Assembly (NCBI GenBank): GCA_018818785.1
Contig: JAHIRF010000011.1
Coordinates: 1-64,000, forward strand
Source of the DNA: Thermoplasmatota archaeon
GTDB lineage: Archaea; Thermoplasmatota; Thermoplasmata; UBA10834
DNA: 64,000 bases
Direction: 5' to 3'
This document shows, piece after piece, positions 1 through 64,000 of this stretch. The position numbers and the translations under genes are program-made. The stretch's first letter is position 1, and each line of letters starts with the position of its first letter. The notes beneath the pieces were generated by a model that had not been told where the DNA came from, ran no database searches, and was given only the letters and a program-made list of their open reading frames with translations.

Positions 1-1114
1 GTCTGGATCTCAGCGCCGCCTTTAGGAGAGCGAATGTGTCGACCCTGCTTTCCTCGGGGCCGAAGTCTCTTGTAGCAAGACGCTGCCAGACCTTGTGAGG
101 TACTTGCATCTCGATGGTGTCTTCGGCCGTGTAGACTTTGCTGTCATACTTGATGAATGGCAGGACGGCGCTCATCGTCGAAGTCTTACCCGACGCAGTC
201 TCCCCGCAGAAGAATATACTCATCCCTTCTTCCAGGCAAAGCCAGAGATATGCGGCTTCTTGAGCGCTGATGGTATTCCACGTTATGAGTTGGGTGATGC
301 TTATGGGATCTTCTGCGAACTTTCTGATGGAGAAGCTAGGTCCCTTGACACTGACATCATCGGCATAGATTAGATTGATTCTCGATCCATCTTCAAGAGT
401 GCCATCGATGATCGGTCGTGCCATCGATGCGGGCCTCCCAATCCTCTCGCTTAGCGCCCTCACGTAATTGTCAAGCTCTTCCATCGATTCGAATTTGACA
501 TTGGTTGGCATGGCCTGGAAGATCTTGTGAACAAGGGATACATTGTCGTGACCTATGCAATGGATATCCTCGATGTACGGGTCACGCAGGAGTGGCTCCA
601 GAGGTCCTGCTAAGATGATGTTCTGTTTCGCATGATACCTTATGAGCTCCCATTCTCTTTCGGTGACGTACACCTTTGGTTCGGTGAAGAGGTCTCCGAA
701 CAGTCTCTTCTTCGGGGTGCCCTCCTCAGCATCCTCGGTCACCTCGGTCGATTCGTCTATCAGCTTCATCAGGTTGGATTCGAACTGCTGGGTCGATTCA
801 TGAGGGTCCATGTATACGGCCTTGTTGTAGACCTGCTGGATGATAGATTTGAACCTCTTTTCCAGCTCTTGGTTGAGCTGGGGCTGCACCGAGGTGTAAC
901 TGAGGGGGATGCTCTTGGTCGAGAATATATGCACGAACAATGGGTCTCCGATTGGATGGATGACATTGACGTCCTGCTCGTCCCCCATTTCTCTAGTCAG
1001 CGTGGCATGGAATTCTGGAGGAGACCTATGTTTCCTAACGAACTCTTGAACATAGGTCATCAGGTGCGGGTTCTTCCTCATGGCCCTCTTAAAACCCGCA
1101 TCTTCTGCTGGCAT
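1..1114 (-). CDS. Second archaellum/type IV secretion-type ATPase FlaI paralog (partial, runs off the left window edge)
   Basis: Manual translation of the minus strand (not in the ORF track because it is open at the edge): MPAEDAGFKRAMRKNPHLMTYVQEFVRKHRSPPEFHATLTREMGDEQDVNVIHPIGDPLFVHI..., Walker A GETASGKTS; collinear with FlaI at 1308-2939. Confidence 0.9.
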   Translation of the reverse strand, partial: MPAEDAGFKRAMRKNPHLMTYVQEFVRKHRSPPEFHATLTREMGDEQDVNVIHPIGDPLFVHIFSTKSIPLSYTSVQPQLNQELEKRFKSIIQQVYNKAVYMDPHESTQQFESNLMKLIDESTEVTEDAEEGTPKKRLFGDLFTEPKVYVTEREWELIRYHAKQNIILAGPLEPLLRDPYIEDIHCIGHDNVSLVHKIFQAMPTNVKFESMEELDNYVRALSERIGRPASMARPIIDGTLEDGSRINLIYADDVSVKGPSFSIRKFAEDPISITQLITWNTISAQEAAYLWLCLEEGMSIFFCGETASGKTSTMSAVLPFIKYDSKVYTAEDTIEMQVPHKVWQRLATRDFGPEESRVDTFALLKAALRSR

Positions 1115-1307
1115 CCTCTCCCATCCATTGAGGCATGATAGTGTCGCGCCCACTGGTGACCGTTCTGGTGCATGACATGATCAGAGGTGCACCTGTGGAG
1201 CGTATGCTCGGTGGCCTCGGATACTCATCCCTGGCGGGCCGTTATAAGTATTAGTGCCCAATTCTCACGCCTGACTATCACAACAAGGAAACAAGGTCGT
1301 CCCCCCT

Positions 1308-2939
1308 TCACACGGTGAATGGCAACCCAGAGATGCCTTCCTTCTGAAACGCTCTTATTATTTCGTTGGCGGTCTTATACGCTGTCATATTCGTCTCGAT
1401 CATCTTCTCGATTATGCGCGCCCTCAAGGCGAGCTCCTTGTAGATGTCCCTCTTATCCTTGTATCCCCTCTTGACCGCAATCTTCTCCTCAAGAATGAAC
1501 GAATTGTTCATGCCTCTGAATACATGTTGGTCGCTGACAGGATTCCACACGAACACGGCTCTTGTCATCACACCGCCCATCGATTCGCTGTAACCGAGGA
1601 TCTCCTCGACAGCCAAGGTTCTCCTGATGAGTTTGCCTCCTCTGTAGACCCCTGCCTGGAACACTGCGACATTAAGGTTGTCCATGCTCGTAATGGGCAC
1701 ACTGATCGGTGCGCCAGTGAACCTCTGAATCATCCTCTTCACGGATGCGGCGTGGAATGTAGCCATGACTGGAATGCCCGTCTGCATTGCCTGGAACGCG
1801 ACGTTTCCCTCCTTCCCTCTGATCTCACCGACTATGATGTAATTCGGTCTCGACCTCAGGCCTGATTTGAGCAGCGCAAAAGTATCCACTCTGCTATCTT
1901 CGGGGCCGAACTCTCTCGTGGACAATTGCTGCCAGACTTCATGAGGTGGCTGCACCTCGAGGGTGTCCTCTGCGGAGAATATCTTCTGATCATACCTTAT
2001 GAACGGGAATATCGCATTGAGTAACGTGGTCTTACCTGAGGCAGTCTCGCCGCAGACGAACACACTCATTCCGTTCTCGAGACATAGCCAGAGATAGGCC
2101 GCTTGCTGTGGTGAGATGGTATTCCACCCTGCGAGTTGTGCGACGCTGAGCGGCTCAGTCGAGAATTTTCTAATCGTGAATGTGGGGCCATTTACACTGA
2201 CGTCGTCTGCGTAGATGATGTTGATACGCGATCCATCCGGAAGGGCACCGTCGATTATCGGTCTCGAGATCGACGCAGGTCTCCCCATCCTCTCGCTCAT
2301 TCCTTTTGCGTATTTGTCTAAATCCACCAACGCATCGAATCTGACGTTTGTCTCCACCATTCCCATTACCTTATGGTATAGGTTGACCTTCCCAAGGCCG
2401 ACACAGTGGATATCTTCGATGTACGGGTCTCTGAGCACCGGTTCGAGCGCCCCGTTCTGTAGAATGTTCCTCTTGACATAATACTCGATTATCTCGAAAT
2501 CGTTCTCTGGCATGTAGACCTTGCTATTCGGTTTGAATAGCTGCGCGACCTTGGATGGCGGTCGCCTTTCCGTGACTTCCACGATCTCTCCGAGGAGCTT
2601 ATCGAGCACTTCATTGAATTCGGCATCTGTGGTATGTGTCTTCTCCTTTCCGGACTTGACGAATATATGATTGACAACATTGTCGTAGTGCTTCGTCAGT
2701 TCAGGGGTCAGCACGGGTTGTATGGTGTCGTACTTATGCCCCTCATCCTTTGATCCATGCAGGTGTATGAATATGGGGTCGCCCACGGGGTACACGACAT
2801 CCACTGTGGTCTCCTTGCCGAGATCTCTGCTGAGCGTGTCCATGAACTTCGGGGTCTGCGTCGTGTTCTGAGCGTACTCCTGGAGATACACGTTGAGGTG
2901 CGGGTTGCGTTCAAGTACTCTGCTGAATTTGGCTGGCAT
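1308..2939 (-). CDS. flaI: Archaellum motor ATPase FlaI/ArlI
   Basis: VFVCGETASGKTTLLNAIFPFIRYDQKIFSAEDTLE, RPNYIIVGEIRGKEG; follows flaH; start at MPAKFSRV preferred over 2972. Confidence 0.95.
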   Translation of the reverse strand: MPAKFSRVLERNPHLNVYLQEYAQNTTQTPKFMDTLSRDLGKETTVDVVYPVGDPIFIHLHGSKDEGHKYDTIQPVLTPELTKHYDNVVNHIFVKSGKEKTHTTDAEFNEVLDKLLGEIVEVTERRPPSKVAQLFKPNSKVYMPENDFEIIEYYVKRNILQNGALEPVLRDPYIEDIHCVGLGKVNLYHKVMGMVETNVRFDALVDLDKYAKGMSERMGRPASISRPIIDGALPDGSRINIIYADDVSVNGPTFTIRKFSTEPLSVAQLAGWNTISPQQAAYLWLCLENGMSVFVCGETASGKTTLLNAIFPFIRYDQKIFSAEDTLEVQPPHEVWQQLSTREFGPEDSRVDTFALLKSGLRSRPNYIIVGEIRGKEGNVAFQAMQTGIPVMATFHAASVKRMIQRFTGAPISVPITSMDNLNVAVFQAGVYRGGKLIRRTLAVEEILGYSESMGGVMTRAVFVWNPVSDQHVFRGMNNSFILEEKIAVKRGYKDKRDIYKELALRARIIEKMIETNMTAYKTANEIIRAFQKEGISGLPFTV

Positions 2940-2949
2940 CGTCGCTACC

Positions 2950-3648
2950 TCACACGACGGAAGTGATCTCAATGACCATTCCGACGTTCGGCTCTATCCT
3001 GAATCCAACCACTGGCGATACCCTGAATTGTGTGCCCCCGAACCTCTTCACCATGATGCTCCTCGATATCATCCCGCCAACCTGTGAGACGACAATGCTC
3101 AGGTAGACATGGCTATCGGATTCGAAAGGAGCCAATGATTTCGTCTCGATTTCCTGCGGGTCGACCGTGATGACGATGCTCTTCCCCATCCCCGTCAGCT
3201 TCTTGAAGAACGAAAGGACCTTTATGCTATTGTCTTCTCCGCGAAGGCTGTTGCTCACAAGGCTGGAGAAGGTATCGATTATCGTTATGTCGCTCTTGTA
3301 CAATTCCTCTGAACTGATCAGCATGCCCAGGAAGTCCTTTCGGCTATTGCCTGTTCCTACAAGAGGGTAGACGGGCACGAATTTGAGCTTGCCATTCAAC
3401 AACCACGATGCGATCGGATAATCCAGGGAATACATCTGGTTGATGAAATCCTTGACCGTCAGTTCCGTGGAAATGCAGGTGACCGAATACTGGTTTGACA
3501 GGAATCCGTAGATCATGCGCTGTACGATGGCGCTTTTCCCATTGCCATGAGCGCCTTCGATCAGAGTGATAGTTCCCGCAGGGAGACCTTGACCTAACTG
3601 ATCATGCAGGTCGTCTCTAGGTATCTGGAGCTTATAGGTCTCTCCCAT
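2950..3648 (-). CDS. flaH: Archaellum KaiC-like ATPase FlaH/ArlH
   Basis: Walker A GAHGNGKSAIVQRM, RecA-like fold, upstream of flaI. Confidence 0.93.
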   Translation of the reverse strand: MGETYKLQIPRDDLHDQLGQGLPAGTITLIEGAHGNGKSAIVQRMIYGFLSNQYSVTCISTELTVKDFINQMYSLDYPIASWLLNGKLKFVPVYPLVGTGNSRKDFLGMLISSEELYKSDITIIDTFSSLVSNSLRGEDNSIKVLSFFKKLTGMGKSIVITVDPQEIETKSLAPFESDSHVYLSIVVSQVGGMISRSIMVKRFGGTQFRVSPVVGFRIEPNVGMVIEITSVV

Positions 3649-3663
3649 TGGGGAGCCACCTCA

Positions 3664-4110
3664 CTAGATCCGGAAGCTGAGTCTGTCCATTATGCCGTTT
3701 TCCGTCGTCACAGTGACCGTATGATCCCCCGATGCCAAAGTCTGGTCGATGGTGATCAATATCACGCTAGACGGATCCCAATACGACGATGTGTTCCCGC
3801 TCAGCGAAAGGGTGTAATCCGTGACCACCATGCCATCCAGCATTACAGTGATATAGTTTTGGTTCAGAACCGTATTGCCTAGGTTCTTGACATATATCCT
3901 CACCGGATCGTTGGGCACGTTCGTAGGGTCATTGATGATCGATATCTCTGTCAGCATCTCTTTCTGGATATTGTCACTCTTCTGATCGATTCCACTCGTG
4001 ATGCCGTATACGCTGTTGGCAGCTGCGGCCACGACAGCAGACGCTACTATGACGGCTGACACGAAGAATATCAACTGTGTCGACGCACCACTTGCGCCCA
4101 TTATTCCCAC
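3664..4110 (-). CDS. flaG: Archaellum stator-like protein FlaG/ArlG
   Basis: N-terminal TM helix (ASTQLIFFVSAVIVASAVV) and Ig-like C-terminal segment ending HTVTVTTENG; position between flaF and flaH. Confidence 0.8.
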   Translation of the reverse strand: MGIMGASGASTQLIFFVSAVIVASAVVAAAANSVYGITSGIDQKSDNIQKEMLTEISIINDPTNVPNDPVRIYVKNLGNTVLNQNYITVMLDGMVVTDYTLSLSGNTSSYWDPSSVILITIDQTLASGDHTVTVTTENGIMDRLSFRI

Positions 4111-4113
4111 CTC

Positions 4114-5307
4114 TCAGAGCATGATGATATCTGATATCCCATTCTCAACCACCACCTTCACGCTCGTACCGAGCCTCTCGATCACGAGCCCATTCACACT
4201 ATCTGACACGAATATCTTGCCCGTTGCGTCCACCCCCCAAACCGAATCGCTGAGGCCCTCATCTATTGTGCCTCTCATCGTACCGTTCTCATAGGCGACG
4301 AGTATCTCGTCGCTGTTGTTCGTTATGAACAAGCTCCTTTCATCGAGACCCCCGGCACTGACGGATATGTCCGTTGTCGATGAGAGCATGCCGGACCCGA
4401 TTATCTGCGCTCCTTCACTTCCGTCGAGTCCATACCTGTCGATATGGTTGCTTCCAGAGCTGTTGTCAAGAACGAATATGTATGCGCCTACGGTGATGTC
4501 TATCGGACTGGTCATCGTGCCGCCGTTGGCGATTAGTTGATCGACGAAGACGCCGGTCGATATATTGAATCTGTCTATGTGGTCGAAGTTGTCGATCATG
4601 TAGATGTAGTCAGAATCGATTGCGAATGATACTGGTGTTGATGCGTTTGTCGCATCCGAGACGAACACATCGACCCAGTTTCCGTCTGTGTCGAATCTAT
4701 CTATGTGTGACGCCTCGTCTAGAACGTATAGATACTCACCGAATACTTTGATGTCACTGGGTGCCACCATGTGTGCGCTGTCAGTGATTGTGAAACTGAA
4801 TGTGCCAGTAAGGGTGAAAACGTCAATGCTGTTTCCGTCAAGGACATATGCGCATTCGCCAACCGATAAGCTAGTTGGCGAGGAAAGCTGTGCATCGTTC
4901 GCAACGAGGTTTCTTAGACCTACGTCAGAATCGAAGTCTATCAATGGGTCGTTGACGGTGATCGTGAGCACCTCGAGTGGCAGCCAGATGTCGGTTGTCT
5001 TGCCTTCGATGTCTGTGATGAATGAAGACATGAACAGGCCGCTGACGAGGAGGTTCGATTCGCTTATCTCAAGGGCGATGCTTCCTGTATTCTGCACCAG
5101 GACCTCGAGATCATTCGTGTCGCGATAGTAATTCACGTCGATTATACTGATTTGAGTCTGCGATCTCTCGCTCATATCATCGTATCTTTCATCCAAAGAC
5201 ACGGTTACTTTATCAAACGCATCGGTTACCGAGGCGTAAAGAATAGAAAAAAGAATGAGAAAGGCGGCGAGGAAAATCGCCATTGTAGCCGAGACACTAA
5301 ACCCCAT
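4114..5307 (-). CDS. flaF: FlaF/ArlF with an inserted NHL-like beta-propeller
   Basis: N-terminus MGFSVSATMAIFLAAFLILFSILYASVTDAFDKV and C-terminal SVKVVVENGISD are FlaF-like; about 260 aa of repeated [PxxISV..YxYVLDxxxHIDRFxxxG] blades between them. Confidence 0.82.
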   Translation of the reverse strand: MGFSVSATMAIFLAAFLILFSILYASVTDAFDKVTVSLDERYDDMSERSQTQISIIDVNYYRDTNDLEVLVQNTGSIALEISESNLLVSGLFMSSFITDIEGKTTDIWLPLEVLTITVNDPLIDFDSDVGLRNLVANDAQLSSPTSLSVGECAYVLDGNSIDVFTLTGTFSFTITDSAHMVAPSDIKVFGEYLYVLDEASHIDRFDTDGNWVDVFVSDATNASTPVSFAIDSDYIYMIDNFDHIDRFNISTGVFVDQLIANGGTMTSPIDITVGAYIFVLDNSSGSNHIDRYGLDGSEGAQIIGSGMLSSTTDISVSAGGLDERSLFITNNSDEILVAYENGTMRGTIDEGLSDSVWGVDATGKIFVSDSVNGLVIERLGTSVKVVVENGISDIIML

Positions 5308-6481
5308 GAAAGCCCTCCAGACTCTCCTTGAACTTCGATATGTTCTGTTCGAGGGAGTTTAGCCTATCTTTGTCGACTTCGAGCCCTGCTATCTTCTGGA
5401 CGAACAGGAGTGACTTCAGATGGTCGTCGGCTGACAGGCGCCAGTCTTCGACCTTCTTGTAGGGTGCTGCTTGTGGTGGGGGTAGATCCCTGAAGACATC
5501 CTCACGGACCTCTTCTTGGCCCATGTATTTCGTGACGTCCTGCAACTCACCACGGGCATAGGACATGATTTCTGATTTCACATCCTCGCTTATCCACCCT
5601 ACGTCTACGTAGTAGTCAAGGGCGAGTGATATCCTGTCTCTTGTCAAGCGTTCGAACAGGAATTCTATCCAGCGCATGACAAGGACTAAGGTGAGGTAAT
5701 CGTGTGGTATGTATGCCAGCAAAGGCTTCTTGTTATGCTTGCTCCTTGCTGCCGCACGCACCTGTCTCTCATATCTCTCGTCGGTCGATGTCTTGTCCAT
5801 CGTCGGTGGAGTATCTCTCCTTTGTCCAATCGATACTGTCTCCAAGGGCATTGTCGACGTCCCTGGCTCCCACGGGGTGGCGTCCCTACTCTTCTTTGAT
5901 GCCGCGCTCCTAGCTGAAGATGGCGTGTCGATCTCCCCTTCGCCGAACGGTCTGAACTCAGGGATATCCCCGTCGAGCTCGATCGTTCCGAACGAGATCT
6001 CGTCAGCTGGCTTCTCCGTCTGCTTCTCCACTGGTTTGGGAGGAGACTGTTCCTTCGGAGGAGCTTCTTTCTCTGACATATCAATGAACGGATTGAACTT
6101 CGCGGAGACGACTTCGTATACTGACAGGAGCTTTCTGATGTCCTGATCCATCTGGGTGAGTTTATCTCTGACCTTCGAGTTCTCGTTCCGCTCATTCGTC
6201 AGAGCGGAGTCGATTCTCCCGATCTTGTCTTCGATCTCTTCCAGACGACCCATGAGCTCGCTGAGCTCTTTTACACCAGTAAGTCCTCCCTCACCCGAGC
6301 TATCGTCTTCGAGGTAGTCCTCATCGTCGGTGGGCGACACTATATCTGATCCGTCGCTCCCTTCTGCTGCGTCATCGAAAGTCTCCCCTTCCGTATCATC
6401 GAACTCGTCCTCGAAGTCTTTCAACTTCCTACGAGCTGAGGAACCATCTTTTCCAGGTTTCTTGCGGAACAGGCCGGCCAT
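5297..6481 (-). CDS. Archaellum accessory protein, FlaC-like coiled coil fused to a FlaD/E C-terminal domain
   Basis: KLLSVYEVVSAKFNPFID (FlaC-like) and C-terminal RWIEFLFERLTRDRISLALDYYVDVGWIS...; acidic linker; start at MAGLFRKK. Confidence 0.85.
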   Translation of the reverse strand: MAGLFRKKPGKDGSSARRKLKDFEDEFDDTEGETFDDAAEGSDGSDIVSPTDDEDYLEDDSSGEGGLTGVKELSELMGRLEEIEDKIGRIDSALTNERNENSKVRDKLTQMDQDIRKLLSVYEVVSAKFNPFIDMSEKEAPPKEQSPPKPVEKQTEKPADEISFGTIELDGDIPEFRPFGEGEIDTPSSARSAASKKSRDATPWEPGTSTMPLETVSIGQRRDTPPTMDKTSTDERYERQVRAAARSKHNKKPLLAYIPHDYLTLVLVMRWIEFLFERLTRDRISLALDYYVDVGWISEDVKSEIMSYARGELQDVTKYMGQEEVREDVFRDLPPPQAAPYKKVEDWRLSADDHLKSLLFVQKIAGLEVDKDRLNSLEQNISKFKESLEGFHGV

Positions 6482-6523
6482 TTTCGATACACCTAACCCC
6501 GTGCAGTCCTGGGAAAACATCTT

Positions 6524-6564
6524 CCCTCACCTCTTGGAAAGAGGTGAGGGGGAGAAATCTCCCC
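6524..6564. terminator. Two tandem perfect hairpins between archaellin 1 and FlaCDE (attenuator, terminator or processing site)
   Basis: CCCTCACCTCTT-GGA-AAGAGGTGAGGG (6524-6550) and GGGGAGA-AA-TCTCCCC (6549-6564), sharing 2 nt. Confidence 0.55.
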
Positions 6565-6594
6565 AAATTGGGATTTGATTGAGCTAGCGTCTCT

Positions 6595-7239
6595 CTACTT
6601 GAGCACCACTACGCTGCTTGCCTCGAGGGTCGAAGGAGCAGTTATCTCCAGATATGTCGGCACGCCGTGCTTGGGGATCAACAGGAGTGTCAGCTGTTCC
6701 TGTGGGTCAAGCACCATATCGATGCCACTTGTTGCGTTCACGTCGATTTCAATCTGGAAGACATCTCCAGCGGTCATCATGACTGCAGTGGTTGACGGAT
6801 CCATGTCTCTGAGCTCAGATGCTGTGAACTCTGTCGCAGATGCAGCAGATGCGTATGAGAGCGTTATTTCTGATGCCACGCCTCCACCAATCGTCTGCGT
6901 AACCTCAATTATCGTGTTCTCGAGGTTGATGCCCGGGCTGCCAGCGATCAAAGCTATCTTTATGTAGAGGTGGTCAACCGCAGGTGCGCCATCTGTCGAT
7001 CCCCATACAGCAAGGACCTTGAACCCTGCAGCAACGTCCTGTATGGCCTCGTCACCAGTCGACTCGGCCTGCTGTTGCAGCTTGTATGCGGTCTGAACCA
7101 AGACACCCGCTGCCACAGCGGCAACGATTATCATGGCAATGAAGATAAGAAGGGTTCCAACACCCATCTCGCCTTCCTCTTCCATTTTTCTCTTTTTCCA
7201 CGCTAATTTGTTCATATTTCTATTCCTCCAACTTTGCAT
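6595..7239 (-). CDS. Archaellin (flagellin) 1
   Basis: Class III signal [40 protein letters not shown] and C-terminal [18 protein letters not shown]; true start may be downstream (MNKLA...). Confidence 0.9.
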
Positions 7240-7549
7240 CTCTTTCCCGGGTCACGTACCCGAGGGACGTTCGGCACCCAGCCGACGAGGAGATCGTCCG
7301 AGCCGATCCTAGCTCTCCTGCCTATTGACAGGACATCGAGAGCGTCCGCTACCCGATGGTGTGTCCAAAAAGCACGGTTTCAACGCCCGCAGCGAGTCTT
7401 GCCTAGTACTGGAGCGATCACATAACTCCTGGCGACAGCCAGACCGTTCCATCCTAACTGGTCCTCTCGCCTCACCTCCGATGGTAACCGCCGCCGTGCC
7501 CTTGCAGCGGGGAGTGAGAGAGATGCACCCCTCAAGGTTGTGCTTGAGA

Positions 7550-7575
7550 GGCACTATCCACAGGGCATGTAGACC
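7550..7575 (+). repeat. 26-bp element GGCACTATCCACAGGGCATGTAGACC (copy A)
   Basis: Exact inverted match to 9546-9571. Confidence 0.9.
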
Positions 7576-7648
7576 TCTCTCGAGTCTTACTATCAGAAAT
7601 ATATATCTTAAACATTAGTATACAAATATCTAGAAAAATTATGAGGAG

Positions 7649-7658
7649 TGATTCTCAT
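7649..7658 (-). promoter_or_regulatory. Archaellin motif ATGAGAATCA (copy A)
   Basis: Upstream of archaellin 1; same 10-mer at 11172-11181 (-) and 11779-11788 (+). Confidence 0.55.
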
Positions 7659-7684
7659 AGGTGATTTGCGTCTTCGCCAAATCA

Positions 7685-9406
7685 TCAGATGAGATTCACA
7701 TATCTGTAAGTCCCGAGGTATGGGATCGAACAGTCCTCTATCGTCGGCTGGCCTATGCTGGGGATGAACTTCATCGAGAACGCCGATTCAGCATGAAGGT
7801 TCAACCCTATCTCTCCAGCGTCCACGAATATCTTCACAAGCCCTCCATCCGAGAGGGAGAAAGTGCTCGCGAATATGCCATCAAGATCCCTGAGTATCTG
7901 CACAGAGAATCTGTCAGCGGTAGCTCCGGCCGGTCCGAATTCCGCGGAATTGAATCCCAGCGTGACATCCTTCTCGCCATCAGTGATCTCTATCATCAGG
8001 GAGGTGAACAGGATCGGCATGCTTCCAGGCACTGTCTTGACCTTGATCTCGATCATTTGGATGGTGTTCGATGGTATCACCGGTTGTGCATAGTTATCTG
8101 CTGCATCCACAGCTACTACAGTATAATAGTACAGAGTGCCGGATACTCCGGAATAATCGTAGTAATGGATCGTATTGCTGTCGACGGACGCGATCGGAGT
8201 GGAGTTCCGCAACTCCTCGACGCTATCGAGCGCGGACATGCTGGTACTCCTGTAGATCAGATATTCACCGATGAACGTCTCATCATCGGACGCCTCGCTC
8301 CAAGTCATCTCGACAGATTGTATGTATTGCCTTACGCAGAACGCCTGCACCGCGGATGGAGCGATGGAATCCACATTCTCAGCAATGTATGACAGTGTTC
8401 CCAAGGAGACCTGGTTCCCTGCCCAGTCCTCGACAATCACATAATACGTATAGGTTCCCTCATCGCTCGGCGCGTCAGCATAGCTGGACGCTGTCGAGTT
8501 GAGGGTCGCGATCAGTTCCGCTCCGATGGGTACGGATATGATTCTTCGTCCATCGACCATCACGTTCGCTAGGGATCCAACGGATACGCTGCTTCGATAG
8601 AGCAGTTGTTGGCTGACTCCACTTCCTGCATCGGTTGCAGGAACCCAGAATAGCATGACAGAATAGTTATCGGGTCTCGATGTGCTCGTCATGGACCCGC
8701 CGACGGGTACGGTCTGGTCCTCATCATGACTTGCATCGTCTGTGGATGCAGAACTATCTATCGGGGTATAGATCGCGCGGTTCCCCGCGGCATCCACGCC
8801 GACTATCGCGTATGCATATGAAGTGGAATTATCGTCTCTGGCCGTATAATCCGTATACTGTCTATCTGATCCGAAACCTGCGGTCAACCTAGCCATTTCG
8901 TAGGATGGATTGAGTTGGCTGAGTGTCAACAGTCGATTCCTCGCGATCTGTTCATTGAATACCGCGGGGTTCGTCGGGTCGTAGACTGAAGTCCTGTAGA
9001 TTATCTCTTCAGCGAGTCCAGAGCCATAATCTATAGCGGAGCTCCAGTTGAGGACTATTCCAAGTGGTGAGACCCCGTCACGTGATTCTGTCACATTCCA
9101 TAAGATGCCACCAGTAGGAGGTTGATCATCTCTCGAAGGCATGTATCCCGATGCGATTGACGAATCTGCACCGTCAGGGTTCCGATCGCCCGCGACGTTC
9201 ACGACCGTGAGCCCTCCAGAAACCTCTGACACGGCATCGTCGACCGTCCTCTGCCCCTGTTGCTGCAGCAATGCCGCAGCGTATAGTATCAATGACGCCG
9301 CGATTGCAGCCACTAGTACCATCGCGATGAAAATGATGAGCGTACCTATACCGACGTCGGCTTCTTCATCCTTCTTTATGCTCGTTTTAGCCTTCTTGAG
9401 TCCCAT
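7685..9406 (-). CDS. Archaellin 2 with about three inserted FN3-like domains
   Basis: DEEADVGIGTLIIFIAMVLVAAIAASLILYAAALLQQQGQ archaellin N-terminus and archaellin-like C-terminus; middle contains repeated [VxLxW..A.D.GSGxxxxxIYRSS...YxYxVxxxDxAGN]. Confidence 0.85.
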   Translation of the reverse strand: MGLKKAKTSIKKDEEADVGIGTLIIFIAMVLVAAIAASLILYAAALLQQQGQRTVDDAVSEVSGGLTVVNVAGDRNPDGADSSIASGYMPSRDDQPPTGGILWNVTESRDGVSPLGIVLNWSSAIDYGSGLAEEIIYRTSVYDPTNPAVFNEQIARNRLLTLSQLNPSYEMARLTAGFGSDRQYTDYTARDDNSTSYAYAIVGVDAAGNRAIYTPIDSSASTDDASHDEDQTVPVGGSMTSTSRPDNYSVMLFWVPATDAGSGVSQQLLYRSSVSVGSLANVMVDGRRIISVPIGAELIATLNSTASSYADAPSDEGTYTYYVIVEDWAGNQVSLGTLSYIAENVDSIAPSAVQAFCVRQYIQSVEMTWSEASDDETFIGEYLIYRSTSMSALDSVEELRNSTPIASVDSNTIHYYDYSGVSGTLYYYTVVAVDAADNYAQPVIPSNTIQMIEIKVKTVPGSMPILFTSLMIEITDGEKDVTLGFNSAEFGPAGATADRFSVQILRDLDGIFASTFSLSDGGLVKIFVDAGEIGLNLHAESAFSMKFIPSIGQPTIEDCSIPYLGTYRYVNLI

Positions 9407-9545
9407 CCCAGTCCTCTCCGGTGTGCGAGGGCATGGAACGTAGCTTTGTTACGTCGAGAGCATCCGCTAACTCATGGCACCATCAGAAATCATCCCGACT
9501 TGTTGAGTCGGTATTATATTGCTCGCCAGAAAGACGAGAGTCTAC

Positions 9546-9571
9546 GGTCTACATGCCCTGTGGATAGTGCC
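9546..9571 (-). repeat. 26-bp element (copy B)
   Basis: Exact reverse complement of 7550-7575. Confidence 0.9.
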
Positions 9572-9592
9572 TCGAGATGCGTTGGAGGCTAA

Positions 9593-9602
9593 TGATTATC
9601 AT
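9593..9602 (-). promoter_or_regulatory. Archaellin motif variant ATGATAATCA (copy B)
   Basis: One mismatch to ATGAGAATCA; just downstream of the TATA-like TTATATAA on the minus strand. Confidence 0.4.
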
Positions 9603-9772
9603 GCGTTTGAAGATTATATAAGACAACAAGCCGTGATTTTCACGCAAGATAATCAGGCTATTGAATCAAAAATATCGATCGTAAGGGGTTTCCATGGGAT
9701 ATTCCCAGACGCCTGATATGCCCTGTTTCTCAGTCTCTCTCAATTCTCGTTGTTCAGATCAACCATCGCCGG

Positions 9773-10255
9773 TCACACTCTGTAGTAGTCGGCGAGGCTG
9801 GTCTCGAATCGACCAATCCGTTCTTCCACTTCACACCAGATGTTCTTGTCGACATCGATGCCCGCCAGCTCCATGACGAACATCCAGGATTTCATATGGT
9901 CCTCCGGTGTGAGTCTCCACTCCTTCTCCTCCGTCGCCAGCGCGAGAGCATCCAAGGAGCTTCTCTTCCCTGGCCGCTTCTTGGTCACTACGAGATTGTG
10001 GTCTATGATCTCATCGTCCAGGATCGCCTCTGCCATCTCCGGTTCGGCCTTCTTCGTGCCCTGTGATACAGATGCCAGGTACTCTGCGACGTCCTCTCCT
10101 ATCCATCCTATTCTGCTATAGAAGCCGAACAGTCTGGGGATGGCCTCGACGTCTATCCTGTCCATCAGGAATGACAACCATCGCATGATGATCATGTTGG
10201 TCCTGGAATCTATGTCGAAGCTCTCCAGTGCCGAGTACCGTTCTTCTGGGTCCAT
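9773..10255 (-). CDS. Stand-alone FlaD/E-domain archaellum accessory protein
   Basis: MRWLSFLMDRIDVEAIPRLFGFYSRIGWIGEDVAEYL aligns with the C-terminus of 5297-6481; shared DHMKSWMFV/DHLKSLLFV. Confidence 0.85.
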   Translation of the reverse strand: MDPEERYSALESFDIDSRTNMIIMRWLSFLMDRIDVEAIPRLFGFYSRIGWIGEDVAEYLASVSQGTKKAEPEMAEAILDDEIIDHNLVVTKKRPGKRSSLDALALATEEKEWRLTPEDHMKSWMFVMELAGIDVDKNIWCEVEERIGRFETSLADYYRV

Positions 10256-10284
10256 GCACGTCCCTCCTTTCTTGAGATCCCTCT

Positions 10285-10926
10285 TCAGGTCAGTATCTCA
10301 TATGTGTTCGACAGGACTGAAGGTGTGGTGATCAACACATAGGTCGGTATCCCGTGCTTCGGTATCAGGAGTATCGTGGCATCCTGCTGGGTGACGAGAC
10401 TCATGTCCGTAGGCAGTTGCTCTGCCAGATCGATGTGCAACAATGCAACATCTCCTTGGGTGATTCCCACATCATCTGCGGTCCAAGCTGCGATATTATC
10501 GGGATATGTATCCCTCAGGCTCGACACATCGAAAGTACCATCTGTGGACGCGACAGAATAATCGGGACATGACAGCGTCTCATCTGCCTCTCCATTTGAT
10601 ATCTCGATTATCAGCGTGGCCAAATTGATGACCGGGCTGCCTGCTGTCAACGCCACCTTCAGGTACAGATCAGTAATGACTAATGCACCCGAGCTATTAT
10701 TCGTCATTCCATATATCGCTACCACTTTCAGACCCGTTGCTACTTCCTGCAATGCCTGATCGCCTGTCGCTTCTGCCTGTTGCTGTAGTTCGTATGCGGT
10801 CTGGACTAGGACACCAGCTGCTACGGCGGCGACTAATATCATCGCTATGAAGATCAGCAATGTGCCAACCCCCATCTCCCCTTCCTCGCCCATACGAATC
10901 CTTCTGGGCTTGGGTATCTTTTCCAT
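10285..10926 (-). CDS. Archaellin (flagellin) 3
   Basis: [63 protein letters not shown]; close paralog of archaellin 1. Confidence 0.92.
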   Translation of the reverse strand: MEKIPKPRRIRMGEEGEMGVGTLLIFIAMILVAAVAAGVLVQTAYELQQQAEATGDQALQEVATGLKVVAIYGMTNNSSGALVITDLYLKVALTAGSPVINLATLIIEISNGEADETLSCPDYSVASTDGTFDVSSLRDTYPDNIAAWTADDVGITQGDVALLHIDLAEQLPTDMSLVTQQDATILLIPKHGIPTYVLITTPSVLSNTYEILT

Positions 10927-11071
10927 CTCTTTCCCTCCTCTGTGGTCGCGGAGAGGTCAGTCATCCAAGATCCAGATTGCATGAGTTGAGAATGTCGTGT
11001 GCGGCGTGGAGCGCCCACTCTCAATTCTCAATCATCACTAGAACGATGGTGCCTGGCCTATCCGCGTAGTG

Positions 11072-11214
11072 TGATTCTCTTTCACTCCCGAGGTAGGTCT
11101 ACATTTGCCCTGTGGATAGTCCAAGCGTCTTGTCTCCCGAGTGCGTTAGTGCCGCCTCTGAGAGCTATGTCTGATTCTCATGTATGATAAAAATGGTTGT
11201 GTCGTGATTCTCTT
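11072..11214 (-). promoter_or_regulatory. Cluster of archaellin motifs (AAGAGAATCA 11072-11081, ATGAGAATCA 11172-11181, AAGAGAATCA 11205-11214)
   Basis: Three same-orientation copies upstream of archaellin 3. Confidence 0.5.
11096..11122 (-). repeat. Variant of the 26-bp element (copy C), GGACTATCCACAGGGCAAATGTAGACC
   Basis: Same orientation as copy B; loop-length variation around the stem TCTACA/TGTGGA. Confidence 0.8.
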
Positions 11215-11299
11215 TTTAGGAAATGACAAATCTGCCCGAAAAGAATAGAACGTAAAATAGAGGGGAGTTAAAAGGCCCCCATAGTTTAGGAAAGGTTAT

Positions 11300-11626
11300 T
11301 CAGAGCTCGCCTCTTGGTTTCGGCGTCGCCATGTTCTGAACTATCTCCAGCGGTGCGGATCTGTAGTTCATATCCACTTTCATGCGCAGGGTACCCCTCT
11401 CGTAGACGAGGGTGACGCTGCCTATGCGGGACTTGTATACCTTGTATCTTTTCCCATCCGCCGTTAACTCGCTGCCTTCCTGTTCGATCAGACCTGCCGC
11501 GGCCAGCTCTCTAAGCTTTCGATAGCAGCTCGCAAGCGGTATGTCGAACATGAACGCGAGTTCTCTTGCACTCCTAGCTTTATGGCTAGACGCTGCAAGG
11601 ATGTTCATGTTGTATTGGTCCGTCAA
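11300..11626 (-). CDS. Winged-helix transcriptional regulator (paralog of 11910-12296)
   Basis: SARELAFMFDIPLASCYRKLRELAAAGLIEQEG HTH; adjacent to the archaellin genes. Confidence 0.75.
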   Translation of the reverse strand: MTDQYNMNILAASSHKARSARELAFMFDIPLASCYRKLRELAAAGLIEQEGSELTADGKRYKVYKSRIGSVTLVYERGTLRMKVDMNYRSAPLEIVQNMATPKPRGEL

Positions 11627-11778
11627 TATTTGAGCGATGCCGAGTCTAGCATGCGCTATATCCGTATCGGTGGCCGTTTTATCCCCTCACACAGGGGGGA
11701 GTTAGAGCTTATATCCCGTCCCTTATCCTGGGGAAACTAATTCTAAGATATATATAATTGTCTTTTTGTTTCTAAGCC

Positions 11779-11788
11779 ATGAGAATCA
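11779..11788 (+). promoter_or_regulatory. Archaellin motif ATGAGAATCA upstream of the wHTH gene
   Basis: Exact 10-mer, coding-strand orientation, ~30 bp after TATA-like AAGATATATATAA. Confidence 0.5.
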
Positions 11789-11909
11789 TTAGTACTCCTC
11801 AGATCGCAGATCTGCCCTTCGATTTTCGAGCAGCCAAGTGAGACATCGAAAGTTGATGATCATCCTCGACTTATCGTCTGTGATATTCTCTGATTGGAAT
11901 TGAACAAGA

Positions 11910-12296
11910 TTGTTTATGAACGGTGACCATGAATGTATGCAGGAGGCTCCCCTTTCGATGAATGCGTACGAACTGTCGAAACTCCTGATCGACGAGTATT
12001 CAGCGAAGATACTCACGTATGCCAGAGACAAGCCTCGATCAGTTCAGGACATGTGCCAGAGGCTCGACATACCCGTGACGCTCGGATATCGGCGGGTCAA
12101 CACACTTCTCAACGAAGGTCTCCTCAGTTGCGAGGGAAGGGCCCTTACCCAGAGAGGCAAGTGGACCAAGCTCTATGTCTCTCAGGTCAGACGAGCCCAG
12201 ATATTCTTCGATGATGGAAAGGTGCGTCTGAAGTTCGAGTTCAAGACGGGCCAGGTCCGATGGTCGGATGATTGGGAAGCCGCTCCTGCCGTATGA
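11910..12296 (+). CDS. Winged-helix transcriptional regulator (paralog of 11300-11626)
   Basis: SVQDMCQRLDIPVTLGYRRVNTLLNEGLLSCEGRALTQRGKWTKLYV; collinear with the neighbouring wHTH. Confidence 0.75.
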   Translation: MFMNGDHECMQEAPLSMNAYELSKLLIDEYSAKILTYARDKPRSVQDMCQRLDIPVTLGYRRVNTLLNEGLLSCEGRALTQRGKWTKLYVSQVRRAQIFFDDGKVRLKFEFKTGQVRWSDDWEAAPAV

Positions 12297-12455
12297 TCAT
12301 GGATTACCACCCTCACACGATCCAGGGATACTGATAATCATATCCGAGATTTGACCGGAAACCTATTTCATGGTTTCCGACGATGCCCCCTGCGTAGTCT
12401 GCCTTTCCGCTGTTTGGGTTATCATGACCCAGCGCGTGCCTGGCCTGGTGCGGAC

Positions 12456-13628
12456 ATGAACGCGCGACAGAGTAGCCAGAATGATCGGGGTCCCACAGAC
12501 ATCGACCTCGCCAATTACGCAAAGGCCTATATGGCCGCTTACATGAGCGCTGTCCAGAGCGAGAGCCCTGAACATATTCCTCAGTTCTACAAGAATCACC
12601 CTTACGGCGTCGAAGTCTGCTATATGCCGAATGGCAGTTTCTGCATGCTTTTCGAGAGAGCTGACAGACCCACGATCGCGGTCTCCGGCCAGGAGTGGGA
12701 CTATGTCATGGGCAAGATCATGTCGGGCGTGTTCTATCTGGCCACGGTATACTCTCACGAAGGGTCTTCGGTCGAGGACGCCTCCTCGCGAGGCCGTCGC
12801 GATGCGATAAGGGACATACGTGCGATGGAGAGTTCCGACATCGTGGATGCCACTCGTCAGCTGGAGAACATTGTGCGTGAATTGAGTGATGTGAATCAAT
12901 GGATGAAGAATCCGGTGAAGATGGCTGATAGTGCGCTAGCGAGACTCGAGCCGCTTAAGCAGACGATCGCCCGCTCCGGCCCGATAATGGACAAGATGTC
13001 CATGGTGGATGGCCTGAGACGATATTCTACTGGGCCATCGGAGATGAAGCTGGATTCAGATGGAATTGAGATGCTCTCATCTGTAGTGACGCAGATGACG
13101 GACCTGTCGGAACTGCTCAGGGATGTGAAACTACAAGGGGAGAAGCTCGAGGAAATCGAAAACCATCTCAGAACCGAGGTCCACGACTTCAAGATAGAGC
13201 TCGACAAGAAGATCGCGAAAGGCCTCGGTGTGATACTGTCCACTACGGATAGGAAGATCGACAAGGCGTTCGCATCCATACAACCTGGCCAACAGGAAGA
13301 TGAAAGCGACGATTCGTTGGACGATCTATACGATGAGGTGAACGCCCTCAGGGAAGCTGTGGATCAGCTGAACGCTGAAGAGAAAGACGACACAGACGAG
13401 AGATTGGCTGCTCTTTCCGATGAGGTGTTGTCACTCAAGGATGCAATCAGCAACATCAAGATCCCGATGATCGAGCCTCCGGTTATGCCTGAGCCAAAGA
13501 TCCCTGCCGAGCTACTCACTGGGATGCGAGACGTCAGAGGGGAGGTCGGCCAGATCAATCTGCGTGTCAAGAGGATCGAGGAATATCTCACCGCTCTGTC
13601 GGCGGCGAGGCGGTCATCTAACAGATGA
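12456..13628 (+). CDS. Coiled-coil protein of unknown function next to the archaellum locus
   Basis: Long heptad-rich region (LSELLRDVKLQGEKLEEIENHLRTEVHDFKIELDKKI...); start at MNARQSS preferred. Confidence 0.7.
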   Translation: MNARQSSQNDRGPTDIDLANYAKAYMAAYMSAVQSESPEHIPQFYKNHPYGVEVCYMPNGSFCMLFERADRPTIAVSGQEWDYVMGKIMSGVFYLATVYSHEGSSVEDASSRGRRDAIRDIRAMESSDIVDATRQLENIVRELSDVNQWMKNPVKMADSALARLEPLKQTIARSGPIMDKMSMVDGLRRYSTGPSEMKLDSDGIEMLSSVVTQMTDLSELLRDVKLQGEKLEEIENHLRTEVHDFKIELDKKIAKGLGVILSTTDRKIDKAFASIQPGQQEDESDDSLDDLYDEVNALREAVDQLNAEEKDDTDERLAALSDEVLSLKDAISNIKIPMIEPPVMPEPKIPAELLTGMRDVRGEVGQINLRVKRIEEYLTALSAARRSSNR

Positions 13629-13636
13629 TCCAAAGG

Positions 13637-14107
13637 TCAGAGATGAACCGTAATGTCTTCCTTTATCCTGTCGAGGATCAGATAGGTGTTGCTCCTCTCG
13701 ACCTCGTCTATCCTTATGATCGAATCGATTATGTCCTTCAACTCCTCTCTTGAGGACGCTCTCAGAAGGATCGCGAAGTCTATGTTCCCAAGTAGGAAAT
13801 AAGCCGCCCATACTCCAGGGATCTTGGATACCTTCTCTCCGATCTTCTTCACGTAATCCGGACCGTACCTGCCAGTGATCAATGATATCGCCAGGATCTC
13901 CTTTCCGACCTTGAGTGGGTTCACACAAGCCTTGAATCCGGTGATCACTCCTTCCTCAACCAGCCTGTTCACCCGGTAGTGGACTGTAGATGACGACAAC
14001 CCTGTTTTCTCTCCGATCTTCTTCAGGCTCACGTTGCAGTCGTCTTGAAGCATTTTCAAAATGATCCGATCGCTTTTGTCAAGTGTCGCAGGATTCTTTT
14101 TCTCCAA
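13637..14107 (-). CDS. Lrp/AsnC family transcriptional regulator
   Basis: LDKSDRIILKMLQDDCNVSLKKIGEKTGLSSSTVHYRVNRLVEEGVI plus RAM domain. Confidence 0.93.
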   Translation of the reverse strand: MEKKNPATLDKSDRIILKMLQDDCNVSLKKIGEKTGLSSSTVHYRVNRLVEEGVITGFKACVNPLKVGKEILAISLITGRYGPDYVKKIGEKVSKIPGVWAAYFLLGNIDFAILLRASSREELKDIIDSIIRIDEVERSNTYLILDRIKEDITVHL

Positions 14108-14308
14108 ACGAGGCGCCTCCTCAAGACGTTCGAAAAGGTAAGATGAAATTCGGATAGATAACGCTTTCGTTGACTCATACTCGAACCGAAAGGAAATCGA
14201 AGCCTGTTAGGGGGAAGAATCACCCCGATTGTACAAACGTGCGGCTTGACATCGAATATAGGCACCGGCACGTACGGGTCATCAACGGACACCTTCGCAG
14301 TTGGTGTA

Positions 14309-15475
14309 TCAGATGAAGGCTCCGATGGTGGGCAGGTCGAGGAGGTCCATGTCGAAGAAGATGACCCCCTCCCTGACTTCATCCCGTCCAAGCATCTCCT
14401 TATCTCGCAGTAGTGCAAGGAATGAAGATCGCCACCATAGGTCCACGATGGTATTCGCCATAGCGCCGAGGTAGGCCTGCCCGAAGTTGTATCCGTATCC
14501 GTCCTCATCACAGAGATATGCGGCGTGGCCGAGGAAGCAATCCCTCGAGTTCACAAGCATCAGATATCTCTCCATCTCCCTCTTGCCCTCTTCCGATAGT
14601 GGCATGAGCGAGATATCCGTCGGATTCACTTTCACGAACTCCCTTATTGTCCCATCCTCTGAGAGGTCATATCCGACTATGTTCCTTCCGCTCAGTTGGA
14701 AAACCTTCCAATCCAATCGTTCGTCTACGTAGACTGGCAGGTAGCTCAGGTCTGGCAGGTCGAACAGTTCCGTGCCAAGCATAAGGGCCAATTCGTCAAC
14801 ATTCGCCTCTGGCTCGGAAGCTCTTGCTCTCCTAGCGATGTCCTGCGCAGGCGAGTTCTGCCTCGTGTTACCGTGTTCGGCATAAGTCAATATCCTGCTG
14901 AGACCTATCTCGTCGAGCATATCATCTGAAAGGAATCCGCATGCTTCGCGGACAGAACTGGCCGATTGTATAGTCTTTGTATCCTTCGCGTTCTTTGAGA
15001 ATTGATAGAACACATCCTGGGCCGATTCAAGCTCCTCATCGACCCTTGTTTCGCCTATGGCGTCGAGTATCCCCATACCATGCTCTGCCAGGCGTTTCCC
15101 TGGCAGTCCTATCCCTCTGCATGACAGGTTCACGTTCAGCTGCACCCTCCATCCAGCGAAGACACTTATGGGAAAAGCCTTACAGAAATGGAGCCGGTTG
15201 TTATACACGCCGCATCTTCTTCCCTTCAGGAAGTGGCATGCTCCATGTGCTCCCTGCAGTTTTATCGCAGCTCCATCGACCTCTGGTGATATGTGCTCGT
15301 CCGTGACCCCTGACATCAACTCCGGATCGCTGCGGAACTTCTCCTCCTCATGTGAGAGTAATTCTGGCTGGCATAAGCAGCAGAGGGCACAACCGTCGAT
15401 GCATTCATAGGTCATCTCGCCCAGTTCCGATAGATCCAGTTCGGTTCTGTAGGATGATTCACTTCTATCTGCCAA
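14309..15475 (-). CDS. YkgJ-type cysteine cluster protein
   Basis: ECIDGCALCCLCQPELL...CHFLKGRRCGVYNNRLHFCKAFP. Confidence 0.8.
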   Translation of the reverse strand: MADRSESSYRTELDLSELGEMTYECIDGCALCCLCQPELLSHEEEKFRSDPELMSGVTDEHISPEVDGAAIKLQGAHGACHFLKGRRCGVYNNRLHFCKAFPISVFAGWRVQLNVNLSCRGIGLPGKRLAEHGMGILDAIGETRVDEELESAQDVFYQFSKNAKDTKTIQSASSVREACGFLSDDMLDEIGLSRILTYAEHGNTRQNSPAQDIARRARASEPEANVDELALMLGTELFDLPDLSYLPVYVDERLDWKVFQLSGRNIVGYDLSEDGTIREFVKVNPTDISLMPLSEEGKREMERYLMLVNSRDCFLGHAAYLCDEDGYGYNFGQAYLGAMANTIVDLWWRSSFLALLRDKEMLGRDEVREGVIFFDMDLLDLPTIGAFI

Positions 15476-16736
15476 TTACTTCCCTTCCCATACGGTCCCC
15501 TGACTGCGATCCATCTTCCATCATGAGTTCTCCCCCGGCAAAGACCGCTTTCGGGAATATGCAGGACATCCCATCGAACGCGCTCCATCCACACTTGGTC
15601 AGGAGTCTGTCTCCCCTTATCTCGCTTCCTTCCATGAAATCAACGACGACCAGGTCTGCATCATATCCCGGTTCGATCTTGCCTTTGGGTATTTTGAATA
15701 TCTCGCCGGGTCTCTCGCACATCGTTCTGACCACCGTGGCGAGAGCTAGATGTCTCTCCCTGACCAGCTGGAGCATGAGTGGATACATGGTTTCGACACC
15801 GGGCATTCCACAGGGTGCATGCTGGAAATCATCACTCTTCTCGTCCATCGTATGAGGTGCGTGATCGGATGCGATCATGTCGAACCTTCCCTGCTTGAAC
15901 GCGAGGTACAACGCCTGCCTATCTGCGCGGGTCCGGAGCGGAGGGTTCACCTTCCCCAGAGATCCTATCGGTCTGTCCCTATCGAGCAGCAGATGATGCG
16001 GCGAGACCTCAGCGGTCATGTTCTTCTGTTCGAACACCAGTGGTATGGATTCTCTGGCCGAGACATGGCAGATATGGAGCCTGCAATCTGGGGCAGCGTC
16101 TGCTATCTTCCGTATCGCGCTCGTCTCGCAGTCATTGTTCCTCCCTGCAAGATGGTCGTGCAAGTTCTTCTCGTCTCGTTCCTTGTCCCTCAACGACTCG
16201 TCCTCTGCGTGCACCGCTAGCACCTTGCCACATTTGGCGATCCTTGAGAGTTCGGATCCGATGGTCCTAAGTGAGGGGACCAGCAGGTTGCCCGTGGTTC
16301 CAGCCATGTACAGCTTGAAACCTATCACCTTCTCCGCCAAGCCCTCGACATCAATCCCTGGCTGGACTCCTGCAAAAAGCCCGAAATCCACATGTGATCT
16401 CGAGAGAGCGATCCCTCTCTTCTCATTCAGGAAGTCTATGGAGGTCGTGGGCGGTTTAGTGTTAGGCATATCGAAGACGCATGTGACGCCTCCGTGGAGT
16501 GCGGCGATCGATCCAGACCTGAAATCCTCTTTGTGTGTCATCCCAGGGTCTCGGAAATGGACGTGCGGGTCGATTGCGGCAGGGAGTATCTTCTTGCTGC
16601 CGAAGTTCATGCGCTTGTCGCAGTCGATGCTCTTCGCTACCTTGACAATCTTGCCATTATCTATCCCGATCTCGAGGTGTTTGAATTCACCCTGCTGATA
16701 GCAGTCGCCTTCGATGACCATATCCATTTCATTCAC
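15465..16736 (-). CDS. pyrC: Dihydroorotase
   Basis: PAAIDPHVHFRDPG, GVTCVFDMPNTKPPT, ASDHAPHT motifs. Confidence 0.93.
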   Translation of the reverse strand: MNEMDMVIEGDCYQQGEFKHLEIGIDNGKIVKVAKSIDCDKRMNFGSKKILPAAIDPHVHFRDPGMTHKEDFRSGSIAALHGGVTCVFDMPNTKPPTTSIDFLNEKRGIALSRSHVDFGLFAGVQPGIDVEGLAEKVIGFKLYMAGTTGNLLVPSLRTIGSELSRIAKCGKVLAVHAEDESLRDKERDEKNLHDHLAGRNNDCETSAIRKIADAAPDCRLHICHVSARESIPLVFEQKNMTAEVSPHHLLLDRDRPIGSLGKVNPPLRTRADRQALYLAFKQGRFDMIASDHAPHTMDEKSDDFQHAPCGMPGVETMYPLMLQLVRERHLALATVVRTMCERPGEIFKIPKGKIEPGYDADLVVVDFMEGSEIRGDRLLTKCGWSAFDGMSCIFPKAVFAGGELMMEDGSQSGDRMGREVIGR

Positions 16737-17331
16737 TCAATCTTCTGCGTTTGACCTTCCCTCTGGGTGATTCTTCCGAAAATACCTCCGCAGTGAACTT
16801 GAACACCTTCGTGTCCCCGTCGAGCCAGGTATCTGGTGGAAGACCTGCCTTGATGCATGTCTGCGATAGGAACTCCTCTGCATCCCATCCCCATTCGACT
16901 GGTACTTGCGGGAGCAGAAGACCGCGATTCCATCCCTTCTGGACGATCAACCCATCCTCTCCGACATGAATTTGATTCGGCAGGTCCTGGCATCTCTTCA
17001 CCTTGATCTCTTCGGGTGGGGTCAGCAGGCTGACCTCCACCGTGATCCCCCCAAGTTCCTGCGATTTCACCGGGGGGAACCTTGGGTCCCGTGAGCTCGC
17101 ACTTATAGCGGAGTCCTTGAGGGCATCCTCGAGCGAAATAATCGGTTCAGGGTACCCTATGCACCCCCTCAATTCATCTTGAGGGTGTGTCGTCAGTGTC
17201 ACGAATACCCCAAATTTGTTCTTGAACGATTCTGGGAGGTCGAGGCCAGAGATCTTCTCTCTCTTGACATGGCTCTCGACGACTCTCCTCGCAGTCGTCA
17301 CGGCCAGTTCGCCCTCTTCATCGGAGAACAT
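16729..17331 (-). CDS. AMMECR1 domain protein
   Basis: GVFVTLTTHPQDELRGCIGYPEP, SSRDPRFPPV. Confidence 0.92.
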   Translation of the reverse strand: MFSDEEGELAVTTARRVVESHVKREKISGLDLPESFKNKFGVFVTLTTHPQDELRGCIGYPEPIISLEDALKDSAISASSRDPRFPPVKSQELGGITVEVSLLTPPEEIKVKRCQDLPNQIHVGEDGLIVQKGWNRGLLLPQVPVEWGWDAEEFLSQTCIKAGLPPDTWLDGDTKVFKFTAEVFSEESPRGKVKRRRLSE

Positions 17332-17490
17332 GATGGTTTTCCCGGGGTGCTAACGAATCTGGTGGATATAGACTTTTCAACCTGCACGAGTCGTCCAATA
17401 GCCTTTTTCGACCAAAAACCCCTTTCGCTGGCCTGTGACCTGTGGACCAAACCTTAAATATCCTCGATACGAATCCACAGAGCGGATTAG

Positions 17491-17901
17491 ATGAAGTTCG
17501 TCAAGCTCTCCCAGTCCGAGTTCGAGGAGATACGGAAGCTATACGAAGGTGTCATGTCTCAGGCTTGCCACGGTCTGTTCTTCAGGGAGGGCATGATCCT
17601 GGGAGAGGAGATATCCAAGATTGCGCTTCAAGAGCCTGAGAAATACTTCGAGATATGTGGCAATCTGCTCAGGGCACGAGGTTGGATCGATAATATCGTC
17701 TTCGAGGAATCCACTGCGACGGCAGAGGGGTCCGTGGAGTCGACCCAATCGGATATACCGACTTGTCACAGGCTGAGAGGTATTGTGAAGAAGATATACG
17801 AGGCCAAGACTCACAGGAGATTCCACTGCGACGAGATCGAGTGCGTGAGCAAAGGCGACAAGCACTGCGTTTTCAAGGTCGAACTGGTAGGAGGGGATTG
17901 A
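17491..17901 (+). CDS. V4R-domain protein
   Basis: C-terminal RLRGIVKKIYEAKTHRRFHCDEIECVSKGDKHCVFKV. Confidence 0.75.
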   Translation: MKFVKLSQSEFEEIRKLYEGVMSQACHGLFFREGMILGEEISKIALQEPEKYFEICGNLLRARGWIDNIVFEESTATAEGSVESTQSDIPTCHRLRGIVKKIYEAKTHRRFHCDEIECVSKGDKHCVFKVELVGGD

Positions 17902-17902
17902 A

Positions 17903-18250
17903 TTGGAGCTTAAGCCAGCCCTCAGGGCGTTGAGGGAGAGTTGCGGGGCAATAGCATCTGCGATAATAAGCAGGGACGGACTCGTGATTGCAGCTGATCT
18001 GCCCGAAGGTGTATCCATGGACACATTCGCCATCATGTGCGCTACTCTCATCGGCGCGGCATCTACTGCCAACTCCGAGTTAAGAGTCGGCACGCCGCAA
18101 TCCGTGGTAGTCGAGTGCGAGGATGCGAAGATGGTCGTCGTCGGCGCCGGAAGAAAAGCCCTCGTCGTCACCGTTATCTCCAGGAAGAACGATGAATTGA
18201 TCGCGAAGAAGGAACTGCTGAAACTCGCGGATTCCATCAAGATGATCTGA
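17903..18250 (+). CDS. Roadblock/LC7 domain protein
   Basis: AIISRDGLVIAADLPEGVSMDTFAIMCATLIGAASTANSEL; TTG start 1 nt after the V4R stop. Confidence 0.85.
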   Translation: MELKPALRALRESCGAIASAIISRDGLVIAADLPEGVSMDTFAIMCATLIGAASTANSELRVGTPQSVVVECEDAKMVVVGAGRKALVVTVISRKNDELIAKKELLKLADSIKMI

Positions 18251-18371
18251 TCCCCGAGCTTTCGAATCCTTCGCGACCCGTCTCATTTGCTTTTTTGAGA
18301 AATCATAAGGTGTTTCAGAGGGTCAGAACGCGAACCGTCCTGACCCGGTTTGGTTTCGTACCAGCAACGGC

Positions 18372-20207
18372 TCAGACGATATCCAGTTCCTTGAGCTTCT
18401 CTGGGGTGGGTGCGCCATCAGTGGTCCAGCCGCGGACAGCCATGTAATCGTCGAGCATATTGTTCATCTCCTCGACGGTTATCTTGGCGCCCTTGGACGG
18501 CCCCTCGGGGATCGGGTCCTCGAGCACTCTCGGGGGCAGGAGCCAGTCCTTCCTGGTGATTCCATGCTTCACATTGAAGCCCCCCTTCATGTTGTGTATA
18601 CGCTCGCCGATCTTCAGGAGCTCTTCCTCAGTGAACTGCAGGCCGGATATCGCCTCGATGACCTCCCTGAGCTTATCGATCAGGAAGAAGCCTCTCGAGA
18701 ACTTGCACAGGCCGACCGAATCGTAGACGCCCATGAAGTTCTCCATGGTGGCGACCTTCTCGCCCTTCCCTTCGATGGATAGCCGGTCGATGCCCTCCCA
18801 TCGCCAGAACTTGCCGACGAGCTCAGGTGCGTACATGCCTGCCCTCAGGTGGCAAGCGCCACGGGTAGACGTCATGAATGACAGTCCATGTCCCTTCATG
18901 CCTCTGACATCGTATGCGGGAGGCTCCATGCCCTTGGTGTGCACCGCGTATCTCTCGGCGCCCTTGCCGATCTTCTCAGCGGCCCTCTTTACTCCTTCGG
19001 ACAGGATGTCTCCGAACCCTTCGCGCCTCCCGATCATCTCGCACATCTTCGGCACAGAGTCGGATGCGTTGTCCCAGGTCAGCTTCATGCCGACCTCATC
19101 CTCGGTGATTATCCCTCTCTGGATGAGCTCCATTGCGAATCCTATGGCCACTCCGGCGGAGATCGTGTCGATACCTACCAAGTCACAGACCTCGTTTGCC
19201 TTGGCCACGGATTCGATATCGGCGTTGCCGCAGCCTCCTCCGAGTGAGTAGAGCGTCTCGTACTCCAGGCCATCGATCGCGACTCCGGAGAACTTGCCGC
19301 TCTTGATCTCGAACAGCTTGCCGCAGGGCTTCGTGCATGCGAAACAGGCCTTGTTCTTGCTGACATACCTTGGCGCCCAGTAATACGGGTCGATCTGCTC
19401 CCTCTCCTTGAAGAAGCTTTCCTGCCAGTTCCTGGTCGGGAACACTCCCTTCTCCTTGTTGATCCAACCTAGGAACTCGCCCGTGCCGTATTTCGTATCC
19501 TCGTTGAACGATGGAGCGGCTTCCATTATCTTCTGATATCTGAGCGCGATCTCCAGCAGCTTCCCGGGATCCGCAGGTTCTAGATCTCCGGTTCCTCGGA
19601 CGACGATAGCCTTGAGGTTCTTCGACCCCATCACTGCTCCGAGGCCAGCCCTGCCGGCCTGCCTATCGTCGCAATCTATGCAAGCCATCCTGACCAGTTT
19701 CTCGCCAGCGACGCCTATGCAAGCCACCTTGACATCCCAGCCATGCCTCTTCTTGAGGATATCAGGCACCTGTCTTGTATCCTTACCCCAGAGGTCATCG
19801 GCTTCGTTGATCTCGATCTTGTCATCCTCGATGAAGAGATATGACGGCTTCTCGGCCTTTCCGAATATCTCGAGCGCGTCATAACCCGCGTGCCTTAGCT
19901 CCGCACCTATGGAGCCGCCCATGATGCTCTCGGCCAGTGTATTGGTGGCCGGAGACTTCGCAGCGAAGGCGGTCTTGCCGCCCGTCGGCACCGCAAACCC
20001 GTCGAACACCCCTGGAGCCATGGCCAGGACGTTCTCGGGTGAGAGAGCGTCTGCACCTTCAGGGACGCCGTGATATACGAGCTCTATCGCGAACCCAGAT
20101 CCTCCGAGGTACTTCTTCACGTATCTTTCATCGGTCGATTTGATGGAATCCTTGCCAGAGCTGAGGTCTATCTTCAATATCTTTCCTGAAAAGCCCTTCA
20201 TGCTCAT
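18372..20207 (-). CDS. Aldehyde:ferredoxin oxidoreductase (AOR family)
   Basis: LGGSGFAIELVYHGVPEGADALSPENVLAMAPG, tungstopterin-type motifs CFACTKPCG, GLCKFSRG. Confidence 0.95.
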   Translation of the reverse strand: MSMKGFSGKILKIDLSSGKDSIKSTDERYVKKYLGGSGFAIELVYHGVPEGADALSPENVLAMAPGVFDGFAVPTGGKTAFAAKSPATNTLAESIMGGSIGAELRHAGYDALEIFGKAEKPSYLFIEDDKIEINEADDLWGKDTRQVPDILKKRHGWDVKVACIGVAGEKLVRMACIDCDDRQAGRAGLGAVMGSKNLKAIVVRGTGDLEPADPGKLLEIALRYQKIMEAAPSFNEDTKYGTGEFLGWINKEKGVFPTRNWQESFFKEREQIDPYYWAPRYVSKNKACFACTKPCGKLFEIKSGKFSGVAIDGLEYETLYSLGGGCGNADIESVAKANEVCDLVGIDTISAGVAIGFAMELIQRGIITEDEVGMKLTWDNASDSVPKMCEMIGRREGFGDILSEGVKRAAEKIGKGAERYAVHTKGMEPPAYDVRGMKGHGLSFMTSTRGACHLRAGMYAPELVGKFWRWEGIDRLSIEGKGEKVATMENFMGVYDSVGLCKFSRGFFLIDKLREVIEAISGLQFTEEELLKIGERIHNMKGGFNVKHGITRKDWLLPPRVLEDPIPEGPSKGAKITVEEMNNMLDDYMAVRGWTTDGAPTPEKLKELDIV

Positions 20208-20653
20208 TCCTCCGCCTTCAGAAGCTTCCTGACTGCCTCATACTGCTCGGGTTTGGGTTCCTCATACTTGATCGCGCCCATCGAGCAGAACTTCACGCAG
20301 GTCGGGTCCCCTCCGCAGAGGTCGCACTTGAATGCGGTCTCCTCCATCCTCATGACCCCGAACGGACAGACCTCGACGCATGTTCCGCATGCGGTGCATT
20401 CGTCCTCATCGACCCGCACGATGCCGTCCTCGATCTTGATCGCCTCGACTGGACAGGCAGTCACACAGCATTCATCCTTACAAGCTACGCAGTGCGTACA
20501 AACCGACGGGAAATCAATCCTGACGTCGCGCTTGTGCACCTGCAACCTCGCGTCTGCGTGGTTGATCTTACCCTCGTGATACAGAGTGCAGGCAATCTCA
20601 CAGAATCTGCACCCAGTACACTTGTCCGGGTACGGTACTAGCATCTTTACCAT
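20204..20653 (-). CDS. 4Fe-4S ferredoxin (AOR partner)
   Basis: CTGCRFCEIACTLYHEGKINHADARLQVHKRDVRIDFPSVCTHCVACKDECC; 4-nt overlap with AOR. Confidence 0.93.
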   Translation of the reverse strand: MVKMLVPYPDKCTGCRFCEIACTLYHEGKINHADARLQVHKRDVRIDFPSVCTHCVACKDECCVTACPVEAIKIEDGIVRVDEDECTACGTCVEVCPFGVMRMEETAFKCDLCGGDPTCVKFCSMGAIKYEEPKPEQYEAVRKLLKAEE

Positions 20654-20743
20654 ACGGTAATACCCCCTGGTGGTCTTGACTATGTGCGGTAATGGGGTCT
20701 ATGTAAAAAAGCTGTGCCCTCTGACCCCATCAATCTCGGAGCG

Positions 20744-21076
20744 TCATTTCGATTTCCGCTTGATCTCGACCTTCTTGAACTCGGACTTCTTCTTGGGCAT
20801 CTCCTTGTCCACCTCCACCAGAATCGCGTCTATGAAGCTCCTGGCGGCCAGGAGGACCTCCTTCTCGGCCCTGTGGATCCTTACCTTCGTCTCCTCCGGG
20901 ACGTCCATTTGCTTCATGGCCGAATTCGCAGCCTGCACTATCTCCATGCCTGCATTGACGAAATGAGTCATGGTCTCCTTGGTCGTGACCTTGGTCGCTA
21001 TCTCCTCAATGTGCCTTTCGAGACGCTTTGCGACCTCTACCCCTTTTTCTACCCTTCTTCCTTCCAATTTCCTCAC
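20744..21076 (-). CDS. Small helical hypothetical protein overlapping the 3' end of arsA
   Basis: 110 aa ORF, 71-nt overlap with 21006-22241. Confidence 0.55.
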   Translation of the reverse strand: MRKLEGRRVEKGVEVAKRLERHIEEIATKVTTKETMTHFVNAGMEIVQAANSAMKQMDVPEETKVRIHRAEKEVLLAARSFIDAILVEVDKEMPKKKSEFKKVEIKRKSK

Positions 21077-22241
21077 CTTCGAACCTGACTTTCAACCAGG
21101 GGCCATCCAAGTCGGCACCCAGTATCTCCTTGTTGGTAAGAGCGTACGGGAGCACTATGGATTTCTTGAACGCCCCCAGCTGCAATGTTAGAACATCCTT
21201 GCGTGTATATAGCTCTAGTTTCTGATCCATCACGAACGGCATCTTGATGGCGAATACGCTCGCTCCGTCCTCTTCATATACTCTCATCGGGGATTCTACA
21301 GAGTACACCTGGGTAGGGTCATCATCCCCGAACAACTGAATGGCTAACGATTCAAGTGATTTTCCTCCAAGCACCTCTCGGGGCATCAACGAAGCCTTGA
21401 ATGTCTTCAACGGCGCGAATATGCTCTCTATCGTATCCAGGTGCTCCTTCTGTTCTTTGAGCTTTCCATCGAAGTACACGTCTGACAACCCTTCTGGTAT
21501 GATCCTGTTTATGACCAGGCTCTCGACGGTGTATCCATACATGCACAGGTAAGTGTAAGCCCGCTGGGTCTCCGTTATGACCATCTTCTCCGGGTTCACA
21601 ACCAGTCTCACGGATGTGATCTCCGGATCCGTTAGGAGGTCCCGGACATATCGGAGCCGCTCCCTGAGATTCTCCAAGTCCTCAAGGAATTTGTCGGAGG
21701 GCAGCGGGGTGGACACCATCTTCCCAATGGTCACCCTCGCTATCTTCAGCACATTCCTGACCATGTGGAACAGGTGGTCGAAATACCAGCTGGCGATATC
21801 GGGGAATGATAGGAGTCTGAGCGTATCCGCCGTTGGTGCGGTGTCGATTATGACCACGTCGTAGCTATCCGATTTATGAAACTCTTCGACATAGAACAGT
21901 GCCGACATGAGTTCCATGCCTGGGAAGACGGCCATCTCCTTCGCCGTGACGCCGTCCATGCCCTGCGATGCCAGGAAGTCTGATAGGTATGCCTGGATCT
22001 CCTTCCAACGCGTCTCGAGCTCAAGCTGTATATCCACCTCTAAACCGTCGAGGTTCTTCCGTATCCGCTCTATCTTCCCGGACAACGGGACCTCTAGGGA
22101 ATCGGACAGGCTATGCGCAGAATCGGTGCTGACCACGATCGTCCTGTGCCCTAACGAGGCCGATCGGAGGGCGGTAGCAGCGGCAACGGATGTCTTCCCG
22201 ACGCCACCCTTGCCCGTGTAGATTATCACTCTCATGTCCAT
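21006..22241 (-). CDS. ArsA/Get3 family ATPase
   Basis: IIYTGKGGVGKTSVAAATALRSA, VVSTDSAHSLSD, VVIIDTAPTADTLRLL. Confidence 0.93.
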   Translation of the reverse strand: MDMRVIIYTGKGGVGKTSVAAATALRSASLGHRTIVVSTDSAHSLSDSLEVPLSGKIERIRKNLDGLEVDIQLELETRWKEIQAYLSDFLASQGMDGVTAKEMAVFPGMELMSALFYVEEFHKSDSYDVVIIDTAPTADTLRLLSFPDIASWYFDHLFHMVRNVLKIARVTIGKMVSTPLPSDKFLEDLENLRERLRYVRDLLTDPEITSVRLVVNPEKMVITETQRAYTYLCMYGYTVESLVINRIIPEGLSDVYFDGKLKEQKEHLDTIESIFAPLKTFKASLMPREVLGGKSLESLAIQLFGDDDPTQVYSVESPMRVYEEDGASVFAIKMPFVMDQKLELYTRKDVLTLQLGAFKKSIVLPYALTNKEILGADLDGPWLKVRFEGEEIGRKKGRKRGRGRKASRKAH

Positions 22242-22283
22242 CCTCCGAAAGCGTTGCTAGAATACACTCTCGCTGGATAATGG

Positions 22284-22388
22284 TGTCGGGGACGGGATTC
22301 GAACCCGTGACCTCCGGATATCCTAGGAGCATCTGGTCAGAAGAACTCCCTATGAGTCCGACGCTCCACCAGGCTGAGCCACCCCGAC
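22284..22388 (-). tRNA. tRNA-Met(CAU), probably elongator, with ~31-nt canonical-position intron (22320-22350)
   Basis: GTCGGGG...CTCATA|intron|ATCCGG...GGGTTCGAATCCC..CCCCGACA; acceptor, anticodon and T arms pair. Confidence 0.88.
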
Positions 22389-22425
22389 ATGGTCCCCGTC
22401 GCGATATACGCGGGGTATGTACCCC

Positions 22426-23190
22426 CTATTCCTCTTTCTCTTCCTTGGATCCGTCCTCGGACTCGGCGGGTTGCTCCACAGGCGTCTCTTCAGTCGAGAC
22501 ATCTGCTGGCTTCTGCTCCTCAATCTCTTCGATCTTCTCATCCTGGGCGGGTTCCTCGGCAGGAGCGATAATCGGTTGCTCGTCCGGTTCTGGCATCTTG
22601 CCGGATCTCAGAACCTCACTCTTGCCGATCTCTATCCTCTTGACTGGCACAATGATCTTCGATGCATCGGAGATCGCCTTCGACATGTCCCCCATGATCA
22701 TCTTGCGGACAAGGTCGCTGATAGTGGATTCGGCCGCCATCTTCGCGACGGAATCCTTCATGATGTTCCTGATGGCGGTCTCCTGCGATGCTTGGATCCT
22801 CTGCTCGGACACAGCCATTGGCTTGACGCGGACTTCCCAACCATCCTTTGTGATGACATCCACGACGGTATCGGTCTTCGTCCTCTTCCTCCTGGTGAGT
22901 CTCCTGACATAGTCGCTTGTCAGGTTGTGCCCCTCGTAGAGGGTGAATGCATCGAAACCTCTGACGTCATGAACCTTGAATCTGAGCTTGATATGCATCT
23001 TGGAGAAATCACCGGTCATATCCTGCACAGTTGCCTCGGCGATCCTTCCCATCACACTTTCGGGTCCGTTGGACGGTGTCTCTCCGAGCTGCATGCGGCT
23101 GAACATATCAGGCGCGTAGATCTTGTACCATTCCTTTGCACGCCACCTGTCCTTGATCTTCTTGGCAGCAGCCCTCGCCTTCTGAGCCAT
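22426..23190 (-). CDS. 30S ribosomal protein S3Ae (eS1)
   Basis: KKIKDRWRAKEWYKIYAPDMFSRMQLGETP; acidic C-terminal tail. Confidence 0.95.
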   Translation of the reverse strand: MAQKARAAAKKIKDRWRAKEWYKIYAPDMFSRMQLGETPSNGPESVMGRIAEATVQDMTGDFSKMHIKLRFKVHDVRGFDAFTLYEGHNLTSDYVRRLTRRKRTKTDTVVDVITKDGWEVRVKPMAVSEQRIQASQETAIRNIMKDSVAKMAAESTISDLVRKMIMGDMSKAISDASKIIVPVKRIEIGKSEVLRSGKMPEPDEQPIIAPAEEPAQDEKIEEIEEQKPADVSTEETPVEQPAESEDGSKEEKEE

Positions 23191-23292
23191 CTAATACCTC
23201 TGGTTGACTGATTAGGATGCTCGATAACAGATTTCTATATTAAAAGCTTGCTGTGGAAAAAGAAATGATCGAAAGGGGGTTTGGGGTGGTTT

Positions 23293-24252
23293 TCATCTCT
23301 TCCTGAGTTTGGGGTTCAGGACTTCGTCCATCGCATACCCGATGAAGGTGAATCCTAGCACCACCGTCACTATGCAGAGACCGGGCATGATGATGTACGC
23401 GTACGGTCCCGTAGTTGCGGCGCTCCAGGTATATGCCTCATCGAGCAGTCTACCCCAGGTCTCAACATCCTGAGGTCCCATCTTCAGGAAACTCAGGGTG
23501 CTCTCGGAGAGGATCGATATCGCAATAGTCAGGATGGCGTTTGCGAATATGAGTGGAACGACATTCGGGAAGATGTGCTTCTTGATTATGTGCATATCTC
23601 CTGATCCAATCGCCCTCGCCCTCTCGATGAACTGTCTGGTCTTGATGGACAGCACCTGAGATCTAACGATCCTTGCCGTCGTAGACCATCCTGTGACTCC
23701 TATGACTATGATGACCGTCACAAGACTCCTGGCATCAAGCACGGATGATATGACCAGCATCAGCACCAGCCATGGGATGGACAGGAATACATCGTTGACC
23801 CTCATGATCACCTCGTCCTTCCAGCCGCCCCAATATCCTGATAACAGTCCGACACCCGTTCCTATGCCCATCGAGATGGCCATGGCCGCTAGACCTACGG
23901 TCAGGGAAGCCTTAGTCCCGTGAAGGGTTCTTGTGAGGATGTCCCTCCCCCTCTGATCCGTACCGAACGGATGCTCCCACGAACTCTCCTCGAAAGTGTA
24001 GTCTGTGGAGGCGTACCGATCATATGGCACGAATAGATCCGCATAAACGACAACCGCAAGGAAGAAGACGATTATTCCCAATCCAATCTTCCCCATCCAT
24101 GTCGCCAGGAACAGGTCCGTGGTTCTGCCGAAGTTCCTGGCCTGGAGGCCGACCTTGTCTGATAGGTGCGGATTGAATTTGAAGAGGCCTCTTCCCCATC
24201 TCTCGAATCTAGCCTCGAATCTGGATTTCTTCTTGTTCGCCATCGTGATCAC
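23293..24252 (-). CDS. Peptide/nickel-type ABC transporter permease (DppC/OppC)
   Basis: HPFGTDQRGRDILTRTLHGTKASLTVGL, permease EAA-loop region. Confidence 0.93.
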   Translation of the reverse strand: MITMANKKKSRFEARFERWGRGLFKFNPHLSDKVGLQARNFGRTTDLFLATWMGKIGLGIIVFFLAVVVYADLFVPYDRYASTDYTFEESSWEHPFGTDQRGRDILTRTLHGTKASLTVGLAAMAISMGIGTGVGLLSGYWGGWKDEVIMRVNDVFLSIPWLVLMLVISSVLDARSLVTVIIVIGVTGWSTTARIVRSQVLSIKTRQFIERARAIGSGDMHIIKKHIFPNVVPLIFANAILTIAISILSESTLSFLKMGPQDVETWGRLLDEAYTWSAATTGPYAYIIMPGLCIVTVVLGFTFIGYAMDEVLNPKLRKR

Positions 24253-24254
24253 CC

Positions 24255-25241
24255 CTACGTTATGCTCACCCGTGGATCGAGTTTCAAGATGACTATGTCT
24301 GCAATCAGATTCGCGATGACCACAGCGACTCCTCCTATGAAGAATATGAACTGCAGCATCGGGAAGTCATACTTCCAGATCGCTTCAACGGTCGTGAGTC
24401 CCAAGCCCTTGTAGCTGAACACAACCTCCACCTGGAACGCGCCACCCAATATGAACGCCGTGTCCATCGCGATCGTCGTCACGACCGGAAGCCTGGCATT
24501 TGGTGTCGCATGCCTCTTCATCACCTGCTTCTCCGATAATCCCTTGGCATAAGCAGTGACGATGTATTCCTCTGTCAGGACATCAACAAGTGAGTTACGT
24601 TGAATCAGGATAATGCCTGCTAAAGACCCGACTACCAGCGTGGTCACTGGCAGTATCATGTGTTTCAATATGTCGACGACCTTGTCAAATGTGAGCGGGA
24701 ACGGGGTCGTTCCTGATTCCATGTAACCTGAACCCGGTAACAAATGGAGAGTGCTCACGAATATGACCATCAAGACGATGCCGAACCAGAATATCGGCAT
24801 GCCGTAGAAGAACAGACCGAAACCTGTGATTGCCACATCCGTCGTCTTTCCTCGTCTGAATGCGGCAATCTTACCGAGAATGATTCCAGCCACGAATGTA
24901 ATCGTTGATGCTACTCCCAGTAGCAATACTGTCCAACATATGGCATTTCCAAGGACTTCAATGACTGGTCGTTCCCAAGTATACGATATTCCCCAGTCTC
25001 CCTGAAATGTCGAAACGAAGTATTTGACTAGCTGAACATCTAGAGTATCATTCAATCCCATCGTCTCGACATTTCTCCAATATATCGCATCCATATTGAC
25101 TCCCGGTTGTCGCGGAGTCATCAGGAGTGCCGGATCTCCTGGCATTACCCTGAACAGCAGGAAGTTGACGAGCATAATCAGGATTATCGTTATGAGTGCG
25201 TTGAATACGCGTTTGGTCAGTATCTTTCTGAAAGAGGCCAA
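24255..25241 (-). CDS. Peptide/nickel-type ABC transporter permease (DppB/OppB)
   Basis: FRVMPGDPALLMTPRQPG, YIVTAYAKGLSEKQVMKRHATPNA. Confidence 0.93.
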   Translation of the reverse strand: MASFRKILTKRVFNALITIILIMLVNFLLFRVMPGDPALLMTPRQPGVNMDAIYWRNVETMGLNDTLDVQLVKYFVSTFQGDWGISYTWERPVIEVLGNAICWTVLLLGVASTITFVAGIILGKIAAFRRGKTTDVAITGFGLFFYGMPIFWFGIVLMVIFVSTLHLLPGSGYMESGTTPFPLTFDKVVDILKHMILPVTTLVVGSLAGIILIQRNSLVDVLTEEYIVTAYAKGLSEKQVMKRHATPNARLPVVTTIAMDTAFILGGAFQVEVVFSYKGLGLTTVEAIWKYDFPMLQFIFFIGGVAVVIANLIADIVILKLDPRVSIT

Positions 25242-25386
25242 ATATCACACCGTCCTTGGTAGTCATTTCATCTCTTCGGCCATGTTGCACGTTATGATTC
25301 ACTTTATTGTGCGTTTTCTGTGACTCCACCCTCTCTAAATGAAATGGTGGAAAGGGTTTTTTTCTGGTTTCTACTCCGTGACGAAC

Positions 25387-28300
25387 CTACGCTTGGGGTG
25401 GTGGTGGTTCTTCCGGCGGCGCCATGCCTTCCATTCCGCTGCCGCCTTCCATGACCATTCCTTCACCGCCCTTCTTCTTGCGCTTCATCAGCATCACAGC
25501 GGCCAAGATGGCCACGACCACAGCAATTCCGATTCCTGCGATCAGCAGCAAGCTGGTGCTCTTCTTCGCAACAGTGATGGTCTCGATGTCGCCATACAAT
25601 GTCTTGTTGTAATGGTCCTGGCCATCATCGGCTGTCACGTTGACTTTGAACACGCCGGCCGTATCAAAAGTGTGGTTGAAGTACACCAACACTCTCACCT
25701 GCGGATCGAGGTCGACATCCTCCTTGATGTCTGTCGTGCCGTCACCGAATTCTATTTTCACGGTGGAAGAATCTCCCTCAAAGTCACCGACGCTCACGGT
25801 GAACATGACGGTCTCTCCCGCGGTGATCTCATTCTTGTCCGCGTTCATCGTGGCAGTCGCTCTCTTGTTCGCTTCAACCACAGTCGCAGTCCGCTCTGCG
25901 CTGACATTGTGCCCCATTCCATCGTCCGCAGATATGGTCAGTTGGAACGAGCCTGTAGCGGTATATGTGTGGTTTGCTGCCCATGGTCGGTCCGCGGCAC
26001 CCATGGTCATAGGGGTGCCATCGCCCCAGTTGTACCATACCGTGATAGTGTCTCCATCCGCATCCGTGATGTCGACTGGTTGGTATTGCTGCGGCACGTT
26101 ATACACCGCGGTGAATGATGACTGCACCTCGAGGATCGGAGCGGCGTTCTCAATGACCACTACCGTGAACTCTGCAGACTCGTTGAACTCACCGTCGTAT
26201 GCATAGACTGTAACCATGTAGGTCCCAGGCTCGGCATAGGTGTGTTCAAACTCCGCATACTGTGCCTCATAGGTGCCGCCAGCTGTCGTCGCAGAGAGGT
26301 TGTTGCTCTCGTCTCCGAAGTCGATGGTCAGTACCAACACATCACCATTCGCATCCGATGCACTTGCGTTCAAGGTCGTAACGACATCGATGTTCACCGG
26401 ATATGGTGTCACATCGAGTTCGAACGAACCTGGGGCTACATTGATGCCCTCTGCAATCACTGCAATGCGTGTGTTGGACACATTGTGCCCTTTCCCATCA
26501 TCGACATAGACGGTGACAGTGTAATTCGCCTCGGTGTCCCATGTGTGCGATACCGTTGATGTCACGATCGCCCCAACCGTGCTCGGTGTGTTGACCGTGA
26601 CACTGTAGGTTCCGTCGTCCCAGTCCCAGGTGAAAGTCAGTATATCTGGGTCAACATCGGACGAACTTGCCTTGCACGTCAACGGCTGACCAGGTACTCC
26701 GTTCATCGCCTGAATGGCTGGAACCGTCGGCGGCTGGTTGACGACGATGTTGTATGCCCTAGTAGTCGAGACATTTGAGTCGCCGCCTTCTATCCCGCCA
26801 TAATCAAAGACCGAGATCTCCACACTGTATGCATCCGGAGTGGTCCATGCGTGAGTCACTGTGCTCGTGACCTGTTGTCCCACGGGTGTTGGCGCAGTCA
26901 CATTGTATGTGCCGTCGTCCCAGTCCCAGGTTATCTTCGCGCCATCCTGCCAGGATTCCAAATCAGTCGCCACAATGGTCCAGGTCGTCACTGCGTAGAC
27001 ATATGCCTGGCTCGTCGGGTTGCTGGCAAGGCTTATGATATTCGGCGCTTGGTTGACCTCTCCCTGGACTTCGACAACGGCTGTCCTAACTATGGGGTCT
27101 CTGAGTCCGGTCGTCGGATCAACATATTCGTCTGTGATTGATACATTGAGGTCATAGACACCTTCGATAGCATAGCCATGGCCCGCAGTAACCTCCGTTG
27201 GTGTGGTTGCACCGCTGACTGTATAGGAATTCGATTCACCATCGCCCCATTCGAATTCGACAATGATGTCGTCGCCTTCAGAATCGGAAACCTCGATGGT
27301 CACGAAGGGCGTTTCATCGGCTACGTATGTAACATACGACTCCTCTGGAACCGTGTTGAAGACTGGTGCTCTGTTCGTCACTTGCTTCACATTGAACCAT
27401 ATCCATAGTAGGTCGGATGCGACATTGAGGCCGGAATGCTCAGAAACTTCTCCCCAGTTGTCGAAATTCGCGTCAGTGTATCCATACAATCCGAGGTCGT
27501 AGTACGGTGGGTTCTCACAATACGAGTCATAGACCCACTGCTGCAGCTTGTCAAGGATCACTTTTCTCGCTCCAATGTCCAGAGTGTTCATCGCCAGGCT
27601 CATGTTCTGGTCGAAGGCTGAATAGGCTCCATCCAGTCCCCATTCCTCTGGAGCGTCCGTATAGTTGTCGTTACCATACCACCATGGTCCCATCGGCATC
27701 TGGCAGTTGTCGCCACCGGTCTCAATCTCAGAGGTGAGCCAGCAGCTGAGAGCGCCGCCCATCGGCTCAGGGCCCCAGCCCCAGTGCCAGACCCATATGT
27801 CATAGTCCGCCTTGTACCAGGCGACGTTGATCATGGTTATCTCTGATTCTGTGGTGTATACCAGACCTATGCCGGCTTCAGCTGCCCAGCCCTGCCATGC
27901 CTCCCCAATGGTCGCGTAGGTCGGGTCGGTGTCAGGTGCCTGGCATCGTATGCCTGTGAGCTCAGTGCCGGCAGGCACTCCGTAACCGTTGCCTGCTGCT
28001 GCCTCCCAGTAGCCATCACCGTCTGAATCGACATTCCATCCATGGCTGTTGAGCCATGCCTCGGCCGCCACGGGGTCGTAAGGCAACTGGTTCTGGATAT
28101 CTGCCTGCCAGAACCCTGGCTGCACAACAGATGATCCTATCTTGCCATATCCTTCAAGGGTCACGTTGACGATGTAATCCTTGTTCAGCGTCATCATAAT
28201 CGCTTTTCTGACATTCGGATCGTTCAACGCTGCATGATGGGAGCCATATGGCTTTTTCACGAAGCTAGCTGGAATCGCGTTGATTGCGATATCGCAGATG

Positions 28301-29214
28301 CCGGGTTCCTGGACCGCGGCCTTATAGACGTTAACACTCGCCCCTGCACCCAGGGCTTCCAAGAACGATCTCATGTCTCCGGTGAGGACAGCGAAGTCCT
28401 GCACACCAGAGTTTATGTCCTGGGTCAATCCCTGTGTCGAGGTATAGACGGTGTAGAGTATACCATCGATCTTGACGGTCCTCTCTGCACCATAGTCTGA
28501 AGTGCCATGGTAGTTTGGCGCGGTCATGTACTTGTACCACGAACCCTTTAGATATGATTCGAAGACGAATGGTCCGCTACCGACCAATTCTCCAGGGTTC
28601 ATCGAAGCCAATGCGTTCGGGTAGGTTTCCCAAAGGTACTTCGGCACGATAGGCATGGATGCGATATCATCGATCAAGGTCGCCTTCGCGTAAGGCGTAT
28701 CCATGCTGAAAGCGTAGTTATTGACCTTGGTTATGTTGCTTACTTCTTCCAGATACCAATCGAAAGTCGCTCCAGTGTTGTCCTTCATTGTCTGGAATGA
28801 GAATACCACATCGTCTGCAGTAAGTGGATGGGAAGTATCATCGATGTTAGCCGCGTTCCTGAAGTATGCGGTATCCGTGATGTTGATGGTGGTCGTCATC
28901 ACACCAGTCGTCGGATTGACGCGCTGGTAGTATCCGGTCGCCAAATCATATACAGGTCCGTTCCAGTTCTGGTCGTAAGTGAAAAGCGCACTGTACACCA
29001 GATAGCAGGCGACATAGTCTTCTACCATCTCGATGGCGAGCGGATTCCAATTGACGATTTCGCTCAACCATCCTACACCAACATATCCTTCATCTGCCGC
29101 GCTTACTGTTCCGGTCGCAGGCGATCCGGTGATGAACACTGACATGGCCGATACGGTCAGTACCATCACTATCATGATCGCCAGCGCACGCATAGTTTTT
29201 AAACCAATCCTCAT
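25387..29214 (-). CDS. Peptide ABC substrate-binding protein fused to about six PKD domains, C-terminal TM
   Basis: SBP family 5 features (VRKAIMMTLNKDYIVN, AEAWLNSHGW) then WGDGES, WDDGTYN, WDDGTYS, FGDESN, WGDGTP, FGDGTT and a C-terminal TM with basic stretch. Confidence 0.92.
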   Translation of the reverse strand: MRIGLKTMRALAIMIVMVLTVSAMSVFITGSPATGTVSAADEGYVGVGWLSEIVNWNPLAIEMVEDYVACYLVYSALFTYDQNWNGPVYDLATGYYQRVNPTTGVMTTTINITDTAYFRNAANIDDTSHPLTADDVVFSFQTMKDNTGATFDWYLEEVSNITKVNNYAFSMDTPYAKATLIDDIASMPIVPKYLWETYPNALASMNPGELVGSGPFVFESYLKGSWYKYMTAPNYHGTSDYGAERTVKIDGILYTVYTSTQGLTQDINSGVQDFAVLTGDMRSFLEALGAGASVNVYKAAVQEPGICDIAINAIPASFVKKPYGSHHAALNDPNVRKAIMMTLNKDYIVNVTLEGYGKIGSSVVQPGFWQADIQNQLPYDPVAAEAWLNSHGWNVDSDGDGYWEAAAGNGYGVPAGTELTGIRCQAPDTDPTYATIGEAWQGWAAEAGIGLVYTTESEITMINVAWYKADYDIWVWHWGWGPEPMGGALSCWLTSEIETGGDNCQMPMGPWWYGNDNYTDAPEEWGLDGAYSAFDQNMSLAMNTLDIGARKVILDKLQQWVYDSYCENPPYYDLGLYGYTDANFDNWGEVSEHSGLNVASDLLWIWFNVKQVTNRAPVFNTVPEESYVTYVADETPFVTIEVSDSEGDDIIVEFEWGDGESNSYTVSGATTPTEVTAGHGYAIEGVYDLNVSITDEYVDPTTGLRDPIVRTAVVEVQGEVNQAPNIISLASNPTSQAYVYAVTTWTIVATDLESWQDGAKITWDWDDGTYNVTAPTPVGQQVTSTVTHAWTTPDAYSVEISVFDYGGIEGGDSNVSTTRAYNIVVNQPPTVPAIQAMNGVPGQPLTCKASSSDVDPDILTFTWDWDDGTYSVTVNTPSTVGAIVTSTVSHTWDTEANYTVTVYVDDGKGHNVSNTRIAVIAEGINVAPGSFELDVTPYPVNIDVVTTLNASASDANGDVLVLTIDFGDESNNLSATTAGGTYEAQYAEFEHTYAEPGTYMVTVYAYDGEFNESAEFTVVVIENAAPILEVQSSFTAVYNVPQQYQPVDITDADGDTITVWYNWGDGTPMTMGAADRPWAANHTYTATGSFQLTISADDGMGHNVSAERTATVVEANKRATATMNADKNEITAGETVMFTVSVGDFEGDSSTVKIEFGDGTTDIKEDVDLDPQVRVLVYFNHTFDTAGVFKVNVTADDGQDHYNKTLYGDIETITVAKKSTSLLLIAGIGIAVVVAILAAVMLMKRKKKGGEGMVMEGGSGMEGMAPPEEPPPPQA

Positions 29215-29534
29215 ACAAACAGTCCCCTTGCTGTCCTACAGTTCCCCAATACGCTTGACAAGGCCAAATGCCAATATCTGGCCCCCTATATCGCGGGGAT
29301 TAGACTTGATGCTATATAAATGATTTGCGCACGGGCGCGGCGTGACCGAATTTTATCTGAATAGCATTGTCCACATAGGGTCATCACGATGTTTACTATG
29401 ATTCCCAGAGATGCTTCTAGAGTTCGATGCTGGACGGCGTCTGATGATATGAGTCTACGTCGGAGAGACCTCTGCGTGTTCGAATAAAATACAATCCCTA
29501 CGAAATTCGGACGAGTCGCCGGATATCTCACGAT

Positions 29535-30944
29535 CTATACATGCTTCGACGAAACCTCGCAATATTTCCAAAACACCGTGATAACGCTCTTCTCGAAATC
29601 CTTCATCCCCTTCACGACCGCGAACTCGTTCGGTGCGTGAGCCCGTCCACCGTGTCCGAGCCCCGCACAGGTCCATGGAACCCCCAGGACTTGATCGAAG
29701 AGGTAGTATGGTGCCGATCCGGCATGCATCGGCCAAACCTCCGGCTCCTTTCCATGATATCTCATCGCCTCGACGCACGCTTTGGATACATCGGCTGTCG
29801 GTGATACTTTCGACCAGGGGTAATCCTCATAGTTCCTCATCTTCACGTCCGTGAAACCCCTCCTCTTCAGATGTTCCATGACCTTCGCCCTGGTCTTCTC
29901 GATGGTCATGTCCGGGACTGTCCTGATGTCGATCTTCGCCTTCGCCCTCGGCGGCAACACCGTCTTCGTGCCATCCTCGGTGAACCCTGCGAGTAGCCCA
30001 TCTATGTTGACCGAGGGCTCGAACAGATACTTCTTGAGCATCTCCTCCTTGCCCCCATCGGCCTTGAACTTGCTCGCCCCAAGATCCTTCCTGTACGCAT
30101 CCGGGTCGAACTTCTTCGCGAGTTCCTTGACCAGTTCCAGGTCCTCTGGGCTGGGAGGGCGCACATCATCCCACAATCCGTCGATCGCAGGTTGCTGATT
30201 CTCGTCGACCATGGTCGATATAGCATGCACGAGCCTCCACACGGGGCTGTGTATCCACACGGCCTCGCTACTATGGACCTCGCCTTCCATGGGACCCCCC
30301 GTCTGTTCCGTCCCCTCGGCCACAAGGTCGAAATAGACGCAACCTTTCATTCCGAAGGATATCACGGGGACCCCGTCGGCGTTCTCGCCATAATCGAAGG
30401 TGAAGGCTGCATCGGCCTTCGACAGCTTCTCCCTGTTCTTATTCACATAACCAGGCAGGCTGAGCCCGCCTAATTCTTCCTCGCCTTCTATTAGGAAATG
30501 AACGTTCATGGGCATCTCATCATTGTCCACCATCGTTCGGATGGCCAGGAGTGATCCCGCGAGCGCGCCCTTCGAATTGGCGACTCCCCGGTTCACCAGG
30601 ACCTCCCCGTAGGGTTCCTTCCCGACTATGGTCGCCCCGAACGGCGGATGGTCCCATTCTTCGATGTCCCCCACTGGCATGACATCGTACATGCCGTACA
30701 TCAGAGCGGTCTTCTCTGCCCCGATATCGAGGTGTCCCGTGACCAGCGGATGGCTGTTCTTCCCACCTCTGAAGAGTCTCGGCTCGGCCCCTAGTTTCGA
30801 GATCATCTCCCCCACAGCGTGGGCGCTCTCCTCGATCCCCTCACCTGTCATCGAGACGCTTGGGATTCGCAGCAATTTCCGCGTCTCGTTCAGATGCTGG
30901 TCCCAGGACTGGTCTATCTTGCTGTGAAGCTTCTTCAGAGTCAT
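29535..30944 (-). CDS. M20 family dipeptidase/deacylase
   Basis: TALMYGMYDVMPVG, NRGVANSKGALAG, FLIEGEEELGG. Confidence 0.92.
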   Translation of the reverse strand: MTLKKLHSKIDQSWDQHLNETRKLLRIPSVSMTGEGIEESAHAVGEMISKLGAEPRLFRGGKNSHPLVTGHLDIGAEKTALMYGMYDVMPVGDIEEWDHPPFGATIVGKEPYGEVLVNRGVANSKGALAGSLLAIRTMVDNDEMPMNVHFLIEGEEELGGLSLPGYVNKNREKLSKADAAFTFDYGENADGVPVISFGMKGCVYFDLVAEGTEQTGGPMEGEVHSSEAVWIHSPVWRLVHAISTMVDENQQPAIDGLWDDVRPPSPEDLELVKELAKKFDPDAYRKDLGASKFKADGGKEEMLKKYLFEPSVNIDGLLAGFTEDGTKTVLPPRAKAKIDIRTVPDMTIEKTRAKVMEHLKRRGFTDVKMRNYEDYPWSKVSPTADVSKACVEAMRYHGKEPEVWPMHAGSAPYYLFDQVLGVPWTCAGLGHGGRAHAPNEFAVVKGMKDFEKSVITVFWKYCEVSSKHV

Positions 30945-30987
30945 CGACCCAACTCCTCAGGACGGAGTATCGGCTATGATGTCCGTT

Positions 30988-31182
30988 TCAGTTGCCCAGG
31001 AACCTCGGCTTGGAGGCCCTCTCGTTCTTGACTATCTGCTGGATGGGCCCGTTGTGACACTTCACAGCACTCTCCTCGTCAGAATAAACCTTGCCGCATG
31101 TGAAGCACTTGTACATCGTCTGGGTCATGTGGGCATCTCCTAAACTGGTCTCCGTGTCCTGCTGCTTCCGCATCAGCGACAT
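30988..31182 (-). CDS. Small zinc-ribbon protein
   Basis: MYKCFTCGKVYSDEESAVKCH. Confidence 0.6.
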   Translation of the reverse strand: MSLMRKQQDTETSLGDAHMTQTMYKCFTCGKVYSDEESAVKCHNGPIQQIVKNERASKPRFLGN

Positions 31183-31210
31183 GGATAATTAATCTTGTCA
31201 GTTGCGGTCA

Positions 31211-31495
31211 TCAGGATAGATGCTTCGCCAGGGCGTTCTTCGCCTCCGCCGTGAGTTCTGCATCCTGTTTTCCCAGGGTCTCCTGGAGGGCTGCCAATGT
31301 GACCGGGTCTTTCAAGAACACAGGGATGTAGCTCGTGGTCGTATCGATCACGAGCACGGCCACCAACTCGTTCTCTTCCAGTTTCCTTTCTTCGATCATA
31401 GCCTTGAACTCGACGAAAGGTCGGATGTCCGGAGGTACATTCTTCACCTCCGTGATGGTCACAAGGTTTGTTTTGTACATCTCCGGACACCTCAT
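31211..31495 (-). CDS. Small hypothetical protein downstream of hdrB
   Basis: MRCPEMYKTNLVTITEVKNVPPDIRPFVEF...; starts 5 nt after the hdrB stop; the ORF-track upstream extension is unlikely. Confidence 0.6.
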   Translation of the reverse strand: MRCPEMYKTNLVTITEVKNVPPDIRPFVEFKAMIEERKLEENELVAVLVIDTTTSYIPVFLKDPVTLAALQETLGKQDAELTAEAKNALAKHLS

Positions 31496-31500
31496 GGTTT

Positions 31501-32352
31501 CTACAGGTTTACCTTGGTCTGGTGCACTTCCAGTCCGAGCTTCTCCTTGTCCATGCCGAACGCAAGTCCCAGGAGCTGTGATAGGTGCAGCACCGGCGTG
31601 TGATACTCCTTCAGCTGCATCTGACCGACATCGTACTGCAGGTGACAGAACGGACAGCAATCGACGATGACTTCCGCTCCGGCGGCCTTCATGTTGTCCA
31701 GGTTCTCCTTCGTCATCTTGAGTGCGACATCCGGTGTCCTCGCCCTGACACCGCCGCCTGCTCCGCAGCAGGTGCCCTTGTCCTTGTACGGCACGCTCGT
31801 CATGCCCGCAGCCTCGACGATGTCGTCGAACACATGGGGTCTTTCCGCGTCGTCGATCTTCTTGATGTTGCTGGGCTTCAGGAAGTGGCAGCCATAGTGG
31901 ACGGCGGCCTTGAGGTTCTTCCCTCCCTTCGCCTTCGCCCTTACGGCCTCGACGCCGATGTCTTTGTAGATGAGTTCCACGAAGTGTCTCACGTTGACCG
32001 TGCCGTTGTACTCCATCCCCGTGGCGTCCTTCAATATCTTGTTGACCTTCTTGCGGAGCTCAGGGTCATGGTTGAGCTTGTGCGCGACCTCGAACAGGGT
32101 GTCGAAGCATCCGTTGCAGATCGTGAGTATGTCCATGCCCATCCTCTCTGCGATCGCGAGGTTCCTTGCTCCGACGCTCATCCAATACATCTGGTCGAAC
32201 GACCTCATGACACCTGGAGCGGGGCAGCAGCTGGCCCCCTTCATGTCCTCGAGTTCGACGCCCAATGATTCCAAGACCTGTCTCGTGGAGCTCTCTATCC
32301 CGGGATATCTGAGCGGCATGATGCATCCAAGGAAGAATGCGTATTTCGTCAT
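31501..32352 (-). CDS. hdrB: CoB-CoM heterodisulfide reductase subunit B-like (two CCG domains)
   Basis: FFLGCIMPLRYPGIE, ASCCPAPGV, TCCGAGGGVRA, VDCCPFC. Confidence 0.9.
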   Translation of the reverse strand: MTKYAFFLGCIMPLRYPGIESSTRQVLESLGVELEDMKGASCCPAPGVMRSFDQMYWMSVGARNLAIAERMGMDILTICNGCFDTLFEVAHKLNHDPELRKKVNKILKDATGMEYNGTVNVRHFVELIYKDIGVEAVRAKAKGGKNLKAAVHYGCHFLKPSNIKKIDDAERPHVFDDIVEAAGMTSVPYKDKGTCCGAGGGVRARTPDVALKMTKENLDNMKAAGAEVIVDCCPFCHLQYDVGQMQLKEYHTPVLHLSQLLGLAFGMDKEKLGLEVHQTKVNL

Positions 32353-32353
32353 C

Positions 32354-32875
32354 TCACTTGCCTCCTGTCACTAGCTTGTCGAATCCGCACAGCGCGCTGA
32401 TCTTCTTCACTTCCTCCAGAGCCTTGGGGTCTGAGAAGACCGTCGGCGGGGTCTCGAGCAGTCCGAGCTTCTTCCTCAATGCCTTGTCCTCGTCCCTGAG
32501 GGACACGAGGTGGCCTGTCTTCGATATCAGTTCCGCGACCTTCCGGTGCGGTTCTGCCATGTATCCTTTCCTGACGGCCATGTTCCTGAGGGCCATTATG
32601 ATGTCGACGATCTCGACACCCCTCGGGCACCTCTCATAGCACGTGTAACAGGTGGTGCAGAGCCAGAGATCATCGGATGGCAGTACATCCTCCTCGAATC
32701 CCAGCTGCGCCCTCCTGACGACCTTCCTCACCCTGAAGGCGGTCTGCCTTCCGGATGGGCAGCTGCCTGTGCAGGTGCCGCATTGGAAACAGAGATTGAC
32801 CGTCTTGCCTCCCGCCTCTACTACTTTACGTGTGAATTCCGGATTTGGTTCCTTAGCTTCCGCCAAAAGACTCAC
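32354..32875 (-). CDS. hdrC: CoB-CoM heterodisulfide reductase subunit C-like
   Basis: CFQCGTCTGSCPSGR, CTTCYTCYERCPRGV; directly upstream of hdrB. Confidence 0.9.
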   Translation of the reverse strand: MSLLAEAKEPNPEFTRKVVEAGGKTVNLCFQCGTCTGSCPSGRQTAFRVRKVVRRAQLGFEEDVLPSDDLWLCTTCYTCYERCPRGVEIVDIIMALRNMAVRKGYMAEPHRKVAELISKTGHLVSLRDEDKALRKKLGLLETPPTVFSDPKALEEVKKISALCGFDKLVTGGK

Positions 32876-32930
32876 CGGGCGAGGAACCGATGCCGCCGTA
32901 TATGAGCGTTTTGCTGAAATGGGTCATGCA

Positions 32931-33752
32931 TTATCCTTTCGGATAAAGCCCTGCTCTCCTGGCCTCATCGATGAACGCGGTGACATCCGCATGGTACGAG
33001 AACGGGATCGCCATGATCGAATGGATCGACCATCTCTGTTCGGTTGCATCCTTCGCTTTCACTATGCCTCTCCTGACGAGGCTTCGGTTGACGAAGTAGC
33101 TCAGTTCGGTAGAGTCTAGCATCGCGGGTTCGAATGCCTTGAAGATGATCCGGTGTTCGACCTTCTTCTCTTCCAGATATCGGAACCCCAACCTCTGCGC
33201 TCCGAATGCCAGATCCAGATATCTCGGGCCTGAATCTCTGTGCAGGAGCAGATCGTTGCCCACCTCAGTTCCAACGACCTCCTGGGACCGTTCCATTGCG
33301 AAGAGCGCATCGTCCAGGATCATGCAGTCCACGATCCCCTGATCCGCCATCCTCAGGTTCTCCTCGTCGGTCGAGATCCATATGCTGCAATCGATCCCCT
33401 TCTTCGAGAGCGCCGTGGCCGCGGTCAGGAGGCAGCTCTCCGAAACGAGGGTGCCAGCGACCTTCAGTTGCGGTTGGTCGTCGAGCCTCTTCTCATATGA
33501 TTCGAATCTATCAATGAGTTCCATGCCTTGGACTGTCAGCTTCGATCCTTTGCTGTTCGATTTGACGAGCGACGTCCCGATCTTCGCTTCCGCTTCCCTT
33601 ACGTACTTATACAATACAGGTGTCGATATCCCCAACTCTTCCGCGGCCTTCTTCATACTGCCCTTTCTCTTCAGGGCGGATATCGCCTCCAATTGTCTCC
33701 GGGTGATGTTCTCGCCATCGACCACCAGTGTCGCGCGGGCCCGCACATTCAT
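32931..33752 (-). CDS. ModE-like wHTH regulator with PBP-like C-terminal domain
   Basis: RRQLEAISALKRKGSMKKAAEELGISTPVLYKYVREAEAKIGTSLV. Confidence 0.78.
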   Translation of the reverse strand: MNVRARATLVVDGENITRRQLEAISALKRKGSMKKAAEELGISTPVLYKYVREAEAKIGTSLVKSNSKGSKLTVQGMELIDRFESYEKRLDDQPQLKVAGTLVSESCLLTAATALSKKGIDCSIWISTDEENLRMADQGIVDCMILDDALFAMERSQEVVGTEVGNDLLLHRDSGPRYLDLAFGAQRLGFRYLEEKKVEHRIIFKAFEPAMLDSTELSYFVNRSLVRRGIVKAKDATEQRWSIHSIMAIPFSYHADVTAFIDEARRAGLYPKG

Positions 33753-33755
33753 GGC

Positions 33756-34913
33756 TCATCTCCTCCTTCGGAGGCCGTATGTGCTCAGAAGCAGCATCGC
33801 AGCGGCGAAGCAGACCAAGACGGTGACCTCGGGCCATACCTCTCCCAGCCCCCATCCCCTGATCATGATGGACCGGCACCCCTCGACCGCGTAGGTCAAC
33901 GGTATGAAGTTCGAGACGGGTCTCAGAAGGTCAGGTACCGCCTCGAGCGGCCAGAACACACCCGCCAGTAGGATGGAAGGGAAGAGTATGAGTGGCATGA
34001 ACTGGACTGCCTGGAACTCGTTCTTCGCTATTGATGACAGGAGGAATCCCAAACCCTGATTCCCGACGCCCAGCAGGAAGACCACGAGGAGCACTAGGAG
34101 GGCGCTGCCGACTATCTGCACTTGGAACAGCAGTATCGCCGTGGAGAGTATCACCAGCGACTGGATGAGTCCAACCACGCCCAGTGCGACCGCATATCCT
34201 GCGACTATCTCCCCTTCTGTCAAAGGTGTTGTGAGCAGACGGTCGAGGGTCCCCGTCGACCGTTCGTGCACGAACGATATGATCGATAGCATGAATGTCA
34301 CCATCATCGCGGCGAGACCCATGACCCCGGGTGCGAAGAAGTCTATGAACTCCGCATCCTCTCCGTATACCATGTCCTGGGAGATGAGCACGGGTGATGC
34401 GATGTCGTATTGGGTGAGCAGGACCCGCTGTACGGTCGTCTGGACTTCGGTTATTATCGCGCTGGCTATGTTCGGATTGCTCGCATCGATGTATATCCAC
34501 AATATCCCCTGGATGCTTGACAAGTAATCCGCGGGTCCATCGATCGCCGATTCCACGTTGCTCGAGAAGTTCTGTGGGAAGACGATCACGGCCCATGCGT
34601 CTCCGTTCCTCACATTGTCGACAACACTGTCGACCGATTGGGCGTATCCATCCGGCCAGGACGGCTCAAGGGTCCTCAGGACATCCCTCGATTGCAGTTC
34701 ATCGATCATCGAGGCAGATGCGGAACCGTTGACCGTTCCCTCGTCGAGATTGACGACGTATACGGAAATGTCCTTCAGCTCCCCACCGAATGTGTAGCCG
34801 AAGATCGCTATCATGAAGAGCGGCATGAGTACGAGGAATCCTGCGGTCCTTCGATCGTGCTTCAACGACCTCAGGGTCTTCCTTGCGACTGCCGTCACGC
34901 GTTTGAGTTTCAT
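33756..34913 (-). CDS. ABC-2 type transporter permease
   Basis: ERSTGTLDRLLTTPLTEGEIVAGYA; start MKLKRV. Confidence 0.9.
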   Translation of the reverse strand: MKLKRVTAVARKTLRSLKHDRRTAGFLVLMPLFMIAIFGYTFGGELKDISVYVVNLDEGTVNGSASASMIDELQSRDVLRTLEPSWPDGYAQSVDSVVDNVRNGDAWAVIVFPQNFSSNVESAIDGPADYLSSIQGILWIYIDASNPNIASAIITEVQTTVQRVLLTQYDIASPVLISQDMVYGEDAEFIDFFAPGVMGLAAMMVTFMLSIISFVHERSTGTLDRLLTTPLTEGEIVAGYAVALGVVGLIQSLVILSTAILLFQVQIVGSALLVLLVVFLLGVGNQGLGFLLSSIAKNEFQAVQFMPLILFPSILLAGVFWPLEAVPDLLRPVSNFIPLTYAVEGCRSIMIRGWGLGEVWPEVTVLVCFAAAMLLLSTYGLRRRR

Positions 34914-35692
34914 TCCGCTACCCCCTTCGAGAATGCCATGAACGCATCCTCCAGATTGGATGTCGATGATCTGTCCATCAGGTCTCGCGGTGATCCTTCG
35001 GCTATGAGCTTCCCCTGTCTCATCATCCCCACGATATCGCATCTCACTGCTTCGTCCATGTAGTGTGTTGTGATGACGACCGTCCTTCCTCGTGCCTTGA
35101 GATCGTCGAAGTGATGCCAGAACCCCATCCTCAGTTCTGGGTCCACGCCGACCGTTGGTTCATCCAAGAAAAGGACCTCTGGGTCGTGCATCATCGCACA
35201 GGCTAGGGAGACCCTGTGTTTCATCCCTCCACTCAGCTGGGACGCGAGGCTATCTCCCCGGTCGCTGAGGTCGACCATCGAAAGCAGTTCCTCCTGCCTC
35301 TCGAGCAGTCTCTCTTGGCCCATGGAGTAGATGCTGCCGAAGAGCTGCAGGTTCTCCGATACCGTCAGGTCTGTGTATATCGCCATTTCCTGTGGCATGT
35401 ACCCTATGTCTGAAATCCTCCCCTTCAACGGGATGCGCTCACCAAGGACCTCTGCGGTTCCCGAGCTAGGTTTAAGCAGACCCACGAGCATCTTTATCGT
35501 TGTCGTCTTGCCAGATCCATTCGGCCCGATCATGCCATATAGGGTCCCTTTTCCGATCGTTAGGTCCAGATCATCCACTGCGACCAGGTCATCGAACTCC
35601 TTTCTAAGCTGCCGAGTCACGATAGCGCGTCCATCTTGAGACGCGTCCCCCTCGCGTGTGGCACCCACCATCTTCACACTCCTTTTCCTCAT
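34910..35692 (-). CDS. ABC transporter ATP-binding protein
   Basis: GPNGSGKTTTIKML, LSGGMKHRVSLACAMMHDPEVLFLDEPTVGVDP. Confidence 0.95.
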   Translation of the reverse strand: MRKRSVKMVGATREGDASQDGRAIVTRQLRKEFDDLVAVDDLDLTIGKGTLYGMIGPNGSGKTTTIKMLVGLLKPSSGTAEVLGERIPLKGRISDIGYMPQEMAIYTDLTVSENLQLFGSIYSMGQERLLERQEELLSMVDLSDRGDSLASQLSGGMKHRVSLACAMMHDPEVLFLDEPTVGVDPELRMGFWHHFDDLKARGRTVVITTHYMDEAVRCDIVGMMRQGKLIAEGSPRDLMDRSSTSNLEDAFMAFSKGVAE

Positions 35693-36327
35693 CTCGCCAC
35701 CTTCTCTTCCAACCTGACCCCATCGACGAATACGGACGCGAAACCTCTGATGTAGGCCTCATCCTCTACCGGGTCAGGGTCATCTCCTCCGAGCATGTAC
35801 CGTGTGATGAAATACCCCTGGACCATCCCCATCAGCGCCCTTGCAGCCACCTCTGGCCGGATCTTCCGTATCCTCCCTTCTTCCACGAGCCTCGCCATCA
35901 TGGATGTGAGGAATTCGATGCCTCTTTGCATAACGGTCTCGGACAACATCCTCCTGCTTTTCGGATATCGCCAGGCATCTCCGAGGACGACCATGAACAG
36001 GTGTCTGTTCTCCTGAAGGACGGTGAGTGCCGTCCTCACGTTATGCACGATCAGCTCTTCGAGGGGTGCATCGGCGTCGAACCTCACATGCTCGACGATA
36101 TCTTTCAGGGCCGACTTCTCCGTGAGGACCGCGGAGAAGAGCGTATTCTTCGACTTGAACTGTCTGAAGACCGTCACCTCATTGACTCCTGCGCGCTCGG
36201 CGATCTCCTTGGTGGTGGCTGCGGTGAACCCTTTGCTCCCGAACACCTCCAATGCCGCTTTGAGTATCCTCTCCCTCGAATCCGTGGTTTTCGAGCCTTT
36301 CGTTCTCCCTCTCATCAATGAGTGCAA
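35689..36327 (-). CDS. TetR family transcriptional regulator
   Basis: RERILKAALEVFGSKGFTAATTKEIAERAGVNEVTVFRQFKSKNTLF. Confidence 0.93.
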   Translation of the reverse strand: MHSLMRGRTKGSKTTDSRERILKAALEVFGSKGFTAATTKEIAERAGVNEVTVFRQFKSKNTLFSAVLTEKSALKDIVEHVRFDADAPLEELIVHNVRTALTVLQENRHLFMVVLGDAWRYPKSRRMLSETVMQRGIEFLTSMMARLVEEGRIRKIRPEVAARALMGMVQGYFITRYMLGGDDPDPVEDEAYIRGFASVFVDGVRLEEKVAR

Positions 36328-36475
36328 GTACTTACTTGCATATATCCGTTACTGACCGCTCCGTCATATGCGATATGACGGTCGACCAGAATGGATGTAC
36401 TGGACTGGTTATCATTAGTGAGATTCCTGGTCTGAACGGTTATATAGACAAGGGATTATTTCCAAAGCGTTCTGA

Positions 36476-36988
36476 ATGCCTTCGAGAAAGTACATACTCA
36501 AACTCTGTCTCCTCGGTGACGGTGCGGTCGGGAAGACGAGTCTTGTCCGAAGATATGTTCATGATTCTTTCGATGACAGGTATCTGATATCTTTCGGCAC
36601 TAAAGTGTCCAAGAAGACCGTCACGGTCTCGGAGGTGGACGCCGATCTAATGATATGGGACATCCTGGGACAGAAGACCCACGAGTCCCTCCATTCCGCG
36701 TACTACAGGGGCGCTGCAGGCGCCTTCGCCGTATGTGATTTCACCCGAAGGCAGACGGTCGAATCCGTGGCCACTTGGATCGATGGCATCCGATCGGTGG
36801 TGGGTGACATCCCGATCATCATGCTCGCCAACAAGAGTGATCTCCCGAAGGCTTTCCCTTCCGAAGAGATACGTTCCATAGCATCATCGAAGGGCTGTGA
36901 GATGATGGAAACGAGCGCCAAGACGGGAGAGAACGTCGAAGAGGCCTTCATCGCGCTTACCAGGAAGATGTTGGAGGCGAATCCGTGA
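36476..36988 (+). CDS. Rab/Ras-like small GTPase
   Basis: G1 GDGAVGKTSL, G3 WDILGQK, G4 NKSD, G5 ETSAKTGENVEEAF. Confidence 0.92.
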   Translation: MPSRKYILKLCLLGDGAVGKTSLVRRYVHDSFDDRYLISFGTKVSKKTVTVSEVDADLMIWDILGQKTHESLHSAYYRGAAGAFAVCDFTRRQTVESVATWIDGIRSVVGDIPIIMLANKSDLPKAFPSEEIRSIASSKGCEMMETSAKTGENVEEAFIALTRKMLEANP

Positions 36989-37917
36989 AGCAGATCCCGT
37001 TCTTCGTCATGCCTGGAATCGCACTCTCACACCTGCGCGAGGAGCTCGAGATCGTCGAGGGTGAGCACAGGGCGAAACTGATGGTATACCGATACGGTCA
37101 GAGGTGCGGCCGCGCGTTGGTCCAGAGCTATGCCATGTCATGTTCTGGATTGATCGAGGTCAGGGCCGTGATCGAGCCCATATGGATGGAGGCAGGTCTC
37201 AGCAGGATAAAGGTCGATTCCGCGGAGGAGTCCGACATGGTCGTCAGCCTCGAGGATTCGATAGAGGCGAAGGAGGGCAAGACATGCGAGTTCGCGAGAG
37301 GCTACCTGTCAGGCATCGTATCCGAGCTGACCGGCAAACGGTTCGAGGTCGATGAGGTGGAATGCGCGAGCACGGGATACATCGCGTGTGTTCTCCAGGC
37401 CTACGAGGTCGTTGATAACCTCAAGCCTACCAGACAGGTCGAGGCGGAGACCGCGAGGAAGTACAATCTGGAATCCGGCTATTCCTATCTGATAAAGGAA
37501 GAGATCCCTGACCAGGCATTCGATATATTCGTCGATTCTGCGAAGCATGGTGTTCCGTGCCTTTGTGTCACCCGTGAATACCCCGAGAAGGTGAAGGAGC
37601 GGTGGGATCTGAAAGGCACCCCATTCCTATGGTTGTCGATGGATCAGGAGAAGACATATTCGAGGGAGCCTTCGAACCTGGCGCTGCTCTACTCTGATAT
37701 GAAGACGTTCATCACGGAGAACAACAACTGCGCGGTCCTCCTATCCGGCATCGAATATCTGATATCGCAGAACGGTTTCCAGAAGGTCCTGAAACTGCTT
37801 CAACACCTAAACGACAAGGTCGCTGTTTCAGATTCCACACTCTTCGTCCCGATAAGTCCGTTGACCGTTTCGGAGCCGGAGCTGAAGATGCTCGAGAAAG
37901 AGATGAGGTCCTTCTAG
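36985..37917 (+). CDS. V4R domain plus DUF835 protein
   Basis: V4R-like CEFARGYLSGIVSELTGKRFEVDEVECASTGYIACVL then DUF835-like SGYSYLIKEE...CVTREYP...LLSGIEYLISQNGF; 4-nt overlap with the GTPase. Confidence 0.8.
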   Translation: MKQIPFFVMPGIALSHLREELEIVEGEHRAKLMVYRYGQRCGRALVQSYAMSCSGLIEVRAVIEPIWMEAGLSRIKVDSAEESDMVVSLEDSIEAKEGKTCEFARGYLSGIVSELTGKRFEVDEVECASTGYIACVLQAYEVVDNLKPTRQVEAETARKYNLESGYSYLIKEEIPDQAFDIFVDSAKHGVPCLCVTREYPEKVKERWDLKGTPFLWLSMDQEKTYSREPSNLALLYSDMKTFITENNNCAVLLSGIEYLISQNGFQKVLKLLQHLNDKVAVSDSTLFVPISPLTVSEPELKMLEKEMRSF

Positions 37918-37950
37918 ATGACTGTTGATATTCAAGCGGTGGGATGAGTT

Positions 37951-38403
37951 TTGAGGTACGCCGTGATCGTCTGCCCCAAGTGCAACAAGGCAAAAGGTAT
38001 CGACACGATCAAGAAGACGACCACATGCCCTTGTGGAAGGGAGATCGTGTTCGCACGGACAAAATTCTATTTCGAGACCGACTCACCTCTCGAACTGGCC
38101 GGGGCCGTCGCCGAGGCCAATGCGCAGCTGGGAGACGGGAATGTCCCGAAGATCGCCAAGAAACCCCGGAAAAGGGATGCCTATTCGTCCATATCCGAAA
38201 GGGTGCGGCCCATTCGCGACCCTGTCGAACGCATGCGGGTCATCGCATCGGAGCTCACAGAAGCGAAGGGGGAGTTCGGTCATGAGGATATCAAGCGGGT
38301 CCTGACATTGACGGGCAGAGACACTCCGGAGGACATCATCGCTAAACTGCAGAAGGCGAACCTGATCTACGAGGTCTCCGAAGGCCGGTTCAGATCAGTC
38401 TGA
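37951..38403 (+). CDS. DUF1922-like zinc-ribbon protein with C-terminal helical/wHTH segment
   Basis: VCPKCNKAKGIDTIKKTTTCPCGREI; TTG start. Confidence 0.65.
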   Translation: MRYAVIVCPKCNKAKGIDTIKKTTTCPCGREIVFARTKFYFETDSPLELAGAVAEANAQLGDGNVPKIAKKPRKRDAYSSISERVRPIRDPVERMRVIASELTEAKGEFGHEDIKRVLTLTGRDTPEDIIAKLQKANLIYEVSEGRFRSV

Positions 38404-38406
38404 TGC

Positions 38407-39129
38407 TCACTTCCTTTTCTTGAGTCCTCTGATGGAGTCTTCGACCAGGTTCGGAAGAGACTCTCTGTATATCTTCGCATATGCGTATATCACTACGACA
38501 GATGCCGCCGCCAGTCCTATCAGGTTCAACGGCGGCTCGACGATGTCGAACATGAAGAAAGGCACCATCAGTAGGTTGTATCCGAGGTGGATCAACAGTG
38601 CCTCGATGAAGTGTCCCTTCACCTCTCCTCTCGCGACCCCGACTCCTATCAGTGTGGTCGTGGCGCCGTGGAGCAGCACGAGCTGTATGCCGAGAAGCGA
38701 GTATGCGATCATATCCACCGCCTGTAGGTTCTCCACGCCAACAGCGCTCGCGAATATCGTCGCGAATGTGAAAGTCGCAGATATCCCAAGGCCAAGGGAC
38801 AGTCCGTAGAACGCCGTGTCGACCTTCCGCTGGAATCGCGGGAAGTTCAGGATGATCAACTTGAAGAGCTCCTCCATGACCGCGAAGCCGACTATGAGTG
38901 CCAATATGGTCTCGACGGCGGACATCGTCTGGCCCCACGATTCGAAGGCGAACATGATCATGCCCAGGACTATCCCCAGGGCGAAGAACGCGAAGACCTT
39001 CCTGTCATCGAAGAATGGTTTCTTCACCGTCGGGAAAGTGTATTTGTTGAGGGTGAAGAACATCAGGGCGAGCGCTGGTGCGAATCCCGCGATTGCACTA
39101 GCGACGGTTATCATGTCTACCATGGTCAC
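38407..39129 (-). CDS. PrsW-family intramembrane protease-like protein
   Basis: MEELFK and HGATT, HLGYN motifs in TM segments. Confidence 0.75.
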   Translation of the reverse strand: MTMVDMITVASAIAGFAPALALMFFTLNKYTFPTVKKPFFDDRKVFAFFALGIVLGMIMFAFESWGQTMSAVETILALIVGFAVMEELFKLIILNFPRFQRKVDTAFYGLSLGLGISATFTFATIFASAVGVENLQAVDMIAYSLLGIQLVLLHGATTTLIGVGVARGEVKGHFIEALLIHLGYNLLMVPFFMFDIVEPPLNLIGLAAASVVVIYAYAKIYRESLPNLVEDSIRGLKKRK

Positions 39130-39204
39130 ATTCCTGTAGCCCTAGGACGTTGATAACTTTATAGGGCGCAGCTCAGGTAATGGAGTGGTAGGGAGACCGA
39201 AATA

Positions 39205-39483
39205 ATGGCTAGATGTTCGCGATGCGGGAAGGATATTGGCTCAGTCGCTCAGTGCCCTAATTGTGGGTATCCGCCGAGTCAGAGCGTGGTCGGCAAGAGC
39301 ATCAACAAGGCCGCTGGCGTGACGGGTGAGGTCATCGAGAAGAGCGTTGAAGTGGCGGAGAAGGTCGTGAAGGAGACAAAACCCGTGTTCAAGAGGGCGA
39401 TCGACATGGGCAAAAATGGGGTCTCAAAGGCCAAGAGAAAGACTCTCGAAGTCGCTAATGATCTGAAAGAGAAGGGTCAATGA
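39205..39483 (+). CDS. Small zinc-ribbon protein
   Basis: MARCSRCGKDIGSVAQCPNCGYPP. Confidence 0.7.
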   Translation: MARCSRCGKDIGSVAQCPNCGYPPSQSVVGKSINKAAGVTGEVIEKSVEVAEKVVKETKPVFKRAIDMGKNGVSKAKRKTLEVANDLKEKGQ

Positions 39484-39484
39484 T

Positions 39485-41482
39485 TCATCTCTTCCGTTTC
39501 TTCTTTTCTACCTTCTTGGTCGGCTGTTCCATGTTGCCTGCGAGTTTGTCGAAGTAGTGCGCTACGACGCAACTGTCCTCACACTTGCCGCATCTGGTGC
39601 ATCTCTCCGCATCCACCGATATCCCCTTATCGACAGCTATGGCGCCCTTGGGGCATGCCCTCACACAGATGCCACATGAAGTGCATAGGTTCGCCCTGAG
39701 CACGGCCCTCGCGAGCCTGTCGAACAAGGCCGAGGATTCCTTGGGGCTGTCGGCAACGGAGCTTATCTGGCCAGCGGCGAAGACCTTGCCTCTGCCTCGA
39801 TTGGTCTCGACCATGGCGACACCGAAGTCCTCCATGGTCCGTACATCCCCGATGGTCTTCAACACCTCCGCAACTTGTTGGAACCCGCGGGACTGGGGCG
39901 TATCCAACACGGCCTCGATCGAGTACCCTCCTGCCATGCATGGGCTGACACCCTTCACAAGCCTCAGCGAGAGGGTGTCCGCCCTCTTCATATCGATCTT
40001 TATTCCCAACTTTTCGGACAGCTCCCTCATCTTGGGCGGGAGTTCCTTCCATCTCCAGAAGCCATATTCGACGAATTCTCTGGGTAGGTCATGCTGTTCC
40101 GCCCATGAATTCAGCCTCATCCCCCACACCTTCGCGAGGGTCGGGCTGATACGCGATATCTCCGCACACTCGCTCGCGAGTGCTGATGGACACATCCAGC
40201 ATCCCACCCTCTCGATATCCTCATCGTACAATGCATTGTACTGGAGCTTCCTCCATATTATGTATAGCCAGACATCAAGGCCTGTCCAATCCCTTATCGG
40301 GTTGACGATCACCTGTCCGGGCACGAACGGATTACCATCGACCAGCTCCAATCTGGACCTCGCGAATGATTCCAGTTTCCTGTTACCCTCGACAGTGACG
40401 GTGCCCTGCGGGAAATTCTCCTCGATGACTTGAGACACGGGTGCGAGTTTGCATACCTTGCAACACCATCTGAAATCTTTCGCTGGTGGGCCGAAAGCAT
40501 CGAAATGCTCGTCAAAAGCGTCCCCGGCCGACGCTGTTATCAGCCTGAGTGACAGTGAATGCCTGATCTTCTCCACATATTCCCTGGTCTGCGGATGTTC
40601 GAGGCCAGTGTCTATATAAACAACGGTGAAATCATTTGTGATCGATCGGACCATGTCGAGAACGACCAGACTGTCCTTCCCCCCACTGAATGAAACGGTC
40701 AGAGGCAGGTCGTGCTTTGAGAGCACACCCTTGATCTCGTGCTCCGCCTTGGCCTTCTTGGCCGAGAGATACTGTTCGTTAGCTCTGATGACCGCCTTCG
40801 TCCAAGCGCGCTTGCCTGATCTGAGTGGTCCGAATTTCGCGAAATCCCTTACGCGCACTCCCTTGGGATTTATCTTGAGCTGGGATGCGTTGACCTTGGC
40901 GGTGCCGCATCCGATGAACTTGCCCATCTGGATCACGACCTCGTCGCCTTCTCGTATGCCAGGATCGTAGCTCTCTATGAATTCCGGGGGGAGATGCTTT
41001 CCTTTCATATGCCCCTCCGCCTTGTTGAGATTGATCAACTTCTTCGTGTTCCTGGCAGCAAGCATCCTTGCGCCGTCTAGTCTGAGCACGAGCGAATAAT
41101 CCTTCTTCTCCAAATCGTATGCGAGCTTCGCCACCCTTCGACCATCTATGATGACCTCGTCTGCTCTGTCCTCACCTGAGGTCTTGTTGAGTATGACGAC
41201 CTCTGGCACTATCTGCTGGACCCCGAACTGTCTGAGGAAGAGGTATCTCAACCTCCTCTTCGTCCCTTCGAGCGCGAGTCTGACCTCTCCCGGCGGGGCG
41301 AGGTCGACCAACTCGCCAAAGTCACCGCATTTCCCGCAGTATTTCCCTATCAGTGGGACATTGCATCTGTCGCACCAGAATAGCGGGTGTTGAGAATCGC
41401 CATGGTATGGGCTCACGGACCGTCCTAGATTCGATGCGGTAATTAAACTGTGCGGTCCGCAGCCATCCTGGTTGCCGACCAA
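39485..41482 (-). CDS. PUA plus PAPS reductase-like plus 4Fe-4S ferredoxin protein (MJ0973-like)
   Basis: N-terminal Zn ribbon CDRCNVPLIGKYCGKCG, VSFSGGKDSLVVLDMV, C-terminal CTSCGICVRACPKGA. Confidence 0.85.
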   Translation of the reverse strand: MVGNQDGCGPHSLITASNLGRSVSPYHGDSQHPLFWCDRCNVPLIGKYCGKCGDFGELVDLAPPGEVRLALEGTKRRLRYLFLRQFGVQQIVPEVVILNKTSGEDRADEVIIDGRRVAKLAYDLEKKDYSLVLRLDGARMLAARNTKKLINLNKAEGHMKGKHLPPEFIESYDPGIREGDEVVIQMGKFIGCGTAKVNASQLKINPKGVRVRDFAKFGPLRSGKRAWTKAVIRANEQYLSAKKAKAEHEIKGVLSKHDLPLTVSFSGGKDSLVVLDMVRSITNDFTVVYIDTGLEHPQTREYVEKIRHSLSLRLITASAGDAFDEHFDAFGPPAKDFRWCCKVCKLAPVSQVIEENFPQGTVTVEGNRKLESFARSRLELVDGNPFVPGQVIVNPIRDWTGLDVWLYIIWRKLQYNALYDEDIERVGCWMCPSALASECAEISRISPTLAKVWGMRLNSWAEQHDLPREFVEYGFWRWKELPPKMRELSEKLGIKIDMKRADTLSLRLVKGVSPCMAGGYSIEAVLDTPQSRGFQQVAEVLKTIGDVRTMEDFGVAMVETNRGRGKVFAAGQISSVADSPKESSALFDRLARAVLRANLCTSCGICVRACPKGAIAVDKGISVDAERCTRCGKCEDSCVVAHYFDKLAGNMEQPTKKVEKKKRKR

Positions 41483-41538
41483 TCATTTGAGGTGATTGGG
41501 CAATCTATAATTAGACGGCCCATCTCATCCCGTCCTCG

Positions 41539-42240
41539 ATGCGCAGGCGACATGATGAGGAGTACACGGTGATCGAGCCAAGCTACTCCATGAGCTATAC
41601 GATCGATCCTTACGGGACGACCCATAAAACTCCCCGCAGGCCGTTCTTCAGCCTCACTGAATTGAAGAACATCGCAATTGCAGTATCCGTCCTGATTATT
41701 GCGCTCACCCTGGTTCTCTCGAAGATGCTCGACATGGATATTCCATCCACGATCGCGCTGGCCGTATTGGCCGTATTCCTAGGGTTCTTCTCGCACGAGA
41801 TGGCTCATAAGGTTCTTGCAAGAAAGTACGGATGTTGGTCGGAGTTCAGGGCCAACATGCGCGGTCTTGGATTGGCACTGCTCATGTCGTTCTTCGGATT
41901 CCTATTCGCGGCGCCCGGTGCGGTCTATATCGTTGGACATATCACGAGGGAACAGAACGGCAAGATCAGCGTGGTTGGTCCGTTTTCAAATCTGATCATA
42001 GCGGCAGCTTGCCTGCCATTCCTGGAGATATTGGCCCTGGGTGTACCTGAAGTGGTCGAAAGAATGGCGCTCGTGCTGTTGTTCTTCAATGCTTTCCTGG
42101 CTGCCTTCAACATGGTGCCCATCCCTCCGTTGGACGGGTCAAAAGTCTGGGCGTGGAGCAAACCTATCTATGTCGTGGCCATGGCGACCTGTGCCCTAAT
42201 GTTCGTTATCGCATTGATTGCATGGGGTGCTGCTACATGA
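41539..42240 (+). CDS. M50/site-2-protease-like metallopeptidase
   Basis: SHEMAHKVLARKYG and FNMVPIPPLDGSKV. Confidence 0.88.
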   Translation: MRRRHDEEYTVIEPSYSMSYTIDPYGTTHKTPRRPFFSLTELKNIAIAVSVLIIALTLVLSKMLDMDIPSTIALAVLAVFLGFFSHEMAHKVLARKYGCWSEFRANMRGLGLALLMSFFGFLFAAPGAVYIVGHITREQNGKISVVGPFSNLIIAAACLPFLEILALGVPEVVERMALVLLFFNAFLAAFNMVPIPPLDGSKVWAWSKPIYVVAMATCALMFVIALIAWGAAT

Positions 42241-43668
42241 GGGTTCTAGGAACGCGGGGTACCTGAGTTCGTAGATGATGCTGCCCTCCCAATCGAAGAT
42301 CTTTCCAGGGTTCATGATGTTCTTCGGGTCGAGCGCATGCTTAATGGCCCTCATAGCTCCGAGGGAATCCGCCCGTTCCTTCTGCATGTAAGGCGCCTTC
42401 GTGATGGCCACTCCATGCTCGCCTGTTACGGTCCCTCCGAGCTCGAGTACCTTGTCGTAGATCATCCCGACCGCCTTCTCCCCGGCCTTCCAACTCTCTC
42501 TGGAATAGGGTTCCACAAGCATCTTCGTGTGCAAGTTCCCATCCGCAGAATGACCATAGGTCCCGACAACGACCCCGTTCTCCTCTGCGATCTTCTGGAA
42601 CGCCACCACCGCTTCCGGTATCCGGGAGATAGGGACCGACATGTCGTCGGCCAGCGCCACGGAGACGAACTTCTCGCCGTACCTGCTCAGCGAAGGCATG
42701 ATGGCCTTGCGGGCCTGGGTCCACTCGTCTATCTTCTTCTTATCCCTGGACTTCTCCGTCGAGACCGCGCCTGTGCTCTTGCAGATCTCCTCTACCGTGA
42801 CCATCTCTTCCTCTACTGCCACGGGATGGCCGTCCACCTCGATCATGCACAGGGCTTCGCAATCGGGAAGTCCTATGTTCATGCATTTGTTGATCGCCTT
42901 GATGCACACTGAATCCATCAGCTCAATGGCCGATGGAAGAAGTGGCTTCGCGATTATGTTCGAGACGCATTGGCCTGCGTCCTTGAGTGATTTGAATGCT
43001 GCGACGGTCATCCCTGAAGCCTTCGGCTTCATAGTGAACCTCATAGTGATCTCCGTGATGATCCCCAGGGTCCCTTCGCTGCCGACCATCAGCCTGTCCA
43101 GCTGGTATCCCGAGGAGTTCTTCAGAGTCCGCGTGCCAGTATGAATGATCTCTCCCGTTGGAAGTACGACCTCCAATCCGAGCACATAGTCTCTGGTCGC
43201 CCCGTACTTGATCGCCCTCATGCCTGAGGCGTTCGTGGCGACCATGCCACCAATCGTGCAGGCCTCACCGCTGCCGGGGGTCGCAGGGAACCAGAAACCG
43301 CGCTTGCTGAGTTCTGCGTTCAGTTTGTCATAAATGACTCCGGGCTCCACAACGCAGTACAGGTCCTCGACCCTGAGTTCTTTGATCTTGTTCATCTGGG
43401 TCATGTCGACGATAATGCCGCCCTTGACCGGGACTGTATGGCCGCACATGGCGGTGCCCGCGCCTCTCGGTACTATCGGCGTCTCCGTCCTGTTCGCCAG
43501 CTTGACGATCTCCGATACCTGCTGGGCGTTCGCGGGTCTGACGACTGCATCGGGCGTGACATGGTGTATGGATGCATCGAAGCCGTAGACGTAAAGGTCC
43601 GCGATCTCGGTCGACACGCGTTCCTTGCCTAGTATCTTCTCCAGCTCTCCAACGACCTCGTGCTTCAT
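42196..43668 (-). CDS. FAD-binding oxidoreductase (GlcD/D-lactate dehydrogenase type)
   Basis: PIVPRGAGTAMCGHTVPVKGGIIVDMTQMN, GSEGTLGIITEITMRF, GEHGVAITK. Confidence 0.93.
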   Translation of the reverse strand: MKHEVVGELEKILGKERVSTEIADLYVYGFDASIHHVTPDAVVRPANAQQVSEIVKLANRTETPIVPRGAGTAMCGHTVPVKGGIIVDMTQMNKIKELRVEDLYCVVEPGVIYDKLNAELSKRGFWFPATPGSGEACTIGGMVATNASGMRAIKYGATRDYVLGLEVVLPTGEIIHTGTRTLKNSSGYQLDRLMVGSEGTLGIITEITMRFTMKPKASGMTVAAFKSLKDAGQCVSNIIAKPLLPSAIELMDSVCIKAINKCMNIGLPDCEALCMIEVDGHPVAVEEEMVTVEEICKSTGAVSTEKSRDKKKIDEWTQARKAIMPSLSRYGEKFVSVALADDMSVPISRIPEAVVAFQKIAEENGVVVGTYGHSADGNLHTKMLVEPYSRESWKAGEKAVGMIYDKVLELGGTVTGEHGVAITKAPYMQKERADSLGAMRAIKHALDPKNIMNPGKIFDWEGSIIYELRYPAFLEPSCSSTPCNQCDNEH

Positions 43669-43763
43669 GTAGACCGAACGGACAAGTGTCCAGGCTGGAT
43701 AAAATTGTTTTCACAGACATTCCGTCTTTGTGATGAGATGGATTTTATAGCGGTCTTGATTTT

Positions 43764-44423
43764 TTGTATATTGTGATTCGGAAATCTGGAGATGGATGGT
43801 TGTTGGTCGCGATCTCTTCTATAATTGTCTTTATGGTCATTTCCGTCGCTAACCCATTCACCGTGTATTCGACCGGGGATGGGTATTATCAGGTGCGCAT
43901 TGATGATGCGATGCTTTTGATAATGGACGACGAAAGCGAATTCGCAATCACCTACGATATATTCTTACCAGATGTGTCTGCCAAGACCCTGACAGAGCAC
44001 AGCACAATCCATTTGCGCTTGCATCCGTCTCAACAAGACGAGGATATTGTCCTAATCCATGATTTGTACCTTGAAATCTCGATAATCTACAACGTTCCTC
44101 AATGGGTGTCAGCCATGTATGATCCCAAGGATATTGATCTCCAATCTTACATCGATTTGCCGTCCTCGTATTTTGAGTATTTCATGGCTTTCGACAATGG
44201 TGAAACAGTTATTGTCCTCGAGCATTGCCAAGATGATCCGGATGGGACTAAATCGATTGATTCGATAAACAGCCATCCCGATGGACGCTACGTCGCCTCA
44301 TGGGATGGTCTTTCCCAAGGCTCGTCATCGACTGGATATCTGTCTCCCAAGTCTTTCGGGTTAGCCGATGATCTTTACATCGAGTTCTCACTGTCCGCAT
44401 CCTTGCTCCTTCAACGATTCTAG
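43764..44423 (+). CDS. Hypothetical membrane-anchored protein
   Basis: N-terminal TM, no recognised domain. Confidence 0.5.
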   Translation: MYIVIRKSGDGWLLVAISSIIVFMVISVANPFTVYSTGDGYYQVRIDDAMLLIMDDESEFAITYDIFLPDVSAKTLTEHSTIHLRLHPSQQDEDIVLIHDLYLEISIIYNVPQWVSAMYDPKDIDLQSYIDLPSSYFEYFMAFDNGETVIVLEHCQDDPDGTKSIDSINSHPDGRYVASWDGLSQGSSSTGYLSPKSFGLADDLYIEFSLSASLLLQRF

Positions 44424-44508
44424 ATGGCATCGGGCATGTTAGCGACCAGGATTGACCTGTCGACCATCAATCAATAAATACGGAATCCTCATTGTGTCGT
44501 TCGATACA

Positions 44509-45150
44509 ATGCTGAAGTTGATCATATTCGGTCCGCCAAGCGCAGGAAAAGGCACGCAAGCTCAGAGGCTCTCCAAGAAGTACGGCATACCACAGGTCTC
44601 GACAGGAGATCTGTTGAGGGAAGCAGTCGCAAAACAGACTCCTCTGGGAGTCAAGATCAAGTCGTATCTGGATACGGGCAAGCTGGGTCCAGACGATCTC
44701 ATCGTGCAGCTGATAAAGGACCGTGTATCCCAGCCAGACGCGTCGAACGGATACCTTCTCGACGGGTTTCCAAGGACCATCGGTCAGTCGACAGAACTGG
44801 ACAAGATGACCGAGATCGACCTCGTACTCAACATTAACGTCGACCTGGAGCTGTTGGTGGAGCGAGCCGTTGGTCGAAGGATATGCACCAAGTGCGCATC
44901 GGTGTACCATGTGAAGTTCAACCGGTCAAAGGCAGAAGGGGTCTGCGACAAATGCGGAACTGCCCTCATCCAGAGGGATGACGACAAGGAAGCGACCGTC
45001 AGGAACAGGCTGAACGTCTACAAGGATCAAACCGCCCCCCTGATAGACCACTTCAAGAAGAAGGGTAACTTGGTCGACATTGACGGGTCGAAAGGCATCG
45101 AGGACGTGTTCCTGCAGATGACTGCTGCAATCGACAGACTGTCCAAGTGA
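44509..45150 (+). CDS. adk: Adenylate kinase (bacterial-type, Zn-LID)
   Basis: FGPPSAGKGTQAQRLSKKYGIPQVSTGDLLREAV; LID CTKC...CDKC. Confidence 0.95.
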   Translation: MLKLIIFGPPSAGKGTQAQRLSKKYGIPQVSTGDLLREAVAKQTPLGVKIKSYLDTGKLGPDDLIVQLIKDRVSQPDASNGYLLDGFPRTIGQSTELDKMTEIDLVLNINVDLELLVERAVGRRICTKCASVYHVKFNRSKAEGVCDKCGTALIQRDDDKEATVRNRLNVYKDQTAPLIDHFKKKGNLVDIDGSKGIEDVFLQMTAAIDRLSK

Positions 45151-45273
45151 CACCACCATCGATTTGCATCACCGGCGTCCGCTCTGGCTCATGACTTTTG
45201 ACGGGTGCCGGTCTACCCTTTTCCTTTCTAATCTCTTAAATACAGGTAGCGAAATAGCGCCATCACCATACGA

Positions 45274-45367
45274 AGCCCCGTAGTGTAGCGGTCAATCATG
45301 CGAGACTCTGGATTGCGATCTCGCGAGGAGCGATCTTGCGACGGAGGTTCGAATCCTCCCGGGGCTA
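45274..45367 (+). tRNA. tRNA-Gln(CUG) with ~21-nt intron (45312-45332)
   Basis: AGCCCCG...CGAGA CTCTGG|intron|A TCTTG...GGAGGTTCGAATCCTCC CGGGGCT A; acceptor and T arms pair. Confidence 0.88.
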
Positions 45368-45475
45368 CCTCTTAATATTTTCGCAGTCGCTCGTGATGGA
45401 CGTTGTCCTTGGCTCAGTTACCGACGCCTCAGACGACGCACAATAATCGTCGATTGTTCGGAGATGACGATGACT

Positions 45476-45661
45476 TCAGACTCTGTCTCCTCTGAAGAAT
45501 GTCAACATCGCAGGGTCTCGCTCCAAGGTATCCTTCCACCATGCGGCCCTGATCCTCGGGTTGAGCTTCGATGCAGCGGCGACATACTGCTTGAACCTCT
45601 TCTCAGCTGAATCGACTATGCCAAAATCGTCTAGTCTAGTCATCCCATCCCGATCGTTCAT
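45476..45661 (-). CDS. Small hypothetical protein
   Basis: 61-aa ORF without recognised domain. Confidence 0.35.
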   Translation of the reverse strand: MNDRDGMTRLDDFGIVDSAEKRFKQYVAAASKLNPRIRAAWWKDTLERDPAMLTFFRGDRV

Positions 45662-45697
45662 CCCTTCGCGCTCCCTTACCGTAATCGGCCTGACCGA

Positions 45698-46120
45698 TTA
45701 GAAACCTTCCCTGTCCAAGGCCTCATTGACCAGTCGATCGGCCAGCTGTATCCTCGGATTCTCCCTCGGAACATATACCAGTTTGTGCCAGTGGATATCG
45801 GCCAGGTCCTCTCTTATCTTATCCACGAATGCCTTCAGATGCTCCGCCTTGACCTTGTATACACCATTCACCTGGTGAACCATCAGCTCGCTGTCCGAGT
45901 GGAACTTCACGCGGTCCCGTGAAACCTTCTTCACCCGCTCGATCGCCAGGATCAATGCGTGGTACTCGGCCTCATTGTTCGTATGGTTCCCTATGCATCT
46001 TCCATCGCTCTCTAGGCAACGTCCAGTTTGATCGAATATTGCATATCCGATCGCCGCAGGTCCCGGGTTTCCCCGAGCTCCCCCATCCGTATAGACAAGT
46101 ATTTCGAGTGGTTTTGTCAA
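45698..46120 (-). CDS. Ribonuclease HI family protein
   Basis: VYTDGGARGNPGPAAIGYAI, NNEAEYHALI, HSDSELMVHQVNG. Confidence 0.92.
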   Translation of the reverse strand: MTKPLEILVYTDGGARGNPGPAAIGYAIFDQTGRCLESDGRCIGNHTNNEAEYHALILAIERVKKVSRDRVKFHSDSELMVHQVNGVYKVKAEHLKAFVDKIREDLADIHWHKLVYVPRENPRIQLADRLVNEALDREGF

Positions 46121-46250
46121 CCGCGCACCGCCGGAAACGAGACCTCTATCGAGCTTATGTGATATGAAATTGCGGGACCATCGCTGATTTCGAAGGTACG
46201 TTATATACTATCGTTTCCAGACTGCGTGCATCTGTCATTCCTGGCCGAAA

Positions 46251-48923
46251 TTGAAATATGCAACTCCACTGTTTTCCATCGGGGAGCAGACTTTGGGTAG
46301 AGCGGCCACTCCGATGATGGAACAGTACCTACGCATCAAGGAGCAATACACGGATTGTCTCCTGTTGTTCAGGCTCGGGGATTTCTACGAGATGTTCGGC
46401 GAGGACGCCGTGGTGGGGTCCAAAGCCCTCGAGATAACCCTCACTTCCCGTGATAAAGGGAAGAAGGAGAAGACACCTCTTTGCGGGATTCCATGGCACG
46501 CATTGGATTCCTACCTCCCGAAGTTGCTCAGCAAGGGCTACAAGGTCGCCATCTGCGAGCAGATGGAGGACGCCAAGTACGCGAAAGGTCTCGTGGACCG
46601 AGACGTGGTCCGGGTCGTCACCCCCGGAACGGTCCTCGAGAGTTCCGTACTCGACAGTAGTGTCAACAACTATCTCATGTCCATATGTCGATCGAATGCT
46701 ATCTTCGGCATGTCGTTCGTGGACATCTCCACTGGTGAGTTCCTGGTGACCCAGATCGATTCCCAGGATGCTGAGTCAAGGGTGATGACCGAGTTCGTTC
46801 AAAGGGCTCCAAAGGAAATCCTGTTCCGCGAGGGCGATCTCTCACCTGCACTGGTACAGGAGTTTTCATTATCCGAGACCACGATGACGAGACTGGATGA
46901 TTTCGCGTTCATGAAGGAATCATCCGAGCCGCTTCTGAAACGTCATTTCAAGTTACAATCGCTCGAAGGCATCGGGCTCGCGGACAGAGACGCTGCGATC
47001 TCAAGCGCGGGCGCGATATTGAGGTATCTGGAGAATACTCAGAAGCGTTCCCTCGATTTCCTGAGCCGACCGAAATATATCGAGACCTCAGAGAAACTCA
47101 TCCTTGACCAGACAACTCTCCGCAACCTGGAAGTCGCCAGGAATGTGAGGGATGGAAAGCAGGCGGGTACACTGTTCTCAGTTCTCGATCGCACCTTGAC
47201 CCCGATGGGTTCCAGGCTGCTGAGGAACTGGATAATGGAACCCCTCCTGAATGTCGAAGCGGTCAACCTGCGGTTGGATGCGGTGCAGGAATTGGCTACT
47301 GACACGATTGTCAGGACCGACCTCGCATCATCCCTGAAGCATGTCCGTGATCTCGAACGCCTGATCTCCAAGACTATGCATGGCAGCGCGAATGCGAGGG
47401 ATCTTATCGCGATCAAAGACTGCCTCGGGACCCTGCCGGAGCTGAGGGATGCGCTATCGGGATGCGACGCATCATTGCTAGCTGAGCTAGGCAGAGCCCT
47501 CGAATTCTCGAATGATATCCCGTCGTTGATCGAGCGAGCGATCGCAGATGATCCACCGCTGATGCTCAAGGATGGCGGTCTGATAAAGGATGGTTACGAT
47601 GAGACGCTCGATGAACTACGCGCATCCGCCAGGGGTGGGAAAAAATGGATCGCCAGTCTGGAAGAGACGGAACGCGCTCGGACTGGGATCAGGACTCTGA
47701 GATTGGGTTTCAATAACGTGTTCGGATACTACATCGAGGTCTCCAAGTCCAATGTGAAGCACGTGCCTGCGGATTACGAGAGGCGGCAGACCCTCGCCAC
47801 GGGAGAGCGATATGTCACGCCTGAGCTCAAGGAGAAGGAGCGGATAATCCTGACAGCACAGGAACGCTCCCACTCCCTCGAGTATGATCTGTTCATCAAG
47901 GTGAGGGAAGAGGTCGCTCGCGCAGGTCCCGGGGTGCGAGAGGTCGCGCACGCGCTCGCCATCACTGACGCCCTCCGCTCGTTCGCGGATGCGGCTGTGG
48001 CGAACCGGTATGTCCGCCCCGAAGTGAACGATTCTGATTCGATCATCCTGAAGGATTCAAGGCACCCAGTCGTCGAGAAGACCCTGAGCGGTTCGTTCGT
48101 CCCGAACGATGTCCATGTGGACACCAACCTGAATAGATTGATAATCCTGACAGGCCCGAACATGGCAGGTAAGTCGACATATCTACGGCAGATCGCCCAC
48201 ATCGTCATCATGGCTCAGGCGGGCTCGTTCGTACCCGCATCCGAAGCGAAGATCGGTCTCGTAGATAGGATATTCACTCGTGTCGGGGCATTCGACGATC
48301 TCGCGAGGGGCCAGTCGACCTTCATGGTAGAGATGACCGAGCTCGCGAACATATTGAACAGCGCGACCAAGAAGAGCCTGATACTCCTCGATGAAGTCGG
48401 CCGCGGGACCAGCACTTTCGACGGACTCGCGATAGCATGGGCCGTCTCCGAACACCTATACGATCGCGACAAGGTCGGAGCCAAGACTCTATTCGCTACA
48501 CATTACCATCATCTCACCGAGCTCTCTGATACATTGGAGGGCGTCAAGAACTACTCGATGGCCGTACGGGAGCAGGGTTCGGAGATAGTGTTCCTGCGCA
48601 AGATCGCCCCTGGACGGGCCAATAAGAGCTATGGTATCCAGGTAGCTAAGCTCGCGGGGGTGCCGGTCGAGGTCATTGGTCGGGCAAGACAGGTTCTGGA
48701 TCGGATCGAGGAGGAGAACGTTCTCGAGGTCAAGGCAGGGAAGAAGTCGCACAAGCAAGTCCTTCTCGTATCCGGGGCCAGGGACCATGGGGATCATCAC
48801 GCGATAGTCGACGAGCTGCGTTCGCTCGACCTCGCATCCATGAGCCCGATGGAGGCATATCTCAAACTCAACGAATTGAAGAAGGGGATCGGAGGGTCGA
48901 ATGGGAAGAATAAGGGTGCTTGA
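46251..48923 (+). CDS. mutS: DNA mismatch repair protein MutS
   Basis: LFRLGDFYEMFGEDA, TGPNMAGKSTYLRQ, DEVGRGTSTFDG. Confidence 0.97.
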   Translation: MKYATPLFSIGEQTLGRAATPMMEQYLRIKEQYTDCLLLFRLGDFYEMFGEDAVVGSKALEITLTSRDKGKKEKTPLCGIPWHALDSYLPKLLSKGYKVAICEQMEDAKYAKGLVDRDVVRVVTPGTVLESSVLDSSVNNYLMSICRSNAIFGMSFVDISTGEFLVTQIDSQDAESRVMTEFVQRAPKEILFREGDLSPALVQEFSLSETTMTRLDDFAFMKESSEPLLKRHFKLQSLEGIGLADRDAAISSAGAILRYLENTQKRSLDFLSRPKYIETSEKLILDQTTLRNLEVARNVRDGKQAGTLFSVLDRTLTPMGSRLLRNWIMEPLLNVEAVNLRLDAVQELATDTIVRTDLASSLKHVRDLERLISKTMHGSANARDLIAIKDCLGTLPELRDALSGCDASLLAELGRALEFSNDIPSLIERAIADDPPLMLKDGGLIKDGYDETLDELRASARGGKKWIASLEETERARTGIRTLRLGFNNVFGYYIEVSKSNVKHVPADYERRQTLATGERYVTPELKEKERIILTAQERSHSLEYDLFIKVREEVARAGPGVREVAHALAITDALRSFADAAVANRYVRPEVNDSDSIILKDSRHPVVEKTLSGSFVPNDVHVDTNLNRLIILTGPNMAGKSTYLRQIAHIVIMAQAGSFVPASEAKIGLVDRIFTRVGAFDDLARGQSTFMVEMTELANILNSATKKSLILLDEVGRGTSTFDGLAIAWAVSEHLYDRDKVGAKTLFATHYHHLTELSDTLEGVKNYSMAVREQGSEIVFLRKIAPGRANKSYGIQVAKLAGVPVEVIGRARQVLDRIEEENVLEVKAGKKSHKQVLLVSGARDHGDHHAIVDELRSLDLASMSPMEAYLKLNELKKGIGGSNGKNKGA

Positions 48924-50598
48924 CGAGTCCACCATAAACAAGATCGCTGCCGGCGAGGTGGTCGAGCGACCCGCATCAGTTGTAAAGGAACTGATGGAGA
49001 ATTCGATGGACTCTGGCGCGAGCTCAGTCAATGTGTACGTCGAGGATGGCGGCCGCCGGTCGATAGTGGTCCGAGACGATGGTTTCGGATTGTCCAGAGA
49101 TGACGTGGAGAAGGCGTTCACCAGACATGCGACCAGCAAGATATCCGATATAGATGACCTGAACTCGTTGTCCTCCTACGGGTTCAGAGGCGAAGCGTTG
49201 TCATCCATCGCATCCGTATCAAGAATCGTCCTGAGGACGAGGGAGCATGGGTCGGAGGAAGGGACTGAGGCCAGACTCGTCGGCGGGGTAGTCGAATCCA
49301 TTTCTGCAGCGGGATGCCCGCCTGGCACCGAGATCACGGTCACCGACCTGTTCTTCAATGTCCCTGTACGTCGGAAATCACTCAGGTCGAGGGCGACGGA
49401 ATTGGCCCATTGCAAGGACGTCGTGATCGATTACATGCTTTGCAGACCGGGTCTTTCGTTCACATTCCACTCTGATGGGAGGACGGAACTCGTCCACTCC
49501 CCCGGCGAGGGGATGAACGGCTCTCTGGCTACCGCGTACGGACCACGAGTCGCAGAGACGATAATGGTGGCTGATGCAGACGGCGATGGCATACGAATCC
49601 AATCATACGTGGCGCGTCTCGAGCAGACGCGTTCCTCTCCACTGGACCTTAGATTGTTCGTGAACGATAGACCTGTGCGTAGCTCCAGGCTGGTCTCATC
49701 TGTCGTGCGCGCATTCGGTTCACGTTTGATGAAGGATCGATATCCCGTGGGTGCGATCAGGATATTCGTTGATGGTGACAAGGTCGATGTGAACGTACAT
49801 CCGACCAAGCGGGAAGTGAGGTTCGGCGACGAGCATGCGATCATAACTCTTTTGGAGAGGTGCATCGAATCAGCTCTGAGTGAGCCTGACCTGTCCTTCA
49901 GATACGACCTCACGAAGTTTTCAGGATCTTTCGAACCTTCAACGGTGTTGACCTCCTCCGAGCGGATCGAGCAGGTGCAATCGATCCTCAAGATCGATGA
50001 GGACGGCAGTCATGAGTGCAAGGGTACGCCACATATCGTCCCTCTCGCCCAGATCATGAACACTTACATACTCGCGGAATCCGGAGGCAACCTACTGCTG
50101 ATCGATCAGCACGCCGCGTCGGAGCGTGTGGTTTACGAGAGAGTCCTCGAATCGATCAGGACTGGGACCGAAGTGTCTCAGAGGCTGTTGACGCCACTTG
50201 TCATCCGTCTTACCGTATCCGAGGTCAAAGTCCTTCATGAGAACCGTGAATTGGTCGAGAAAGCGGGGTTCGACCTGGAATCTTTCGGAGATGAGGAATA
50301 CATGCTCCGTTCGATACCGACGGTCCTCGGTGTGTCCCAGGGCGAGGTCGCTCTGAGGAAGATACTGGATGACCTCTCACAGATGCCTTCACCTAAGCAG
50401 CTCGGTCTGGATGTCATTTGGAGGGTCGCTTGCCACACCGCCATCAGGGCGGGGGAAACCCTCAAAGATGGACAGATGCGGCAGCTCATCTCCGACCTGA
50501 TGAATACTGAGAGCCCGTATACGTGCGAGCACGGCCGGCCGACTATGATAGTGTTATCGCCAGCAGACCTTGAGCGGCTGTTCAAGAGACGGGTCTGA
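48901..50598 (+). CDS. mutL: DNA mismatch repair protein MutL with endonuclease motif
   Basis: NKIAAGEVVERPASVVKELMENSMDSGA, FRGEALSSI, DQHAASERVVYE, CEHGRP. Confidence 0.97.
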   Translation: MGRIRVLDESTINKIAAGEVVERPASVVKELMENSMDSGASSVNVYVEDGGRRSIVVRDDGFGLSRDDVEKAFTRHATSKISDIDDLNSLSSYGFRGEALSSIASVSRIVLRTREHGSEEGTEARLVGGVVESISAAGCPPGTEITVTDLFFNVPVRRKSLRSRATELAHCKDVVIDYMLCRPGLSFTFHSDGRTELVHSPGEGMNGSLATAYGPRVAETIMVADADGDGIRIQSYVARLEQTRSSPLDLRLFVNDRPVRSSRLVSSVVRAFGSRLMKDRYPVGAIRIFVDGDKVDVNVHPTKREVRFGDEHAIITLLERCIESALSEPDLSFRYDLTKFSGSFEPSTVLTSSERIEQVQSILKIDEDGSHECKGTPHIVPLAQIMNTYILAESGGNLLLIDQHAASERVVYERVLESIRTGTEVSQRLLTPLVIRLTVSEVKVLHENRELVEKAGFDLESFGDEEYMLRSIPTVLGVSQGEVALRKILDDLSQMPSPKQLGLDVIWRVACHTAIRAGETLKDGQMRQLISDLMNTESPYTCEHGRPTMIVLSPADLERLFKRRV

Positions 50599-50602
50599 GT
50601 TC

Positions 50603-52060
50603 TCACACATGATTGAATATCTGGCTCCCATCGCCATTCACTATTCCATACTTGGTGGTCACGCCACCTACTCTCGCAGCAACATCTTTCTCCAGGCGCG
50701 GTGGCGTATGGGTTGCGAGTATCTCTCTCACCTTCCTCTTCGCATGCTCGATCATGTCGTCCGTGGACGCGCCCGCCAGGCATGGATCGTGATGCCCAGT
50801 CACCTGTGGGATGAGCAGTTCCTTTCTCATGTGTCTGAGAGTATGCGGATCCGATAGGAATGTACCTCCCGGACCCTGCCTCTGGATCGCGTCGAATCCG
50901 ACCCTGTCGTCGTCGACCTCGACCCCTTTTCTCAGTCTTTCGAGCCATCTCCAAGCCTCGCAGTCCATCACGAGCTTCTCCTTGGAGACCATGGATGCGC
51001 GGTCCATGCCGCCAAGGCCCACCATGAGGTCCGAACCCGCGAGGATCGACGCCATCGAGGTCATGCCTGTCTGAAACCCTGATTCGAACATTGTGAAACG
51101 CGAGGAGTTGGACGGGCCACCCGCGCACGATGGCAGCCCGTAATGCTTTGCCATCTCGATGGCTGCAACATCCATGAGCACTCCTTCGGGAGTACCGCAG
51201 AGGAACACGCCGGATCGGAGGTCGGTGACCCCCGAGAACGACGAATATATGCAGGGCGCTCCTCGATTCGCGAGCTGCGACATCGTTATGCCACATAGGT
51301 TCTCGGCGGCGATGATGGCTATCGACCCAGCAAGAGAGACCGGGGTCACGGACCCGGCGATCGCCATCGATAGATGGACAACCGGCACGCCCGCCTTGGC
51401 GAGTGTCACCAAGGCATCCGCTTCGCCGCGATCATATCTGAGCGGCGATATTGGTGTGCACACATCGGAGAAGATAGGCCGTTTCCTGAGTTCCTCTTCC
51501 CCTCCGAGGATCGCGGATGCGATCTCGATCTGGAATCTCGCCTCCTCAGCAGTCGCCGCGCCGTGTTGTATGTGTTTGGAGCAGTGGGTGATTGCAGCTA
51601 GAAATTCGTAGAACGAAGACCTATCCGCCGGCATGTCGGTCGCGACGACCGGCGGCCAAACGAAGTCGACCTCCGGGAGCGCGTCGGCCATTATGCACAG
51701 GTCGATCAGGTCCTTGAGTTTCGATGGGCGCTTCGCGCCTGTCTCAATATCAAAGATGGCTGGCGGCTGACCATCGGTGGATATCAGCTGGACCCCATCA
51801 CCAGGGATATCGTGATCCACACCCCTCCTAGAACAGATACTGACTTTCTTGGGTGCCGACCGCAACGCATCTCCTATGATCGATTCTCCAAGGCACGCCA
51901 GTTGCTTGTCAGAATCCACCTTGGCCCCGGCTCTCTGAAGCAATTGAAGTGCCGCTGGACTCTCAATCCTCACCCCAGTCTTTTCCAGTATGCTCAAGGC
52001 CGCTTGATGGATGGTCTCCTTGTCGTCTCTTGAGAGCACAGTCATGCTCGTCTTCATCAA
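50603..52060 (-). CDS. MttB-superfamily (trimethylamine/betaine:corrinoid) methyltransferase-like, no in-frame amber
   Basis: LEKTGVRIESPAALQLLQRAGAKVD, HHDPCLAGASTDDMIEHAKRKVREIL. Confidence 0.88.
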   Translation of the reverse strand: MMKTSMTVLSRDDKETIHQAALSILEKTGVRIESPAALQLLQRAGAKVDSDKQLACLGESIIGDALRSAPKKVSICSRRGVDHDIPGDGVQLISTDGQPPAIFDIETGAKRPSKLKDLIDLCIMADALPEVDFVWPPVVATDMPADRSSFYEFLAAITHCSKHIQHGAATAEEARFQIEIASAILGGEEELRKRPIFSDVCTPISPLRYDRGEADALVTLAKAGVPVVHLSMAIAGSVTPVSLAGSIAIIAAENLCGITMSQLANRGAPCIYSSFSGVTDLRSGVFLCGTPEGVLMDVAAIEMAKHYGLPSCAGGPSNSSRFTMFESGFQTGMTSMASILAGSDLMVGLGGMDRASMVSKEKLVMDCEAWRWLERLRKGVEVDDDRVGFDAIQRQGPGGTFLSDPHTLRHMRKELLIPQVTGHHDPCLAGASTDDMIEHAKRKVREILATHTPPRLEKDVAARVGGVTTKYGIVNGDGSQIFNHV

Positions 52061-52312
52061 TGATTCCTCCTTCGCCTATCGAGTTCCGCAGGATCCCCTC
52101 AGAAGCTGCTCTGCGGCCCTCAATCCAAGATGCATGATTACTAGATTAACGCTCCGGGGCCCCTTCATAACCGCTGATTTAGCCTTTCCGATATCCTTAT
52201 CTCTGGACACTCTAGGGTCCATAGTCATCCATTCTAATGCAAAGCACTTAGGAATCACCCGAAAACTATTACTCCCTCGACATGGCTCACACCAACCTCA
52301 GAGGGTGACCAT

Positions 52313-53041
52313 ATGGGTTTGAACATGGCAATCACTGAATTGAATTCAGAAAAGGCGCTGTGCAAGAAGAAGAAGATGACACTGGCCAAAGTGTATGTGG
52401 ACGATCCAGCGAAATGGGGTCCATTGGTCGAATTGGACCGGATCGTCGATCTGAAGAAGGCTGCCGCCAAGCTAGGCCAGGACAAGTTGGATGAGATCCT
52501 GAAGAAGAGCAGGCTCAAGCCGGAAGGCGACGTGATCCACGCGGAGAAGGTCAAGGATGCCAACGACCAGAAGACGCTGGAGCCGTTCACGAGCGATGTG
52601 AAGACGAACTGGATCCTCATGGAGAAAGTGCCGGATTCGAAGAAGAAGGAAGTAATCGCAGCCGCGAAGATGAACAATTCGGTGACGGAATGGGACCTCG
52701 TCGAGTTCGATGACATGTACGCGACCTGTGCGAAGTGTGGGCTGTCATGGGACAACAAGAAGGGCTGTGTCGGTAATTTCGGCCCGAGCGGATCGCCAGT
52801 CCCCGAGCTCGCAAAGAAGAACGGACTTACTCTCCTGTCAAAAGTCAATGAGCACGCCGAAGGGAAGAAAGTGCTCACTTCGAAGGACGCAGAGAAACTC
52901 CTGTCCGAGATCAAGGTGCTGAGGGAGAAGACCCCTGCGGAGGGCAAGATGATGGTCCGCCGGATCGAAGGCACATTGAACAGGCTCGAAGCCTTGGCGA
53001 ATTGTGTCAAGGAATATGATGTAGGGTTCTACTTCTTCTGA
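52313..53041 (+). CDS. Hypothetical protein, 242 aa
   Basis: Long ORF, no recognised domain, CAKCGLSWDNKKGC motif. Confidence 0.6.
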   Translation: MGLNMAITELNSEKALCKKKKMTLAKVYVDDPAKWGPLVELDRIVDLKKAAAKLGQDKLDEILKKSRLKPEGDVIHAEKVKDANDQKTLEPFTSDVKTNWILMEKVPDSKKKEVIAAAKMNNSVTEWDLVEFDDMYATCAKCGLSWDNKKGCVGNFGPSGSPVPELAKKNGLTLLSKVNEHAEGKKVLTSKDAEKLLSEIKVLREKTPAEGKMMVRRIEGTLNRLEALANCVKEYDVGFYFF

Positions 53042-53058
53042 GCGTAGGAAGTGACTTC

Positions 53059-54144
53059 TTGGGCCACGAGGACGTCCCAGGCGAGACGACGAGGTCGTCT
53101 ATCTTGCGTATCGATGCCCCAGAGGGCACGCTCTCACTTGAGATGATGCCGATCCGGCCAGGCGTGGGCCGTGCCTTCATCAAGAATTCTCCGAGGGGGC
53201 TCAAGTTGAATTCCGCCAGTTCCAGGCAGCTCAACGATTCCCTGCTCAGGACAGGACCCGCCCGCATATTGCTGGCGGATAACAAGAAGAAGGTCGTTCA
53301 GAATGCGTTGTCAGTCCACGGATGGTCTGCGAGGAGGGCTGTCGTTCCGATAGTGGACCATAAGTGTGCCGTCTGCACGACCTACGACCTCCCTCTGGAC
53401 GAGGGTCTTCGCGATGACAGTGGCGCAATCCCCCAACTCACGGACACGAATCACATGATCGGGGTGGGGATCAACCTGGGTCCGAGGACGGCTTGGGGGT
53501 TCTATACGGACGATGGTGAGACCGCCAGGATAGTCTCGGAAGGGTCGCGAAAGCAGGGAATGATGGTGGCTTCGTCCGAGGAGGACCTCGTGCTCGCGGC
53601 AGACTGCCTGATCCGGTTCCTGGCCGCTTCCAGGAAGAAGTGGGCGGTGTTCTCCAACAACATGGGGAGGTTCATACGCGAGTACGACCCGATGGTCATG
53701 TGGCGGATGATACTCGAAGATCCGAAAGGTCATAATCATTCGGTGAGGCAACTCTCGAGAGACAACCGTAAGGGAATAATCAGGTTGTACTCCGAATATT
53801 ATGACGAGGGCATGTTTGCGGCGTCGTTGCGCCTCAGGCGGATGTCCTCGGATCCGAACTACTCTCAATTCGTGACCGACGGCGGATTCGTCATCGTCCG
53901 AAAGGAGGGCGAGATCGGTCTCATCTATGACATCTACGTGACGCCTTCCAGACAGGGCGAAGGTATAGGTGGAGAGCTCATGCGTTGTGCCATGTCTTCA
54001 CTAGCTGGACGTACTACATCCGTCTACCTTCACACCAGTTACCCGCGGGCGAAGGCGCTCTACGAGAAGTTCGGGTTCAAAGCCGTTTATTCGCAGTTGG
54101 CGGTCAGGCTGGACGAGATGGCCCTTGAGCCACCCTCAACCTAG
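53059..54144 (+). CDS. GNAT acetyltransferase domain protein (C-terminal)
   Basis: LIYDIYVTPSRQGEGIGGELMRCAMSSL...YEKFGFKAVYS. Confidence 0.83.
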   Translation: MGHEDVPGETTRSSILRIDAPEGTLSLEMMPIRPGVGRAFIKNSPRGLKLNSASSRQLNDSLLRTGPARILLADNKKKVVQNALSVHGWSARRAVVPIVDHKCAVCTTYDLPLDEGLRDDSGAIPQLTDTNHMIGVGINLGPRTAWGFYTDDGETARIVSEGSRKQGMMVASSEEDLVLAADCLIRFLAASRKKWAVFSNNMGRFIREYDPMVMWRMILEDPKGHNHSVRQLSRDNRKGIIRLYSEYYDEGMFAASLRLRRMSSDPNYSQFVTDGGFVIVRKEGEIGLIYDIYVTPSRQGEGIGGELMRCAMSSLAGRTTSVYLHTSYPRAKALYEKFGFKAVYSQLAVRLDEMALEPPST

Positions 54145-54207
54145 AAATATCAAAACCCCAATCACTCGGTCCGTGGCAGTATTGCCGACCCAAAGGGGGA
54201 GGTCCGG

Positions 54208-55365
54208 TTGATAAACAAGGACAAGATTCTCGGCGTCCTAGAGGGCTATGATCTGGAGAAGGCCAAGATCGGGATGGTGGCATCCCACTCTGCGCTGGAT
54301 GTATGTGACGGGGCCGTTGAAGAAGGTTTCAGGACCCTGGGCATATGCCAGGCCGGCAGAGAGAAGACGTACAGCCGATATTTCAAGTGTCAACGCGATT
54401 CCGACGGCAAGGCGGTCCGAGGCGTCGTGGACGAGTGCTGGGTCCTGAAGAAGTTCAATGAGATGATGGAACCCGAATTCCAGGACAAGCTGAGGAAGGA
54501 GAACGTCATCTTCGTCCCGAACAGATCATTCACATCCTATGTCCCCCTCGACCGTATCGAGAACGAGTTCGAGGTGCCGCTCATGGGTACCAGGAGCCTG
54601 CTGAGGAGCGAGGAACGGGGCGAGGAGAGGGATTATTATTGGTTGCTCGAGAAGGCGGGGCTGCCTTTCCCTAAGAGGATACAGGACCCAAATGACATCG
54701 ATCGATTGGTCATTGTCAAGCTGCATCACAAGGTGAAGAAGCTCGAACGCGGGTTCTTCACAGCGGCCTCCTACAAGGAGTACAGGGAGAAGTCTCGAGA
54801 GCTCATATATAACAATGTCATTACCGCAGAGGATCTTAAGGGTGCGAGGATCGAGGAGTATGTCATCGGTCCCGTGTTCAACCTCGATTTCTTCTACTCT
54901 CCACTGGAGAGCAAGATGGAAAGGATCGAACTCATTGGGGTCGACTGGAGGTTCGAGACATCGTTGGACGGCCATGTCCGGCTGCCTGCACCTCAGCAGA
55001 TGACGCTGATGGGCGAGCAGGCCACGCCAGAGTACACCGTCTGCGGGCACAATTCGGCTACCATGCGAGAGTCGCTGATCGAGGGCGCATTCGATCTGGC
55101 CGAGAAGTATGTGAACGCCACGAAGGAGCATTATCCCCCAGGGATAATCGGTCCGTTCTGTCTCCAGACCTGCGTGGACAAGGACCTGAAGTTCTTCATA
55201 TACGATGTCGCACCCCGTGTCGGCGGCGGGACGAACGTGCACATGTCTGTTGGACATCCATATGGGAACACCACCTGGCGGACAAATATGAGCACCGGAC
55301 GGCGTCTGGCCCTCGAGATAAGAAGGGCCATCGAAACGGACCAGTTGGACAAGATCGTGACCTGA
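54208..55365 (+). CDS. purP: FAICAR synthetase PurP (IMP biosynthesis)
   Basis: VASHSALDVCDGAVEEGFRTLGICQAGREKTYSRYF; DVAPRVGGGTNVHMSVGHPYGN. Confidence 0.93.
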   Translation: MINKDKILGVLEGYDLEKAKIGMVASHSALDVCDGAVEEGFRTLGICQAGREKTYSRYFKCQRDSDGKAVRGVVDECWVLKKFNEMMEPEFQDKLRKENVIFVPNRSFTSYVPLDRIENEFEVPLMGTRSLLRSEERGEERDYYWLLEKAGLPFPKRIQDPNDIDRLVIVKLHHKVKKLERGFFTAASYKEYREKSRELIYNNVITAEDLKGARIEEYVIGPVFNLDFFYSPLESKMERIELIGVDWRFETSLDGHVRLPAPQQMTLMGEQATPEYTVCGHNSATMRESLIEGAFDLAEKYVNATKEHYPPGIIGPFCLQTCVDKDLKFFIYDVAPRVGGGTNVHMSVGHPYGNTTWRTNMSTGRRLALEIRRAIETDQLDKIVT

Positions 55366-55519
55366 GTTCTCTCGTCCTGACTCGTCTTGCGCGCTGGCGA
55401 TATCCTCGATGCGCGCGCGGGCCCCCTAAAGCTTATAAAGGGGCACTCTATTCGCCGGAATACCTTTCTCACAAGGGGGTATGTTGGTTTGAAACCCGTG
55501 GAGAGGGGGGGACAATTGA

Positions 55520-58519
55520 ATGAAGACAGGTGCAATGAGTAAGCTATCAGCCAGCATCATCGTGCTGGTAATGGCGATGTCCGCCTTGGTCATCCTTCCC
55601 GGATCGAACGAGGGTGCACTGCCAAGCGGGGTGAAAATATATGTGCCCGTATCCGACGGGTCTGGAGTATCATCGGGTGTTACGGTCACCCTGACGAATG
55701 TGCACACTGGGGCGGTCATTCTGGTCCCCTACGCATCGCCAGGCATGTTCGTAGCCACGAACGCTCCTTCGGGATATTACAGGATTGATGTGACCTCTGA
55801 CAACCATTGGGACCTCTGGGGTGCCAAGGAGTTCAGGTACGATGGTCTCACCAACTATACAGTCACTCCCGTCATCACGTTGGATGCATTCCCGGACAAG
55901 GTCCATCAGTGGAATGTGACAGTCAGGGACGCATCGACCAGCGCCAAGATATCTGGCGCGACAGTCGGGTTCTACGACCCGGTTCTTGACGAGATCGTCG
56001 CTCAGGCTACCACCAACTCGCTCGGTCTTGCCTCTGTGAACATGTTCAACTCCGCAACGCCTGGGGATTATGCACTGTTCGTGAAGGCGAAGAACTACAG
56101 GATGTATTATGATAACACGGTCGCTGTGACCTCCGACAGTTTCCCTAACTTGACCGTTACGAAATCCGTCCGAGTGACCGGCTTCGTGACTGATGAAGAC
56201 GGCCCAGCACCAAATGTTGTGGCGTACCTTCTCAGCAACGACACATCCTTGCCATGGATCGAGCGCCTGATGAAGAGCGCGACCGGCGGGAGCTTCTTCG
56301 AATTCGATGCGGTCCCGGGTGACTATACACTCTGCGTCGATGCAGGTGGAGTATCCGCATATATGCAGTACCTGACGGTAGGTGCAACCGCGATATCGCT
56401 GACTCTCCCCCTCGATGCTCAGACGCAGAGGACCGAGCAGATCGCGATAGAATACGGCGCTGACTACAACACATTCTCGTTGAGTCTGGATACCGTGTGG
56501 TCATATGACGACGCGTACCCTGGCCTGAAGTACGCCGATATCGGCAGCCTCAGGATGCAGGTCGATCTGAGCGCAGGAGCTCCTGATGGAACGATCGATG
56601 CAGGCGAGGTCGGCGCATTCACGGCAATGGTCTCGACTCAAGCCGCGGTCCATGTATCGACCGATGCACTCATAGAGGTGAACGATACCGTGTACAAATC
56701 CGCCACCTCGGTCACTGGCCTTGTCGTCGGATTGTCGACAGGATTGGTGACTTCGACCGATGGAGTCGCATACTCGTATGATTGCGCTTACACATCCGTC
56801 AAGGCATTGGATGTCGGTGCCGAGGAGTACACTGCGACCGCATACACGAGGTACGACACCGCGTCCGTGAACCAAGTCTATTCGATCGAGCTGCCATCCG
56901 GGTACGAACTCGTCTACAACAACACTGAGGAGACCGGGGAGCACGTCGCATCATACGGATACCTGACTGTGGTCCTTGATCCAGAAGAGTACGTGGGTAC
57001 GACGCAGGCCGTTGACATGGTCTTCGAGGAATGGATGATGCCTGACGCACTCGGAGGAGTCGATGACACCAACGTCACGTATGTGATGACCGACGAAGAC
57101 GGTAATGTGACCGGATATGTCGTGCGTGTAGGTTCCGAAGCGACATTCAACGCGACGAGTTCCTACGATCCGAACGGCAACCCTCTGGAATTCACATGGA
57201 CCTTCGATGATGGTGCATCTGAGACCACCAGCGAGCTGGCCTTCAACCATACATACACGACCGCATCCGCGAGCAGGACCGTGCTTCTGACAGTGACGGA
57301 TGTATCTGGAATGGTCAACCAGACTGAGTTCGAGGTCGTCTGTGACGCGCGCGACCCGACCCCGGTGTTGAGCGTGAAGGAACTCACCGTCAACGAGACG
57401 ACCAACACGCTCAAGGTCGACCAGTACGAACTGGTATGGTTCAACGCTACATCTTCGACTGATGATGTTGTCTCCGCAGACGATGCGCTCGGAATGATCG
57501 AATCGTTCCAAATCGAATATGGCGAGGGCAATGTGTCCGACCGTGTCTACATGACCGAGGATGAGAAGAACGTCTCGTACTCCTGGGAAGACTCTGGCAC
57601 ATACACCCTTGTCCTGAATGTCACGGATGTCGTAGGACACTGGAAGAACACCACGATGACCGTCATCGTCAACGATACATCTAGTCCCGACCCGTCCTTC
57701 GTAGTGAAGAACGAATCGTGGGGCACGAGCCTGATCGAGGGCGAAGTCATCGTATTCAATGCGAACGCGACCAAGGACAACATCGACAACAATAGCGCTC
57801 TGTACTTCTCGTGGTACTTCAACGACAATATGGGCGATGATTCGTGGCTCAACGGCACCGGACTCTGGAATGTCACGCACACCTTCGAGGTAAGCGGCAG
57901 CTACGCAGTCAGGTTGAATGTGACCGATAGCTCAGACAACTGGGACGGATACACAAAGACCGTGACCATAAGCGCTGGTCCGAGGCCCAATGTCATCATC
58001 GACAATGAGATAACGTTCGACCCGGTCGAGTTCACCGAGGACTCTCAGGGGTACATCGTCGTGAACATCACGAACCGTGGCAGCGCAGTAGCTACCGATA
58101 TCGTGTTGAAGTTCTACATCGAGAACGCCGATGGCACTGAGGACGAGCTGGGGACATGGTCCACCATACTGAACCGTACGACAGGCGCGACCATCACCAC
58201 CATCGAGGTCGGTGGCACGGCTTTCGTGAAGTTCCCGTACACCTTCAGCAGCCCAGGGACATACACGGTGAAGGTCAATGTGACCTCCGATAACCAGCTA
58301 GTGGTCGATGAGAACACCGCGGACATCACGGTCAAGGAAGCCGGATGGAAGAAGATCGCCCTGTGGGGCGGTGTCCTCGCTGTGATCATCCTGGTCCCGC
58401 TCCTACTCTTCCTGCGTGGCAGGTGGATGAAGAGGGACAAGAGAGGCCCGAGGCGCGAGAAGCAGAAGAAGGAGAAGGAGAAGCAGCAGAAGAAGGAGAA
58501 AGACAAGGAAGAAGTATAA
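55520..58519 (+). CDS. Large surface protein: carboxypeptidase-regulatory-like, PKD-like and CARDB-like domains, C-terminal TM with KE-rich tail
   Basis: Signal-like N-terminus, WTFDDGASETTSELAFNHTY, CARDB-like VVNITNRGSAVATDIVLKF, TM VLAVIILVPLLLFL. Confidence 0.82.
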   Translation: MKTGAMSKLSASIIVLVMAMSALVILPGSNEGALPSGVKIYVPVSDGSGVSSGVTVTLTNVHTGAVILVPYASPGMFVATNAPSGYYRIDVTSDNHWDLWGAKEFRYDGLTNYTVTPVITLDAFPDKVHQWNVTVRDASTSAKISGATVGFYDPVLDEIVAQATTNSLGLASVNMFNSATPGDYALFVKAKNYRMYYDNTVAVTSDSFPNLTVTKSVRVTGFVTDEDGPAPNVVAYLLSNDTSLPWIERLMKSATGGSFFEFDAVPGDYTLCVDAGGVSAYMQYLTVGATAISLTLPLDAQTQRTEQIAIEYGADYNTFSLSLDTVWSYDDAYPGLKYADIGSLRMQVDLSAGAPDGTIDAGEVGAFTAMVSTQAAVHVSTDALIEVNDTVYKSATSVTGLVVGLSTGLVTSTDGVAYSYDCAYTSVKALDVGAEEYTATAYTRYDTASVNQVYSIELPSGYELVYNNTEETGEHVASYGYLTVVLDPEEYVGTTQAVDMVFEEWMMPDALGGVDDTNVTYVMTDEDGNVTGYVVRVGSEATFNATSSYDPNGNPLEFTWTFDDGASETTSELAFNHTYTTASASRTVLLTVTDVSGMVNQTEFEVVCDARDPTPVLSVKELTVNETTNTLKVDQYELVWFNATSSTDDVVSADDALGMIESFQIEYGEGNVSDRVYMTEDEKNVSYSWEDSGTYTLVLNVTDVVGHWKNTTMTVIVNDTSSPDPSFVVKNESWGTSLIEGEVIVFNANATKDNIDNNSALYFSWYFNDNMGDDSWLNGTGLWNVTHTFEVSGSYAVRLNVTDSSDNWDGYTKTVTISAGPRPNVIIDNEITFDPVEFTEDSQGYIVVNITNRGSAVATDIVLKFYIENADGTEDELGTWSTILNRTTGATITTIEVGGTAFVKFPYTFSSPGTYTVKVNVTSDNQLVVDENTADITVKEAGWKKIALWGGVLAVIILVPLLLFLRGRWMKRDKRGPRREKQKKEKEKQQKKEKDKEEV

Positions 58520-58591
58520 TCCTTATCTGTCTGAGTCTCAAAACCTGCGAAACCTCTTAACTCACCTTTTCATTTCTTGTCATGTATCAGC

Positions 58592-59350
58592 ATGCGTGAA
58601 GCATCGTGGCGTCTGGTCGACAGTGGCATCGTATCCCCTCCGGTCTCGGGCGCTTTGGACGAAGCCATCTTGGAGGCACATTCAAGAGGAATGGTCCCGA
58701 ACACCCTCCACTTCTACATTCGTTCCTCGCCGACAGTCTCGGTGGGCCATTTCCAGAAGGTGTGCGAGACGCTTGACCTGGATGAGTGTCGGACTCGTGG
58801 GGTCAGCATCATCAGGCGTCGTTCGGGCGGTCGCTCGATATACACGGATTCAGGACAGTTGATCTATGCCATCGTGCTCTCCCGCTCGGACATACCGGCT
58901 TCCCCAGAGAAGTCATTCGAGGTCCTATGCACGATCGTCTCCAGGGCCATATCATCCTTCGGAGTCGACGCAAGGTATCGACCTGTGAACGATGTCGAGA
59001 TTGCCGGGAAGAAGGTCTCAGGAAGCGCTCAGCTGAGGCGGAAAGGCTCGGTCCTGCAGCATGGGACCGTTCTTGTCGACACGGATATCGAGGTCATGGA
59101 CTCGGTGCTGAGATTGGACCGGGAAAGGAACCTTGGACCATCCAAACCGTCTGATCGTGTGACGACACTATCTCACGTACTTGGTGTGATCCCAGATATG
59201 ACCGAAGTGAAATCGAGGTTGTCCCGAGCATTCTCCGACCATTTGAGATCCGAACTCGTTCGAGATGAATTGACCCGGTTCGAAGCGGATCTTGTGAACG
59301 AATTGGTCGGAACCCACTATTCCAAGGATGAGTGGAATCTGAAGTTCTGA
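58592..59350 (+). CDS. Lipoate-protein ligase A family (BPL/LPL)
   Basis: RRRSGGRSIYTDSGQLIYAIVL, NDVEIAGKKVSGSAQLRRKGSVLQHGTVLVD. Confidence 0.92.
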   Translation: MREASWRLVDSGIVSPPVSGALDEAILEAHSRGMVPNTLHFYIRSSPTVSVGHFQKVCETLDLDECRTRGVSIIRRRSGGRSIYTDSGQLIYAIVLSRSDIPASPEKSFEVLCTIVSRAISSFGVDARYRPVNDVEIAGKKVSGSAQLRRKGSVLQHGTVLVDTDIEVMDSVLRLDRERNLGPSKPSDRVTTLSHVLGVIPDMTEVKSRLSRAFSDHLRSELVRDELTRFEADLVNELVGTHYSKDEWNLKF

Positions 59351-59351
59351 A

Positions 59352-61070
59352 CTACATCTCCTCGGGCGCGTCTATGCCTAGACACATCAGGGTATTTCTG
59401 ATCGTCCATCTGCTGGCTTCGACCAATGCGAGCCGCGCTTCCCTGACTTCTCCCTCTGCCTTCAGGACTGGAATGTATCTATAGAATTGATTGAACTGTG
59501 CCGCCAGTTCCTGAGCGTACGCGGCGAGAGGATGCGCCCTTCTGTTGTCCGCGCAATCCTCGATGATCGACGGGAAGCGCGATATGATCTTGACCAGAGC
59601 CTTCTCATGGTCGGTGATCAGGTGCCTAGCATCGAACTTGCCGCTCAGCTCAACAGCCTTGTTCATTATCGAGCACGCGCGCGCATGCGCGTATTGAACG
59701 AACGGTGCGCTCGCACCCTCGAAATTGAGCGCGTCTTCCCACTTGAAGACTATCTGTTTCTCCGCCTGTATCCTGATTATGTTGTATCTGAGCGAGCCGA
59801 CGCCCACGACGCGCGCGATCCCCCTCATCTTCTCCTCTGAGATGTCGGGCCTTCTCCTCTTGACTTCCTCATACGCGCGCTCGGTCGCTTCTTCGATCAG
59901 GTCGTCTATGTAGACGACCCGTCCCTTGCGAGTCGACATCCTGCCTTCGGGCAGGGAGACGAACGAATAGAACACAACATCCGGTTTCCTATCGACGCCC
60001 ATGATCTTCAGCGCGGCCGCCAGCTCTTGCATCCCAAGCTTCTGGTCTTCGCCAAGCACGTTGATCGGAATGTCCGTCCTGCTGAATTTGTCCAAGTGAT
60101 ATGCGAGGTCTCTCGTGGTATAGAGTGAGGTGCCATCGGATCGCGTGAACACCCATTTTGTCTCTCTTCCGCTTATTCCGAAACTCTCTAATTCGAGGTG
60201 ATACGCGCCGTCCACCTCGACGCTGAACTCTGATCTCTTCAGCGCCTCGATGACTCGATCGACGCTGCCGTCCTGGACGAACTTGGACTCCCAGGTGATC
60301 CCATCGTATTCGATGTTCAATCTCTTCATGCTCTTCTTTATCTCTTGGAGCACGCGCTCGCAGTTCTCCCTCGCTATGGCGACGGTCTCCTCGTCCCCGT
60401 GCTCGAGCTTGTAGAGCATCTCGTCCATCTGTTTCAGGATGGCTGGATCCTCCTCTGCGCACTTGTTCGCCTTCTGATAGTATAGGACATAACGGTAGTG
60501 GTCCGCATCCCTGTCGGGCTCATCATCCAGCTTGAGATGCTTCACGCCCCAGGTCATCACGACGACCTGTCGACCGACATCGTTCACGTAGAATTCGGTC
60601 GAGACGTCGTACCCCGCCATGCGCATCACTCGCGCCAGAGTATCGCCTATGATCGGGTTCCTGGCCCGGCCTACATGCAGCGGGCCCGTAGGATTTGCGC
60701 TCGTGTGTTCCAACAATATCTTATCTTTCTTCGGCTCACCTGCGCCATACCTGTCCTTCCTGGCAAGTGCGTCCTCGATGACTGATTGGGCCAGCCCGTC
60801 GTATCCGACATGGAAATTGACATATCCGCCCTTGGCCTCGACCTTCTCTATAAGGTCGCCCGCCATGATCGATGATGCCAGCTCCTGGGCGATCACGTTG
60901 GGCGCTTTCCTCATCTGCTTCGCCAGTGGGAAGCATGGGAACGCGAGGTCTCCCATGCCATCAGGCGCAATGTCGAGCACTACCGGTGAATCGACGCCAA
61001 GCTTTGCCAACGCATCTGCTAAAACCGTCGAAACCTCTGATTTGAATCTGCTGAAAGTGTCTGAAACCAT
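59352..61070 (-). CDS. argS: Arginyl-tRNA synthetase
   Basis: EHTSANPTGPLHVGRARNPIIGDTL, GRMSTRKGRVVYIDDL. Confidence 0.97.
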   Translation of the reverse strand: MVSDTFSRFKSEVSTVLADALAKLGVDSPVVLDIAPDGMGDLAFPCFPLAKQMRKAPNVIAQELASSIMAGDLIEKVEAKGGYVNFHVGYDGLAQSVIEDALARKDRYGAGEPKKDKILLEHTSANPTGPLHVGRARNPIIGDTLARVMRMAGYDVSTEFYVNDVGRQVVVMTWGVKHLKLDDEPDRDADHYRYVLYYQKANKCAEEDPAILKQMDEMLYKLEHGDEETVAIARENCERVLQEIKKSMKRLNIEYDGITWESKFVQDGSVDRVIEALKRSEFSVEVDGAYHLELESFGISGRETKWVFTRSDGTSLYTTRDLAYHLDKFSRTDIPINVLGEDQKLGMQELAAALKIMGVDRKPDVVFYSFVSLPEGRMSTRKGRVVYIDDLIEEATERAYEEVKRRRPDISEEKMRGIARVVGVGSLRYNIIRIQAEKQIVFKWEDALNFEGASAPFVQYAHARACSIMNKAVELSGKFDARHLITDHEKALVKIISRFPSIIEDCADNRRAHPLAAYAQELAAQFNQFYRYIPVLKAEGEVREARLALVEASRWTIRNTLMCLGIDAPEEM

Positions 61071-61072
61071 AC

Positions 61073-62299
61073 TCAGTTCACCCGGAATCTAAGTATGCCT
61101 GCAATGCCGCCGAACGCCTTCTTCAACAGCTCGCCCTCCTCCGACTCTCCAGATATGAATTCGACCTTAGTATTGTTGGCATCCGCCATCTTGTGGAGCT
61201 CTTCGACGAGGTCCTCGACGTCATCTGCCCTCATGACTGTCTGGCATTTATCGCACTTGATATTGTCTGACGAGTTCTGGGTCATCGTTTCCTTCTCGAA
61301 CCCGCAGCTGGGGCATGTGAGTCTGAGCCGCACCCTCCTCATGTCCTCTGATAGCAGGAGAGCGTCCACGGCACCGATCATCAGGGCGTTCCTGACCTGT
61401 TCCTCGCCGTATATCGAGAGACCACCATCCGCCTTCCTGATCTCTTCGAACAGTCGCTGCATCAGGTTCTTCTCCCTCATGAGGTCAATGCCCTTGAGGG
61501 CATCCCTCGCCTTCTCGACCAGTTCCCTGAGGCCGTACTCGTCCGTGTACCCGACGTCGAATGTGTCTATGACCTTGTTCTGGAGCTCATAATGAAGGTA
61601 CTCGCTCTTGACGAAATATTCCTTCGTTGGTCCGGGTCCTCCTATGAGCACTCCCTTCAGATTCTTGTTCGTCAGAAGCGATTCGTTTACGACATCCGCC
61701 ACCTTCTTGTAGAATTCGTGAGCCGCTATCTCGATCAACCGTTCGAACCTTCGGGCGGATTGACCGCCCCTGCCATGCTTGCTGGGGACCAGTGACGGTA
61801 TGTTCTTGATCGGTATGATCCGTTTTCCATGCAGGAGCCCTATCGTCGCTTCGCCCCTGTCGATGACTATCAGCCCATAGGAGTCCTTCTGCTCCAGCAT
61901 CTGAATGAGTGGTTCGGTGAAGAAACCGGAATCGCATCTGTATATGAAAGTCTGGACTACGTCCGGAGGCTCAATAGAGTATTGAACCATCGATGTCTGG
62001 TCTGCCGAGGTCGACTTGTGCCCCACGAAGAAGACGAGGCCGTTCCCTGGCGGCTGTCGCTGCCCTTTCAACCTCGAGAGGATTGATGATATGGCCGCTT
62101 GGACGTTCTTTCTCGTGCTCGCGCTCTTTATGTTCGAGGATTGAGAGTACTCATTCCTCAGGTAGGCAGCAACATCCGAGATCTGCCTCGTAGGCGGTAT
62201 GTACAGCGATATGAGTTCCGTGCCTCTGCCGGAGATCTTCTCGACCTCCTCGAGGCTTCTCCTGAACTCGTATTTCTGCAGTTCCGTTAGCTCAGTCAT
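61073..62299 (-). CDS. prf1: Peptide chain release factor aRF1
   Basis: LISLYIPPTRQISDVAAYLRNEYSQSSNIKS, NIKS motif, GRGGQSARRFERL (GGQ). Confidence 0.97.
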   Translation of the reverse strand: MTELTELQKYEFRRSLEEVEKISGRGTELISLYIPPTRQISDVAAYLRNEYSQSSNIKSASTRKNVQAAISSILSRLKGQRQPPGNGLVFFVGHKSTSADQTSMVQYSIEPPDVVQTFIYRCDSGFFTEPLIQMLEQKDSYGLIVIDRGEATIGLLHGKRIIPIKNIPSLVPSKHGRGGQSARRFERLIEIAAHEFYKKVADVVNESLLTNKNLKGVLIGGPGPTKEYFVKSEYLHYELQNKVIDTFDVGYTDEYGLRELVEKARDALKGIDLMREKNLMQRLFEEIRKADGGLSIYGEEQVRNALMIGAVDALLLSEDMRRVRLRLTCPSCGFEKETMTQNSSDNIKCDKCQTVMRADDVEDLVEELHKMADANNTKVEFISGESEEGELLKKAFGGIAGILRFRVN

Positions 62300-62355
62300 A
62301 CGAGAATCCAGTCCGAAGCTTTTTGTACAGGTTAGAGCGTTCGTCATTATAAAGG

Positions 62356-63045
62356 TTGACCATGATGGATGCAGTCGTTTTGTCCCTCGGCGGATCGATA
62401 CTGGTGAGGGATCCAGACTCCTCGGATTTCATAAGAAAAATGTCCAAGATGCTCATCGAAATCTCGTCTAAACACAAGGTGTATGTCGTGACCGGCGGAG
62501 GAAGGATCGCACGGTTCTACATCAATAACGGCCGTGCTCTCGGAGCGGACGAGCGGGCCCTCGACATCATGGGCATCGAGACGACGAGACTGAACGCGCG
62601 ACTTTTGATAACCGCGCTCGGTGCACACGCATCTCCCGAACCACCTCGGACATACGACGAGGCTGCAGTCGCGGGCATGGAACACCGCATCGTCGTCATG
62701 GGTGGTGTGAGCCCCGGGATAACAACTGACGCCGTGTCGGCATATCTCGCGGAACGTATCGGGGCGAAACGTCTCGTCAATGCCACATCGGTGGACGGTG
62801 CTTACACTGCGGACCCGAAGAAGGACAGCAGCGCAAAGAAGATACCAAGGATGACCCACGAAGCGCTCATCAAGCTGGTCGGCACTGATCCCCTTGGGGC
62901 GGGGCCGAATGTGGTGTTCGATCCTGCAGGATCGCAGGTAATCGCCAAGAACAAGATCCAGTTGGCCATAGTGGACGGCACTGATATCGGCAACCTGAAG
63001 AACGCGCTATGCGGCTCGGACTTCTCTGGTACGTTGGTCGAGTGA
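62356..63045 (+). CDS. pyrH: UMP kinase (archaeal PyrH)
   Basis: VVLSLGGSILV, VVTGGGRIARFYI, NATSVDGAYTADPKKD. Confidence 0.95.
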   Translation: MTMMDAVVLSLGGSILVRDPDSSDFIRKMSKMLIEISSKHKVYVVTGGGRIARFYINNGRALGADERALDIMGIETTRLNARLLITALGAHASPEPPRTYDEAAVAGMEHRIVVMGGVSPGITTDAVSAYLAERIGAKRLVNATSVDGAYTADPKKDSSAKKIPRMTHEALIKLVGTDPLGAGPNVVFDPAGSQVIAKNKIQLAIVDGTDIGNLKNALCGSDFSGTLVE

Positions 63046-63046
63046 T

Positions 63047-63946
63047 TCAGAGCGGCTCGAATTCCTCACTCCTCACTTCCCTGATCCCTAGCGCAGCGAA
63101 CCTCTCGCTCAGACCCCTGTAGATCGGTTTCGACATGCTCTTCTTGTGGAAGTAGACGATCTTCGCATCGTCGCTCTTCTGAGCCATCTGCAATATCATC
63201 TCATCGCTCAACGAATCGAGTGCGTAGTTGGCTGCCATATGGCCTATCGAGACCTTTCTGGACAAGGCGATGTCCGTGTATCTTGGTGCGTAATGCCCCC
63301 CGCCGACTCCAATGACGGATGGGTATCCATCATCCGACACTGAGAGTATCGATGTCGCTATGGCTTCCGCTGCATCCTCTCTTCCCCAGAGTTCCTCATA
63401 GCTTCCTATCTCGATGTAAAACGCAGGTGCGGTGAGGAGCAGCGGACCATGGTGTGTGGTCTCGAACGAAACGTCGAACCCCATGCCCTGCGCCTCCCTC
63501 GAGAGGCATCTCAAAGCGGATGTCATGAAGCCTGGATGCGACCTGCACAGAGTGCCGCTCTTCCCTCCGAAATCCGCAGAAGAATAATTGCCGATCGGAT
63601 GGACCGTCAGTGTTGGTATCTTGGACGCGGCCTTGTGCCTGGAAGCGAATATGACGACATCCGTCTCACATCCTAGGACTTTCGAAACACGTTCATCGAT
63701 GTTATCCTCGTCCAGGTGTATGCGGTCTACCTGGACCATCGCGAAATCGTCCCTGCGGAGGATCGGGTGCTCCTCGAACATGCCGCCCTCTAACCATCCA
63801 GACCTTTCAAGGAGTCTGGATCTGATGTTCATCGAAGCGTTGTCCTCGGAGGAAGTGACTATGATCTTCACGCATACCTCACCGACGATATCCGCAATAA
63901 CACTTTCACCTGCCATAACCATCGAAAAGAATGAGCCACTCTTCAA
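63047..63946 (-). CDS. dtdA: D-aminoacyl-tRNA deacylase DtdA (GEK1 type); start may be downstream
   Basis: ASRHKAASKIPTLTVHPIGNYS, SFETTHHGPLL, GGGHYAPR. Confidence 0.92.
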   Translation of the reverse strand: MKSGSFFSMVMAGESVIADIVGEVCVKIIVTSSEDNASMNIRSRLLERSGWLEGGMFEEHPILRRDDFAMVQVDRIHLDEDNIDERVSKVLGCETDVVIFASRHKAASKIPTLTVHPIGNYSSADFGGKSGTLCRSHPGFMTSALRCLSREAQGMGFDVSFETTHHGPLLLTAPAFYIEIGSYEELWGREDAAEAIATSILSVSDDGYPSVIGVGGGHYAPRYTDIALSRKVSIGHMAANYALDSLSDEMILQMAQKSDDAKIVYFHKKSMSKPIYRGLSERFAALGIREVRSEEFEPL

Positions 63947-64000
63947 GCGAAGGATACGATCCGCGATATCCGTCCACTCCGGACTTATCTAGTCAGGAAA

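Follow-up and report, generated by a model that had tools for sequence, protein, structure and literature searches.

The archaellum operon examined here almost certainly encodes an ArlF (FlaF) that carries a six-bladed NHL-like β-propeller within its Ig-like sandwich. The window analysed, 64 kb in length, comprises bases 1–64000 of an 87-kb contig from an archaeal genome of 1.97 Mb, whose close relatives bearing names are MAGs labelled Thermoplasmata or Euryarchaeota. The gene is intact and single, running from ATG to stop on the minus strand (5307..4114; 397 aa), and the plus-strand frame over 4114–5307 contains many stops. An earlier note, made from the letters of the window, had described, at these coordinates, a FlaF whose sandwich domain contains an NHL-like propeller of six blades. 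Its coordinates were right, with the gene on the minus strand, and its description is borne out by a profile test on the excised protein, AlphaFold2 models, Foldseek matches and recurrence in at least 21 genomes.

The operon follows the order archaellins-ArlCDE-ArlF-ArlG-ArlH-ArlI. The last 11 nt of arlCDE are shared with the start of arlF, and 3 nt separate the arlF stop from arlG; within the arl operon arlF adjoins arlG, the place expected of an ArlF gene. The genes, all on the minus strand, are:

10926-10285, minus strand: archaellin
10255-9773, minus strand: ArlDE-like protein
7685-9406, minus strand: archaellin-type protein of 573 aa (archaellin N-terminus, then Ig/FN3-like repeats)
6595..7239, minus strand: archaellin, 214 aa (Pfam PF01917, 6.6e-28)
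5297..6520, minus strand: arlCDE fusion, 407 aa (Pfam Arch_fla_DE and FlaC_arch)
4114..5307, minus strand: arlF, ArlF with the propeller insert, 397 aa
3664..4110, minus strand: arlG, the stator partner, of ordinary length (148 aa; NF052591, 9.2e-28)
2950..3648, minus strand: arlH, 232 aa (NF052589, 244.7 bits)
1308..2972, minus strand: arlI motor ATPase, copy 1 (NF058587, 721.6 bits)
2..1153, minus strand: second, tandem ArlI paralog, truncated at the contig end (51% identity to copy 1 over 371 aa)

The 573-aa archaellin-type protein, perhaps a decorated or cap archaellin, has counterparts in relatives from families f1 and f2, in frames of 585–632 aa.

The identity of the host protein is carried by an excision test. 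Against the uncut protein, the curated ArlF model NF052590 scores 102.5 bits (residues 1–120, profile positions 1–121), under its cut-off of 110 bits. With insert residues 122–379 removed, the remaining 139 residues (1–121 and 380–397) score 113.5 bits over positions 1–137 of 137, and this full-length match marks the protein as a cleanly interrupted ArlF rather than a junction of two genes. The N-terminal sequence (MGFSVSATMAIFLAAF / MGFSVSATMAIFL) is without the [KRDE][GA] cleavage motif, and the archaellin N-terminal domain TIGR02537 matches the archaellins of the operon but not this protein. Alignment with seven ordinary ArlF proteins places the insertion point in the short loop that joins the strand WLPLEVLTITV to the last hairpin, SVKVVVENGISD. 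The C-terminal hairpin, SVKVVVENGISDIIML, aligns with the final hairpin of ordinary ArlF, in agreement with the FlaF-type C-terminal strand that the earlier note had seen after the repeats. In the AlphaFold2 model this hairpin closes the Ig sandwich (strands 53–119 and 382–396), as it does in the model of an f2 ortholog (strands 53–122 and 384–398), both at modest confidence. The host parts of the protein are:

5161..5295, minus strand: N-terminal TM helix, aa 5-49, without a class III signal peptide (AlphaFold2)
4945..5160, minus strand: first part of the Ig-like β domain of ArlF, aa 50-121 (NF052590 positions 1-121; strands in two AlphaFold2 models)
4117..4173, minus strand: C-terminal β hairpin of ArlF, aa 379-397 (excision test and alignment)

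The propeller itself spans residues 132–378 (nt 4174–4914); a propeller had been noted at about 4170–4953, of which the fold stands and the span is narrowed. AlphaFold2 builds six blades of four strands each across aa 144–378, with pLDDT about 80–93 across most of this region, and the f2 ortholog, 46% identical, shows the same six blades in a second model; the two models share the same eight ortholog sequences and are not fully independent. An internal repeat is also evident, the best gapless self-match lying at lag 42 with a score of 68 (200 shuffles: maximum 55, mean 31.8). The region expected to close the ring, aa ~127–134, has a pLDDT of about 50 and is of low confidence in both models. 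Six blades are thus well supported by these predictions, the exact ring closure less so, and the sandwich with a closed six-blade propeller foreseen in the earlier note is recovered in its blades, its closing strand being of low confidence. The elements are:

4906..4914, minus strand: candidate closing ('velcro') strand, aa 132-134 (AlphaFold2, pLDDT about 50)
4786..4878, minus strand: blade 1, aa 144-174 (AlphaFold2)
4657..4755, minus strand: blade 2, aa 185-217, motif YLYVLDEASHIDRF (AlphaFold2 and self-match)
4534..4629, minus strand: blade 3, aa 227-258, motif YIYMIDNFDHIDRF (AlphaFold2 and self-match)
4399..4506, minus strand: blade 4, aa 268-303, motif YIFVLDNSSGSNHIDRY (AlphaFold2)
4264..4368, minus strand: blade 5, aa 314-348 (AlphaFold2)
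4174..4242, minus strand: blade 6, aa 356-378, three strands (AlphaFold2)

Foldseek against the PDB returns the six-bladed NHL domain of Brat as its top match (E 9e-11; TM 0.70 by target). A sequence profile of the insert finds the NHL domains of Thin (2.1e-8), TRIM2 (1.2e-6) and Brat (6.6e-6), and also LRP propellers, including that of LRP4. The gathering score of Pfam NHL (PF01436) is not reached (best E 0.16, in 2 of 8 orthologs), so fold and profile make the insert NHL-like without placing it in the Pfam NHL family. The LVIVD repeat (PF08309) matches weakly in 4 of the 8 orthologs, with a best E of 0.0014.

Could the long frame be an artefact, two genes joined by assembly or frameshift error? 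The chance of this is negligible. The same frame, of 352–399 aa, occurs in 21 genomes, several of the carriers being single-contig assemblies (CP070732.1, CP070748.1, CP070736.1; G032, G074). The long ArlF always lies between an archaellin or ArlCDE and ArlG, its C-terminal hairpin is that of ArlF, and evidence of fusion or frameshift, which would have told against the earlier note, was not found.

Long ArlF frames are confined to particular lineages. Of 400 genomes sampled from the class, 65 match the ArlF model, and long frames (at least 354 aa in this survey) occur only in families f1, f2 and f14, in 21 genomes; the other 44 ArlF-positive genomes have an ordinary short ArlF, with no open frame above 209 aa. 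Within the order that holds f1 and f2, ArlH is found in 8 of 21 genomes and the propeller ArlF in exactly those 8. Family f14, which we take to be Aciduliprofundaceae with genome G032 presumably Aciduliprofundum boonei, has the propeller ArlF in 13 of its 13 ArlF-bearing genomes. One further case in the rest of the phylum is the MAG G446, from another class, whose contig C14 encodes a 398-aa protein with the same insertion site. The spread of long FlaF homologues, which the earlier note had proposed to trace, is thereby mapped within the phylum. When contigs were searched, a single-protein query found nothing, and an alignment query recovered the relatives.

MAG G446 has a second arl operon, on contig C117 (L121), with the short ArlF typical of its family; the two operons possibly reflect transfer or a binning error. 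By eye, the C14 operon (L105, L131) is interrupted by CheA-like and methyl-accepting-type genes. In f14 the operon order is archaellin-ArlF-G-H-I-J, with no ArlC/D/E between the archaellin and ArlF (L129, L130, L132–L134). The f14 genome G205 also carries, on contig C13 (L075), a second operon with a short ArlF; its ArlH groups with family f25, which suggests, from sequence, that this operon was acquired by transfer.

The insert quite probably had a single origin. Its site is identical in the window lineage, f14 and G446 C14, and the last blades are alike. In the ArlH tree the 21 rows from propeller operons fall on one side of a branch, with weak support (71/66); when G446 C14, a long branch, is included, one propeller clade is not rejected (AU p 0.585). 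There is no need to assume that each lineage gained its insert independently, given the same site, the similar last blades and ArlH trees compatible, at that weak support, with one clade. An Ig domain already complete ahead of the propeller in f14 was likewise set aside: the joined f14 ArlF, with the insert out, scores higher and spans the whole profile (42.5 bits over 1–136, against 35.2 over 1–111 for the pre-propeller part alone). The idea that the propeller was copied within the genome from a second protein was also discarded, as no propeller paralog is found elsewhere in the genome at E<=10.

The insert is, on sequence comparison, under purifying selection and more conserved than the host Ig domain, with a mean pairwise identity in f1/f2 of 0.59 for the propeller against 0.43 for the Ig domain, and a dN/dS for the propeller of 0.06–0.15 in unsaturated pairs. 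These values speak against a tolerated passenger with no role of its own, as does retention in all archaellum-bearing genomes of two families. A position in a loop that leaves the host fold undisturbed, and sister lineages that keep a short ArlF, would fit such a passenger, which we nevertheless consider highly improbable. A structural role of the NHL type is enough to account for the conserved H-[IV]-D-R positions. Loop conservation does not differ significantly between the top and bottom faces of the propeller (permutation p 0.13), and the conserved residues do not single out one face for binding; both observations weigh against the envelope-binding role proposed below.

What the propeller does may follow from its host. 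In the accepted stator, ArlFG, the ArlF subunit caps the ArlG filament and binds S-layer protein (PMC8667602, PMC8978795, PMC4307647). We propose that an NHL-like propeller was inserted, probably once, in the ancestor of this operon type, into the short loop before the last Ig β-hairpin. The helix would keep ArlF in the membrane, the Ig domain would still join the ArlG filament, and the propeller would project beyond the membrane, offering a large new binding face. Through this face the ArlFG stator could be tied to a cell-envelope protein or glycan of the lineage, and would thus stay stationary while the motor rotates the filament instead of itself. A rigid propeller that two short linkers attach to the Ig domain would most simply be an enlarged or replaced envelope-binding head. 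As an overall explanation, ArlF with its inserted propeller as the envelope-binding head of the ArlFG stator is the reading we moderately favour, and the propeller as the main envelope-binding module has slightly better than even standing. The anchoring to a different envelope or extracellular partner suggested in the earlier note is in this respect plausible. Against this reading, the unadorned Ig domain serves as anchor in many archaea, so anchoring here might not depend on the propeller, and ordinary S-layers may surround both the window lineage and cells of the A. boonei type.

Two large surface proteins in the window, of 1275 aa (25387–29214, minus strand) and 999 aa (55520–58519, plus strand), have PKD-like repeats and a C-terminal membrane anchor, as judged by eye. 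They are possible envelope partners of ArlF.

The propeller could instead act as a spacer or bearing, packed against the rotating or ArlG filament and shaping its passage through the envelope, with no envelope binding. Propellers are rigid and toroidal, the stator position would put this one beside the filament, and such a part would suit the pore-like channel proposed for FlaF (PMC4307647); but the sequence indicates no filament-facing surface, and the propeller is common to f1/f2 and f14, whose archaellins are of different kinds (f1/f2 have the 573-aa archaellin). We regard this role as unlikely. Somewhat less likely still is a surface receptor or adhesin for glycan, mineral or ligand, with the stator merely its mount. 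NHL and LRP propellers are ligand-binding modules, and the insert weakly resembles the LVIVD and NHL repeats of surface proteins; yet ArlF is the one place where it occurs, the rest of the genome having no paralog, and it is missing along with the archaellum in f1 genomes without ArlH. An RNA-binding role for the propeller is not expected.

Known archaella use one ATPase for both assembly and rotation. The operon type of f1 and f2 has two tandem ArlI ATPases, about 51% identical, followed by one ArlJ. Both copies are complete in six relatives with longer loci (in L080, at 10352–12004 and 12178–13851), and Walker A, GETASGKT, is intact in both copies of the one pair inspected. Across the 400 genomes of the class, f1/f2 are the only families with tandem pairs that exceed the ArlI cut-off; the other genomes with several ArlI (G205, G363) have their copies on separate contigs. 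A division of labour between the copies is possible. Published accounts describe a single archaellum ATPase (PMC12448462). More tentatively, and with the balance against it, these operons may represent a separate archaellum subtype: ArlF, through its propeller head, would fix the stator to the envelope, and f1/f2 would add tandem ArlI1/ArlI2 on one platform protein. If so, both torque anchoring and torque generation would differ from known archaella.

A differently enlarged ArlF occurs in genome G408, with three C-terminal PKD domains (PKD_4, 1.8e-49), and the next gene encodes a long ArlG in which an Ig-like part is repeated (the pair lies at L095:1444–2751 and 2738–3379). Like the propeller ArlF, it is enlarged by a surface-type domain; unlike it, the PKD domains are of an unrelated fold and are appended after the Ig domain instead of being inserted. 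G408 is a second, unrelated way to enlarge the stator.

The field has yet to settle how the archaellum stator is fixed at the cell envelope. A study of Thermoplasmatales (ISME J 2025) compared ArlF AlphaFold models from S-layer-bearing and S-layer-less archaea and reported no distinct binding motif; the propeller lineages were not included and Aciduliprofundum is unmentioned (PMC12448462). Neither a propeller nor PKD comes up in the census of archaeal pili by Makarova et al. (2016; PMC4858521). In the open-licence literature we found no paper on ArlF with a β-propeller or on the archaellum with NHL repeats; an earlier mention elsewhere is possible. Whole lineages of the Thermoplasmatales' own class have an ArlF with an obvious additional domain of binding type. 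While ArlF itself is a known component, a propeller in an archaeal stator points to a hitherto undescribed way of anchoring the motor. With a cultured carrier, apparently Aciduliprofundum boonei, and a separable domain, the anchoring role of ArlF is directly testable.

Compared with known systems, the protein resembles ArlF/FlaF (NF052590; the S-layer-binding stator protein FlaF of S. acidocaldarius) in its TM helix without a class III signal, its Ig-like sandwich, its place in the operon ahead of ArlG/ArlH/ArlI and its whole-profile match once the insert is removed. It differs by about 250 additional residues that form the propeller in the loop preceding the last hairpin. Towards LVIVD-repeat surface propellers the scores are weak, with one short matching stretch, below the gathering score, where inspected. 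The NHL propellers of Brat, Thin and TRIM2 share six blades, the best Foldseek matches and profile similarity, whereas the propeller described here is an archaeal insert within an Ig domain, extracytoplasmic by topology and below the Pfam NHL threshold.

Follow-up and report, generated by a model that had tools for sequence, protein, structure and literature searches.

The eukaryotic TRAPP core is built from Bet3, Trs31 and Trs33 together with the longins Bet5 and Trs23, and its GTPases are Rab1 and Rab11. Roadblock proteins form a longin-like class that stands at the base of TRAPP-type GEFs. Within TRAPP, the Bet3 relatives serve as platforms in the GTPase exchange complex; Bet3 does not catalyse exchange on its own, the smallest active GEF comprises four subunits, and the longin Trs23 provides the main Rab interface (PMC10152722). 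Bet3 is homologous to the V4R domain, and two GxxxG glycine pairs, in helices 2 and 5, define the V4R/Bet3 group (PMC2253512). Characterised V4R domains are dimeric sensors that respond to hydrophobic ligands or redox state and relay this input to a partner (PMC7264223, PMC3729527, PMC2253512). Podar et al. (PMC2253512) left undecided whether trafficking exapted V4R from an unrelated sensor role or whether V4R was already at work in a system of this kind in prokaryotes. Structures of Asgard Rab, Roadblock and TRAPPC3 proteins have been published (PMC10933270), and in the Asgard archaeon MK-D1 the GTPase genes as a rule do not share operons with genes of this sort (Tran et al., PMC10933270). 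Wuichet and Sogaard-Andersen, in their survey of prokaryotic GTPases, make no mention of V4R. In the open-access literature, to which our search was confined, we found no description of linkage between V4R and GTPase genes.

We examined such a linkage in a window (the whole stretch of 64,000 nucleotides that was analysed) from a Thermoplasmatota genome, which comprises 1.97 Mb in 12 contigs, is 94.5% complete and encodes five small GTPases. Only one of the five, at 36476..36988 on the + strand, is adjoined by a V4R gene. This gene starts with ATG and encodes 170 aa in the ORF list, and its product matched the Ras family PF00071 in Pfam with E=3e-38. All G motifs of a canonical small GTPase are present as initially annotated, including G1 GDGAVGKTS, G3 WDILGQ, G4 NKSD and G5 TSAK, and in the ortholog alignment the P-loop K-T-S, D62, the catalytic Gln (Q66) and NKxD were kept by 28 of 28 sequences. 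Possession of G1 to G5, the catalytic Gln and WDxxGQ places the protein in the Rab/Ras superfamily. The G3 motif had been called unusual; this holds for the Leu that replaces the Ala of Rab WDTAGQ, but not within the family itself, where W, D, L, G and Q are invariant. In a PDB search with the single sequence, the Thorarchaeota Rab 7ezb was the top match (E=3e-31), and with a profile of the 28 orthologs the best 60 matches were 60 Rabs, Thor-Rab included. No prenylation Cys was found at the C-terminus, and 1 of the 28 orthologs has a Cys among its final 8 residues. Rab-style prenylation and trafficking are therefore not indicated, and since this Cys is a mark of Rab proper, we call the protein Rab-like. 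In this respect it also differs from the GTPases served by TRAPP.

The TGA stop of the GTPase gene and the GTG start of the V4R gene overlap by 4 nt (36985..36988, +), and most orthologous pairs keep a spacing of -4 or similar. A 4-nt overlap was thus annotated correctly, but its letters are GTGA and not the ATGA originally given. About 30 nt upstream of the GTPase ATG, inspection of the sequence revealed a TATA-like box, TTATATAG (36440..36447, +), which suggests that a putative near-leaderless transcript opens the operon. A further gene at 37951..38403 (+), found in the ORF list and encoding 150 aa with a weak Pfam match to DUF5817 (zinc ribbon), is probably co-transcribed with the pair. It is kept in near families only and does not accompany the module consistently, and PrsW-like, TetR and ABC neighbours are variable and fall outside it.

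The V4R gene (36985..37917, +) encodes 310 aa, in which Pfam recognised V4R at aa 86-137 (E=3e-12) and DUF835 at aa 176-307 (E=8e-29), in agreement with its first description as a V4R-DUF835 protein. The AF2 model has a mean pLDDT of 87 but a pTM of 0.60, which indicates well-folded domains whose mutual placement is unsure. The V4R/Bet3-fold domain spans about aa 1-147 (36985..37425, +) and carries the glycine pairs G38/G42 and G106/G110, which are invariant in 28 of 28 V4R orthologs. Its top Foldseek matches were the phenol sensors DmpR, PoxR and MopR, with E down to 3e-9 (PoxR, E=2.5e-8). Bet3 ranked after them, with E=2e-6 and a target TM-score of up to 0.70, and further matches included the Thor TRAPPC3 7yh3, with a target TM-score of about 0.65, and MJ1460. 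A V4R profile search gave MJ1460, PoxR and MopR as best matches, and Bet3 was not among its matches. The homology of V4R to Bet3 on which the annotation relied is thus borne out both by the published work (PMC2253512) and by the model, whereas Foldseek E-values and profile matches do not place this domain nearer to TRAPPC3/Bet3 than to other V4R domains.

The resemblance to sensors extends to a predicted zinc site, C101-E124-C127-C135 (37285..37389, +). These residues align with the Cys/Glu/Cys/Cys ligand positions of PoxR and MopR, where zinc is bound by three Cys and one Glu (PMC10715001), and are kept in 27 of 28 V4R orthologs. The zinc cysteines of DmpR are residues 151, 177 and 185 (PMC7264223), and in the methanogen redox regulator MsvR cysteines 206, 232 and 240 influence redox-dependent DNA binding (PMC3729527); the spacing of the three Cys (26 and 8) is identical in DmpR, in MsvR and in the V4R described here. 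The phenol sensors also resemble this system in coupling V4R to a P-loop NTPase. In PoxR, MopR and DmpR, however, the NTPase is an AAA+ domain in cis, whereas here a Ras-superfamily GTPase is encoded in trans and a DNA-binding domain is absent; MsvR likewise differs in being a DNA-binding transcription regulator.

The DUF835 domain (37510..37905, +) has a RecA/KaiC-like fold, as judged from Pfam and from the Foldseek match of this part to the KaiC-type ATPase FlaH (4yds). It lacks a P-loop, and a search for Walker A in the V4R-DUF835 sequence found none. DUF835 has been termed an inactive KaiC, or 'iKaiC' (PMC5847659). Elsewhere in the same genome, contig C12 carries an operon (L103:6107-8291) of V4R, a KaiC-type ATPase, a stand-alone DUF835 and a BtuR/CobO cobalamin adenosyltransferase. 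Five loci of Thermoplasmata relatives have operons of KaiC, a short GTPase and a long GTPase, without V4R.

The survey of archaeal genomes for conserved GTPase-V4R adjacency that had been proposed as a check was carried out within the phylum, and the outcome named beforehand as a refutation, absence of a conserved neighbourhood, was not observed. Among loci found through GTPase similarity, the closest orthologs have V4R-DUF835 directly downstream, usually with a 4-nt overlap. Loci found through V4R similarity were drawn from the class and the phylum, and the better-scoring V4R matches were inspected. A same-strand adjacent GTPase or a fusion was present at 73 of 84 scorable V4R loci. The linked loci cover 23 of the phylum's 24 scorable family codes, some of them outside the class of the window genome. 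Eleven of the 84 had no neighbouring GTPase; one family was the exception among the 24 scored, and one more gave a contig-edge locus only. When only loci that had not been found through the GTPase were counted, 52 of 63 were linked, in 20 family codes. As controls, V4R genes of a Roadblock-linked family had a GTPase within about 1.5 kb at 0 of 30 loci, and DUF835-only proteins had one nearby at 0 of 28. A Fisher test of linkage against the controls gave p ~1e-15, but it assumes independent loci, an assumption that does not hold here, so the family count is a safer statement than the binomial or Fisher values. Recurrence throughout the phylum, together with the two controls, rules out chance adjacency of GTPase and V4R.

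Sharing an operon need not mean that two proteins touch, and V4R could sense for an unrelated pathway while being merely co-regulated with the GTPase. In near families a wider block of DUF5817, PrsW-like and PAPS-reductase-like genes is also syntenic, which fits this reading and makes closeness alone weak evidence there. Beyond the near families, however, the block is gone and the GTPase-V4R pair remains, so plain synteny does not account for it. The order of the genes is reversed in two further families, in one of them in a single genus, with V4R-DUF835 preceding the GTPase. One locus, L165, encodes a single 527-aa ORF with the GTPase at aa 4-184, a V4R-like part at about 196-312 and then DUF835; its V4R part was missed by Pfam V4R and matched by the family profile alone. 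Given also that the related V4R and DUF835 families were never linked to a GTPase at the loci examined (0/30 and 0/28), we regard mere co-regulation as very improbable and a dedicated partnership of GTPase and V4R-DUF835 as highly probable. A second GTPase-V4R fusion is probably present at L236 (G029:C427), tentatively so because the contig ends within its V4R. A search for more fusions across the family of genome G021 returned that genome alone. DUF835 was rejected as the linked element, since DUF835-only loci showed no linkage and five V4R-GTPase pairs occur without DUF835. Two loci carry a doubled module, GTPase, V4R-DUF835, GTPase and V4R in a single operon, which suggests that duplication yielded two V4R paralogs and that these could heterodimerise as Bet3 relatives do. 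In the tree of GTPases, most V4R-linked members fall into a single 51-row clade of weak support (SH-aLRT 84), and the other linked ones lie elsewhere.

How might the partnership work? Of the readings considered, the initial suggestion that the V4R protein controls the neighbouring GTPase is the most probable, and the best explanation, which we favour slightly on balance, is a V4R sensor-scaffold through which the nucleotide state of the GTPase is set. V4R-DUF835 would dimerise through its Bet3/V4R fold, and the V4R cavity and zinc-cysteine site would bind a hydrophobic ligand or sense redox state. Direct contact of V4R with the GTPase would then set its nucleotide state by exchange, hydrolysis or locking, with GEF, GAP, GDI-like action or effector binding as candidate effects. 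DUF835, as an inactive KaiC domain, may be a docking or oligomerisation module, and in some lineages Roadblock would join to give a composition like that of a minimal TRAPP core and its Rab.

Gene linkage cannot reveal the direction of control. We consider it somewhat more probable that V4R stands upstream and acts on the GTPase, as the experimentally studied DmpR and MsvR use V4R as an input sensor. With the direction turned round, the GTPase would be upstream, and its GTP-bound form would recruit or switch the V4R-DUF835 dimer, which would act on a target through DUF835 and KaiC-type partners. V4R and DUF835 do occur with a KaiC ATPase and no GTPase in the same genome (L103), and KaiC and GTPase are also found together in operons and in a fusion; what stays constant may thus be a P-loop NTPase with an adaptor. 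Against an effector role stands, besides the sensors already mentioned, the persistence of V4R-GTPase linkage where DUF835 is absent, and we hold it to be possible though rather unlikely.

Whether the regulation by V4R which we prefer takes the form of exchange was considered in the light of TRAPP. The reading of the locus as a Rab/TRAPP exchange module is offered here as a hypothesis. Both systems have the V4R/Bet3 fold, both GxxxG pairs and a Rab-like GTPase. Unlike TRAPP subunits, the V4R here has a predicted zinc sensor site and a DUF835 domain, and the window operon is without Roadblock. A GEF role of V4R does not follow from the homology, because the minimal GEF of TRAPP needs four subunits and Trs23 is the main contact; that V4R-DUF835 is specifically a GEF for its GTPase is a doubtful proposition at about one chance in four.

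Roadblock genes do occur in GTPase-V4R operons of two lineages. L250 and L251, from two genomes of one genus in another class, have GTPase, V4R-DUF835, V4R and Roadblock contiguous on one strand, and L229:1436-4132 (G034) is an operon of Roadblock, Rab-like GTPase, V4R and a 393-aa fusion of KaiC and small GTPase. These operons resemble the TRAPP core in composition, and they would supply the parts for a true TRAPP-type exchange, in which V4R dimers would flank a GTPase-binding Roadblock dimer and the V4R C-terminus would open the nucleotide pocket. The Bet3 TM-score of 0.70 accords with such an arrangement, as does a separate V4R-Roadblock operon in the window itself (17491..18250). The latter consists of a second V4R protein of a different V4R family (17491..17901, +; 136 aa, model pLDDT 85), which is not part of the pair, and, 1 nt after its gene, a Roadblock/LC7 protein (17903..18250, +; 115 aa, PF03259 E=3.6e-11). 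This two-gene operon was kept at 30 of 30 loci in many families of the class. Its V4R is of another family, however, and nearer MJ1460/PoxR than Bet3; Roadblock adjoins the GTPase-V4R genes in two lineages only; and the zinc site predicted on V4R speaks for a sensor. Exchange of the TRAPP type is thus improbable. So too, if slightly less, is a Thermoplasmatota pre-TRAPP complex in which V4R and Roadblock dimers would exchange the nucleotide of the Rab-like GTPase once V4R sensed a ligand or a redox signal; if such a complex exists, the Rab-V4R-Roadblock partnership predates, or is independent of, eukaryotic membrane trafficking.

The V4R-Roadblock operon is also present in genomes without the GTPase-V4R pair. 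As no GTPase lay within 1.5 kb at its 30 loci, it was rejected as part of the GTPase cluster, and it merits separate study as a TRAPP-like sub-complex. No Roadblock gene lies beside the window GTPase, the nearest (17903-18250) being paired with this other V4R. The locus is like MglA-MglB and the Streptomyces conservons in that a prokaryotic Ras-like GTPase gene stands beside that of a small regulator, but the regulator adjoining the window GTPase is V4R-DUF835 instead of Roadblock.

The Thorarchaeota Rab 7ezb and TRAPPC3 7yh3 (PMC10933270) are similar to the present pair, the former as the closest solved match of the GTPase in the single-sequence search and the latter in its TRAPPC3 fold, cavity and zinc (predicted here). 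Unlike the situation in Asgard MK-D1, linkage here is phylum-wide and in non-Asgard archaea. The pieces are known, and the conserved V4R-GTPase coupling and three-component operons in non-Asgard archaea appear to be new. They suggest that V4R partnered Rab-like switches in lineages other than eukaryotes and Asgard archaea. The V4R-GTPase pairs, the fusion and the Roadblock operons make the question of Podar et al. testable in systems of two to four proteins. Matching Rab-like GTPases to regulators from Asgard genome layout is hard (Tran et al., PMC10933270), and the V4R proteins are candidates for the cognate regulators of such GTPases in archaea.

Two other features of the genome were recorded. 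An archaellum cluster at 1308-9406 (-) of the window encodes a FlaI-type ATPase, a FlaC-FlaDE fusion and two archaellin-like proteins, one of which, at 573 aa, has a long extension beyond the archaellin N-terminus. An uncharacterised protein family is represented by copies at 12459-13628 (+) of the window and at L102:7254-8306, which are 39% identical; one is located close to the archaellum cluster, and the other is transcribed divergently beside another small GTPase gene.
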